In this document: positions 1 to 43,627 of the stretch, in pieces | Position numbering within the stretch: the first letter of the stretch is position 1 | Layout: each line of letters opens with the position of its first letter | Source of the DNA: Anaerolineae bacterium | GTDB lineage: Bacteria; Chloroflexota; Anaerolineae; Aggregatilineales; Phototrophicaceae | Assembly (NCBI GenBank): GCA_012270545.1 | Contig: JAAXID010000159.1 | Location: forward strand, 1-43,627 | Direction: 5' to 3' | Length of the DNA stretch: 43,627 bases | Made by a program: the position numbers and the translations under genes | The notes under the pieces: model-generated | The model's database searches: none | The model's input: only the letters and a program-made list of their open reading frames with translations | Told to the model about the DNA's origin: nothing

Positions 1-177
1 GTTATAGAATAAGATGAGTTTGTATCGTGGCCTGATATGCTGAAATGATGCCATAATTGGTTGATCGTAGTCGGATATTGGTAGCGCTTTACTCTATCAC
101 AGAATTCCTCGAAGTGGTAAGGCTCTTCTAAACGATAGCCGTCGGTCACGCGCTTCCTGTCATTCTCAGGCGGAAAC

Positions 178-2592
178 GTGACCGCTGTTACAGGAATGCC
201 ATGCATGCAGGAACTGCAAAGGGCTATTGAGGATTTGCGCCAGCGCGCGCAACGAACAACTGATGCCCAGGCATTGAGCGAGCTGGAGCAGGAAGCTCGC
301 GACCTCTTGATGGAAGCGAAGAATACGCCGCTGGAAAACGAGGCGCAGGAGCTCTTCGCCGAAATAGCAGGCAGCCAAAGGACTAGCAGCCCCAGACCGA
401 ATTCCGCCGCCCTGCGCGGCCTGGTTCGGCGCGCCAGAATCCGCATCGAAATCGCCGGTGATGACGACGATATCGACGAAGCGATCGATATTCTGGCGGA
501 CGCCCTGCGCATGGACAGCAGCAACAGCGATGTCATCAGCCTGTTGCAGCAGGCCGGCGCCCACAGCGCCCAGGCGAAGCAGCGCGTGCAAGAGCTGTTT
601 AATCGCCATAACGTCAGCTCAGCGCCGACCTCGACCTCCAGCGCGCCCAGTGCCGAGCCGCGGCGGCCCGCCCCCACATATGAGCCAACTGGCGAAGCAC
701 CTGCGCCATACAGTGGGCCTGCCGACTACGATCCGCCGGAGCGCAGCATGAGCGAAGCGGCCGAGCCCGCGGGAGAAGAGCGTTCCGTTCAGTCATCTTC
801 TCCACTAGATGAGCTGCTGTCCCGTCTCACCGAGAGTTATTACTCCGGCGAATACCAGCAAACGATCGATGTCGCCAACCGGATATTGGCGCTGCAAGCC
901 AATAACCCCACGGCCCTCGAATATCGTGAGAAATCCGAAGACAACCTGATTCGCGGCATCGTCCCCGATCACCGCATTCCCTTCGAGGCGCGCGTCGCCT
1001 ACAACCGCGCCAATTCACTGGTTCGCGCCGGAAACTATGAGCAGGCGTCGGGGCTGTACCGCGAAGCGCGGGAACTGGCGGAGCGCGATGGTATACTGAC
1101 CTGGAAGGACGTCGAACAGGCGCTGCTCGACATTCAGGATCTGGCGCTGGCCCGCGAGCTGCTCACCGATGGCGACCGGCTGATGGCGAACGACAATTGG
1201 TCGGAGGCTTTGCGCAAATACGAAGGCGCCTTGCGCGTCGTGCCAAATGACCCACAGGCGGAAGAGCGCCTGGAAATGATCCGGCGGATCCAACGGGATT
1301 ACGACCAGATCGCAGTCAATATGAACACGATCGGCGGCACGTTGGAAGAGCAAGTCGCTCAAGTCGCCAGCGTGCGCAGCCTGCTCTCACACACCCGTCA
1401 GCTGCTGCCGAACAGTCAGCGTCTGGCGCAGATGCAGCAGGAGATGGACAACAAGCTCGCCAGCATTCGCAGCCAGGTCAATGACCAGGCACAGATGTCG
1501 CTCAACCACGCCAATAACTCAACGACCCTAGACGAACGCATGCTGCTGATGAACGCCGCCATAAAGCTGCTGGAGCTGGGCTTGGAGCTAGACCCCACTG
1601 ACGGCACTTTTTCCGAAATGTTGATGCGGTCGCGCAATTTGCAAGCGGATATTTCGCGCGCTCAACAAGCGATAAGACGGGCGCAAGCGCTAGTCTCGCA
1701 GAACTTCGATGCCGAGCTGGCGCAAGCGCGTCAGATGCTGGCGGAAATGGCCGCCGATTATGCCCAGGATGAGCGGTTCCGCGCTACGGTAAACGACCTG
1801 TTCAACCGTTATCTCGAGCGGGCCGAAGAAGCGCTCCAGGAAGGCAACAACCGCGAAGCGCGGACCTGGCTCGATGCCATGCGCGATGACCCCTTCCGGA
1901 TCCTTGGACGCCGCGCCGATATCTCGCGCATTGACAGCATACTCCGCCGCCGCCGCAATCGTGGCCGCATGGTCATCCTCTTTGTTCTGATCATAATTGG
2001 TGGCGTCGGGAGTGTGGTGGGCTATATGAATCGCGCGCCTATTCAAAACACGCTTGGGGCGATTTTCTTTCCGACGTCGACGCTGACGCCAACACCGACG
2101 CTGACGCCGACCACGACGTCTACGCCAACCATTACCTTTACGCCATCTGATACACCAACCGCTACGAGTACGGCCACCAATACGCCAACGGCAACCAATA
2201 CGTTTACGCCTACCGCGACCTTCACGCCGTCCGATACGCCGACACAAACCAGCACGCCAACCTATACGGCAACGCCATCGGACACGCCCACCGCTACCGG
2301 AACGCCAACGCCTACGTCCACACCGGTAATATTGTGTCAGGTTGTGGTGCTCAATACCAATTCGATCAGGGTGCGTTCACGGCCGACAAACCGAGCCGGG
2401 ACGCCGATCGTGGGCTGGTTGGGCACGGGCACCGTGGCCTCCGTCTTGAAGTTGCAGCGAGAAGAACGGAACCCCACGGGTCCGATCTGGTACTTTATAC
2501 GGGTCAATGTCGATGACGCCAATCTTGATGGCTGGATTCGCAGCGATATCGTCAGCAATGTGATAGGCAGCGAATGTCCTGAATCGCCCTAG
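178..2592 (+). CDS. TPR-like protein with membrane anchor, TP-rich linker and SH3-like domain
   Basis: The 804-residue product has a long helical, repeat-like N-terminal part (about residues 1-590). It contains TPR-like stretches, for example around 215-260 and 270-370, and a Pro/Ser-rich break near 150-200. One hydrophobic segment lies at about 598-616, preceded by arginines (RRRRNRGR), which favours a cytoplasmic N-terminus. Residues 631-717 are a low-complexity linker of TPTPT/TPSDTPT units, and about 719-795 resemble a bacterial SH3 domain (NSIRVRSRP, then GWLGTG and GWIRSDIV). The inferred role is a scaffold linking cytoplasmic protein contacts to the cell wall; no enzyme motif is seen. 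The start is GTG at 178 with AGGCGG 4 nt upstream; ATG at 196 or 205 is possible. The next gene begins 31 bp downstream on the same strand. The architecture is clear, the function unknown. Confidence 0.85.
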
Positions 2593-2623
2593 GCTTCTGC
2601 TCCTATTTCCTTCGGGCGCACTC

Positions 2624-2881
2624 ATGGACACAATACAAAGGACGGCGGAAATCGCAGCAATCCAAAGGCGATATGATGCCTACCTAATGGGATTGCCCAA
2701 CGTCGTAGGAACGGGAATCGGTTATCGGCAGCGCGCTGGGCAGCCCAGCGATGAACTGTGCCTGGTTGTTATGGTCAGTCAAAAATGTGAACGAACTGAA
2801 TTGGCGGCGGAGGCCATTCTGCCGCGCGAATTGGATGGCGCGTCCATTGATGTCATTGAGACCGGCGCATTTGTAATCTAG
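2624..2881 (+). CDS. Small protein matching the N-terminal domain of the 6469-7554 protease
   Basis: An 85-residue protein with no signal peptide or membrane segment. Its body (GLPNVVGTGIGYRQ ... LCLVVMVSQK ... ILPRELDGASIDVIETG) lines up with residues about 20-85 of the protease at 6469 (RRGVVGVAVGFRN ... LALAVLVQQK ... IVPSDVKGARTDVVEVG). The two share the GVG/VAVG turn, a hydrophobic strand ending in Q-K, and an acidic T/I-DVxExG end. It looks like the stand-alone form of that domain, which may chaperone or regulate a protease (inference). It follows the TPR protein gene by 31 bp and may be co-transcribed with it. The Shine-Dalgarno is weak. The paralogy argues that it is a real gene. Confidence 0.65.
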   Translation: MDTIQRTAEIAAIQRRYDAYLMGLPNVVGTGIGYRQRAGQPSDELCLVVMVSQKCERTELAAEAILPRELDGASIDVIETGAFVI

Positions 2882-2899
2882 ATCTACTGCCTCAGCGAA

Positions 2900-3670
2900 T
2901 TACCAAGCTGTATAACCGCCGTCGACGACCAGGTTAGTTCCAGTTGTGAAACTGGCGCCTGGCGACGCCAAATAGAAAATTGCCTGGGCGATCTCTTCAG
3001 GTTTGCCGATCCGTCCCTGGGGTGTCATCGCCAGCCAGGTGGGCCGCCAATCATCATTGCTGAAGCCTTCCAATGTCATGTCAGTGCCGATGTAGCCGGG
3101 CGAGACGCAATTGACGCGCAGGCCGCGATCAGCCCATTCTCCGGCCAGCGACTTGGTCAGCATGATGACGCCAGCCTTCGCCGCATTATAATGCGCCTGT
3201 GGCTGGGGTGTGTTTGAAATCATCCCCGACATGGATGCCACATTGACGATGACGCCGCTTCCCCGCTCCAGCATGTGACGCCCAAGGGCGCGGCAGCACC
3301 AGAACACCCCGTTGAGGTTGACCGCTATCATGTTGAGCCAATCTTCATCGCTGCATTCTTCCGCTGGCACGCCCTGCGCGATGCCCGCGTTGCATACCAG
3401 AATGTCAATATTGGGGAAAGCGTCCAGCGCCTGCGCCACCATTCGATTGACGCTCTCCGAGCTACGGACATCGACCTCAATGAACATGGACTTGCGCCCC
3501 ATGCTCTCGATTTCCGCCGCGGCTTTCTCGCCGTTTTCCACGATGTATTCCGCGATGATGACATCGGCGCCGGCGGCTGCCATTCGGCGCGCGGTAGCCA
3601 AGCCAATGCCCCGGCCCGCGCCGGTGATCAGCGCCGTTTTCCCGCTGAGATCAAAGTCGGTATCGCTCAT
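2900..3670 (-). CDS. SDR-family NAD(P)-dependent oxidoreductase
   Basis: A classical short-chain dehydrogenase of 256 residues. The Rossmann cofactor motif is TGAGRGIG (residues 16-23), followed by CNAGIA, the catalytic serine region NVASMSG, and YNAAK with Tyr161 and Lys165. The C-terminal PGYIGTDM and GTNLVVDGGYTAW are typical of FabG/glucose-1-dehydrogenase-like members. The reaction is NAD(P)-dependent oxidation or reduction of an alcohol/ketone; the substrate cannot be read from sequence. The chosen start is ATG at 3670, preceded by GAGG 8 nt upstream. An upstream in-frame TTG at 3682 overlaps that Shine-Dalgarno and is unlikely. The gene stands alone, convergent with the small gene ending at 2881. 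Confidence 0.9.
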   Translation of the reverse strand: MSDTDFDLSGKTALITGAGRGIGLATARRMAAAGADVIIAEYIVENGEKAAAEIESMGRKSMFIEVDVRSSESVNRMVAQALDAFPNIDILVCNAGIAQGVPAEECSDEDWLNMIAVNLNGVFWCCRALGRHMLERGSGVIVNVASMSGMISNTPQPQAHYNAAKAGVIMLTKSLAGEWADRGLRVNCVSPGYIGTDMTLEGFSNDDWRPTWLAMTPQGRIGKPEEIAQAIFYLASPGASFTTGTNLVVDGGYTAW

Positions 3671-3771
3671 GATCAGCCTCAATTAATGCATCAATCCCTG
3701 TAATGGCAGCGACAATACCACAGCCATTAGGCCGCTGACAAGATTATGAACATCCAGGGAGTGGTGAATTG

Positions 3772-3788
3772 CGAGGATATAATCCTCG
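3772..3788. repeat. Perfect 17-nt palindrome
   Basis: CGAGGAT and ATCCTCG are perfectly inverted around ATA. The centre contains a TATAAT on the plus strand. It lies 13 bp left of the larger imperfect inverted repeat at 3801-3871 and upstream of the SDR gene, so it could be an operator, a hairpin or part of the same repeat element. Confidence 0.5.
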
Positions 3789-3800
3789 GCGTCCCAAGTT

Positions 3801-3871
3801 TGTAGGGGCAATCCTTGGATCGTCCGAACCAATAGACTATGAATGCAGGAGACTCAAGAGTCGCCCCTACA
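3801..3871. repeat. Imperfect inverted repeat, MITE/REP-like
   Basis: Two 21-nt arms (3801-3821 and 3851-3871) match in inverted orientation at 16 of 21 positions, with the outer 9 (TGTAGGGGC) identical. The 29-nt centre shows no coding potential. Short palindromes of this kind in intergenic DNA usually occur in many genomic copies; no second full copy is seen in this window. The whole 3671-3979 gap (309 bp) holds only this repeat and the 3772-3788 palindrome. Confidence 0.55.
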
Positions 3872-3979
3872 TCTATCATTTCCTGAGATAGGATTATGGA
3901 TTGCCATATCCCCGATATTTACCACTCCCAACATCCGCGCGGAGATGAAGATGTATTGACTTGGGAATTCCGGACCGCG

Positions 3980-4999
3980 CTAGCCGCCGATGTGGTACAT
4001 CTCGACTTTTTTGCGGCGGTCGCGTACCGCTTGCGTCAGCGAGCTGCGTATCTCCGAGTAGCGGTCGATGCGCTCGCGCCAGGTCGCGCGAATCATCGCC
4101 TCAAGCTCATCATCGGTAGCGCCTGCGCGCAGCGGATCGCGCAAGCTGGTGCCTTCAATGGCAAAGAGACAGGTGAAGATTCGCCCTTCTGGCGAAAGGC
4201 GCATCCGCGTGCAGGCGCCGCAGAATGGCTGTGTCACCGAGCTGATCAAGCCGATTTCGCCCTCGCCATCGGCATAGCGATAACGCCGCGCCACCTCGCC
4301 GAAGTAATTGCCGGCCACCGGCTCCAGCGGCATTTCGGCGTCCAGAATCTCGACAATCTCGGCGGCGGAGACGACCTCATCCATCTTCCAGCCGTTCATA
4401 TTGCCGACATCCATATACTCGATAAAGCGCAAGATGTGCCCGCGCTCCTTGAAGAAACGAGCCAGATCCACCAGCGTGTGGTCATTGACGCGGCGCTGTA
4501 CGACGGCGTTGATCTTCAGCGGCGAATAACCGGCGTCTTCCGCCGCGTAAATGCCCTCCAGCACCTTGCCCACACCTGAGCGACCGCCATTCATCTGGCG
4601 GAAAATCTCATCGTCAAGCGTGTCCAGGCTGATGGTCAAGCGTTTCAATCCGGCCGCTTTCAAGGCGTCGATTTTTTGCGGCAGCAGGAAGGCGTTGGTG
4701 GTCATCGCTAAATCGTCGACGCCATCAAGCGCGTCCAGCATCGCCACCAGCTTTTCGATGTCCTGACGCAGAAGCGGCTCCCCGCCGGTCAAGCGGATCT
4801 TCACCGCCCCGAGCCGCACGATGATCCGAGTCAGCCGGGTGATCTCTTCAAAACTTAGCAAATGCGGTTTGGGCAAGAAGCGATAACGCTCGTTGAAAAT
4901 CTCCGCCGGCATACAATAGGGACAGCGGAAATTGCAGCGATCGGTCACCGAGATCCGCAGATCGCGCAGGGGTCGCTCGTATTTATCGTGAAGGGTCAT
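3980..4999 (-). CDS. moaA: GTP 3',8-cyclase (molybdenum cofactor biosynthesis protein A)
   Basis: A 339-residue radical-SAM enzyme that converts GTP to 3',8-cyclo-7,8-dihydro-GTP, the first step of molybdopterin synthesis. The SAM-binding cluster motif CNFRCPYC is at residues 22-29. The second C-terminal cluster is seen in CGACTRMRLSPEGRIFTCLF. The protein ends in the diagnostic Gly-Gly (MYHIGG), whose free tail enters the active site in known MoaA. The glycine-rich TGGEPLLRQ motif is also present. Length is normal for the family. Start is ATG at 4999. No other moa genes lie in the window, so the pathway is dispersed. Confidence 0.95.
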   Translation of the reverse strand: MTLHDKYERPLRDLRISVTDRCNFRCPYCMPAEIFNERYRFLPKPHLLSFEEITRLTRIIVRLGAVKIRLTGGEPLLRQDIEKLVAMLDALDGVDDLAMTTNAFLLPQKIDALKAAGLKRLTISLDTLDDEIFRQMNGGRSGVGKVLEGIYAAEDAGYSPLKINAVVQRRVNDHTLVDLARFFKERGHILRFIEYMDVGNMNGWKMDEVVSAAEIVEILDAEMPLEPVAGNYFGEVARRYRYADGEGEIGLISSVTQPFCGACTRMRLSPEGRIFTCLFAIEGTSLRDPLRAGATDDELEAMIRATWRERIDRYSEIRSSLTQAVRDRRKKVEMYHIGG

Positions 5000-5304
5000 C
5001 GTCCCGCTTCATACCGTTCAAGTGCCGCGTCAGTGTAGCGAGGCGCGGCTCGTTTATCAAGCCCGCTAGTCGTCGATGCAGCCGGCGCTGTCCTCGCGTA
5101 TAGCAAGTATATCGCATCTCTCTTAGAATTGAGTTTGCGCGCTTAGTTTGCGATGCTTGTCGCTGTCACAATATCCTAGACTTTCGGCCGACGCCAGAGA
5201 CTGTCGGCTTTGATGCCAAGCGCAAAGGGACGAGCGGGCTGTCATCTGCGCTAGCGCTGCCCCGTCTCAGTTAATACTGTACAAGCAACGGAGTAAAAAT
5301 CACG
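5000..5304. other. Divergent intergenic region moaA / threonine synthase
   Basis: 305 bp without a gene. It holds a weak minus-strand -10 candidate for moaA (TATACT, plus coordinates 5106-5111) and a short inverted repeat (GCCGAC 5187-5192, GTCGGC 5203-5208). A GGAG at 5290-5293 serves as ribosome binding site for the gene at 5305. I see no convincing riboswitch, including no clear molybdenum-cofactor motif. Confidence 0.4.
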
Positions 5305-6399
5305 ATGGCGCAATCACGATGCAAGGAATGCGGCGCGCTCGCGGGGCCACTTGACTGGCGCTGCGGCGAATGCGGCGGCTCTTTGGACCTGGTCAATCTC
5401 CCCGCCTTCGATCCTTCGGCCATCGATTCGGGAGACTTCTCGCTCTGGCGATACCGCGCCATGCTGCCAGTGGAACGGCGCTTCAGCCTGGGCGAAGGCC
5501 TGACGCCGCTGGTCTCCGCTGAGCTGGACGGGATTCATTTCTACGCCAAGCTTGAATACCTGAATCCGACCGGTTCTTTCAAAGACCGCGGCACCACTAC
5601 CGTGCTCAACCATTTGGCCGCCCATGGCGCTACGGAAGTAATCGATAACTCATCGGGCAACGCGGGCGCCTCGCTGGCTGCCTATGCGAGCAGCGCGGGA
5701 ATGTCCGCCACCGTTTTTGTGCCAGCGGCCACAGCGGTGGAAAGCAAGAAGCGGCTGATACGGTCTTTCGGCGGCGCCATCATCGAGTCGCATGACTACC
5801 TGGCGGAGGTCTATGCCGCGGCTGAAGAGACCACCTACGCCAGCCACGCCTGGAGCCCGTACTTCGTCCTGGGTCAGCAGACAGCGGCCTGGGAGACCTG
5901 GGAACAACTTGGGCGACGCGCGCCGGCCGCGGTAGCGACGCCAGTCGGCCATGGCGGGCTATTCCTGGGCTTCTACCGCGGATTCAAGGCACTGTATGCT
6001 GCTGGCTTCATTGAGCGAGTTCCCCGCATGATCGCTGTGCAATCAGCGGGCGTCGATCCCGTCGTGCGCGGCTGGGAAACACAATCCGAATCACCGCCTC
6101 AGATTGAGCCCGGTTCCAGCGTCGCCGATGGCATTCTCGTCGATACTCCCGTGCGCGGCGAGCAGATCCTGCGCGCGCTCTATGACACGGAGGGCTTCGC
6201 GCTGCGGGTGGAGGATCCCGCCATTGAAGCGGCACAGCAACGTATGCAGGCGCGAGGTTTCATGATTGAGGCGACCAGCGCCGTAACAGCCGCCGCCTTA
6301 ACCCGGATTCGCGAGCGGATCGGCGACGAAGCTGAGCTGGTAATCGCCTTCACCGGCAGCGGTCTCAAGAACCTCGGTTCCTCGGCGGCGCCTGTATAA
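5305..6399 (+). CDS. thrC: Threonine synthase-like PLP enzyme
   Basis: A 364-residue fold-type II PLP enzyme. It opens with a small zinc-ribbon (Cys6, Cys9, Cys20, Cys23), as in many archaeal and bacterial threonine synthases. NPTGSFKDRG follows, with Lys93 as the PLP Schiff-base lysine, then the substrate/phosphate loop region NSSGNAGASLAAYAS. The C-terminal FTGSGLKN is the usual glycine loop near the cofactor. The expected reaction is O-phosphohomoserine to L-threonine. Related threonine dehydratases or diaminopropionate enzymes share much of this, but the zinc ribbon plus TGSFKDRG favours threonine synthase. GGAG lies 11 nt upstream of the ATG. No other threonine-pathway genes are nearby. 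Confidence 0.85.
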   Translation: MAQSRCKECGALAGPLDWRCGECGGSLDLVNLPAFDPSAIDSGDFSLWRYRAMLPVERRFSLGEGLTPLVSAELDGIHFYAKLEYLNPTGSFKDRGTTTVLNHLAAHGATEVIDNSSGNAGASLAAYASSAGMSATVFVPAATAVESKKRLIRSFGGAIIESHDYLAEVYAAAEETTYASHAWSPYFVLGQQTAAWETWEQLGRRAPAAVATPVGHGGLFLGFYRGFKALYAAGFIERVPRMIAVQSAGVDPVVRGWETQSESPPQIEPGSSVADGILVDTPVRGEQILRALYDTEGFALRVEDPAIEAAQQRMQARGFMIEATSAVTAAALTRIRERIGDEAELVIAFTGSGLKNLGSSAAPV

Positions 6400-6431
6400 G
6401 CCGCGCGTTATCTCACTCACTCATTCTGTCG

Positions 6432-6437
6432 TATAAT
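6432..6437 (+). promoter_or_regulatory. Candidate -10 box for the protease gene
   Basis: A perfect TATAAT lies 31 nt upstream of the ATG at 6469. The -35 region is poor (TTATCT at 6408-6413 with an 18-nt spacer). Confidence 0.45.
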
Positions 6438-6468
6438 GGCTTGGCACAAACAACGAGGATGACGCAGA

Positions 6469-7554
6469 ATGTCGATAGATTTGCTCCGCCAGACGCTGGA
6501 GGCGCAGCGAATGGCTCAGGCGGACTTGCTGCGACGGCGCGGCGTGGTCGGTGTAGCGGTCGGTTTTCGCAATTACAAAGAGGAAGTCACCAATCAGCTG
6601 GCGCTGGCTGTTCTGGTTCAGCAGAAGAAGCCGATTGAGGCGCTGAGCGCGGACGACATTGTTCCATCCGATGTCAAGGGGGCAAGAACCGATGTCGTCG
6701 AGGTGGGACGGCTTGAAGCGCTGCTGAACCCGCGCGATCGCTATCGACCCAATATTCCGGCTGGCGTCAGCATAGGGCATTACAAGGTCACAGCCGGCAC
6801 GCTCGGCGCCATCGTGTTTGACAAGAACACAGGCGAGCCCCTTATCCTGTCCAACAATCATGTGCTGGCGAACAGTAACGATGCCGAAATCGGCGATGTC
6901 ATCCTGCAGCCGGGACCTACCGATCACGGCGTACGGCCGGACGATGTCGTCGCCAAACTACATCGCTTTGAAATGCTGCGCTTCTACGACGAGACGGGAA
7001 TGGGACCGTCGCCGCCAAGGTCCACCCCGCCCCTTTTTCCGCCGGGCGGCTGCGACATCGTCGAACTCTTCGCAGCGGTGGGCAACGCGCTAGGCAAAAT
7101 TAGCGGCTCATCAAAACGCTTGACCAGCGTTCCCCGGGCGACGCCGCATACAGAAGCGACGCCGATATACGCGAATCGCGTCGACGCCGCGCTCGCCCGC
7201 CCCAACAACCCCATGCTTTTCCAACAAGCGATCGCGGAGATTGGACGACCCAATGGCATCAAACTCGCTCAGCTGGGTATGGAAGTGCGCAAACAGGGGC
7301 GCACCACCGGCTACACGGAAGGCGCCGTGACCCTGATGAACGCCACCGTCGATGTGTCTTACGGCGAGGACATGCAGGCGCGCTTCGTTGGGCAGGTCAT
7401 CACCACGCCGATGAGCCAGGGTGGAGACTCGGGCGCGCTGATCGTCGAGCGCGACAGCCTCAACGCAGTCGGCCTGCTATTCGCCGGGTCACGCCGGGCG
7501 ACGATCTTCACGCCGATGCAAACGGTTCTCGATGTCATGGAGGTCGATCTCTAA
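6469..7554 (+). CDS. Trypsin-like serine protease with extra N-terminal domain
   Basis: A 361-residue protein without an obvious signal peptide. Residues 1-85 form a small domain also found as the separate protein at 2624. The protease part begins near GTLGAIVFD. Its likely catalytic triad is His131 (LSNNHVLA), Asp239 (NRVDAALAR) and Ser321 (MSQGGDSGALIV). The order and spacing suit a chymotrypsin-fold enzyme of the NAL1-like or bacterial S1-like type. Substrates are unknown, and the lack of an export signal suggests a cytoplasmic role. The gene sits behind a TATAAT at 6432. A Shine-Dalgarno-like AGGATGA lies about 10 nt before the ATG. Confidence 0.8.
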   Translation: MSIDLLRQTLEAQRMAQADLLRRRGVVGVAVGFRNYKEEVTNQLALAVLVQQKKPIEALSADDIVPSDVKGARTDVVEVGRLEALLNPRDRYRPNIPAGVSIGHYKVTAGTLGAIVFDKNTGEPLILSNNHVLANSNDAEIGDVILQPGPTDHGVRPDDVVAKLHRFEMLRFYDETGMGPSPPRSTPPLFPPGGCDIVELFAAVGNALGKISGSSKRLTSVPRATPHTEATPIYANRVDAALARPNNPMLFQQAIAEIGRPNGIKLAQLGMEVRKQGRTTGYTEGAVTLMNATVDVSYGEDMQARFVGQVITTPMSQGGDSGALIVERDSLNAVGLLFAGSRRATIFTPMQTVLDVMEVDL

Positions 7555-7593
7555 GCGGTCGGGCCAGTCCGCATTCAACTCTTCAATCGCCTG

Positions 7594-7785
7594 CTACGCT
7601 AGATTCGGAAAGTTCGAGTCAAGAACGTTGATGGATAACCTGTCCCTATGATCCGCCGCCTCTGGATGGACTTGGCAGCCAGACACGCAAGCGCTCGTCG
7701 CCCGTGCCAACCGCCGACGCCAGACGCGCGCCAGTGCAGCAGAGACGAGGAAGAGGGTTAAGAGGAGCAATAATTTCAGCAGCAC
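7594..7785 (-). CDS. Possible small membrane protein
   Basis: A 63-residue frame starting with GTG. It begins with a strongly hydrophobic run (LLKLLLLLTLFLVSAALA), then a basic stretch (RVWRRRLAR) and a short polar tail with two cysteines. This would suit a single-pass membrane protein or a signal peptide. The Shine-Dalgarno is poor and no homology is recognised. It lies in the 315-bp gap between the protease gene and the SPFH gene and might be spurious. Confidence 0.3.
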   Translation of the reverse strand: MLLKLLLLLTLFLVSAALARVWRRRLARATSACVSGCQVHPEAADHRDRLSINVLDSNFPNLA

Positions 7786-7810
7786 AGTGAACTCACTGAA
7801 ACCGTCGCAT

Positions 7811-7840
7811 AGGAAAAGGACGCCCTGAAAAGAGCGTCCT
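7811..7840 (-). terminator. Rho-independent terminator after the SPFH gene
   Basis: AGGACGC (7817-7823) pairs with GCGTCCT (7834-7840) across a 10-nt loop. On the minus strand the stem is followed by TTTTCCT. It lies 30 bp past the stop codon of the minus-strand gene at 7870-8916. Confidence 0.75.
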
Positions 7841-7869
7841 AACTGTTGCCTGGCTATGTGGCTGGCTCG

Positions 7870-8916
7870 TTAGCGGCCGGCGTCGGTCAATTCGATCGCT
7901 GCTTCCGGCGCCTCGAAGTCGGCGCCCAGCTCAGTGAAATCATCCACGCTGAAGATGAAGGGGGCGTCCGCTGGCAGGAGCGCGAAAGAGACGTTATCCG
8001 ACAAGTTGGCGACGTAGAGATACTGAATCAGATTCGGATTGGCGGCGATCTGATCGCTGATGACGCGCAGCGCTTCCGCTTCCGCCTGCGCCTCGATCAA
8101 GCGGGCATTGGCGCGACCGCGGGCTTCCTGTTCAAGCGCATCGGCGCGACCGCCAGCCTCGGTCTGAACACGTTCCGCCTCGGTGCGGGCGCGTTGCAGC
8201 TTCTGCTCCTCGATCTGCTTTTCTTCAATCGAGTTGGCGAAGGCGTCATTGAAGTCGATCTGGCGCACCAGCAGCGATGTCAGCGTCAAGCCTTCGGCGC
8301 CCATGCGCAGGCCGACCAGCTCGGATATCCGACCACCGAGCGCCTCGCGCTCCAAGCCGTAAATCGCTTCCGCCTCGAATTGGGAGACGACATCGCGCGC
8401 CACTGCTCGCACAGTCGGGCGGATGAAGTCGGATTCGTAACGATTCTGCCAATTGAGATGAATCTGATTGACATCCTGTCGCTCAATGCGGTAAAGCACA
8501 GTGATATCCAGCCGCACTTCCTGACCATCGACCGTCAGCGCCTCGACCGCGTCGTTTCCTTGCAGGCGGCCCTCGGTGCTTATGCCCGACATCGTGTATT
8601 CACGCTGATCAGTCTGATAGATGATGTACTCCTGCAAGCCCGGAATGATGATCGACGTGCCGGGGGCGCGCGCCGGATCTTCCAGCTCACCGGTCAAGAC
8701 ATTGACGATGACCGCCGCCCGCGCCGGCTGCACGATCAAGATGCCGGAACTGATGACAAAGAGCACAATACCAGCGGCGAAACCCACCAGCGCCAGCATA
8801 ACGCCACCCTTCGACGACCGGCCCTGCGATGCCAGGGTGAAGGCGAAAGCAACGCCCAAAATTCCGACCCCGAACGCGAGTACCGCGACGATTCCCAATA
8901 GTCCACCAAAGTTCAT
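7870..8916 (-). CDS. SPFH/Band 7 (prohibitin/HflC-like) membrane protein
   Basis: A 348-residue protein with two hydrophobic segments near the N-terminus (about residues 5-28 and 38-62). The SPFH domain follows (about 65-240; ARAAVIVNVLTGELE to the region before FANSIEEKQIEEQ). A charged Glu/Ala/Gln/Arg-rich coiled coil spans about 235-290. SPFH proteins oligomerise into rings at membranes and regulate proteases or organise microdomains; the partner cannot be told here. Start is ATG at 8916 with GGAG 8 nt upstream, a minus-strand TATAAT further up, and a terminator after the stop. It therefore looks monocistronic. Confidence 0.88.
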   Translation of the reverse strand: MNFGGLLGIVAVLAFGVGILGVAFAFTLASQGRSSKGGVMLALVGFAAGIVLFVISSGILIVQPARAAVIVNVLTGELEDPARAPGTSIIIPGLQEYIIYQTDQREYTMSGISTEGRLQGNDAVEALTVDGQEVRLDITVLYRIERQDVNQIHLNWQNRYESDFIRPTVRAVARDVVSQFEAEAIYGLEREALGGRISELVGLRMGAEGLTLTSLLVRQIDFNDAFANSIEEKQIEEQKLQRARTEAERVQTEAGGRADALEQEARGRANARLIEAQAEAEALRVISDQIAANPNLIQYLYVANLSDNVSFALLPADAPFIFSVDDFTELGADFEAPEAAIELTDAGR

Positions 8917-8965
8917 GTCCGCTCCTTCATAGCAGTTGCGTCTGCTAGCTAAGTTACACTTGCTG

Positions 8966-8971
8966 ATTATA
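8966..8971 (-). promoter_or_regulatory. -10 box for the SPFH gene
   Basis: A perfect TATAAT on the minus strand about 50 nt upstream of the ATG at 8916. No good -35 hexamer is visible. Confidence 0.5.
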
Positions 8972-9057
8972 TCATATTCTGTTCGCCCGCCGGACTCCCC
9001 AATAATCAGGGCTATGGCAGACGTCTATTGATACGTGATTGCGTCCCCTCGGTTGCG

Positions 9058-10680
9058 TCAGGCGCGCGCCCAACCCGGTCCGCGCAGCACCCGCCCGGGC
9101 AAATTCCCCGTGTGCTCGCCATCACGCAGCACTTGCGTCCCGTTTACGAAGACATGCGCCATGCCCTCGCTGTATTGGTGAGGATCGCCGGGCACGGAGT
9201 GGTCTTGCACGCGCGCCGGATCGAATATGGCGATATCGGCGAAGTAGCCTGGTTTCAGATAGCCGCGATCCTTCAGCTTGAGATTGTCGGCGGCGAATCC
9301 GGACAGGCGGCGAACCGCGTCTTCGAGCCTCAGCAAACCCTCATCGCGGACATATTTGCCGATGACGCGGGCGAAGCTGCCATAGGCGCGCGGATGCGGA
9401 TGATAACTGAGGAAGGCGCCCTCGGTGGCGATCGAGCCGGCATCGGAGCAGAAACTGACCCAGGGCCGCTGCACTTGCTTCCGCAGATTGTCCTCCGACA
9501 TGCTGAAATAGAGCGAGAAGATGCGGCTGTTGTCCTCGATCAGCAGATCAATCGCGGTATCGGCCGCCGTTGTGCCGCGCTCCGCCATCACCTCGCTGAG
9601 CCACATCCCCTGGTATTTGCGCAGTTCCTTCTTGGCGAAGCCCGCCAGCATAATGCCATTGGGTCCGTTCTCCTCGAACATGTTCTCCCACTGGTGGGAG
9701 GGCAGCGCCATTTCCCGCTTGATCCGCTCGCGCAGCTCGGCATCTTTGAGGCGCGATATCATGGCATCAAAGCCGCCATCGTGCGCCCAGGCAGGTATGC
9801 AAGAGGCCAAACCGGTGCCGCTGTAAGGATAGGTGTACATATCGGCGGTCAACGGCAAGCCCTCGGCGCGAGCGGCTTCCACGCGGGCGATGACCTCATC
9901 CATCTTGTGCCAGTTGGCGGCACCGGCCGCCTTGAGATGGTAGATCTCGCCGCTGACGCCGGTCGCGCGCATGATGTGAATCAGCTCGTCGAGCGCCTCA
10001 TGGAATTGAGCGCCCTCACTGCGCAAGTGGGTGATGTACATGCCACCGTACTCAGCGACCACAGCGCAAAGCTCAATCAGCTCCTCGGTGCTCTGATAAG
10101 TCGCCGGCGGGTAAATCAGCGCGGCCGACATGCCCATGGCGCCCTCGCGCAGCGCCTCGCGCAGCAGCCGCCTCATCTCCCCCATTTCGCTCTCGGTCAC
10201 CGGGCGGTCATCGTAGCCGGCGGCGTGAATGCGCAGGGTGGCTGAGCCAACGAAAGAGGCCACGTTGGTCGCCACGCCCCGGCGCTCAAGGAATTCAAGG
10301 TATTCGCCCAGGGTCGTCCATTCGATATCGTATTGGATATCGGCGGTGGAGAGGATGGTATCGCGCCGGCGCTTCATCTCATCGCTGAGCGGACCCATCG
10401 ATGTGCCCTCGCCCATGACTTCGAGCGTGACGCCTTGCTTGATATCGCTCATGCTGCGGCCGTCTTCGATCAGGGATTCGGTCGCCCAGCTGAGCATGTT
10501 GATGAAGCCGGGCGCGACGGCCAGTCCGTCGAGATCGATGCTGGTGGCAGCGGAGTGGTCGCGCAGGTCGCCGATAGCGCTGATGCGGTCGCCGGCGATG
10601 GCGATGTCGGCAGTGGTGGGTGGGCTGCCGCTGCCGTCGTAGATAGCGCCGTTACGGAGGAGGGTTGTGTGTGGGGTCAT
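9058..10680 (-). CDS. N-acyl-D-amino-acid deacylase-like amidohydrolase, HxH-less form
   Basis: A 540-residue amidohydrolase-superfamily protein resembling D-aminoacylases. The N-terminal beta-sandwich start is LLRNGAIYDGSG, the barrel entry is APGFIN, and the C-terminal region is KPGYFADIAIFDP. Barrel ligands for a metal are present as His in YITHLRSEG, His in IYHLKAAG and Asp in FCSDAGSIA. The usual HxH after APGFID is absent (APGFINMLSWATE). The position normally holding the bridging Cys (GNCG) reads GEGTSMG. A single-metal or altered site is inferred; the substrate could be an N-acyl-D-amino acid or another amide. The start ATG follows a GAGAGAG purine tract. The gene is 52 bp downstream of the nitrilase-like gene's stop and probably shares its transcript. 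Confidence 0.85.
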   Translation of the reverse strand: MTPHTTLLRNGAIYDGSGSPPTTADIAIAGDRISAIGDLRDHSAATSIDLDGLAVAPGFINMLSWATESLIEDGRSMSDIKQGVTLEVMGEGTSMGPLSDEMKRRRDTILSTADIQYDIEWTTLGEYLEFLERRGVATNVASFVGSATLRIHAAGYDDRPVTESEMGEMRRLLREALREGAMGMSAALIYPPATYQSTEELIELCAVVAEYGGMYITHLRSEGAQFHEALDELIHIMRATGVSGEIYHLKAAGAANWHKMDEVIARVEAARAEGLPLTADMYTYPYSGTGLASCIPAWAHDGGFDAMISRLKDAELRERIKREMALPSHQWENMFEENGPNGIMLAGFAKKELRKYQGMWLSEVMAERGTTAADTAIDLLIEDNSRIFSLYFSMSEDNLRKQVQRPWVSFCSDAGSIATEGAFLSYHPHPRAYGSFARVIGKYVRDEGLLRLEDAVRRLSGFAADNLKLKDRGYLKPGYFADIAIFDPARVQDHSVPGDPHQYSEGMAHVFVNGTQVLRDGEHTGNLPGRVLRGPGWARA

Positions 10681-10732
10681 CCTATACTCTCTCTCAATAG
10701 CCTTACGCGCTTCGAAGCAGTTGCGTCTTCAC

Positions 10733-11590
10733 CTACCCCAAATTCTCACTCAGAATCCGACCCAGTTCCCGCCTTACCAGGCCGGGACGCTCATCGCGCA
10801 GCAGGGGCAGACGCGCCCGCGTCCGATGCAGCTGATTCAAATCGATCTCCTGCGTGATCAGCGTCTCGTCGAAGTAGAGCCCGTGCGTCATGAATTCGCC
10901 ATCAGGGTCGACGACTGAGGAGCCACCCCAGAAGTTCTTGCCGTCTTCGTAGCCGACGCGATTGCAATGCAGGATGTACGAGGTGAACATGCTGCCGTAT
11001 GCCTGATTCACCAGCTCGACCCAGCGCGTGCCCAGCATTCGGTCGCTATCAGTGAGTCCGCGCGAGGGGCTTGAGCTGTTCAGGATCAGAATGTCGGCGC
11101 CATCGAGCCAGAGTAGGTAAGGCGGCGAAACGTGCCAGAAGTCCTCGCAGATGAGCATGCCCAGGCGGCCGAAGCGGGTGTCGAAGGCGCGCACGCTGTT
11201 GCCTTGCGCGAAGTAACGCGATTCGTCAAACATGGCGTAGGTGGGCAGGTAGAGCTTGTGATGCAGATGCGCCAGCTCGCCGCGGGACAAGTAGGCATTG
11301 GCGATGTAAAAGCGATTGCGAAAATCTTCATGCACAAAGCCGACCACGATATCGATATCGGCGCTCGCCGCCAGCAGTTCGGCGAAGACGCGGTCGTCGC
11401 CATCTGTCCGCAGCGCCACCTCCGGCACCAGGTCTTGCACTTGATAACCGGTCATCGAAAGTTCAGGGAAAACAAGCAGATCGACGCCCTGCTTCCGCGC
11501 ACCCCGGACGTAATCCAGATGGACGCCGAGGTTATGTTCTACATCGCCGAGTTTGGGGTATATCTGCGCCAAACCGATGTTGATGCGCAT
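10733..11590 (-). CDS. Carbon-nitrogen hydrolase (nitrilase superfamily amidase)
   Basis: A 285-residue enzyme with the complete nitrilase-superfamily triad: Glu43 (FPELSMTGY), Lys112 (HHKLYLPTYAMFDE) and Cys148 (LICEDFWH). The YLPTYAMFDE and CEDFWH patterns resemble the glutaminase domain of glutamine-dependent NAD synthetases, but no synthetase domain follows. It is thus a free amidase of unknown substrate. The start is set at ATG 11590, which has GGAG 9 nt upstream; a frame extension to 11623 lacks such a site. The downstream neighbour is the D-aminoacylase-like gene, suggesting a two-gene amide-hydrolysis unit. Confidence 0.87.
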   Translation of the reverse strand: MRINIGLAQIYPKLGDVEHNLGVHLDYVRGARKQGVDLLVFPELSMTGYQVQDLVPEVALRTDGDDRVFAELLAASADIDIVVGFVHEDFRNRFYIANAYLSRGELAHLHHKLYLPTYAMFDESRYFAQGNSVRAFDTRFGRLGMLICEDFWHVSPPYLLWLDGADILILNSSSPSRGLTDSDRMLGTRWVELVNQAYGSMFTSYILHCNRVGYEDGKNFWGGSSVVDPDGEFMTHGLYFDETLITQEIDLNQLHRTRARLPLLRDERPGLVRRELGRILSENLG

Positions 11591-11636
11591 GAGCGCCGCT
11601 CCTTCGCCGGATGCCAGGCACAATCATAGTCCAGCG

Positions 11637-11788
11637 TTACCGCTGCGTGAAGCGGTAGCCGACGCCGCGCTCGGTGCGGATGTAATGGGGATGATGAGAG
11701 ACGCTCTCCAGTTTGCGTCACAAGTGATGCCTGTGGACGCGCAGCCTGTCTTCGTGGACAGCTTCCGCCGACCACAGGTGTACAAAGA
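11637..11788 (-). pseudogene. Remnant of an OmpR-family response regulator (C-terminal winged helix)
   Basis: The gap between the nitrilase-like gene and the Nudix gene, read on the minus strand in one frame, gives a recognisable OmpR/PhoB DNA-binding C-terminus. It runs LWSAEAVHEDRLRVHRHHL, a TGA at 11720-11718, RKLESVSHHPHYIRTERGVGYRF, and a TAA at 11639-11637. The RKLE ... YIRTxRGVGYRF block is the hallmark of the winged-helix recognition and wing region. The receiver domain and most of the effector are missing and the frame is interrupted, so it is a decayed fragment. No partner histidine kinase is nearby. Confidence 0.75.
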
Positions 11789-11791
11789 CAG

Positions 11792-12286
11792 TCAATATGA
11801 GAGGCGGGCTGGCTGAAGCTGAATGCTGCGCAGATAGTCGAGATGCCGGATCATCCAATCGTGCAATTCAGGTGTCTTGAAACTGATGGCGTCCAATTGC
11901 GCGCGATCCAGCATGACAAATTCGGGGATAAACTCGCCGCGCGACGAATCAATAAATTCCGGACCGTAGCGCTTGCTGATGTCAAAATCTTGCAGGAGGC
12001 AGACGAAGAAATGTTCTTCCAGCTGTTTGCGCGCCTTCTCGTGCTCCAGGACGAAGGCCGTGGCGAGGACGGTCGCATTGGCGCCCAACTCTTCATAGAG
12101 CTCACGTTCCAGCGCCGCGATCAGGTCGATATCCGACCATTCGACGCCGCCACCGGGGGCAACCCAATAAGGCGCTGAACTATTTGACTTGACCCGCTTG
12201 ATCAACAGGATTGACCCGTCGCCGGTCAGCAAGATAGCGCGCACACGCTGATTGATTGCGCTTGTCCGTCTAGTGTCCGCTAACAT
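11792..12286 (-). CDS. Nudix hydrolase-family protein
   Basis: A 164-residue single-domain protein with the Nudix fold signature: the strand VRAILLTGDGSILLIKR, then GGGVEW, then the helix ending RELYEELGA (matching the REUxEExGU half of the Nudix box). The first half is shorter than usual, and the expected Glu of Gx5E is not in register, so activity is less certain than the fold. Such proteins cleave nucleoside diphosphates linked to another moiety. Start is ATG 12286 with a weak Shine-Dalgarno. It ends next to the response-regulator remnant. Confidence 0.8.
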   Translation of the reverse strand: MLADTRRTSAINQRVRAILLTGDGSILLIKRVKSNSSAPYWVAPGGGVEWSDIDLIAALERELYEELGANATVLATAFVLEHEKARKQLEEHFFVCLLQDFDISKRYGPEFIDSSRGEFIPEFVMLDRAQLDAISFKTPELHDWMIRHLDYLRSIQLQPARLSY

Positions 12287-12400
12287 CGCTCAACACCACT
12301 GGCGCTTCCAGGACAAGAAACCGCTCAAAGCAATTCCTGCGCTATTCGAGAAGTGTTAATCTCAGTTTTGCCGACGTTTAAGCTTCGAGCGCAGTTCGAC

Positions 12401-12423
12401 TAAAAGCATCTCCAATAGAGATG
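12401..12423 (-). terminator. Probable terminator after the DtxR-family gene
   Basis: CATCTC and GAGATG form a 6-bp stem with a 5-nt loop (12407-12423). It is followed on the minus strand by GCTTTTAG. It lies about 80 bp past the stop codon at 12500. Confidence 0.5.
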
Positions 12424-12499
12424 GCGAAGCGGCTCCCACTCTTGTCCGCCGAGATCAAAAGCATCTCGCGAAGCTATTCAGTTGAAAAGGGACTGGATG

Positions 12500-13192
12500 T
12501 TAACACATGTGGTCAATAAATTCAACAAGTATAGATGAGGCCATCTTGTAGCCGATGGTTTGCCTCCCTTCGGCACCCATGCGGATCGTGATCGGACCGT
12601 CAAAGGGATCCCGCTCGAGAACTTCCAAAGTCACGCCCATCATCAGCCCGCGTTCCTGGGTATTCTGCAGCATGGCCGGGTCATCCATGACGAAGCGGCG
12701 GATGCGCGCCGGCGAATTCAAGCGCAAGGTCGAAAGCGGCTGCAGATTCCGCTCCTGCATGATGCCTTCCAGGTTGGGAATGGGATCGCCGTGCGGGTCA
12801 TAGCTTGGCTCGCCCAGTTTGCGGGCGATCGCCTCGACGAAGCGATCCGACACGCTGTGCTCCAGCGCTTCCGCTTCATCATGGATTTCATGTAATTGAT
12901 AACCCAAATCCTGAACGAGATAAGTTTCTATCAGCCGATGGCGGCGCAGCATCTGCAGAGCTACGCGTTCGCCTGCCTCGGTGAGCCTCACGCCGCGATA
13001 TTTGCGATAATCCACCGTGCCTTCTTCCACCAGGCGCTGCGCCATATCAGTCACCGCGGGCGCCGAGATATGCAAGGCATCCGCCAGCGCGTTGGTGGAG
13101 ACGCGATCGCTATCTCTCTGCAGGTTGTAAACCGCTTTCAGGAAGTCCTCAACCGATTGCGACGATCCCGAAACGTCTCTGCGCCCTTTCAT
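12500..13192 (-). CDS. DtxR/MntR-family metal-dependent transcriptional regulator
   Basis: A 230-residue regulator. The N-terminal winged helix-turn-helix (about residues 10-75) contains VSTNALADALHISAPAVTDMAQRLVEEG and YRGVRLTEAGER. The metal-binding/dimerisation domain (about 75-145) has the conserved HRLIETYL, Glu/His-rich HEIHDEAEALEHSVSD and DPHGDPIP motifs. A C-terminal FeoA/SH3-like domain (about 155-225) completes the IdeR-type three-domain layout. Members bind Fe2+ or Mn2+ and repress metal-uptake genes; which metal cannot be told here. Start is ATG 13192 with GAGG 9 nt upstream. No metal transporter is adjacent, so its targets lie elsewhere. Confidence 0.9.
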   Translation of the reverse strand: MKGRRDVSGSSQSVEDFLKAVYNLQRDSDRVSTNALADALHISAPAVTDMAQRLVEEGTVDYRKYRGVRLTEAGERVALQMLRRHRLIETYLVQDLGYQLHEIHDEAEALEHSVSDRFVEAIARKLGEPSYDPHGDPIPNLEGIMQERNLQPLSTLRLNSPARIRRFVMDDPAMLQNTQERGLMMGVTLEVLERDPFDGPITIRMGAEGRQTIGYKMASSILVEFIDHMC

Positions 13193-13296
13193 AGTCCAGC
13201 CTCAAAGTCTGAGCATCGCAGCGACGAGCATATCAATATGCGTACTACCCGCCGGTTCCCCGTTCGCAAGCAATACAGCGTGGCAAGATCATGCTT

Positions 13297-13302
13297 ATCA
13301 TA
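13297..13302 (-). promoter_or_regulatory. Candidate extended -10 for the DtxR-family gene
   Basis: The minus strand reads TGTTATGAT, an extended -10 (TGn + TATGAT), about 105 nt upstream of the ATG at 13192. The -35 is not recognisable. Confidence 0.35.
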
Positions 13303-13428
13303 ACACAGAACAATTCGCGTCCCGATTCGTCCGCGCGCCAACGCGTTTCTAACAGAGCCGCGCTAAACTAAGGATGAAACGTTCCTGCGGTGCCTGCCAT
13401 CATTGTTTTGTCCAAGGCGGCGCTGGAA

Positions 13429-13457
13429 TTGACCGGCGCATATGAACGCCTTAGAAT
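13429..13457 (+). promoter_or_regulatory. Sigma70-type promoter for the DnaJ-family gene
   Basis: TTGACC (13429-13434) and TAGAAT (13452-13457) are separated by exactly 17 nt. A transcript start near 13464 would give a leader of about 36 nt before the ATG at 13500. Confidence 0.7.
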
Positions 13458-13499
13458 ATGCCCATTGGGCGCAGGCGATTGTCTCAACGGAACCGTGCC

Positions 13500-14381
13500 A
13501 TGAGCAGAGATTACTATGCCGTACTCGGCGTCTCGCGGGACGCCAGCGAGGACGAGATCAAAAGAGCGTTTCGCCAGAAGGCGAAGCAGTATCACCCCGA
13601 CGCCAATCCGGCTGACGCAACTGCCGAAGCCCGTTTCAAGGAAGTAAACGAGGCCTACGAGGTATTGAGCGATGAAGAGAAACGCTCAGCCTACGATCGC
13701 TTCGGAGCAAACTGGCAGCAATACCAAAACTTCAACGGCGAAAATCCCTTCCCTAACAGCGGCGAAGTTCCCTTCACCGACATGTCCGACATCTTCGAGA
13801 CAATCTTCGGCGGGGCGGGCGGGCGGCGGACTGGGCACGGCGGCTTCCACACCCGCGCCGACTTTCCACGTGCAGGCCAAGACATCGAGCAGGATGTTCA
13901 TATCAGCTTGCGCGAAGCGTACGAGGGCACGCAGCGTATCGTCAGCAAAGACGGGCGCGACATAACAGTGCGCATCCCGCGTGGCGCCGCCACCGGCACC
14001 AAAGTGCGGCTCGCTGGTGAAGGGCATCCCGGCTACAACGGCGGTTCAGCGGGGCATCTTTACCTGGTGGTGCAAGTCGCTGATGACCCACAATTTGAGC
14101 GGAAAGGCGACGATCTCCACGTCGATGTCAAGGTCGACGCCATGACCGCCATGCTGGGCGGCGACGCCGAAGTGCCCACCCTGGCCCGCCCAGTGCGCAC
14201 CAAAATCCGCGCCGGCACGCAGACCGGTCAGAAACTGCGTTTGACCGGCAAAGGCATGCCCAGGCTGCGCAAAGGGAAGGAACACGGGGACCTGTACGCT
14301 CGTGTGCTGATCACCGTGCCTACACAGTTGGACGCCGATCAGCGAGAATGGGCGGAAGCGCTGCGCAAGAGCCTCCGCTAG
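13500..14381 (+). CDS. DnaJ-class co-chaperone, type B (CbpA-like)
   Basis: A 293-residue J-protein that would stimulate DnaK ATPase. The J domain (residues 1-68) starts [11 protein letters not shown] and has the HPD motif at 32-34. A Gly/Phe-rich segment follows (about 75-130; [14 protein letters not shown]). Two C-terminal beta-barrel domains come next, with [19 protein letters not shown] and [13 protein letters not shown]. The four CxxCxGxG zinc repeats of true DnaJ are absent, so it is CbpA/DjlA-like rather than DnaJ itself. The start is ATG 13500, in place for the J domain. An upstream in-frame start at 13458 overlaps the promoter and is rejected. The HtrA-like gene follows 58 bp later. 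Confidence 0.93.
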
Positions 14382-14439
14382 ATGCGCAAGCAATCGCGGG
14401 AAGCGCAAAGTCGGCGTGGTTTTCAGCAGGATCTGAGTG

Positions 14440-15648
14440 ATGAGTCAGAGAGCGAATGCGATTGCAGTGGTCTGCTTCACGGCGTTCCTCCTGCTTTCGG
14501 CCTGCAGCGGCTTGTCGGTCCCGCGCGAAAGCGCCTCATCTGCCGGAGCGGAGACGGCCGCCGCGACGCCGCCAACGGACCTGTCCGACGAGATCGTCAA
14601 GGCTGCCGACGCTGAATATCTGCTGTTGACTAAGATCTACGCGCGCTCGAGCCCGTCGGTCGTCAACATCGAGGCGACGAACGGCGATGAAAGGCGTCGG
14701 GGTTCCGGCTTCGTCTATGATCGTCAGGGGCATATCATCACTAACGCGCACCTGGTCAAAGATGCCGACTCCATCGTGGTGACGCTGCGAAATACCTTCG
14801 TATTGGATGCGGACCTGCTGGGCTTGGACAGCTTCAGCGATCTGGCTGTACTCAAAATCAGCACTGGCGAAGAACGCCTGTCACCGCTGAGAATCGGCGA
14901 ATCGGCAACGGTAAAGGTGGGGCAGCGCGCAATCTCAATCGGCAATCCCTTCGGCTTGAAGGCATCCATGACGACCGGCATCGTCAGCGGCCTGGGCCGA
15001 ACCCTGCCCTCAGCCGAACTGATTGACGCAGGCCTGGCGGCCGGCTTCGATAATCCCTCGATCATTCAGATCGATGCCGCTATCCATCCGGGCAATTCAG
15101 GCGGTCCCCTGCTCGACTCGGCTGGATTGGTGATCGGCATTACAACAGCCATGCAATCCGACAGCGGACAGTTTCAAGGGATCGGCTTTGCCGTTCCCGC
15201 CGATACGATGCGCCGCGTCATACCCGATCTGATCGCGGATGGACGAGTTGAGTACGCTTGGATGGGCATCTCGGTGATGCCCGAAGACGGCGGTTATGGC
15301 GTAGCCGGCTTGAGCGAAGCGCTGGACCTGCCGGTAGAACGCGGCGTGCTGCTGCGCGGCGTAAGCGAAGGCTCGCCGGCGCATTTGGCAGGGCTGCGCG
15401 GTGGCGATACACTGGTCGATGTGCGGGGTAAAAGGGTCTGCGTTGGTGGCGACTTGATCGTCGCCATCAACGGCGTCTATTTTGACGATCTAGACGCGCT
15501 GATAACCTACCTGGTCCAGAATACCCACCCAGGCGATGAAGTGGAGCTGGTCGTCATCCGCAACCGACAGGCAGTCGATATAAGCCTCAAACTGCAGCGC
15601 CGGCCGGAGGGAGATCGTCCCACAATTGACTGCGACACGACGCCATAG
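14440..15648 (+). CDS. HtrA/DegP-like serine protease, lipoprotein, with PDZ domain
   Basis: A 402-residue secreted protease. The N-terminus is a lipoprotein signal peptide with lipobox LLLSAC, so the mature protein should be membrane-tethered through the cysteine. The catalytic triad is His104 (ITNAHLVK), Asp134 (FSDLAVLK) and Ser220 (GNSGGPLL). The family's IGNPFGL and GIGFAVPAD signatures are present. The C-terminal PDZ domain (about 275-385) includes GVLLRGVSEGSPAHLAGLRGGD. The role is extracytoplasmic quality control or stress signalling. The start is ATG 14440 with AGG 9 nt upstream; the GTG directly before it (14437) is also in frame. The acetyltransferase gene follows 11 bp downstream, so they are probably co-transcribed. 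Confidence 0.93.
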   Translation: MSQRANAIAVVCFTAFLLLSACSGLSVPRESASSAGAETAAATPPTDLSDEIVKAADAEYLLLTKIYARSSPSVVNIEATNGDERRRGSGFVYDRQGHIITNAHLVKDADSIVVTLRNTFVLDADLLGLDSFSDLAVLKISTGEERLSPLRIGESATVKVGQRAISIGNPFGLKASMTTGIVSGLGRTLPSAELIDAGLAAGFDNPSIIQIDAAIHPGNSGGPLLDSAGLVIGITTAMQSDSGQFQGIGFAVPADTMRRVIPDLIADGRVEYAWMGISVMPEDGGYGVAGLSEALDLPVERGVLLRGVSEGSPAHLAGLRGGDTLVDVRGKRVCVGGDLIVAINGVYFDDLDALITYLVQNTHPGDEVELVVIRNRQAVDISLKLQRRPEGDRPTIDCDTTP

Positions 15649-15659
15649 GCGGGAAGATT

Positions 15660-16247
15660 ATGAAGCGGAAAGAACTGGTTTCCGACCTTGTACGCATACG
15701 ACCGTTAGGGATTGCGGATATTCCATATATCCAGCGCTTGGCTGCGGCGGAAGAGATCGCGAATAACACCTTCGTGCCGCATCCCTATCCGCCTGGGGCG
15801 GCCGAAGAGTTTGTTCGAAATGCGCGCGATCAGTGGCGACATGATGAAGCCTACGTTTTCGCAATCATCGAGAAAACGAGCGAACAATTTACCGGCTGCA
15901 TGGGCATCCATCCCCTGCCGGCGCATAATCGTGCCGAAGTTGGCTACTGGATCGGCCTGCCCTACTGGGGACGGGGCCTGGCGACGGCGGCGCTGCGGCT
16001 GATCATTCAATTCGGCTTCGAAGCGTTGAAGCTCAATCGCATCGCCGCGGGGCATTTTCCCCATAACCCGGCCTCCGGGCGCGTGATGCAGAAGGCGAAC
16101 ATGCGCTATGAGGGCCTATTGCGGAGCGCGCTCTTCCATCACGATGAATACAAAGACGAAGTGCGCTACGCCATTCTCCGCCGGGACTACAAAGCCGGCC
16201 GCGCTGCCGTTGGCGCTGAAATAACCAAAGAGACCGCAGAGGATTAG
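15660..16247 (+). CDS. GNAT-family N-acetyltransferase (RimJ/RimL-like)
   Basis: A 195-residue acetyltransferase. The order of elements is the N-terminal LVRIRPLGIADIP, the central GCMGIHPL ... AEVGYWIGLPYWGRGLAT, which carries the acetyl-CoA loop (Q/RxxGxG/A, here WGRGLATAAL), then LNRIAAGHFPHNPASGRVMQKANM. This last pattern (N..S..V..K.GF) is typical of RimJ/RimL-type enzymes that acetylate N-terminal or small-molecule amines. The substrate is not predictable. The gene directly follows the HtrA-like gene. The stop codon sits inside the loop of a strong hairpin at 16232-16256. Confidence 0.88.
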   Translation: MKRKELVSDLVRIRPLGIADIPYIQRLAAAEEIANNTFVPHPYPPGAAEEFVRNARDQWRHDEAYVFAIIEKTSEQFTGCMGIHPLPAHNRAEVGYWIGLPYWGRGLATAALRLIIQFGFEALKLNRIAAGHFPHNPASGRVMQKANMRYEGLLRSALFHHDEYKDEVRYAILRRDYKAGRAAVGAEITKETAED

Positions 16248-16256
16248 TCTGCGGTC
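16232..16256 (-). terminator. Hairpin over the acetyltransferase stop codon, terminator-like on the minus strand
   Basis: GACCGCAGA (16232-16240) and TCTGCGGTC (16248-16256) form a perfect 9-bp stem with a 7-nt loop that contains the plus-strand stop TAG. On the minus strand the stem is followed by TCTTTGGTTATTT, a moderate U-rich tail. It probably ends both the plus-strand HtrA/acetyltransferase transcript and the minus-strand short transcript. Confidence 0.6.
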
Positions 16257-16332
16257 CCTCGACTGTCAATTTCACAGTCTAGCGGTTTCGGGTTCACCCC
16301 CTAACGGAGAAACCCTTAGAGGTGTGAATCAG

Positions 16333-16362
16333 TTAGAGGGTAGCCCCCTTAGAACCTGACAT
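16333..16362 (-). CDS. Putative 9-residue leader-type peptide
   Basis: The ORF reads MSGSKGATL and stops at TAA. It is supported by a perfect 10-nt Shine-Dalgarno (GGAGGTGATC, 16367-16376) with 9 nt between GGAGG and the ATG. This is a better ribosome site than that of any large gene in the window. The peptide has no run of a single regulatory amino acid. Its stop codon lies inside one of two competing stems, so translation could steer folding. Confidence 0.4.
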   Translation of the reverse strand: MSGSKGATL

Positions 16363-16399
16363 TTCTGATCACCTCCTTTACTCGCCCAACGATGCAGAG

Positions 16400-16428
16400 A
16401 GCATAACACAGGCCCCTCTCCAGCGCAA
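16400..16428 (-). promoter_or_regulatory. Sigma70-type promoter of the short minus-strand transcript
   Basis: Read on the minus strand, TTGCGC (16428-16423) and TATGCT (16405-16400) are spaced by 17 nt. Transcription would start near 16393. Confidence 0.55.
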
Positions 16429-16474
16429 GTCGCCCAACTAAGCCTACGAATCCACTTCGATTTGGCCGCTATGC

Positions 16475-16480
16475 TATAAT
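16475..16480 (+). promoter_or_regulatory. -10 box for the exonuclease gene
   Basis: A perfect TATAAT lies 32 nt upstream of the GTG at 16513. The -35 is weak (TCCACT, spacer 17). It is divergent from the minus-strand promoter at 16400-16428. Confidence 0.5.
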
Positions 16481-16512
16481 CATGTCCCAATCAGGCTGGA
16501 GCCAGCAACACA

Positions 16513-17091
16513 GTGACACGGCATTTTCACCCGGCGCATCGCCGTCAGGCGATACAATGGGCGCAGAACCTGATCGCGCACCGGTTCTACGTGCTGGATA
16601 CCGAGACAACCGGTCTTGGCCCCTCCGATGAAATCGTGCAGATCGCCATCCTTGACGGGACTGGCGCCGCCGTGATGCACCAGTTGATCAAGCCGACGAT
16701 TCCGATTCCGCCGGTCGCCTCAGCGGTGCACGGCATCCGCGACAGCGATGTGGAAAAAGCACCCAGCTTCAAAGACATCTATATCCGGCTTTCCACGCTT
16801 TTAGCCGGGCAGGTAGTCATCGCCTACAACATGGATTTCGACTGGCGCATGCTGCAGCAGACCGCTTCGCGTTACCGGCTCCCCCCTATGCGCATCGGCA
16901 AGCGCGACTGTGCCATGAAACAATATGCCAGATTCAAAGGCGTCCGCCACAGCAACGGCCGCAACTATGTTTGGCATAAGCTCGGGGTCGCGGTCGCGCA
17001 AGAAGGGCTGCAATTCACCAGAGCACACGATGCGCTCGACGATGCCCGGATGACCCTCTCGCTCGTCCACAAGATGGCCGCCAGCGGCTAG
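16513..17091 (+). CDS. DEDDh-family 3'-5' exonuclease (DnaQ-like)
   Basis: A 192-residue exonuclease with the ExoI motif YVLDTETTG (Asp29, Glu31), ExoII in IAYNMDFDWRML and ExoIII in RAHDALDDARM, whose His and Asp complete the DEDDh set. It lacks a polymerase or helicase domain, so it resembles free DnaQ-type proofreading or repair exonucleases. The substrate is probably DNA or RNA 3' ends. The start is GTG 16513 with GGAG 11 nt upstream; the first in-frame ATG lies beyond the catalytic Asp. The gene stands alone behind its own TATAAT. Confidence 0.9.
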   Translation: MTRHFHPAHRRQAIQWAQNLIAHRFYVLDTETTGLGPSDEIVQIAILDGTGAAVMHQLIKPTIPIPPVASAVHGIRDSDVEKAPSFKDIYIRLSTLLAGQVVIAYNMDFDWRMLQQTASRYRLPPMRIGKRDCAMKQYARFKGVRHSNGRNYVWHKLGVAVAQEGLQFTRAHDALDDARMTLSLVHKMAASG

Positions 17092-17177
17092 CTCTCAAGT
17101 TAAAGACAGCAAGCTGTTTCCCCTTGCTCACCGCCGCGAAAGGCGCTCTGCTGCTTGGCAATAGGTGGCAGATGCGT

Positions 17178-17206
17178 TTGTGCGATATTGTGATTCGTAC
17201 TTTAAT
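17178..17206 (+). promoter_or_regulatory. Candidate promoter for the beta-helix surface protein
   Basis: TTGTGC (17178-17183) and TTTAAT (17201-17206) are spaced by 17 nt, giving a leader of about 140 nt before the GTG at 17355. The rest of the 263-bp gap shows only short hairpins. Confidence 0.35.
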
Positions 17207-17354
17207 GAGATTAGTCAGGAGCTGTCGGCAATCGATTGAATGCCGCGTGAATGGCAAGTTTACAGCGATACAGCGAAGGCACGCTGCGCCACACTTCTGG
17301 TTTGGATCGCTGCGGAAGCCATTGTCTCGCCCGAGTTAAGGACAGGAACGAGCC

Positions 17355-19346
17355 GTGAAAACACCAAGCTTCATATCCATGAGATACATTTGTATTGCAA
17401 TGCTCGCATTGCTGCTCATGCCGATCGGGCAGGCGCTGGCTGCCGACATTACCGTAGACGCCGATTGCAGCTTGCGGAACGCCTTCCTTTCCGCAAACGA
17501 GCAAGAAATGGTCGAACCGCTGGCCGCTTGTGAAGCCGGCGACATCGATGACGGCAACTCACAAGTGGATGACGATGGCGTGGAGATTCCCGCTGGCCAG
17601 GATACGATAACGATTGATGTCGGCGGCACGGTTGAAGGCGTCATCACACTCGATGCGACGCTGACCGTCACATCAAACATCGTGATTGAAGGCAGGGGCA
17701 TGGTCATTGAGGGCGCCGGACATCAGGTCTTCATGGTCACCGCTGGTTCGCTCACGGCGAACAATCTCAATATCAGAGGCGGTTGGACGGAGACCAACGG
17801 CGGAGCGATCGCCGTCAGCAATGCTGCCGTCAGGCTCAACAACAGCGTCGTGAGCGGAAGCGGCGCAAAAGCCTTGGGCGGCGGCATCTACGCGCTCAAT
17901 AGCGATCTGTCGCTGATCAACAGCGTCGTCAATAGCAACGCGACCGGCGTCCTGACTAAGCCGGAAGCGCCCGCCCCAGCGGAAACTGACGACAGCGGCT
18001 CGGACAATAACGGCGGTACAGACAACAACGACGGTACGGCGCAATCGGTTAAGTCAGAACAGACGCAATCCACCGCGCAGACGGAAGCGATAGAGGAAGC
18101 GATAACCTGGGATACTTATGGTGGCGGCCTCTATTTCGAGGGCGAGAACAGCAGCCTGACAATAGAAAAGAGCGGCCTCGATACCAACGCATCTCATTCC
18201 AGCGGCGGCGGCTTGTATATTGCCAGCGGCAACGCGACGATAACGAACTCCACCATCAGCGGCAACACCTCGGCCGGGGATGGCGGCGGGGTTTTTAGTG
18301 CCGGCGACGCCACCCTCACTCACGTGACTGTTGTGGAAAATTCAGCTGGCTATACCGGTGGCATAGTCGATGCAGCGACGCTGCTTCTGTATAACAGCAT
18401 CCTCACTGACAATGAGGGCGGCGATTGCGCTGGCACTTTGAACGCCACGATCGGCAACTTGATAGGCGACTTGTCTTGCGGGCATGATGGGCTGCGCGAT
18501 GATCCCAAGCTGCTGCTTTTGGGCGGCGCGCCAGCATATTATTTACCGCAACCAGGCAGTCCCGCTCTTGATGCCGCATCGCCGGACCACTGTCTGCTGG
18601 CTGACCAGCGTGGAATTGATCGTGCGCCGGATTCCTGTGACATTGGAGCCGCCGAGTATCAGAAAGGTGTATTCGAGTTTCAAATCCAGAGCGCCTTGGC
18701 AATCCTGTCGCCACCGGACCCAGGTGGTGGCGCAGAGGCGGATGAAGAGGCGCAGGCGCCGCCTGAACCAGTGCTGCCGCCAACCCCCGTGCCTTCAACC
18801 TGCAGCCAAATGCCGCCCAACATCGTTATGTCCGGTTACCAAAACGGCACGGCCTGTAAGGTTGTGAACGCCGCTGGCGTCGGCAACCAGACCGTGATTG
18901 ACTTCGGTTTCTACCAGGCCGTCGATATCTTTGGAGACCTGTCGTCGACAGTGAAAGCCTGCTTCCAACACGGACCGAGCATAATCATTTTGCTGGATGC
19001 CGCCAATTCCCCACGCAATATCGTTCCATTGAGCGCGCGGCTAGAAGACGGTATGGTATGCGCCGATATCACTCGCGCCGGCACCGTCGTGCTAATGCCG
19101 GTGACATTCTCCGGATCTGGTCTGGTGCCGGCGCCGAGTTGGGACCTGGGCGGCTGCACAGTCACCACCACCGCAATCCTGAATCTGCGAAGCGAACCGA
19201 ACAGCTCAAGCTCGATCATCGGCAATGTGCTCAATGAGGTGCAGTTAACAGCCGATAGAAAGGCGAATAATTACTACCGTGTGAACTACTACCAAATCAT
19301 CGGCTGGCTGAGCGCAGACTATCTTTCGAAGTCTGGAAGCTGCTAA
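17355..19346 (+). CDS. Secreted beta-helix surface protein with C-terminal SH3-like domain
   Basis: A 663-residue exported protein. The signal peptide covers about residues 1-29 (ends QALAADI). Right-handed parallel beta-helix repeats follow, seen as GGAIAVSNA, GGGIYALNS, GGGLYFEG, GGGLYIASG and GGGVFSAG with N/S-rich turns. An acidic, Asn/Gly/Thr-rich insertion (about 200-250) splits the helix. The DQRGIDRAPDSCDIGAAEY motif near 415-435 is the usual end of this fold in bacterial surface proteins (choice-of-anchor type). After a Pro-rich linker come a middle domain and an SH3-like domain (about 600-660; ILNLRSEPNSSS, then IIGWLSADYL). The role is probably adhesion or wall binding; no enzyme motif is seen. 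The start GTG 17355 has GGA 7 nt upstream. Confidence 0.85.
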   Translation: MKTPSFISMRYICIAMLALLLMPIGQALAADITVDADCSLRNAFLSANEQEMVEPLAACEAGDIDDGNSQVDDDGVEIPAGQDTITIDVGGTVEGVITLDATLTVTSNIVIEGRGMVIEGAGHQVFMVTAGSLTANNLNIRGGWTETNGGAIAVSNAAVRLNNSVVSGSGAKALGGGIYALNSDLSLINSVVNSNATGVLTKPEAPAPAETDDSGSDNNGGTDNNDGTAQSVKSEQTQSTAQTEAIEEAITWDTYGGGLYFEGENSSLTIEKSGLDTNASHSSGGGLYIASGNATITNSTISGNTSAGDGGGVFSAGDATLTHVTVVENSAGYTGGIVDAATLLLYNSILTDNEGGDCAGTLNATIGNLIGDLSCGHDGLRDDPKLLLLGGAPAYYLPQPGSPALDAASPDHCLLADQRGIDRAPDSCDIGAAEYQKGVFEFQIQSALAILSPPDPGGGAEADEEAQAPPEPVLPPTPVPSTCSQMPPNIVMSGYQNGTACKVVNAAGVGNQTVIDFGFYQAVDIFGDLSSTVKACFQHGPSIIILLDAANSPRNIVPLSARLEDGMVCADITRAGTVVLMPVTFSGSGLVPAPSWDLGGCTVTTTAILNLRSEPNSSSSIIGNVLNEVQLTADRKANNYYRVNYYQIIGWLSADYLSKSGSC

Positions 19347-19508
19347 CAGCGCTTGACACCTATTGGTAGCGCCAGTTGAGGCCCCCTCCCGCCACGTATG
19401 CTGAGGAGAAGGGCTATGCATGTGCCCAATTTTCTTGTTGATGAGGCCTTGCCCCAAGTTTTCTGTGTGAAAATGAATTAACGGACAAGCCTTGCAAGTC
19501 ACCAAGAA

Positions 19509-20111
19509 ATGAAACTCGAGCATTTGGAAACTGCGCGCCTGCGCATCCGGCAATTCGATGAACGCGACCTGGAGCATTGCCTGCGATTTCGCCGAGACGT
19601 TTTCGGGCTCGACGAACCCCGCGCGAATTCCCAAAGCTGGCTCAAATGGACGATCGACAGTTACCGCGAATTGGCCAATCTTGGGCAGCCGCCCTACGCC
19701 GATTACGCTATCGTTCTGCAAGGCAGCGGCGAGTTCATTGGCTCTGCGGGCATTGTGCCCACGGTCCTGCCCTGGGGCGCGCTAAAGGGCGATGCTCAGG
19801 ACACATTGGTCAGTCCGGAGATCGGTCTTTTCTGGGGCATATCCCCCGAATTTCGGCGGCGCGGATTCGCCACCGAAGCCGCTGTTGCGCTGCTGGATTA
19901 CTTGTTCCATAAGTTGAAGGCGCGGCAAGTGGTGGCGACGACAGAGCGCGACAACATCGCCTCCCAGCGGACCATGGAGAAACTCGGCATGAGGCTTTTC
20001 CACAATCCGAATTTGGAACCGCCCTGGTGTCAGGTCGTCGGACTAATCGCGAATCCGCAGGCGAATGAATCAGCGCAATTTTCTTCAAATGTGGAGAACC
20101 AGCGCAGATAG
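19509..20111 (+). CDS. GNAT-family N-acetyltransferase
   Basis: A 200-residue acetyltransferase of the RimJ/RimL group. It opens with LETARLRIRQFDERDLEHCL. The acetyl-CoA loop is EFRRRGFATEAAVALL, followed by ARQVVATTERDNIASQRTMEKLGM, the usual N..S.r.meKlG motif. It is unrelated in detail to the other GNAT gene at 15660 and lacks its GRGLAT loop. The substrate is unknown. The Shine-Dalgarno is weak (AAGAA just before the ATG). It precedes the nucleotidase gene by 116 bp, which contains a separate promoter. Confidence 0.87.
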   Translation: MKLEHLETARLRIRQFDERDLEHCLRFRRDVFGLDEPRANSQSWLKWTIDSYRELANLGQPPYADYAIVLQGSGEFIGSAGIVPTVLPWGALKGDAQDTLVSPEIGLFWGISPEFRRRGFATEAAVALLDYLFHKLKARQVVATTERDNIASQRTMEKLGMRLFHNPNLEPPWCQVVGLIANPQANESAQFSSNVENQRR

Positions 20112-20123
20112 GTTACAATTACA

Positions 20124-20153
20124 TTGAGATGCGAACGCGCTATCCGTTACAAT
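20124..20153 (+). promoter_or_regulatory. Promoter for the 5'-nucleotidase gene
   Basis: TTGAGA (20124-20129) and TACAAT (20148-20153) have an 18-nt spacer. They lie 75 nt upstream of the ATG at 20228, which has AGGAGAG before it. Confidence 0.55.
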
Positions 20154-20227
20154 CGTTGTTTAGTATTTCGTCCGGATGATCCGTTCATCGGAGTGCGGAC
20201 ACAAAGCCTAATTTCAAGGAGAGAGTC

Positions 20228-21817
20228 ATGCACCGAAAACTAGTTTCAATTCTTGTCCTGCTCATACTGCTCGCCGGCGTCGTTGGGGCGCAAGACACCT
20301 ATGAGCTCACGATCATGCACACCAACGATGTGCATGGCCACCATGAACCGCAGCGCAACGGCGATGGCGGCGCCGCCCGCCAGGCGACGGTCGTCCAGCA
20401 AATCCGTGCGGAAGGCGGCAACAACCTGCTGCTTGATGCCGGCGACCGCTTCACCGGCACGCTTTTCCACGTCCAGCATCGCGGGCAGGACAGCGTACAG
20501 ATCATGAATGCCATCGGCTACGATGCCATCGTGCTGGGCAACCACGAATTTAATGAAGGCAGCGAAAAGCTGGCGGAATTCGTCCAGGGGCTGGACTTGC
20601 CGACTGTGAGCGCCAATATCGACTTCAGCGAAGACCCCTATCTGGCGGGTCTGGTCGCGCCGTCGGTCGTCTTGGATGTGGGCGGCGAGTCGATCGGCAT
20701 CATCGGGCTGACTACGCCAGACACCGTGGTCCTGAACCTGCCCAGCAAAGATCTCGTCTTCCACGACAATCTGGCTGAAATCACCCAGGCGCAGGTCGAC
20801 AGCTTGAGCGCCCAAGGCGTCAACAAGATCATCCTGCTTTCGCATCTCGGCTATGGACCGGATCTTGAGGTCGCGCAGGCAGTTAGCGGCGTCGATGTGG
20901 TCGTCGGCGGGCATACGAATACCTTCCTCAGCAATACCTATGCCGGCGCGCTCGGCGAATACCCGACAGTGCTCGAAAGTGCCAGCGGCGAGCCCGCGCT
21001 GGTCGTCCAGGCGAACACGAAGACAATCTATCTGGGCCGGCTAGATGTGGAGTTTGACGCCGATGGCTTGCTGACCGACTGGGACGGCGACGCCATTCTG
21101 CTGAGCCGATACATCAGTCCCGACCACGATGTCAGCGAGCTCATCGCTGGCTTGGCAGAGCCGATCGCCGAGTTGACCTCGCAGCGCGTGGGCGAAACCA
21201 GCGTGGCACTGACCGGCACCAGCCCGCGCCTCTGCCGCATTGAAGAATGTCTGCTGGGCAACGTGATCACCGATGCCATGTTGGAAAACACCGGCGCCGA
21301 TATCGTGATCCAAAATGGCGGCGGCATCCGCGCCGATATCGACGCAGGCGAGGTCACCTTGGGCGAGGTGCTGAATGTGCTGCCTTTTGGCAACCTCATC
21401 AGCACGCTGGAATTGACTGGCGCAGATGTCTTGGCCGCGCTTGAAAATGGCGTCAGCCAAGTGACAGTCGACGCCGATGGCAATCCGCTGGTCGATGGCG
21501 CAGCAGGTCGCTTCCCGCAGGTGGCGGGCATGCGCTATACCTTTGACGCCACGCAAGAAGCCGGCAGCCGCATCGTCAGCGCCGAAGTGATGAGCGATGG
21601 CGAATTCAGCGCGCTGGATCCAGAGGCTGTGTACCGCGTCGCCACCAACGACTACATGCGCGGCGGCGGCGATGGTTATGCGATCCTGGTGACGAATGCC
21701 ATGAATCCTTATGATCAGGGCAGCCCGCTGGATCAGGTGGTGGCCGATTACATCGCCGCCAACAGCCCGCTCAACGCCGAGCTCGAAGGCCGCATCACGC
21801 ACCAGGCTGCTGGATAG
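20228..21817 (+). CDS. Secreted 5'-nucleotidase / UshA-family metallophosphoesterase
   Basis: A 529-residue exported hydrolase. The signal peptide covers residues 1-21 (ends VVGAQD). The calcineurin-like domain carries the metal motifs IMHTNDVHGH, DAGDRFTG, LGNHEFNEG, LLSHLGYG and VVGGHTN. The C-terminal nucleotidase substrate domain has NGGGIRADIDAGEV and VLPFGNLISTLELTG. The family releases phosphate from extracellular nucleotides or UDP-sugars, for salvage or phosphate supply. Length is normal for UshA/YfkN single units. It has its own promoter and a strong terminator, so it is monocistronic. There is no wall-anchor motif, so the protein is free in the medium or the periplasm-like space. 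Confidence 0.93.
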   Translation: MHRKLVSILVLLILLAGVVGAQDTYELTIMHTNDVHGHHEPQRNGDGGAARQATVVQQIRAEGGNNLLLDAGDRFTGTLFHVQHRGQDSVQIMNAIGYDAIVLGNHEFNEGSEKLAEFVQGLDLPTVSANIDFSEDPYLAGLVAPSVVLDVGGESIGIIGLTTPDTVVLNLPSKDLVFHDNLAEITQAQVDSLSAQGVNKIILLSHLGYGPDLEVAQAVSGVDVVVGGHTNTFLSNTYAGALGEYPTVLESASGEPALVVQANTKTIYLGRLDVEFDADGLLTDWDGDAILLSRYISPDHDVSELIAGLAEPIAELTSQRVGETSVALTGTSPRLCRIEECLLGNVITDAMLENTGADIVIQNGGGIRADIDAGEVTLGEVLNVLPFGNLISTLELTGADVLAALENGVSQVTVDADGNPLVDGAAGRFPQVAGMRYTFDATQEAGSRIVSAEVMSDGEFSALDPEAVYRVATNDYMRGGGDGYAILVTNAMNPYDQGSPLDQVVADYIAANSPLNAELEGRITHQAAG

Positions 21818-21860
21818 ACATCGCCGCTGCTGCCTGCCTCCGCACACAAGTCAAAACAAG

Positions 21861-21891
21861 ACCGCTGGCAGCCGCCGGCGGTTTTTCTTTT
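21861..21891 (+). terminator. Rho-independent terminator after the nucleotidase gene
   Basis: ACCGC ... GCGGT encloses a further GGC/GCC pairing. The T-run TTTTTCTTTT follows at 21882-21891. It starts 43 bp past the stop codon. Confidence 0.8.
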
Positions 21892-21947
21892 GCCAAGCGT
21901 GAGAGCCTAGGACCAGCGAAGGTAGTGCCATGCCAAAGGCTCATCTA

Positions 21948-21956
21948 TGCTATAGT
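21948..21956 (+). promoter_or_regulatory. Extended -10 for the TIR-WD40 gene
   Basis: TGCTATAGT, an extended -10 (TGn + TATAGT), lies 40 nt upstream of the ATG at 21997. The -35 is not evident. Confidence 0.45.
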
Positions 21957-21996
21957 CGGTAGTGTTCGCATCCGCCGCCGGCCTGCTTGACCTACC

Positions 21997-24900
21997 ATGC
22001 GCGAAAACGACAGCTTCTATGATATCTACTTCATCTACCATCCAGCCGACAGCGACAAGCTGGGGCGGATCGTCGCGCAGATACGCGCTACCGGGATAAA
22101 CGCCTGCTTCAACGAAGACGAGTTTGGGAAGACCGCCGACGGAATCAAACAGCTTAAGTCCGGCGTTCTGAGAGCCTACACTGTCGCCTTCGTGCTGTCA
22201 CCCGACTCGGCCGAGAGTCAACTCTGCAATGAACTCCTGCAATATGCCGTCAGCAAGGGCAAGCGACTGCTGACGCTGATCCTGGAGGACGACATCGAGG
22301 TCGAGGTGCATCCCGCGATCGCGCAGAATCCCTACGTGTTTTTCCGCGCAGGCGACGATCTGGTCGCGCGAGTCGACGAGCTCCGCGCCTACCTGACAGC
22401 CGATGACAACCTCAAACTGCATACTGAGTTGCTGGTGCTGGCTGAAACTTGGCGAGATCGCGGACGCCCGCCCGAGCTGCTCCTGCCGCCCGATCGACTG
22501 GACGAAGCGCGAGGCTGGCTGGCGACCGCCCCGGCGCGTCACCCGAAACCGTCGGCGCTGCAACTTGAGTATGTGCACAGCAGCCGCCGTCAGCCGCCCC
22601 GACGCGGACGAGCGCGCCGCCGGCACATCGCGCTGGGCATTGTCACGCTGATCGCTCTGGGCGCTGGTCTGCTGCTGCTCCAACGTGTGGTAGCGGGATG
22701 GGGGGCGGGACAAGTCGCCGGCTCACTAACGAACGAAGCGCGGACACAAGTGGCCTTGGCCGCCGCCGAAGCCACCACCAACAGCGACAGCGCCGTCGGC
22801 TTGATCGATAATGTCGCGGCGACCAGCGCGGGCGTCCGCAGAGCTGCCGCTCAAGTGGCGACCGCCGAATCGATCACGGTGACGGCAGCAGCCCGCGTCA
22901 CGCAGACGGCGCAGGCACTGGCCGACATCCGCGCCACGCGGATACGCGCCAGCGAAATCGCCGAATTGGAAAGGGACGAAGTCGCCAGGCGCCTGGTGCA
23001 AGCGGGCGAAGAATTCCTCAATCGGGGCAATATCGAACTGGCGCTGGCTTTGGCCTGGGAGGCGAAAGACGGGCTCGACAATCCCCGATCGGCCTATCGC
23101 CTCTTGCGCCGCGCGGCATCAACCAGGCGCACCGTGTCGCTAGATGACGTCGCGCTGCTGCGGGTGCATCCGGCGGAGGGAGTTTTCGCGCTCGTGCCGA
23201 GCAGCCGCGACGAACTTCACATTTACGACGGCGAATCCTGGGCTCGCCAATACGAATTGACTGATCATACAGGCGGGATTACGACCCTCGTCTACAGTGC
23301 CAACGGGAAGCGTTTGATCTCCACAGCAGACGACGGGGAGATCGTCATTCGCGACGGCTTAACCGGGGCCGTCGCGCATCGCCTGAAGGGGCATCGAGGC
23401 GCCGTTACCGCTCTCGCTTTGGCGCCGGACGGCAAGGGGCTGATCAGCGCCGGGAGCGACCCGCTGCTGGTGGCCTGGGACATCGACAGCGGCGAGGAAC
23501 TGGCCGCTTATACGACAGATGACGGGAGCGACCTGGAGATTCAAGATCTGATCGTGACCGCTGAGGGCGAGCGCATCATTGGCTGGTCCGAGACAGATGG
23601 CCGGACGGTGATGGCGCAATGGACGGCCGATACGCTTGAATTGCTCACTGCCGATAGCGGCGGGCGCGTCTATCGCGGCTACGATGGGCAAGGGCGAATC
23701 AGCTACAGCGGCGGCGGCAGTTTGCCCGCCTACCCCGGCGACCGCAACACGGGTGATCTCATTCTTTGGAATCTGACGAGCGGTGGACAGCAAGCCCGTC
23801 TGACTGAGGGCTTCAACTGGTCCTTCCTCAGTGGAGAGGGGCTGGCGACGGCAACTGATGATCTGCTCTTTGTCTCTTTTTTTGAGGACCTTGCGCTTGT
23901 TGTGGTGGATAACAGCGATACTGGGCAACGCGCCAACTTGGTTGATATCGAGGACGGTCGCCTCCTGCGCAGCTTCGCGGGCGGGGTCGCAGCAGTCCTG
24001 ACATCGGCGGATTTCATAGACGCGGAGACGATCCTGTCCGCCACGAGCGATAATCGCGCCCTGCTTTGGTCGAGCCGCGATGGCAGGGTGATTCGCGAGA
24101 TCGGCAGCGCGCCGCATGCTATCGAAGAATTTCAGGTCAGCCCGGCGGCCAATCTGCTTATCGCCCGCACAGCCGATGACAAAGCCCATCTTTGGCAATT
24201 CAAAGACGCGGCGGCGGAACCGCTGCTAATGCTTAGCAATGCGCTGCCCGGCACATCCATCAGCCCAGGCGGCGCCACCATTCTCCTCGTCGAGGAAGAA
24301 AGTGTCAGCTTGCGAGAAGTCGATTCCGGGGATACGCTCGTCCAGCTGCCGGCGAGCTTGGTCAGCGTTGCCGGCGACCATTTCGCCATCTACAGCGATG
24401 GACGCCTGAACGTCTACAACTTTGAAACAGGCGCCGAAGCCCGCGGCTGGGATTGGGACGGCGACGCAGTGATTGACCTGCACCTTTCGCCCGACGGCGA
24501 ACTGCTGCTGGTCTTCAGTGATACGAATGAACTCTGGCTCGCCCGGGGCGATGCCGATGCGCCGTTGCGACTGGCAGACGATACGACGAGACCGGCTCTC
24601 GTCCGTTTTGCGCCGACCAGCGACACGATCCTCATGCTGCAAGACGAGCTTGCCATGCTTTGGGACGGCGAAATTGGCTTGGCGCGGGCGGCCTATCCGC
24701 TTGGCGCAGCAGCAGGCGCCGATGTAAAAGCGGCCTTCAGTGCGGACGGCGAAAGCGTCATATTCTTCGTGCAACTGGCGGACGGTCTGGCGAGCTTGAC
24801 CATTGTGGATCTGGCTGACAATGACCTGCGGCGCCAGACCTTCGTCGATGTGCAATCAGCGGCGCTCGCTTCGAACGGCGATCACCTGTCCCTCGTCTAC

Positions 24901-25281
24901 AGCGACGGTCGCATTCACATCGTTTCAACGGACAGCGGCGCGATCATTCATCAGCTTCGCCCCGACGTGGGCGACCTGCGCAAGCTGCAATACTTGCCGG
25001 AGACGGACACGCTTGTTGCCATCGCCGGTTCGGAGCTCATATTCTGGGATGCTGAGGCGGGCGTCGCTGATCAGCATTTCGCGCATCCCAAGCCCCTCGC
25101 CGAGTTCAGCCTCAGCCAAGACGAGCGGCGCCTACTGACGGCCGACGAGAGCGGCGCTTATCGGCTGTGGCAAGTGGAAAGCGCGGCGGAACTGCTCGCG
25201 CGCATCGCGGCGGAGCATAACCCGCGTGAACTGACCTGCGCCGAACGCGAGCGCTACCTGGTCGCCCCGCTCTGCGAGTGA
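21997..25281 (+). CDS. TIR domain - transmembrane - WD40 repeat protein
   Basis: A 1094-residue fusion. Residues about 5-145 form a TIR domain: FYDIYFIYHPAD, then INACFNEDEF, then LSPDSAESQLCNELLQYA. Here Glu79 stands at the place of the catalytic glutamate of NAD-cleaving TIRs. A basic linker leads to one membrane helix (about 210-229, HIALGIVTLIALGAGLLLL). An Ala/Thr-rich helical or coiled segment (about 235-345) and LVQAGEEFLNRGNIELALALAWEA follow. From about 372 to the end lie roughly 700 residues of WD40-like blades (for example LKGHRGAVTALALAPDGKGLISAGSDPLLVAWD), enough for two propellers. With one helix, the TIR should be cytoplasmic and the propellers outside (inference). No NTPase module is present. 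Possible roles are signalling or defence. The glycosyltransferase start overlaps or abuts its stop. Confidence 0.88.
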   Translation: MRENDSFYDIYFIYHPADSDKLGRIVAQIRATGINACFNEDEFGKTADGIKQLKSGVLRAYTVAFVLSPDSAESQLCNELLQYAVSKGKRLLTLILEDDIEVEVHPAIAQNPYVFFRAGDDLVARVDELRAYLTADDNLKLHTELLVLAETWRDRGRPPELLLPPDRLDEARGWLATAPARHPKPSALQLEYVHSSRRQPPRRGRARRRHIALGIVTLIALGAGLLLLQRVVAGWGAGQVAGSLTNEARTQVALAAAEATTNSDSAVGLIDNVAATSAGVRRAAAQVATAESITVTAAARVTQTAQALADIRATRIRASEIAELERDEVARRLVQAGEEFLNRGNIELALALAWEAKDGLDNPRSAYRLLRRAASTRRTVSLDDVALLRVHPAEGVFALVPSSRDELHIYDGESWARQYELTDHTGGITTLVYSANGKRLISTADDGEIVIRDGLTGAVAHRLKGHRGAVTALALAPDGKGLISAGSDPLLVAWDIDSGEELAAYTTDDGSDLEIQDLIVTAEGERIIGWSETDGRTVMAQWTADTLELLTADSGGRVYRGYDGQGRISYSGGGSLPAYPGDRNTGDLILWNLTSGGQQARLTEGFNWSFLSGEGLATATDDLLFVSFFEDLALVVVDNSDTGQRANLVDIEDGRLLRSFAGGVAAVLTSADFIDAETILSATSDNRALLWSSRDGRVIREIGSAPHAIEEFQVSPAANLLIARTADDKAHLWQFKDAAAEPLLMLSNALPGTSISPGGATILLVEEESVSLREVDSGDTLVQLPASLVSVAGDHFAIYSDGRLNVYNFETGAEARGWDWDGDAVIDLHLSPDGELLLVFSDTNELWLARGDADAPLRLADDTTRPALVRFAPTSDTILMLQDELAMLWDGEIGLARAAYPLGAAAGADVKAAFSADGESVIFFVQLADGLASLTIVDLADNDLRRQTFVDVQSAALASNGDHLSLVYSDGRIHIVSTDSGAIIHQLRPDVGDLRKLQYLPETDTLVAIAGSELIFWDAEAGVADQHFAHPKPLAEFSLSQDERRLLTADESGAYRLWQVESAAELLARIAAEHNPRELTCAERERYLVAPLCE

Positions 25282-25286
25282 CGGGC

Positions 25287-26429
25287 ATGTTTCGCATCCT
25301 CTTTACCTCTTGGTATACCGGGCTCGGGGGCGGCGAAACTGACCTTCTCACCCTGGTTGACGCGCTGGACCGAAGCCGCTACCAGCCCCATCTCCTGCTG
25401 CCGGCCGCGGGTCAATTGTCGGAGCGCTGGCGGAGCGCCGGCTGGCCCGTTCATATCCTGCCATACCGCGGCGTCTCGACCTGGTTCATCCCGGCCCTCT
25501 GGAAGCGCTTTCCGGTAGTTCGCCGAATGACTGAACTGCTGCGCCGGCAGAAAATCGATCTGGTGCAGGGCGATTACCACACGCTTCCCCTGATCGCGCC
25601 GGCCGCTCAAATCGCTGGCATACCGCTCACCTGGACCGTCTGGGGCTGGTGGTTCAAGCCGAAGCCCTGGCAGAAATCCTTCTTTCGGCGGATTCCCGTG
25701 GCCGCTGCGCGTTCCCGAGCGATACGCGACGGTTTTCTCGGGGAACCGCCCTTCATGCCGGTCGAGCAGTTGCCGCTGGTTTATTCCGGTGTCGACACCA
25801 AGCGATTCCGTCCCGGGCTGGATGGCGCGTCGCTGCGCCGTGAAATCGGCATAGCGGCCGCTGCCCGGGTAGTCGCCATGGTCGCTCGCTTTCAGCGCGT
25901 CAAAGGGCATCACACCTTTCAGGCGATGGCGCAGCGCATCCTGGCAGAACGACCCGATACGCGCTTCATTGTGGCCGGCGACGATGTCTTCGGCGTGGCC
26001 GCCGATCAGCGCTATCGCGATGAGATTCTGTCCAATGCCAGATCGAGCGCCATACTGCGCGACCGGCTCCATTATCTCGGTTTCCGGGGTGATGTCGAAT
26101 CCGTCTACGCTGCCGCTGATGTTGTCGTCTGCCCCTCGGAATTCGAAAGCTATGGCCTGGCGAATTTGGAAGCGATGGCTTGCGCCTTGCCGGTCGTCAG
26201 CACTCGCCGCGGCGGCCCCTCGGAGACGATCGCGGAGGGCGTCACCGGCTTCCTGGTTGACCCGGGCGATGCGAATGCGCTGGGGAAGGGTGTGCTGCGC
26301 CTGCTCAACGACGCGCCTCTCCGTGCGCGTATGGGCGCGGCCGCCCGTGAACACGTCGAGCGCAGCTTCTCGGTTGATGCCGCCGCCGCTGCCCACAGCG
26401 CGATATTCGAAGACTTGCTGGCTCTCTAG
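25287..26429 (+). CDS. GT4-family glycosyltransferase
   Basis: A 380-residue GT-B enzyme. The N-terminal domain starts MFRILFTSWYTGLGGGET, where the glycine loop contacts the acceptor or nucleotide. The C-terminal nucleotide-sugar domain includes VVAMVARFQRVKGHHTF and the Ex7E motif EFESYGLANLEAMA. It would transfer a sugar from a nucleotide donor to a glycan or lipid acceptor in the cytoplasm. The start could be ATG 25287, or GTG 25278, which overlaps the TGA of the TIR-WD40 gene (GTGA); either way the genes are probably translationally coupled. Its stop shares the palindrome CTAG with the stop of the convergent gene at 26426. Confidence 0.9.
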   Translation: MFRILFTSWYTGLGGGETDLLTLVDALDRSRYQPHLLLPAAGQLSERWRSAGWPVHILPYRGVSTWFIPALWKRFPVVRRMTELLRRQKIDLVQGDYHTLPLIAPAAQIAGIPLTWTVWGWWFKPKPWQKSFFRRIPVAAARSRAIRDGFLGEPPFMPVEQLPLVYSGVDTKRFRPGLDGASLRREIGIAAAARVVAMVARFQRVKGHHTFQAMAQRILAERPDTRFIVAGDDVFGVAADQRYRDEILSNARSSAILRDRLHYLGFRGDVESVYAAADVVVCPSEFESYGLANLEAMACALPVVSTRRGGPSETIAEGVTGFLVDPGDANALGKGVLRLLNDAPLRARMGAAAREHVERSFSVDAAAAAHSAIFEDLLAL

Positions 26430-27379
26430 TTGACCGTGGCGTTGCCGAAGAATCTGGCGAGCGTATCACTGAGCGTGTTGTCGTTCAGATAAGCGATGTG
26501 CTCGCCGGCAAAGGGGATGGGCGTCATAGCAAAGTGATCGACCAAAGCATTGTCCGGCACGGTATTCGGCAGGGCTAGCAGGTCCAGCAAGCTGGTGCTC
26601 ACGGGTGAACCCGGCAGCAGCGATTGCATGATCATCACGACCGGGCGCAGCAGCGCGACCGGCACTGGCAGCAGCAGACGCCAGGTGCCGAGCGCTTCGA
26701 TGACGCGCCTTTCAATCTCACCGAGAGTCAGCACTTCGGGACCGCCAAGAGCCAATTCGGCGCCGACCGTGCTCTCATCATCGAGGCAGCGGATCACCGC
26801 TTCGACCACATCATCGACTGAAACCGGCTGGAATACGGCTTTGCCTCCGCCGATCAGCGGGAAGACCAGTGGCGTAACTTTGAGCAGGCGCGCGAAGGAG
26901 TTGAAGAATTCATCCTGCGGCCCAAAAATCGCCGACGGACGCAGCGCCGTCCATTTCAAATCCGAGGCGGCGACCGCTTCCTGGGCGCGCCCCTTGCTGG
27001 CGAGGAAGCGATAGGGCAAATCGCTTCTGGCGCCGTTTTGACTCATGTGGATGAAGCGCTCGACGCCGGCCGAGCGGGCGGCTTTTAACACATTCACTGT
27101 GCCGCGATAGTTGACCGCCTCGTAGGTCTGCCCGCCCTTCTCCAGCGCGATGGCGACATAATGAATGACGCTGTCGACGCCTTCCATCGCTGGCGTCAAA
27201 CTTGACGGTCGCGTGACATCGCCTTCGACGATCTCGATGCGGTCGGCGACTTCTTGCAAGCGCAAAGCCGCCTTCGCCTTGCGCCGCACCAGCGCTCGCA
27301 CTGAATGCCCAGCAGCGACCAATCGCTTCACCGTTTGATTGCCGAGATAGCCGGCTGCTCCCGTCACCAGTATCGTCAT
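26426..27379 (-). CDS. NAD(P)-binding epimerase/NmrA-like protein (complex I NDUFA9-like)
   Basis: A 317-residue atypical SDR. The cofactor motif ILVTGAAGYLGNQTVKRLV sits at the N-terminus, followed by VRALVRRK, which suggests NADP preference, and EGDVTRPSSLTPAMEGVDSVIH. The Tyr-Lys catalytic pair of classical SDRs is not seen. VERFIHMSQNGA and WTALRPSAIFGPQDEFFN are typical of the NDUFA9/YwnB-like group, which bind NADPH and may act in quinone or lipid metabolism. The chosen start is ATG 27379, which begins the Rossmann strand; an extension to 27412 is less likely. It is divergent from tsaC/sua5 and convergent with the glycosyltransferase gene. Confidence 0.85.
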   Translation of the reverse strand: MTILVTGAAGYLGNQTVKRLVAAGHSVRALVRRKAKAALRLQEVADRIEIVEGDVTRPSSLTPAMEGVDSVIHYVAIALEKGGQTYEAVNYRGTVNVLKAARSAGVERFIHMSQNGARSDLPYRFLASKGRAQEAVAASDLKWTALRPSAIFGPQDEFFNSFARLLKVTPLVFPLIGGGKAVFQPVSVDDVVEAVIRCLDDESTVGAELALGGPEVLTLGEIERRVIEALGTWRLLLPVPVALLRPVVMIMQSLLPGSPVSTSLLDLLALPNTVPDNALVDHFAMTPIPFAGEHIAYLNDNTLSDTLARFFGNATVN

Positions 27380-27410
27380 CGCGCGCGCCTTTCGCCCCGG
27401 GCTTACTTCC

Positions 27411-27434
27411 ATTATAGCGTCAGAAGATTATAAT
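27411..27434. promoter_or_regulatory. Divergent -10 boxes between the NmrA-like gene and tsaC/sua5
   Basis: The minus strand has TATAAT at 27416-27411 and again at 27432-27427. The second is part of the palindrome GATTATAATC, which also gives a plus-strand TATAAT at 27429-27434. A further plus-strand TAGAAT lies at 27497-27502. No strong -35 hexamers are seen. Confidence 0.4.
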
Positions 27435-27568
27435 CACCTAAGATTTGCAGACTGTACGGGCCGCTCCCTCGCCGCAGAAGTGATCGCGTAACGTGGTAGA
27501 ATACGCCGGCGCGCCGCCCTGCAGTGACAACCAACCAGCGGCGCTCGATAGTGGGGATGGCTCAATCT

Positions 27569-28630
27569 ATGTCGAAGCGGACCCGTGTATTTCGCGTCGA
27601 TCCCAAGGCGCCGCAGCCAGAGGCGATTGCTGTCGCTGGCCGAACGATACGCGCTGGTGGATTGGTCGCCTTTCCGACGGAAACGGTATACGGCCTGGGC
27701 GCCAATGCCTTTGATGACGCGGCCGTAGCAAAGATTTTCGCCGCCAAGGGCCGGCCCGCGAATGACCCGCTGATTGTGCATATCGCGCGCATCGACCAAT
27801 TGCCGCAGGTTGCAAAAGGGATACCCGCGCAAGCCCTCGAGCTCAGCCGCCGCTTTTGGCCGGGACCATTAACCCTCGTGCTGGAAAAGGCTGAGCGCAT
27901 TCCCGCCAATCTGACGGCCGGTCTCGACACTGTGGCTCTGCGCATGCCCAATCACGCCGTGGCATTGGCGCTGCTGCGGTCGGCGAATACCCCCATTGCC
28001 GCGCCCAGCGCCAATCAATTCTCGCGCCCCAGCCCTACCAGCGCCCGGCATGTGATTGATGATCTCGACGGTCTCGTTGATGTCCTACTGGATGGCGGCC
28101 TAACGCCGATCGGTGTGGAATCGACGATCCTCAGTTTAGTCGATGACCCACCACGCGTCCTGCGCCCGGGCGGCATTCCCATAGAAGCGCTGCGTGAGGC
28201 GCTGCCCGATCTACACTATGAGCCAGCATATCTCGCTGACGATGTATCCCCCGCGCCGGCGCCGGGCAACATGCTGCGGCACTATTCGCCCAGAGCCCGG
28301 GTCATCTTGTTTGCGGGCGCTGACGACGCTGAGGTCTACGCGGCAATGCGCGCCGAGATCGCAGGGCATAAGCGCGTGGGCTTGTTGGCGAGCGATGCCG
28401 ATGCGGTCGAATTTGCCGACCTTGAGATACCAATCGAGCGGCTGGGCGCAGACGCCGACGCCGCCGCCCGGCGTTTGTTCGCCGCGCTGCGTTCCCTGGA
28501 TCAGCAGGGGATGGACTGCATTCTTGCGCGCGCGCCGGCAAAGACGGGATTGGGTCTGGCTCTTTGGGATCGTCTGCTGCGCGCGGCGGCGGGCTCGCTG
28601 GTCGAGGTGCCAGCCGGGCATACGGATTGA
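27569..28630 (+). CDS. sua5: L-threonylcarbamoyladenylate synthase (Sua5 type)
   Basis: A 353-residue enzyme that makes threonylcarbamoyl-AMP from threonine, bicarbonate and ATP for the t6A37 modification of ANN-reading tRNAs. The YrdC-like domain (about residues 10-205) has GGLVAFPTETVYGLGANAFD, KGRPANDPLIVHI, FWPGPLTLVL and PIAAPSANQFSRPSPTSA. The C-terminal Sua5 domain (about 230-350) distinguishes it from short TsaC. The PAPGNMLRHYSPRA linker between them is the conserved, gating segment. ATG 27569 is preferred because it gives the usual short N-terminus and has GTGGGG upstream; GTG 27524 and ATG 27557 are alternatives. The asnS gene follows 74 bp later with its own -10. Confidence 0.93.
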   Translation: MSKRTRVFRVDPKAPQPEAIAVAGRTIRAGGLVAFPTETVYGLGANAFDDAAVAKIFAAKGRPANDPLIVHIARIDQLPQVAKGIPAQALELSRRFWPGPLTLVLEKAERIPANLTAGLDTVALRMPNHAVALALLRSANTPIAAPSANQFSRPSPTSARHVIDDLDGLVDVLLDGGLTPIGVESTILSLVDDPPRVLRPGGIPIEALREALPDLHYEPAYLADDVSPAPAPGNMLRHYSPRARVILFAGADDAEVYAAMRAEIAGHKRVGLLASDADAVEFADLEIPIERLGADADAAARRLFAALRSLDQQGMDCILARAPAKTGLGLALWDRLLRAAAGSLVEVPAGHTD

Positions 28631-28658
28631 CCGGCTCAGCGACCGTGACATCCTCGTA

Positions 28659-28667
28659 TGATATAAT
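28659..28667 (+). promoter_or_regulatory. Extended -10 for asnS
   Basis: TGATATAAT (TGn + TATAAT) ends 37 nt upstream of the GTG at 28705. AAAGGA (28692-28697) is the ribosome site. Confidence 0.5.
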
Positions 28668-28704
28668 CACGTGCGTGTAGATTATCTCGCTAAAGGAACT
28701 TACG

Positions 28705-30042
28705 GTGGCGGAAGTCATTCAGATCAAGGATATCGCGGCCCACGAGGGACAAGAAGTCACCGTGCGCGGCTGGGTCTATAACAAAACCGGCAAGGGTCGC
28801 TTGCAGTTCATTCTGCTGCGCGATGGCAGTGGGCAGGCGCAATGCGTCGCCTTCAAGAAAGAGATGGAGCCCGTCGAATTCGAGATCGCCCGCGGCCTGA
28901 CGCAGGAGTCATCGGTCATCATCACCGGATCGGTACGCGCCGATGATCGCGCGCCCGGCTTTCCCGGCGGATACGAGATAAGCATCCAAAAGCTCGAGCT
29001 GGTGCAAGAGGCGCAGGAATACCCCATCACGCCGAAAGCGCATGGCACCGAATTCTTGATGAATCACCGGCACCTGTGGCTGCGCAGCAATCGGCAGTGG
29101 GCGATATTGCGGATTCGCGCGACCATTATCAAGGCGCTGCGCGATTGGCTGGATGATCAAGGCTTCCTACTCGTCGATACACCGATTATTACGCCCGCCG
29201 CCGGCGAAGAAACGACCACGCTATTCGAAGTCGATTACTTCGGCGAGAACGCCTTTCTAGCGCAAACGGGCCAGCTCTACAACGAAGCGAATATCATGGC
29301 CTTCGGCAAAGTGTACTGCTTCGGTCCCACCTTCCGCGCCGAGAAGTCAAAAACGCGGCGCCACCTGATCGAGTTCTGGATGCTCGAGCCGGAAATCGCC
29401 TTCTGCAGTTTGGAAGAGTTGATGGAAATCGAAGAAGGCATGGTGGCCTACGTCGTGACGCAAGTGCTTGAGAAGCATCAGCAGGAACTCGCTATCATCG
29501 AGCGCGACATCGACAAGCTCAAAGCGATCACCCCGCCCTTCGCCCGCATCGACTACGATGACGCGGTGGCGCGGCTCAAGGCGCTTCAGCGACAAATCGA
29601 CGATCCGGCAGCCAAGGCGGAGTTGGCGATCGAATGGGGTGAGGACTTCGGCAGTCCCCACGAGACGGCGCTCGCCGAGATGTTTGACAAGCCCGTCTTC
29701 GTCTACCACTATCCAACGGCGGTCAAAGCCTTTTATATGACGCCGGTCGCTGGACGTCCGGAAGTCTGCCGCAGCGTCGATCTGCTGGCGCCGGAGGGCT
29801 ACGGAGAGATCATCGGCGGCAGCGAGCGCATCCACGACGAGCAGCTGCTGGCGGCGAACATCGACAAAATGGGACTGGGGCGAGAAGCCTATCAATGGTA
29901 TCTCGACCTGCGCAAATTTGGCACAGTGCCGCACGCTGGCTTCGGCATCGGCATTGAACGCACGGTGGCTTGGATCTGCGGGCTCAGCCATGTGCGCGAG
30001 ACGATTCCCTACGCACGCCTGCTCAATCGGAAGTACCCGTAG
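28705..30042 (+). CDS. asnS: Asparaginyl-tRNA synthetase
   Basis: A 445-residue class IIb aminoacyl-tRNA synthetase that charges tRNA-Asn. The N-terminal OB-fold anticodon domain (about 1-110) includes [24 protein letters not shown]. The catalytic core has motif 2 ([20 protein letters not shown]) and motif 3 ([18 protein letters not shown]). The AEKS loop and the long insertion before [12 protein letters not shown] fit AsnRS rather than AspRS. Presence of asnS implies direct charging of Asn. Start is GTG 28705 with AAAGGA 7 nt upstream. The gene is convergent with radA, 27 bp apart. Confidence 0.95.
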
Positions 30043-30069
30043 GCGCCCGCATCACCAATATAGCCAGGC

Positions 30070-31446
30070 TCAATCTTGGGGAAAAACGGCGCGGATGGCG
30101 TCGGCCAGGCTTCGCGCCTCAATCAGTTGGATGCCTTTTGGCAAGTCATCGCCAGCGTGCCGCAGCCTTGGCACCAAAGCGCGCTTGAAGCCGATCTTCT
30201 GCGCCTCCTTCAGCCGCGCCGCCAACTGCCCCACGCGCCGCACTTCGCCGCTCAATCCAACCTCGCCGACGAGCGCAATATCGGCCGGCAGCGCGCGATC
30301 GTAATAGCTGGACGCGATCGCCAGCGCCAAAGCCAGATCCGAGGCCGGCTCCGAGATTCTCAAGCCCCCGACGACATTGACGAAGACATCTTGCTCCCAT
30401 AGCTTCAGGCCGATTCGTTTGCTCAAGACCGCGCTGATCAGCAGCAGGCGATTCATGTCGATGCCGTTCGGCGTGCGCCGTGGATTGCCGAAAGTAGACG
30501 GGCTGGTCAGCGCCTGCAGTTCGACCAGCAAAGGCCGAGTGCCTTCCATGGTGATTGCGATGGCTGAACCGGGCGAGTTGATCACCCGCTCTTCGAGAAA
30601 TACCTGCGACGGATTCGCAACCTCTACTAGGCCGCTACCGCGCATCTCAAATACGCCAACCTCGCTTGTGGCGCCGAAGCGATTCTTGACCCCGCGCAGC
30701 AGCCGATATTGTCCAAATGGATCGCCTTCGAGATAGAGCACGGCGTCGACGATATGTTCCAGCGTGCGCGGACCAGCGATGTGACCATCTTTGGTCACGT
30801 GGCCGATCAGCAAAATGCTCAGGCCCGCGTGCTTCGCCAGCTCTTGCAGACGAATCGAGCATTCCCGCACCTGGGCGACCAGGCCGGGCGAAGAATCCAG
30901 CTCGGCGACGCGGGTCGTCTGGATCGAATCGATCACGACCAGCGTCGGCTCAAGCACTGTGATCTGCTGAAAGATCTGATCCAAATCGGTCTCCGTCAGC
31001 AGGTACAGTCCGGGATCGCCCAAGCCCATGCGATCGGCCCGCAGCTTGATCTGCTGCGCGCTTTCTTCGCCGCTGACGTATAGCACTCTGTCATTCGCCC
31101 GCGCCAAGAGCGCCGACAATTCGAGCACGAGCGTGGATTTGCCGATGCCGGGTTCGCCGCCGAGCAAAACCAGGCTGCCCGGCACCAGCCCGCCGCCCAG
31201 CACACGACTGAATTCAGCAATTGGGACGGGAATGCGCGCTTCGCCCTCCAGGATGATTTCGGAAAGCAGCGTCGCCCCTTCCTGCGCGTTGCCACCCGCT
31301 CTTGCCGGCCGGCGGAAGGACGGCCGCGTTTCTTCGACGTGCTCGACCATCGTGTCAAATTGGCGGCATTGGGGACAGCGCCCGAAGTAGGCGGGGCTGC
31401 GTTTGCCGCAATTCGAGCAAACAAATGAACTGCGTCGCTTGCTCAT
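30070..31446 (-). CDS. radA: DNA repair protein RadA (Sms)
   Basis: A 458-residue RecA-like ATPase and branch-migration helicase. The N-terminal C4 zinc finger (FVCSNCGKRSPAYFGRCPQC) is followed by the RecA core with Walker A GEPGIGKSTLVLE and Walker B LVVIDSIQT. The RadA-specific KNRFG motif is at GVKNRFGATSEVG. A Lon-protease-like C-terminal domain contains DLALALAIASSY and GEVGLSGEVRRV. The protein extends recombination intermediates together with RecA. Length and domain order are standard. Start is ATG 31446 with a poor Shine-Dalgarno. Confidence 0.96.
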   Translation of the reverse strand: MSKRRSSFVCSNCGKRSPAYFGRCPQCRQFDTMVEHVEETRPSFRRPARAGGNAQEGATLLSEIILEGEARIPVPIAEFSRVLGGGLVPGSLVLLGGEPGIGKSTLVLELSALLARANDRVLYVSGEESAQQIKLRADRMGLGDPGLYLLTETDLDQIFQQITVLEPTLVVIDSIQTTRVAELDSSPGLVAQVRECSIRLQELAKHAGLSILLIGHVTKDGHIAGPRTLEHIVDAVLYLEGDPFGQYRLLRGVKNRFGATSEVGVFEMRGSGLVEVANPSQVFLEERVINSPGSAIAITMEGTRPLLVELQALTSPSTFGNPRRTPNGIDMNRLLLISAVLSKRIGLKLWEQDVFVNVVGGLRISEPASDLALALAIASSYYDRALPADIALVGEVGLSGEVRRVGQLAARLKEAQKIGFKRALVPRLRHAGDDLPKGIQLIEARSLADAIRAVFPQD

Positions 31447-31486
31447 AGCATGAAAGTCGCAATCTCAGCCAGGACCCGCCCGCGCC

Positions 31487-32782
31487 CTACTCGGGCATGA
31501 CCACGTGCTCGCAGCTGGAAAGGGCGCCTTTTTCAAAATATGCGATAACGCATTCGCTAAGATAGGCGCCGACCTTCTGGTGCCCTTCCGTGCTCCAATG
31601 CCCTGTGTAGTCCGCGGGTTCGAGCACATGCCTCGCCTCAATATACGGGATCTGCAACTCTTCAAATAGTTGGATGGCCGTTTGATAAGGCAGTCCAGGA
31701 GCATCCACATCGGCTTGCCGCGGAATGAGCAACACAAGAAATTGACTGCCCAGGGCGGCAACGTCGTCGCGCAATTGAGCCAGGAGCTGGCGCGTCACGT
31801 GTTTCTGCCTGTCAAACGACAGGTCTTCACCGTCAATCCCCAAGACATAGTCCAATGTCCGCAGTGCCAATGTACCCAGGTGCGTCGTCCCCAAGAGACG
31901 CTCGAATTCGCTCAAAGGCGGGGTGGCGCCAACCGCCAGATAAGCGTTCACCATGTCCGCGGGCAGTTCTACCGGGTTTCCCCACCGGTCTTCTTCAAAT
32001 CGTGTGACAAAATACTGTTTGCCCTCATCGTCAATCAAACGCAGGCTCATGTCTTTCGGCACGAGGTTTTCGGGAAAGTCATTCATATAAAAGCCAAGAA
32101 TGGAAAGCTGGGGCTTCAGACGCGGTGCGATTCCGGCAAAGGTGAGGACTGCCTGATTGGTCGCGGTCCCGGGCTCGGCGACGTTCCATACAATGGCTTC
32201 GGGCATCTCGGCTTCAAGACGATCTACATAAGATTTTCCAACATCAGCGTGAAAGCCACGCGTGTAGGAATCGCCCATAATCAAAATGCGGTCGCTCTGC
32301 GGGAGCGCCTCAACTTCGACAAATTCATCCATGTCGCCGAAACCATCGCGATTGATGACACAGCGAATGCCCGAGAGATAGCCGGCAGCGCAGGCATCGA
32401 GGACCGCCTCGTATTTTTTGCGGCAGCCGAGCTCATCACAGATTCCCCAAGGGACTTCTCGTACATTCTGCGCGGGCATCTGCCTTGGGAAATAGGTCTG
32501 TCTGCCCCAAGCAGCCAATACAACCTCTAATAGAATCAAAGTAAACAGTGTGATCAATAGGGCTTTCAGCAATGTCTTGCGGGCGCCGCCAAAGCTCCGA
32601 TTGAGAAGCCGCGCCCGCCGCAGTCGAAGCGCGCTGAAGGCAATGACCAGGCCAGCGACAATGATCAGCATCTGCGGCAGATTCAAGCCGGGACTCGTAC
32701 TTGGCAAAAGGAAATCGCTGCCTGCGCCGAGAATCGTAATGAGAATGCCAACTATTAGCAGCAGCCGCCAAGCGTGTTTCAT
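31487..32782 (-). CDS. Membrane SGNH-hydrolase-like protein, paralogue A
   Basis: A 431-residue protein with three hydrophobic segments in the first 95 residues, then a large extracytoplasmic domain. The SGNH blocks are block I ILIMGDSYTRG (near residue 170), a Gly/Asn block (LGFYMNDF) and a C-terminal HWSTEGH (near 394). The usual Asp two residues before the block V His is Thr here (TGHW), whereas the paralogue at 34307 has DVHW. The family includes esterases and O-acetyltransferases such as AlgX/PatB-like proteins; the substrate is unknown. The start is ATG 32782 with GGAG 7 nt upstream; a longer frame from 32836 lacks a ribosome site. A strong promoter lies at 32861-32889. Confidence 0.8.
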   Translation of the reverse strand: MKHAWRLLLIVGILITILGAGSDFLLPSTSPGLNLPQMLIIVAGLVIAFSALRLRRARLLNRSFGGARKTLLKALLITLFTLILLEVVLAAWGRQTYFPRQMPAQNVREVPWGICDELGCRKKYEAVLDACAAGYLSGIRCVINRDGFGDMDEFVEVEALPQSDRILIMGDSYTRGFHADVGKSYVDRLEAEMPEAIVWNVAEPGTATNQAVLTFAGIAPRLKPQLSILGFYMNDFPENLVPKDMSLRLIDDEGKQYFVTRFEEDRWGNPVELPADMVNAYLAVGATPPLSEFERLLGTTHLGTLALRTLDYVLGIDGEDLSFDRQKHVTRQLLAQLRDDVAALGSQFLVLLIPRQADVDAPGLPYQTAIQLFEELQIPYIEARHVLEPADYTGHWSTEGHQKVGAYLSECVIAYFEKGALSSCEHVVMPE

Positions 32783-32860
32783 GCCTGCTCCAAAGCGTCT
32801 TCCAATTGATTCAGCCAAATAAAGAACGGCAGCCATTTCAGTGGCATGCAGCCGCTCACG

Positions 32861-32889
32861 ATTATATGATGGCTTGTAAATGCGGACAA
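32861..32889 (-). promoter_or_regulatory. Sigma70-type promoter for SGNH paralogue A
   Basis: Read on the minus strand, TTGTCC (32889-32884) and TATAAT (32866-32861) are spaced by exactly 17 nt. Confidence 0.65.
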
Positions 32890-33097
32890 TTCAACAATCA
32901 CTTCGTCAATGCCGGCGCCCAAATCCAGAACAGTTCATGCTCGTCGCCGCTGCGCGTTCCATGAATCGCGGCGCAACGACAATGACCATGATGCACGGCC
33001 TTTCCCCCAATCACTAACATACCCTTACTTGTAACGTCGGCGTAAGGAACTTGTCGTAACCTGGATGCGTAACTTGTATGATGAAAGGACTATCACC

Positions 33098-34270
33098 ATG
33101 TTCAAGCCGAAGCGACAGAGAAGCACGCCCCTTCGCGCAGCAATCGTCATTGCATTGGCTGGCATTCTCGCGCTAAGCGTGTTGCAGGCGCCCGTTCGCG
33201 GTCAAGACAGCTGCCAGCCCCCCAACCTCAGCAGCGCCAACTGGAGGACCGACTTTTGCAATAGCAACGTCGACTTCAGCGAGATACTGGTGGGGAACCC
33301 GGTGAAGGGCGGCATTCCATCCGTAACCAATCCCTCTATGGAATCCATTGAAGAAGCGTCCGCCTGGCTCAGCGACCGTTCGCCGGTGATCGCGCTTGAG
33401 ATCGAAGGCGAAGCGCGCGCTTATCCCTTGGCCATTCTCATGTGGCACGAGATAGCCAATGATGAGATCGCCGGCAGGCCCGTCGCCGTCACCTTCTGCC
33501 CGCTCTGCAATAGCTCAATCACATTCGATAGGCGCGTGAACGACGACGTGCTGGACTTCGGGGTCAGCGGCTTGCTGCGCAACAGCGACTTGATCATGTT
33601 CGATCGCCAAAGCGAAACCTGGTGGCAGCAACTGACCGGCGAAGGATTGGTCGGCGAATACGCCGGCGTCCTGCTCGACATCGTTCCGTCGCAGGTCATC
33701 GGCTTCGGCAGCTTCGTAGAACGATATCCCAATGGGCTGGTGACGTCGCGCGAAACCGGCTACAACCGGCAATATGGCACCAACCCTTACAGGAATTATG
33801 ATAGCCAGTCTGGGCGTCCCTTCCTCTTCCGCGGTGAGATAGATCAACGTCTGGATTCGGCAGTGGATCATGTATTGGCGGCGATTATCGGCGAAAGCGC
33901 CAAAGCCTATCCCTTCGAGATTCTACGCCAGGAAAAGGTGATCAATGATTCGGTGGGCGAGACGCCAATTGTGATCTTTTTTCAAAGCAGCGTCGCCAGC
34001 GCGCTTGGCGATTATGTCATCGACAATTCCCGCGATATCGGCACAGCTGGCATGTATCAGTCCAGTTTCGATGGAGAAGTCCTGCACTTCGTGGCGAACG
34101 ATGACGGCAGTTTCACCGATGAAGCAACGCGGTCGACCTGGAATGCCTACGGCGAGGCGCTTGATGGCGAGCTCGCCGGCAGCCAGCTCAATTGGGTGCA
34201 CGCCTTCCCGCACTTCTGGTTTGCCTGGGCCGCCTTCTATCCCGACACCGAAGTTTATGCCGCAGATTGA
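33098..34270 (+). CDS. DUF3179 domain-containing secreted protein
   Basis: A 390-residue exported protein. The signal peptide covers about residues 1-37 (ends VRGQDSC). The rest matches the DUF3179 family: ARAYPLAILMWHEIANDEI, PVAVTFCPLCNSSITFDR, FGVSGLLRNSDLIMFDRQSETWWQQ, SRETGYNRQYGTNPY and the late repeat of the fold (AKAYPFEILRQEKVINDSV). The conserved CPLC pair and histidine suggest a metal or redox site, but the family has no established function. The start is ATG 33098, with AAAGGA 8 nt upstream; an in-frame ATG at 33065 adds 11 poor residues. It lies between two minus-strand SGNH paralogues. Confidence 0.88.
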   Translation: MFKPKRQRSTPLRAAIVIALAGILALSVLQAPVRGQDSCQPPNLSSANWRTDFCNSNVDFSEILVGNPVKGGIPSVTNPSMESIEEASAWLSDRSPVIALEIEGEARAYPLAILMWHEIANDEIAGRPVAVTFCPLCNSSITFDRRVNDDVLDFGVSGLLRNSDLIMFDRQSETWWQQLTGEGLVGEYAGVLLDIVPSQVIGFGSFVERYPNGLVTSRETGYNRQYGTNPYRNYDSQSGRPFLFRGEIDQRLDSAVDHVLAAIIGESAKAYPFEILRQEKVINDSVGETPIVIFFQSSVASALGDYVIDNSRDIGTAGMYQSSFDGEVLHFVANDDGSFTDEATRSTWNAYGEALDGELAGSQLNWVHAFPHFWFAWAAFYPDTEVYAAD

Positions 34271-34306
34271 CCTGCGCAGCCAGACTTCGATTCAGCTGAC
34301 AAAAGG

Positions 34307-35638
34307 TTAACCTCGGCATTGCGAAATATCTTGAGTAGCTTGAAATGACTCCAAGCAACCTAGCAAAATCGCTCCAATTTTCGCGTGCCCAGCGTTACTC
34401 CAGTGCACATCAGGCGGCGGCGCATAGTCCAACTCGCCATCCAGCACATCGATTGGATCAAGGTAAGCTATGCCGATCTCTTCGACCAACCGAAGGGCAT
34501 TTTCATAAAGCGGTCCAGGAGCCGATATATCTTCACGGCGTGGTATCAATAGGACGAGCAGCTGCGTTTCCTGCGCCGTCGCCGCATCGCGCAAGTCAAT
34601 AAGATATTCGCGCGTGACTTCGACTCGCCGCCTGAGGCGCGTGCCCTCTGCTTTGCTGATTAACTGCTGTACAGCGTCGCTCACTCGAATCGCAATGGAT
34701 CCGAGGCGCGTACTGCCCAGGAGACGGTGAAGCTCGTTGGCTGGCGGATCCACCCTATGATAGCGATAATACAGATCCGACTGCCGGTCAAGCTTGACGA
34801 GATTTCCCCTCAGGTCAATCTGGTACTGCCGAATTGAGAGTGGAAAATTCACCGCGTCCACACCCATGAAATAGCTATCAACCGGCATCATGTTGTCGTC
34901 GAAGTCGTTCATGTAGAAGCCCAGGATGGTGACTTGCGGCTGCAGAAGCGGGGCATACACCTCGAAGGACATCAATGCCTGGTTGGTGCCCGCTCCCGGA
35001 ATCGCTGTGTTCCAGACGACAGCGTCCGGCAAGCGGCGCTCGATTGTCTCCACATAAGATTTGCCCACATCAGCCGAACCGCCAAAGGCAAATGAATCCC
35101 CCAAGCTCAAGATCCGGGTGCGCTCCGCGAAATCAGCGCCGACAACAAAGTCCTGCGTATCGTGAAAGCCCTGCTTATTGACGATGCAGCGGAAGTCAGC
35201 CAGGTCACCCCGCTCACAAGCGGCTACCATTTCTTCGTAGACATAATGACAGCCGGAGGCGTCACAGGTCCACCAGGGCACGGGATCGAGGAATTTCTCC
35301 GGTATGTCCTGGGGGAAATATGTCGGAAGCCCGCCGAACAGCAAAACAATTTCCAAGACAAACAACGTCGCAACAATGATTGCGGCGCATGCAAGGAGAT
35401 GATTCTTCAAAGCGCTAACGGCAAGATGCCGCTTCCGCTGCCCGCGCAAAACATAGGCGACCAAAGCCAGGACTGCGCCGCCGAGAATCATCATTAGCTG
35501 TGGTAAGCTCAATCCAGGGCTGGTGCCGGGGATAAAGTCGAGGAGCGCGCCCAGAATCGAGATGGCTGCGCCGATGACGGCAACGAGGCTGAATATATGT
35601 TTCAGCGACTGTGCTCGGCGTGATGAATCGTCAGTCAC
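34307..35638 (-). CDS. Membrane SGNH-hydrolase-like protein, paralogue B
   Basis: A 443-residue paralogue of the product of 31487-32782, with the same layout: three N-terminal membrane segments, then an extracytoplasmic SGNH domain. Block I is ILSLGDSFAFG (near residue 180), the middle block is LGFYMNDFDDN, and block V is DVHWSNAGH (near 412) with the canonical Asp and His. Shared stretches include DVGKSYVE/DR, VVWN, PQVTILGFYMNDF and LLVLLIPRREDISAPG. The likely activity is esterase or glycan O-acyl transfer (inference). Start is GTG 35638 with GGAG 7 nt upstream. It lies 73 bp downstream of aapP and may be read from the importer operon. Confidence 0.82.
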   Translation of the reverse strand: MTDDSSRRAQSLKHIFSLVAVIGAAISILGALLDFIPGTSPGLSLPQLMMILGGAVLALVAYVLRGQRKRHLAVSALKNHLLACAAIIVATLFVLEIVLLFGGLPTYFPQDIPEKFLDPVPWWTCDASGCHYVYEEMVAACERGDLADFRCIVNKQGFHDTQDFVVGADFAERTRILSLGDSFAFGGSADVGKSYVETIERRLPDAVVWNTAIPGAGTNQALMSFEVYAPLLQPQVTILGFYMNDFDDNMMPVDSYFMGVDAVNFPLSIRQYQIDLRGNLVKLDRQSDLYYRYHRVDPPANELHRLLGSTRLGSIAIRVSDAVQQLISKAEGTRLRRRVEVTREYLIDLRDAATAQETQLLVLLIPRREDISAPGPLYENALRLVEEIGIAYLDPIDVLDGELDYAPPPDVHWSNAGHAKIGAILLGCLESFQATQDISQCRG

Positions 35639-35711
35639 ATTCTTGCTCCCACAAGTTCAAAAGCAATCCCATTTTGCAGCACGCGGGGAAGAAGCGCGGC
35701 CTGGAATCCCA

Positions 35712-36482
<771 letters not shown>

Positions 36483-36514
36483 TGGAACCTCCGCCTATCC
36501 AAATGGGGCAGGCA

Positions 36515-39500
36515 TCAGAGCTCCTGCGCCCGTATCGCCCCCGAGCCGGTCGCTTCTATCTTCCGGCTGATATATGACATGATGTAGCTGAATACAAAGA
36601 AGAGGATCGCCACGTACAAGAACGTCTCCTGGCGCTTCTGCAGGAATTCCGCCTGCGCCACGACGCGCGAAGCGACGCCCAAGATATCCGCCAGGCCGAC
36701 GATGAATACCAGCGATGTATCCTTGAAAAGTGAGATGAATTGCCCCACCAGCGCCGGGATCACCGCCCGCAGGGCCTGCGGCAGCAAGATGTACAGCGTC
36801 GTCTGCCAGTTCGACAAACCGATCGCCTGCGCCGCTTCGGTCTGGCCGCGATCGATTGACTGCAAGCCGCCGCGCACATTCTCCGCCAGGTAGGCGGCGC
36901 TAAACAAGGTGAAGGCGACCCAAGCGCGCACTGCCTGGTCGATCGCCGCCAAATTCGGATCCACCAGCGGGACAAGCAGCGACGCCAGAAACAGTATCGT
37001 AATCAAGGGCACGCCGCGCACCAGCTCGATGTAGAGAATACAGGTGTATTTGACTACCGCGAGATTGCTGCGCCGCCCCAGCGCCAGCGCCAGACCGATG
37101 GGGAACGACGCAGCGATGCCAAGCACCGTCAGCTGCATAGTGATCATCAGACCACCCCACAGCCGCATGTCAGACAGTGGCAGCAGGTCATCGGCCGCTG
37201 TCTGCAAGGCGCCCTGCGCACCCAATCCGGCGACGATGCTAGGGATGATCCACAGGGCGGCAAGCCAGGCCACTGCCACTACGGCTGCACCTTGCAGAGA
37301 GTATCGCTGAAAGAGCCATCCCCTGCGCGCGCCCAGCTCCATGCGCTTGTCCGTCTGAGCCTCTTCCCCTCGTTTGAATGCGACCACACCGCCGGCGAGC
37401 CAAAGGACAAAATAGATTGTTGACCAGCGATCAACCCCCGTGAAACTTTGCATCCACAAGAATGTCAACAGGAGTAATCCAATGCAAATTCGATTCGAGG
37501 TCCACTTGCTGGCGCCGCTGAAGAACATCCAGGCGATCCACAGCAGGAACGCGACGCTCGCCAGCATCGCCGCCGTGTTGTCAGCAGTCGCGGACACAAT
37601 ATTCGTATCGAGCAGCACGAAGGGGAAAGCGATGCAGCCGATCAAAAAGCCATAACGCTTGATCGCCATATCCAGCGCGCCATTTAGCCGAAGCCCGCCG
37701 ATGCCGGCCAAAACCCCGACGGCGGCAAGCGCGAGCCAAAGCAGTATTGAAATTGAAGGATCTGTATACCAGCCGTCCCAAACCAGGTTGATCAAAAAGG
37801 CTTGCGCAATCTGCAAAAAGAAGCCGCCAACTAACAAGGCATAACCGAGCGTCCCCCTGAAGTTGAGACCGACGAAATACATCAAGAGCAGCCAGAGCAG
37901 ACCGCCGACCATACTGCCGAGCGTCGCGCCAGACAGTCCGCCGATGCCCGATGCCAAGCCGAACATGATTAAGGGATAGGCGCCCCAGCCATAAATCAGA
38001 AAGCGATTGGTTGAGCCTTCGGCATCCTCGCCCCGATTGCTTTGGTTGAGCCAGGCTTCGCCCCGACGCGCCGCCAATACAGCGCCGAAGGCAGCGGCGA
38101 TTTGCAGGATCACCCCAACAGCGCCTCCTTCGCCCTCAAGCAAAGCGAAGTAGACAAGCAGGATGAGCAGGGGCGTCAGCGACCAGGCCAAAACCGGGAC
38201 CCGACTGCTGTTGTTATTGAAGACGGAGTTCTCACCGAGCAGGTGGGCCGCCGCTCGCCCCAGGCTGAATCCCCAGGCGACCGTAATCAGAAAGGGAATC
38301 AGCAGCGCCTCAACCTGCGCAAAAAACGGTGGAATGAAGTGAATAAGGTAGGTCTGCAGATCGCGCAGGCCGCGAAACTGATTGTCGATCAATACGGCAA
38401 CGGGTATCGGCCTGCCATCGCGCAGCGGGCGGCTTTCTGTGACCAGCAGCTCGTTGTCTGTCAAGCGCGCGAACTGCGATTCAGTGGCGCTGAGCGTGCG
38501 CTCAACGATTGGATAGATGCCCGACGCCGCCAAGATGGTGCTGCCTTCTTCGCCCTCAGCCGCGTTTTTACTCAGGATATACCAGCCATCGCGCGGTATG
38601 TCGTATGAGACGCTGTCGCCCGCCCCGCTCAAGACGCCCGCCGCCAGCGCTTCCCGCGACTGCGCATCAAGGATCGCCACCGCCATTGGCGTCTGACCGA
38701 GCTCATACAAGTCCAGCACGGATTGCGGCGTCAGCAAGCGCACAAACATATCGCGCAGGAAGGCGACTTCGCGCGGCAGAGGCCTGATCAGTTCTTCTTC
38801 CTCATCGGACTGGTCTGCCTCCCCAATGAGGTCTTCCGACAGTTGTACGACGAGCAGCTCGCCCAGGTCTTCCAGCCGTTCGCTGGCGAGTACCACATTG
38901 GTCAGCTGTTCGACCGCATCCCACAGTTCCGCCGGTATCGCATCGTTGATCGACAGGTTTTTGACCGCGTCCTCTACGATTACCACCTTTTCCAGTATGG
39001 CGGCTTCGCGCGGGTCCAGGCTCTTGGCCGCGCGTTCCAGCCGGCCCAGCCAAAAGCGCAGTTCGCCGACTTCGGCGCCGGCCGTGGTTAGGATACCGCC
39101 AATGCGCGCGACATAATCTTTGGTCGAAGCCAACATGTCGTTCGTGCGGGTGAAGGTTCGGATATTCAGGCGCGTGCGTTCTTCGAGCGATTCGGTCAAT
39201 TCGCCACTGGCCATTTGGTCGAAGGTCTCGCCGGTCTTGGCGCGCCGTTCAATTCGATTGAGCGCGGCGTTCCCCAAGGCGTTCGAGCCGCGGTCGGAAA
39301 AGCCCGAGAGCCGGCTCAATGTTTCGATATCGCTGACTTCCTCAAGCGCCAGACTCACCGATACCCGCTCACCCGCCCCCGCGATAAATGCCAGCTCAGG
39401 CTGCGGCGTCAGAGCGGTGGCGCGATCAACAATGTCCACATTGCCGGCCGTGAAGTATGAGCGCGGCTGCTCAATGGTCGCTTCAATAATCGGCGGCAGC

Positions 39501-39904
39501 GTGCCGACGATTACCACTGCGCCAAGCGATACGCTCGCCAGAATGCGGAGCGAACGGCGCGCCCAGGCGGCAAGGCTCATGCCCGTCAACAGGGCGGCCA
39601 GCAGCACTGCAAGCGCGAGGCGCCACTCGAAGATTGGCTCATATGACAGCATCATGAAGAGGCGCTGATTGTTGATGATGGCGAACCAGTTTGCCGAGCG
39701 GATCGCCCAGTCGAAGAAGCTGATGAGCAGGCCCAGGATAAGCAGCGAAGTAACTATTGTAATGAGAATATCTACGGGCGAGCTGAGGAGGTTCTGCCGC
39801 ATCCAGCCGGCTAAACCAACCTCAAGCTTCGGTGGCGGCCGCGCCGGCTCATCGTCATAGCTGATGATCGACCTGCCCGCGTCCGCGTTCAGCTGTTCCG
39901 ACAT
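36515..39904 (-). CDS. aapM: Amino-acid ABC transporter permease (AapM-like) with very large insertion
   Basis: A 1129-residue permease, about three times the usual 380-400. The N-terminus resembles AapM (a membrane helix near 45-70, then DWAIRSANWF). The C-terminal binding-protein-dependent permease domain (about 905-1120) is complete, with the EAA loop EAAQAIGLSNWQTTLYILLPQALR. Between them lie two more helices (about 93-140), a soluble, partly helical region of about 375 residues (145-520), and a run of further membrane helices (about 525-840). The open frame is uninterrupted and the composition matches its neighbours, so it is a real fusion or expansion. The extra domain may sense substrate or bind a partner (inference). 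GAGGTG 8 nt upstream of the ATG overlaps the aapQ stop. Confidence 0.9.
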   Translation of the reverse strand: MSEQLNADAGRSIISYDDEPARPPPKLEVGLAGWMRQNLLSSPVDILITIVTSLLILGLLISFFDWAIRSANWFAIINNQRLFMMLSYEPIFEWRLALAVLLAALLTGMSLAAWARRSLRILASVSLGAVVIVGTLPPIIEATIEQPRSYFTAGNVDIVDRATALTPQPELAFIAGAGERVSVSLALEEVSDIETLSRLSGFSDRGSNALGNAALNRIERRAKTGETFDQMASGELTESLEERTRLNIRTFTRTNDMLASTKDYVARIGGILTTAGAEVGELRFWLGRLERAAKSLDPREAAILEKVVIVEDAVKNLSINDAIPAELWDAVEQLTNVVLASERLEDLGELLVVQLSEDLIGEADQSDEEEELIRPLPREVAFLRDMFVRLLTPQSVLDLYELGQTPMAVAILDAQSREALAAGVLSGAGDSVSYDIPRDGWYILSKNAAEGEEGSTILAASGIYPIVERTLSATESQFARLTDNELLVTESRPLRDGRPIPVAVLIDNQFRGLRDLQTYLIHFIPPFFAQVEALLIPFLITVAWGFSLGRAAAHLLGENSVFNNNSSRVPVLAWSLTPLLILLVYFALLEGEGGAVGVILQIAAAFGAVLAARRGEAWLNQSNRGEDAEGSTNRFLIYGWGAYPLIMFGLASGIGGLSGATLGSMVGGLLWLLLMYFVGLNFRGTLGYALLVGGFFLQIAQAFLINLVWDGWYTDPSISILLWLALAAVGVLAGIGGLRLNGALDMAIKRYGFLIGCIAFPFVLLDTNIVSATADNTAAMLASVAFLLWIAWMFFSGASKWTSNRICIGLLLLTFLWMQSFTGVDRWSTIYFVLWLAGGVVAFKRGEEAQTDKRMELGARRGWLFQRYSLQGAAVVAVAWLAALWIIPSIVAGLGAQGALQTAADDLLPLSDMRLWGGLMITMQLTVLGIAASFPIGLALALGRRSNLAVVKYTCILYIELVRGVPLITILFLASLLVPLVDPNLAAIDQAVRAWVAFTLFSAAYLAENVRGGLQSIDRGQTEAAQAIGLSNWQTTLYILLPQALRAVIPALVGQFISLFKDTSLVFIVGLADILGVASRVVAQAEFLQKRQETFLYVAILFFVFSYIMSYISRKIEATGSGAIRAQEL

Positions 39905-39911
39905 CAGCGGC

Positions 39912-41426
39912 TCACCTCGTCACCAGCTGATAGCGCTGATTGATCACATTCATCAGCAACGAAATACACAGGCTTATCAACAAGTACGAGAGCATGATCA
40001 TCACAATGCCGGTAACCGATTGGCCCGACTGATTGATGATCGTGAACGTCACCTGATAGATATCGGTGTAAGCCACGGCGATCGCGAGGCTGGAGTTTTT
40101 CGAGAGATTGAGAAACTGATTGCCCAGCGGCGGAATGATGACACGCAGCGCCTGCGGCAAGATGATCAATCGCAGCATATCAGCCTTAGACAATCCCAAA
40201 GCGCGAGAGGCCTCCAACTGCCCCTTGGGCACCGCCTGAATGCCCGCCCTAACGATTTCAGCGATGAAGGCTGAGGTGTAAATCACCAATCCCAGAAAGA
40301 CGGCCAGATAATTGGGCGAGAATTCGATGCCCGTCTCGATATTGCGTCCGCGGCGATCAAGCGTTGGCGGGCGGAAGAGCAGCGGCTGCCGCGTATATGC
40401 CAGCTCCTGCTCGATCGTCAGCAGGCCTGATTCGAACGCATCTTCGTATTCCAGCTCGACGAATTCGCCACGACCGCCATCGTAGACCTCAATCATCGAT
40501 GGCGTGGGTCCCATGCCCGCGACGATCCAACCTAACAGCGCAAACCCGATGAAGGCGGCCAAGGCGAAGCGCGTCCGCGGAATCGGCTGCCCCGTGCTCT
40601 CGGTGAGAAAAGCGAAATAGCGGGACAGCGCAAGCGCGACCACCGCCCCAATCACAACGAAGACCATCCAGACGCCAAACAGCGAAGACGGGATCAGCTC
40701 GAATATGGCGATGCCCTTGATGCTGATATAGATGCCGGGATGAAACTCGATTGGCGTGCCCGCCCCTACAAGAGCGATGCCCAATAGATTGACCAGCACG
40801 ACGACAGCGATGCCTGCCTCGCGCACGAGCGCCCGCCAGGCCGGGCGCCGCAAAGTCCCGCCATACTGCCAGATGATCAAGATCACAACGAGCGAAAGCG
40901 CGTATTGCATGAGCGGGAGGCTGCGCACGCCCTCATGCGGAATGGCGATCGATTCCTGCTGCTGCGGCAAAGACAGCATGACGATGAAATACCAGGCGAT
41001 AATTTGCAGCAAGATCGGCGTATTGCGCAAAACCTCTACGTAGGCGCGCGAAATCGTGCGCAGCAAAAAGTTCCGGCTCAACAAAAAAATGCCGACCATG
41101 ATGCCGATAAATGTCGTGGATGCCAAGCCGAGCAAGACGACGCGCAAGGTATTGATGAAACCAACCTCAAACGCGTCAATATAACGGTCGTTTGAAGAAT
41201 AATCACCCGAGTCGGCTATAGCAAAGCCGGCACGGTTCTGCAGAAATTCGAAATTGGGCGATTGATTGGTCGACTCCAACGCGGTATTGATGCGCGTCTG
41301 TAAATCGTTGAGCACAATGACAACGATGACAACGAAGATAATCTGAGCAATGCCTTGAAGAATTCGCCCATCGCGGAACATCGCCGGCAGCAAGTTTTCT
41401 TGTTGGCTCTGTGCTTTGATCGCCAC
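39912..41426 (-). CDS. aapQ: General L-amino-acid ABC transporter, permease protein
   Basis: A 504-residue permease, about 100 residues longer than typical AapQ. The N-terminal helix (IIFVVIVVIVLNDL) and FLQNRAGFAIAD fit the AapQ/BztB family. The family's GIEFSPNYLAVFLGLVIYTSAFIAEIVRAGIQAVPKGQ region is present, and the EAA loop is EASRALGLSKADMLRLIILPQALR. The extra length is mainly added membrane segments and a loop near residues 235-340. Start is GTG 41426 with GAGG 7 nt upstream. Its stop is 7 bp from aapM's ATG. It has its own promoter at 41486-41514, downstream of the terminator that follows aapJ. Confidence 0.92.
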   Translation of the reverse strand: MAIKAQSQQENLLPAMFRDGRILQGIAQIIFVVIVVIVLNDLQTRINTALESTNQSPNFEFLQNRAGFAIADSGDYSSNDRYIDAFEVGFINTLRVVLLGLASTTFIGIMVGIFLLSRNFLLRTISRAYVEVLRNTPILLQIIAWYFIVMLSLPQQQESIAIPHEGVRSLPLMQYALSLVVILIIWQYGGTLRRPAWRALVREAGIAVVVLVNLLGIALVGAGTPIEFHPGIYISIKGIAIFELIPSSLFGVWMVFVVIGAVVALALSRYFAFLTESTGQPIPRTRFALAAFIGFALLGWIVAGMGPTPSMIEVYDGGRGEFVELEYEDAFESGLLTIEQELAYTRQPLLFRPPTLDRRGRNIETGIEFSPNYLAVFLGLVIYTSAFIAEIVRAGIQAVPKGQLEASRALGLSKADMLRLIILPQALRVIIPPLGNQFLNLSKNSSLAIAVAYTDIYQVTFTIINQSGQSVTGIVMIMLSYLLISLCISLLMNVINQRYQLVTR

Positions 41427-41485
41427 TGCTTTTCCTCACGCGGATTGAGGAACTTGTCAGCCAGGCTAGTCAGTTAACTGCAACA

Positions 41486-41514
41486 ATTCTATTCAATCGA
41501 AAGCGATATGACAA
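41486..41514 (-). promoter_or_regulatory. Sigma70-type promoter for aapQMP
   Basis: Read on the minus strand, TTGTCA (41514-41509) and TAGAAT (41491-41486) have an exact 17-nt spacer. It lies between the aapJ terminator and the aapQ start. Confidence 0.7.
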
Positions 41515-41560
41515 ATTAGGTTTCAGCGTTCATATTGTCCAGCGGGAATTGGCAGATTTA

Positions 41561-41603
41561 ACAACAAAAAGAGCTGTGTCACCTTGCCGATAACACAGCT
41601 CTT
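41561..41603 (-). terminator. Rho-independent terminator between aapJ and aapQ
   Basis: AAGAGCTGTGT (41569-41579) and ACACAGCTCTT (41593-41603) form a perfect 11-bp stem. On the minus strand it is followed by TTTTGTTGT. It starts 31 bp past the aapJ stop and should make the binding protein more abundant than the permeases. Confidence 0.85.
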
Positions 41604-41633
41604 CAAACTTGCTCTAGCTTAACGATCGTCGAT

Positions 41634-42671
41634 TTAACGGAAGGGAGCGGCGTACATCAGACCGCCGTTTGTCCACAGGTCGTTAAAGCCACGCGCCAGA
41701 CCGAAGATCGTATCCGGACCCAGGTTGCGGTCGAAAATCTCACCGTAGTTGCCCAACTGCGTGATCACATCAACCATGAACTGGTCGTTGATGCCGAGGT
41801 AGTCACCGGCCACATTGTCGCCCAAGCCGAGCAGACGGCCGATTCCCGCATCATCGCTGTCCATGAAGTCGCCAATATTCATGCTGTCGATGCCAAATTC
41901 TTCCGCGGTCAACAGACCCCAAACCACCCAGCGGATGATATCCGCGAAGTTGGCGTCATTCTGCGGGCTGACCGGTCCGAGCGGCTCCTTGCTGATGGCG
42001 CCGGGCAAAATCACATGCGCGGCCGGATCAGCCGAAGTGGCTTTGCGCGAGACCAAACTGCTGATATCGCTGGTGAAGGCGTCGCAGGCGCCAGCTTCGT
42101 AAGCATCCATAATGGCGTCAAAGTCCGGGAATGTATTCAGTTCCCAGTCAGCGCCAAGCGCGTTGGCTTTGTCTGTGATGTTCAGCTCGGTGGTGGTGCC
42201 GGCGGTAGCGCACATCACAATGCTCTCTTCGCCGAGTTCTTCAATAGTGCTCACACCAAAGTCAACCTTGACCATGATGCCCTGACCGTCATAGAAGGTC
42301 GTGGGACCAAACGTAGCGCCCCATTCGGTATCGCGGCTGAGCGTCCAAGTGGTGTTGCGGCTGAGCATGTCAATCTCGCCAGCAGCCAGCGCGGTCGGGC
42401 GTTCGGCAGCCGTCAGCGGGCGGAAAGCAATCGCGTTCGCGTCGCCCAAAATAGCGGCGGCGACAGCACGACAAATATCGACATCAAAGCCTTCAAATTC
42501 ACCGGCGTCATTCTGCGTGCCGAAACCCGGCAAAACCGAGTTCACGCCGCAGATCAGCTCGCCGCGGTCGCGAATGCGCTGAACGATTTGCCCATCCTGC
42601 GCGGCGGTAAGCCCCGCGCTGACAACGAGCACGGCAATGATAAGTAGTGCTACCAATACAAGACGTTTCAT
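41634..42671 (-). CDS. aapJ: General L-amino-acid ABC transporter, substrate-binding protein
   Basis: A 345-residue solute-binding protein of the AapJ/BztA family. The signal peptide covers about residues 1-24 (LVLVALLIIAVLVVSAGLTAAQD). The family markers are IRDRGELICGVNSVLPGFG, EGFDVDICRAVAAAILGD, MLSRNTTWTLSRDTEWG and GPVSPQNDANFADIIRWVVWGL. It captures amino acids outside the membrane and delivers them to AapQM. GGAGG lies upstream of the ATG. A -10 (TATACT) sits about 100 nt upstream. There is no lipobox, so retention at the surface must occur by other means if the cell is a monoderm. Confidence 0.95.
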   Translation of the reverse strand: MKRLVLVALLIIAVLVVSAGLTAAQDGQIVQRIRDRGELICGVNSVLPGFGTQNDAGEFEGFDVDICRAVAAAILGDANAIAFRPLTAAERPTALAAGEIDMLSRNTTWTLSRDTEWGATFGPTTFYDGQGIMVKVDFGVSTIEELGEESIVMCATAGTTTELNITDKANALGADWELNTFPDFDAIMDAYEAGACDAFTSDISSLVSRKATSADPAAHVILPGAISKEPLGPVSPQNDANFADIIRWVVWGLLTAEEFGIDSMNIGDFMDSDDAGIGRLLGLGDNVAGDYLGINDQFMVDVITQLGNYGEIFDRNLGPDTIFGLARGFNDLWTNGGLMYAAPFR

Positions 42672-42772
42672 ACTGAACCACCCTCCTTCGGAAACGTAAA
42701 TTAACCTTTACTTCTCATACTGAATGCCCGCGGCTACATCACGCATCAGTATTTGTTGCATGCTCAGTCTAC

Positions 42773-42778
42773 AGTATA
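42773..42778 (-). promoter_or_regulatory. -10 box for aapJ
   Basis: TATACT on the minus strand, 101 nt upstream of the aapJ ATG. The -35 match is poor. It lies 34 bp past the selenoprotein-gene terminator. Confidence 0.4.
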
Positions 42779-42811
42779 AAGCAAGGTCTGCCAAGTCGTT
42801 GACGGGCTTGC

Positions 42812-42850
42812 CAAAATAAAAACCACCCGTCAAATACGCTTAACGGGCGG
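42812..42850 (-). terminator. Rho-independent terminator after the selenoprotein gene
   Basis: CCACCCGT (42823-42830) pairs with ACGGGCGG (42843-42850), with one mismatch. It is followed on the minus strand by TTTTTATTTT. It lies 50 bp past the stop codon at 42900. Confidence 0.8.
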
Positions 42851-42899
42851 CTTTGTATGGTCGGTGCAATTGTGAATCAGACTCGCGACCACGGTCTCG

Positions 42900-43178
42900 T
42901 TACTTGCTGGCCAACTCGAAGTCGGCGGGGCGGACCGTCTCCAGCACCTTCATGATGCCAGCCCGCACTTCGCCGGGTTCCGCATGACGTCCCACCTCAT
43001 GCTTTGAGAAAACCAGCTCGCCATTCACCGAGACGTCAAAGACGCCGCCGGTGCCCGGAATCAGTTTCCAACTGCTGATAAAATATTCGATTTCACGTTC
43101 GTTCAAGATTTCGTCCGTCAAACTGACGGCATTAGGTTGGTGTCCTCAAGTAGCGCAATACTTGACGACGATGTCCAT
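42900..43178 (-). CDS. SelW/Rdx-family selenoprotein with in-frame UGA (Sec11)
   Basis: From ATG 43178 the frame reads MDIVVKYCAT, TGA (43148-43146), GHQPNAVSLTDEILNEREIEY and on to the stop at 42900, 92 residues in all. The TGA falls exactly on the second position of the Rdx redox motif CxxC/U, giving CATU. The C-terminal LIPGTGGVFDVSVNGELVFS is the diagnostic SelW/SelT core, and GRHAEPGEVRAGI is the usual end. A stem-loop suitable as bSECIS lies at 43115-43129. A GAGG 5 nt upstream of the ATG, a promoter at 43237-43265 and a terminator frame the gene. Reading from the internal TTG at 43121 would give a 73-residue protein without the active site. The role is thioredoxin-like thiol redox chemistry. 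Needs SelA, SelB, SelD and tRNA-Sec encoded elsewhere. Confidence 0.85.
43115..43129 (-). promoter_or_regulatory. Candidate bacterial SECIS stem-loop
   Basis: In the mRNA, CCGUCA and UGACGG form a perfect 6-bp stem with loop GUU. The stem begins 16 nt after the UGA and the loop 22 nt after it. The first loop base is G, as expected of bSECIS elements recognised by SelB. Confidence 0.7.
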
Positions 43179-43236
43179 TCCACCCTCTTGCATGGCAAAC
43201 GCTCCCCTTCAGCGACTCATTTATATCGATGCCCCT

Positions 43237-43265
43237 AGCATAGCGCAAAGGTCAGGCGATTGCAA
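43237..43265 (-). promoter_or_regulatory. Sigma70-type promoter of the selenoprotein gene
   Basis: On the minus strand TTGCAA (43265-43260) and TATGCT (43242-43237) have a 17-nt spacer. Transcription would start near 43230, about 50 nt before the ATG at 43178. Confidence 0.65.
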
Positions 43266-43279
43266 ATCCAACTTTGCGA

Positions 43280-43627
43280 TCAAACGACGATATTCACCTT
43301 CGGGTCCACCCCGTTGCGCCCGGGGATGAAGATGGCGCGCTTTGGCGCGGCTCCCCGCAAGAAGCGCTGTGCAGCGCCGCTCGCCAATGCCAGCTCCCGC
43401 GCCCGTTCTTGATCAATATCCACCGCTACCGTAATAGTCTCGCGCGGCTTGCCATTGATCATCACCACCAGATCGACCATATCTTCCCGCGCCAGCTCGG
43501 CGTCATATTCGGGCCATGGCTGCGTATGCACGCTGTACCCCCAGCCCAGGCGCGCCCACAACTCCTCAGCGATATGAGGCGCGAAGGGCGCCAGCAGACG
43601 AATCGCCTGATTCATCACCGCCTGCCA
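43280..43627 (-). CDS. leuS: Leucyl-tRNA synthetase, C-terminal part (cut by window edge)
   Basis: The frame is open from the window edge to the stop at 43280. It gives the last 115 residues or so of LeuRS: the end of the helical anticodon-binding domain (AIRLLAPFAPHIAEELWARLG, then QPWPEYD) and the small C-terminal domain (VVMINGKPRETITV, then PKRAIFIPGR and KVNIVV). These are characteristic of bacterial LeuRS. The catalytic part lies outside the window. Confidence 0.93.
   Translation of the reverse strand, partial: WQAVMNQAIRLLAPFAPHIAEELWARLGWGYSVHTQPWPEYDAELAREDMVDLVVMINGKPRETITVAVDIDQERARELALASGAAQRFLRGAAPKRAIFIPGRNGVDPKVNIVV

Follow-up and report, generated by a model that had tools for sequence, protein, structure and literature searches.

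A SelW-like gene in an Anaerolineae genome whose in-frame UGA is very probably read as selenocysteine

The window (the whole stretch of DNA that was analysed, 43,627 nucleotides, from an Anaerolineae bacterium) carries on its minus strand a gene of the Rdx family whose frame contains one TGA codon. Its neighbours are an aminoacyl-tRNA synthetase gene, probably leuS, of which the window contains the 3' part, and a gene whose product carries the solute-binding-protein domain PF00497. The features of the locus are listed below.

42900..43193, minus strand: selW-like (Rdx family) gene, very probably of a selenoprotein, ending in TAA; from PF10262, TIGR02174, the translation and conservation of the upstream ATG
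43146..43148, minus strand: TGA codon, very probably read as selenocysteine, second residue of CxxU; TGA in 134/143 and Cys in 9/143 Rdx loci
43115..43129, minus strand: apical SECIS hairpin with a 6-bp stem and loop GUU; from pairing, both-side changes and the loop G in 95 distinct rows
43202..43209, minus strand: Shine-Dalgarno-like AAGGGGAG; from the sequence, 8 nt before ATG 43193
42819..42854, minus strand: terminator-like hairpin with a T run; from a signal scan
43280..43627, minus strand: upstream aminoacyl-tRNA synthetase gene, 3' part, cut by the contig end; PF08264 (Anticodon_1), E=1.8e-16, stop TGA 43282-43280

Between ATG 43178 and TAA 42900 the frame contains exactly one internal stop, the TGA at 43146-43148. 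Counted from this ATG it is codon 11, in the context CAT-U, just as an initial sequence-only reading of the window had it. The same reading placed the start at ATG 43178; a second in-frame ATG, 15 nt upstream at 43193, is better conserved. ATG occupies the equivalent position in 67/77 order-level TGA loci, versus 36/77 for the codon equivalent to 43178, and the upstream ATG is seen in 96 of up to 134 TGA loci read. This makes ATG 43193 the most likely start, judging by conservation, and gives a product of 97 aa with selenocysteine at residue 16.

The gene had also been credited with a promoter, a Shine-Dalgarno and a terminator of its own, of which the last two have counterparts here. The sequence AAGGGGAG precedes ATG 43193, and purine-rich stretches occur at a similar position in many relatives (judged by eye, uncounted). 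A terminator-like site lies at 42854-42819, one of 2 in the scanned stretch against a shuffle mean of 0.6. In the scan of 42700-43450 the selW-like gene shows no promoter-like site; the single one detected is that of the downstream gene. Elsewhere in the window, at 36515-39904 (minus strand), lies an unusually long frame of 1129 aa with a C-terminal BPD_transp_1 domain as its sole match. It adjoins a solute-binding protein, another permease-like frame and an ABC ATPase.

The read-through product matches PF10262 (Rdx) with E=1.1e-14 and 54.7 bits in its 92-aa reading, the cut-off being 22.6, and TIGR02174 with 45.5 bits, the cut-off being 34.2. Its score of 70.6 bits with NF041051, the SelTWH_Campy equivalog, stays under the cut-off of 88. 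The CxxU motif reads C13-A-T-U16 in the 97-aa numbering, its second position being UGA-encoded, and the PGTGGVFDVSVNGEL core follows in frame after the TGA. The Rdx/SelW identity proposed from the letters is borne out by these matches. An AlphaFold2 model built with Cys at the UGA position (pLDDT 77, pTM 0.70) has a strand at residues 6-13 and then a helix at 19-29. When this model is searched with Foldseek, bacterial Rdx structures fill the top 21 rows (20-34% identity, TM by target 0.77-0.88), among them 2fa8, 3dex, 2obk, 2oka, 2p0g and 2ojl; mouse SelW, 2npb, is at row 23. The best solved structures by sequence are 3dex and 2fa8. The model thus predicts the thioredoxin-like fold of Rdx proteins and places CxxU past the first strand, as expected of Rdx/SelW proteins. 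The predicted fold is the same as in the solved structures, but the second motif residue is encoded here by UGA. The product most likely acts as a thiol/selenol oxidoreductase.

We read the motif codon in 143 Rdx loci (L001 and L020-L161): 82 matches in the order, 31 loci from named contigs and the 30 best-scoring loci of the class. Many of the 31 named-contig loci lie on the same contigs as the order genomes; 30 come from MAGs titled Chloroflexi, Chloroflexota or Anaerolineae and one from a Promineifilum sp. The codon is TGA in 134 loci, TGT in 7 and TGC in 2. An Rdx match is found in 79/154 genomes of the order, and among its 82 matches 77 contain one internal TGA and 5 none. The class sample has a match in 179/396 genomes; apart from nine, the matches listed contain one TGA each. 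Within the genus, SelA occurs in 34/34 genomes and UGA-form Rdx in 31/34, the Rdx match being absent from G098, G120 and G121.

A single in-frame stop in a standard-code frame is also what one would see in a dead gene, whether the TGA truly terminates translation (a pseudogene) or stands for a Cys codon read wrongly (a sequencing error). The same TGA recurs, however, in 134/143 loci, with Cys in the other nine and the frame intact on both sides, and therefore a read error and random stops at this place are excluded. Since the protein sequence after the TGA is conserved across relatives together with the TGA itself, we reject a dead or misread gene as extremely improbable.

Starting 16 nt past the TGA is the stem CCGTCA-GTT-TGACGG, with its arms at 43129-43124 and 43120-43115 and its loop at 43123-43121: the G-first triloop on a perfect stem of 6 bp, first noticed from the letters, is present as described. 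It fits the four bacterial SECIS constraints (loop/stem size, loop G, spacing, energy) quoted in the available part of PMC13188914. The apical loop has 3 nt and the upper stem 6 bp (limits 3-9 nt and 4-16 bp). The loop GUU obeys the rule that a G stands at loop position 1 or 2, with G or U as the usual next base. The UGA lies 22 nt from the apical loop (limits 16-37 nt), and the minimum free energy of the UGA plus 45 nt, small second stem included, is -8.9 kcal/mol (limit -7.5).

Folding of the single sequence is unremarkable: z is -0.85, with 38/200 shuffles folding as well, and -0.24 for a slightly longer piece. Among 20000 synonymous resamples, 1437 (about 7%) offer an equally perfect 6-bp hairpin with a G-first triloop within range; under looser hairpin rules the number is 2917. 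As far as sequence analysis goes, the significance of the hairpin rests on comparison with relatives and not on the window.

For this comparison, the stretch from UGA to +45 in the 134 TGA loci gives a gap-free alignment of 95 distinct rows, which are related and not independent. The stem of the sequence-only reading pairs 97.9% of the cells, versus 18.6-47.2% with a slid partner; 83 rows have 6/6 pairs and 12 have 5/6. Both-side changes occur at 4/6 pairs (C-G/U-A; C-G/U-A/G-C; G-C/A-U; U-A/C-G) and involve 30 cells, versus 3.3 in shuffles, 0/500 of which reach that number. Covariation was judged by five measures, and for two of them the excess over shuffles is only modest: double changes at 4 pairs versus 2.0 (reached by 14/500), and 8 further pair types versus 6.1 (reached by 38/500). 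RNAalifold recovers 5/6 stem pairs unaided. When the tree is built with the stem columns left out, the Fitch minimum of pair-state changes for the six pairs is 7, 9, 4, 13, 0 and 4, unpaired states included. The loop G is present in 95/95 rows and is followed by T in 75 of them and by G in 20. Among the Cys loci, the 8 distinct rows have 1-4 of 6 pairs and keep the loop G in 3; they are a weak control, being mostly distant paralogues. The compensatory changes and the four constraints together agree with the earlier proposal of a bacterial SECIS element at the published spacing.

Silent sites in the hairpin are, on codon counts, evidently constrained. The Ser codon of the loop is AGT in 70/70 cases, versus 42/356 Ser codons elsewhere in the same genes, and Val at codon 7 after the UGA is GTC in 82/82, versus 197/493 elsewhere. 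A hairpin conserved under such constraint again argues against a dead gene. The loop codon specifies Ser or Arg. The residues at codons 7 and 10 go together in the 95 rows: Val-Thr in 71, Val-Ala in 11 and Ala-Ala in 8, followed by the rarer pairs Ile-Met (3), Leu-Thr (1) and Thr-Val (1).

The hairpin also bears on a shorter 73-aa protein, started at the TTG after the UGA, as the real product and a possible choice of gene callers. The frame is indeed open from TTG 43121 to the TAA, but this TTG lies within the hairpin, and the codon varies among the 95 rows, with TTG in 70, CTG in 8 and a non-Leu codon in 17. Moreover, such a product is without the first strand and the CxxU motif, both of which are conserved; we reject it, giving it hardly any chance.

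A covariance model of the selW SECIS, searched against its own genome, finds the selW gene with E=1.2e-10 and four other matches with E of 0.5-7. At the match with E=0.5, the only place inspected, the frames listed include no clear selenoprotein gene.

The assembly (G000; 3,968,312 bases, 290 contigs, 91.31% complete, 5.81% contamination) contains the machinery that the sequence-only reading would have the genome possess. One tRNA-Sec exceeds the Rfam cut-off (C240:7271-7365, 70.7 bits, E=2.8e-14), and ARAGORN names it tRNA-SeC with anticodon tca. This cut-off is also exceeded in 5/14 control genomes; at E<=1e-10 the controls with a tRNA-Sec are down to two, Escherichia coli and Methanocaldococcus jannaschii. 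SelA is found on C285 (E=4.2e-136), SelB on C55 (E=1.1e-106, the sole one of 7 matches over the cut-off) and SelD on C10 (E=2.0e-113). These genes sit on other contigs of the MAG than the window, which counts against the selenocysteine reading, since MAGs may lack sequence or mix genomes.

That the frame runs on past the UGA could equally reflect its decoding as another amino acid, through a genome-wide code change or readthrough by a near-cognate tRNA. The neighbouring synthetase gene, however, stops at TGA 43282-43280, and therefore UGA is not reassigned everywhere. Replacements at the UGA codon are Cys only (9/9), tRNA-Sec and SelB are present in the assembly and the hairpin is of the SECIS type. 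On the Cys-only alternatives and the machinery we reject this other meaning of UGA, which is very improbable.

Across the order, the UGA form is linked to selenocysteine decoding: SelA (E<=1e-40) is found in 73/77 UGA-form genomes, 0/2 Cys-only genomes and 39/75 genomes without Rdx (Fisher p=3.5e-10 for UGA-form genomes versus all others, with no correction for relatedness). Neither of the two Cys-only genomes, G056 and G095 (G095 being a single contig), has SelA, SelD, a SelB over the cut-off or a tRNA-Sec at E<=1e-10. In G096, of the same genus as G095, we find SelA, SelB, SelD and tRNA-Sec together with one UGA form and one Cys form. Four UGA-form genomes without SelA at E<=1e-40 (G061, G144, G133 and G033) count against the selenocysteine reading. 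G061 and G144 have SelB and tRNA-Sec, and G133 (68% complete) has SelB, tRNA-Sec not being found. In G033 (81% complete), which likewise has no SelA at this threshold, neither a SelB over the cut-off nor a tRNA-Sec is found; missing sequence may be the simple answer.

Some single loci are worth recording. L150 (G033:C1:498050-498850) is a UGA-form SelW with a paired stem, despite the undetected machinery of its genome. At L158 (G065:C155) and L159 (G061:C174), selW shares its contig with tRNA-Sec, at a distance of about 4-5 kb. The Cys-form Rdx L115 (G056:C92:197500-198300) resembles its UGA-form relatives and has no stem; it may be a Sec-to-Cys conversion.

We consider it very likely that the gene is a working SelW-like (Rdx) gene, whose UGA is read as selenocysteine by means of SelB and the downstream hairpin. 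Translation would probably begin at ATG 43193, and the ribosome would reach the UGA at codon 16. SelB with Sec-tRNA-Sec would bind the hairpin that starts 16 nt past the UGA, with its 6-bp stem and GUU loop, and instead of terminating, translation would continue with selenocysteine inserted at the UGA. The 97-aa product would adopt the thioredoxin-like Rdx fold, with Cys-Ala-Thr-Sec after the first strand. While family, predicted fold, conserved UGA, paired hairpin and machinery genes come directly out of the computation, we infer the actual insertion of selenocysteine, the redox activity and the partners of the product.

A broader reading, which we hold to be reasonably probable, is that UGA-encoded SelW is old and widespread in the class. 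The paired residues of the first helix (codons 7/10) would then be forced by the 15-nt hairpin and not by protein contacts, and, where selenocysteine decoding is lost, the gene would be lost or a stemless Cys form would take its place. The coupled codons suggest an RNA structure driving amino-acid covariation, a trap for contact prediction based on coevolution.

SelW-like CxxU selenoproteins are, in the available text of the respective papers, the family with the most members in the Sargasso Sea data (PMC1088965) and first-ranked in GOS (PMC2398784). They also occur in sequenced genomes, and a 2006 survey counts for Chloroflexi, in its available part, 3 selenoproteins from as many families (PMC1794560), among which SelW may be. 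As far as these sources describe them, the proteins are alike to ours in family, in CxxU, in the SECIS just after the UGA and in the conserved loop G; the host differs, being here Chloroflexota MAGs and relatives, a comparison made by description only. In Epsilonproteobacteria, SelW genes were missed in annotation (PMC4607533), and the available text reports a similar 5/6-bp apical hairpin a few nt past the UGA with an invariant loop G and covariation. Our gene belongs, by contrast, to another phylum and lies outside the NF041051 equivalog. SelA and SelB are noted, in the portion available of one study, in most sponge-symbiont bins (PMC5649159).

Our searches of open-licence literature listed nothing on SelW selenoproteins of Chloroflexota, which is not proof of absence from print, nor did we meet there the wide conservation of UGA-SelW in the class or the paired residues at codons 7/10. 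Bacterial SelW selenoproteins, unannotated ones included, are already in print in what is available of PMC1088965 and PMC4607533: the gene is new and its kind known, in line with the initial view that the family is not new. What seems a broken gene is very probably a real gene of a known kind, common to many relatives. It adds a well-supported selenoprotein, and a SECIS alignment with compensatory changes, to a phylum with 3 counted in the available part of the 2006 survey (PMC1794560). Its main importance lies in correct annotation; no new kind of system is opened.

The SelD of the same assembly (L019:1483-2541, on C10) has a UGA of its own at codon 17, in CAGUASK, and is itself, by its sequence, a predicted selenoprotein. 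Gene calling with UGA as a stop would drop the active site of both the selW-like gene and SelD. In the family, SelD (E<=1e-40) is present in 71/98 genomes; 67 of these 71 matches contain one TGA, three are open and one does not cover the site. The motif is readable in 25/30 SelD loci, of which 23 have TGA and two are Cys forms. A permissive search finds a possible hairpin of at least 5 pairs, with a loop GTN starting 33 nt after the TGA, in 22/23 UGA-form SelD; L188 does not follow this rule, and the two Cys forms are without the hairpin. In the SelD of G000 the possible hairpin has a GUU loop, which starts 33 nt after the UGA.
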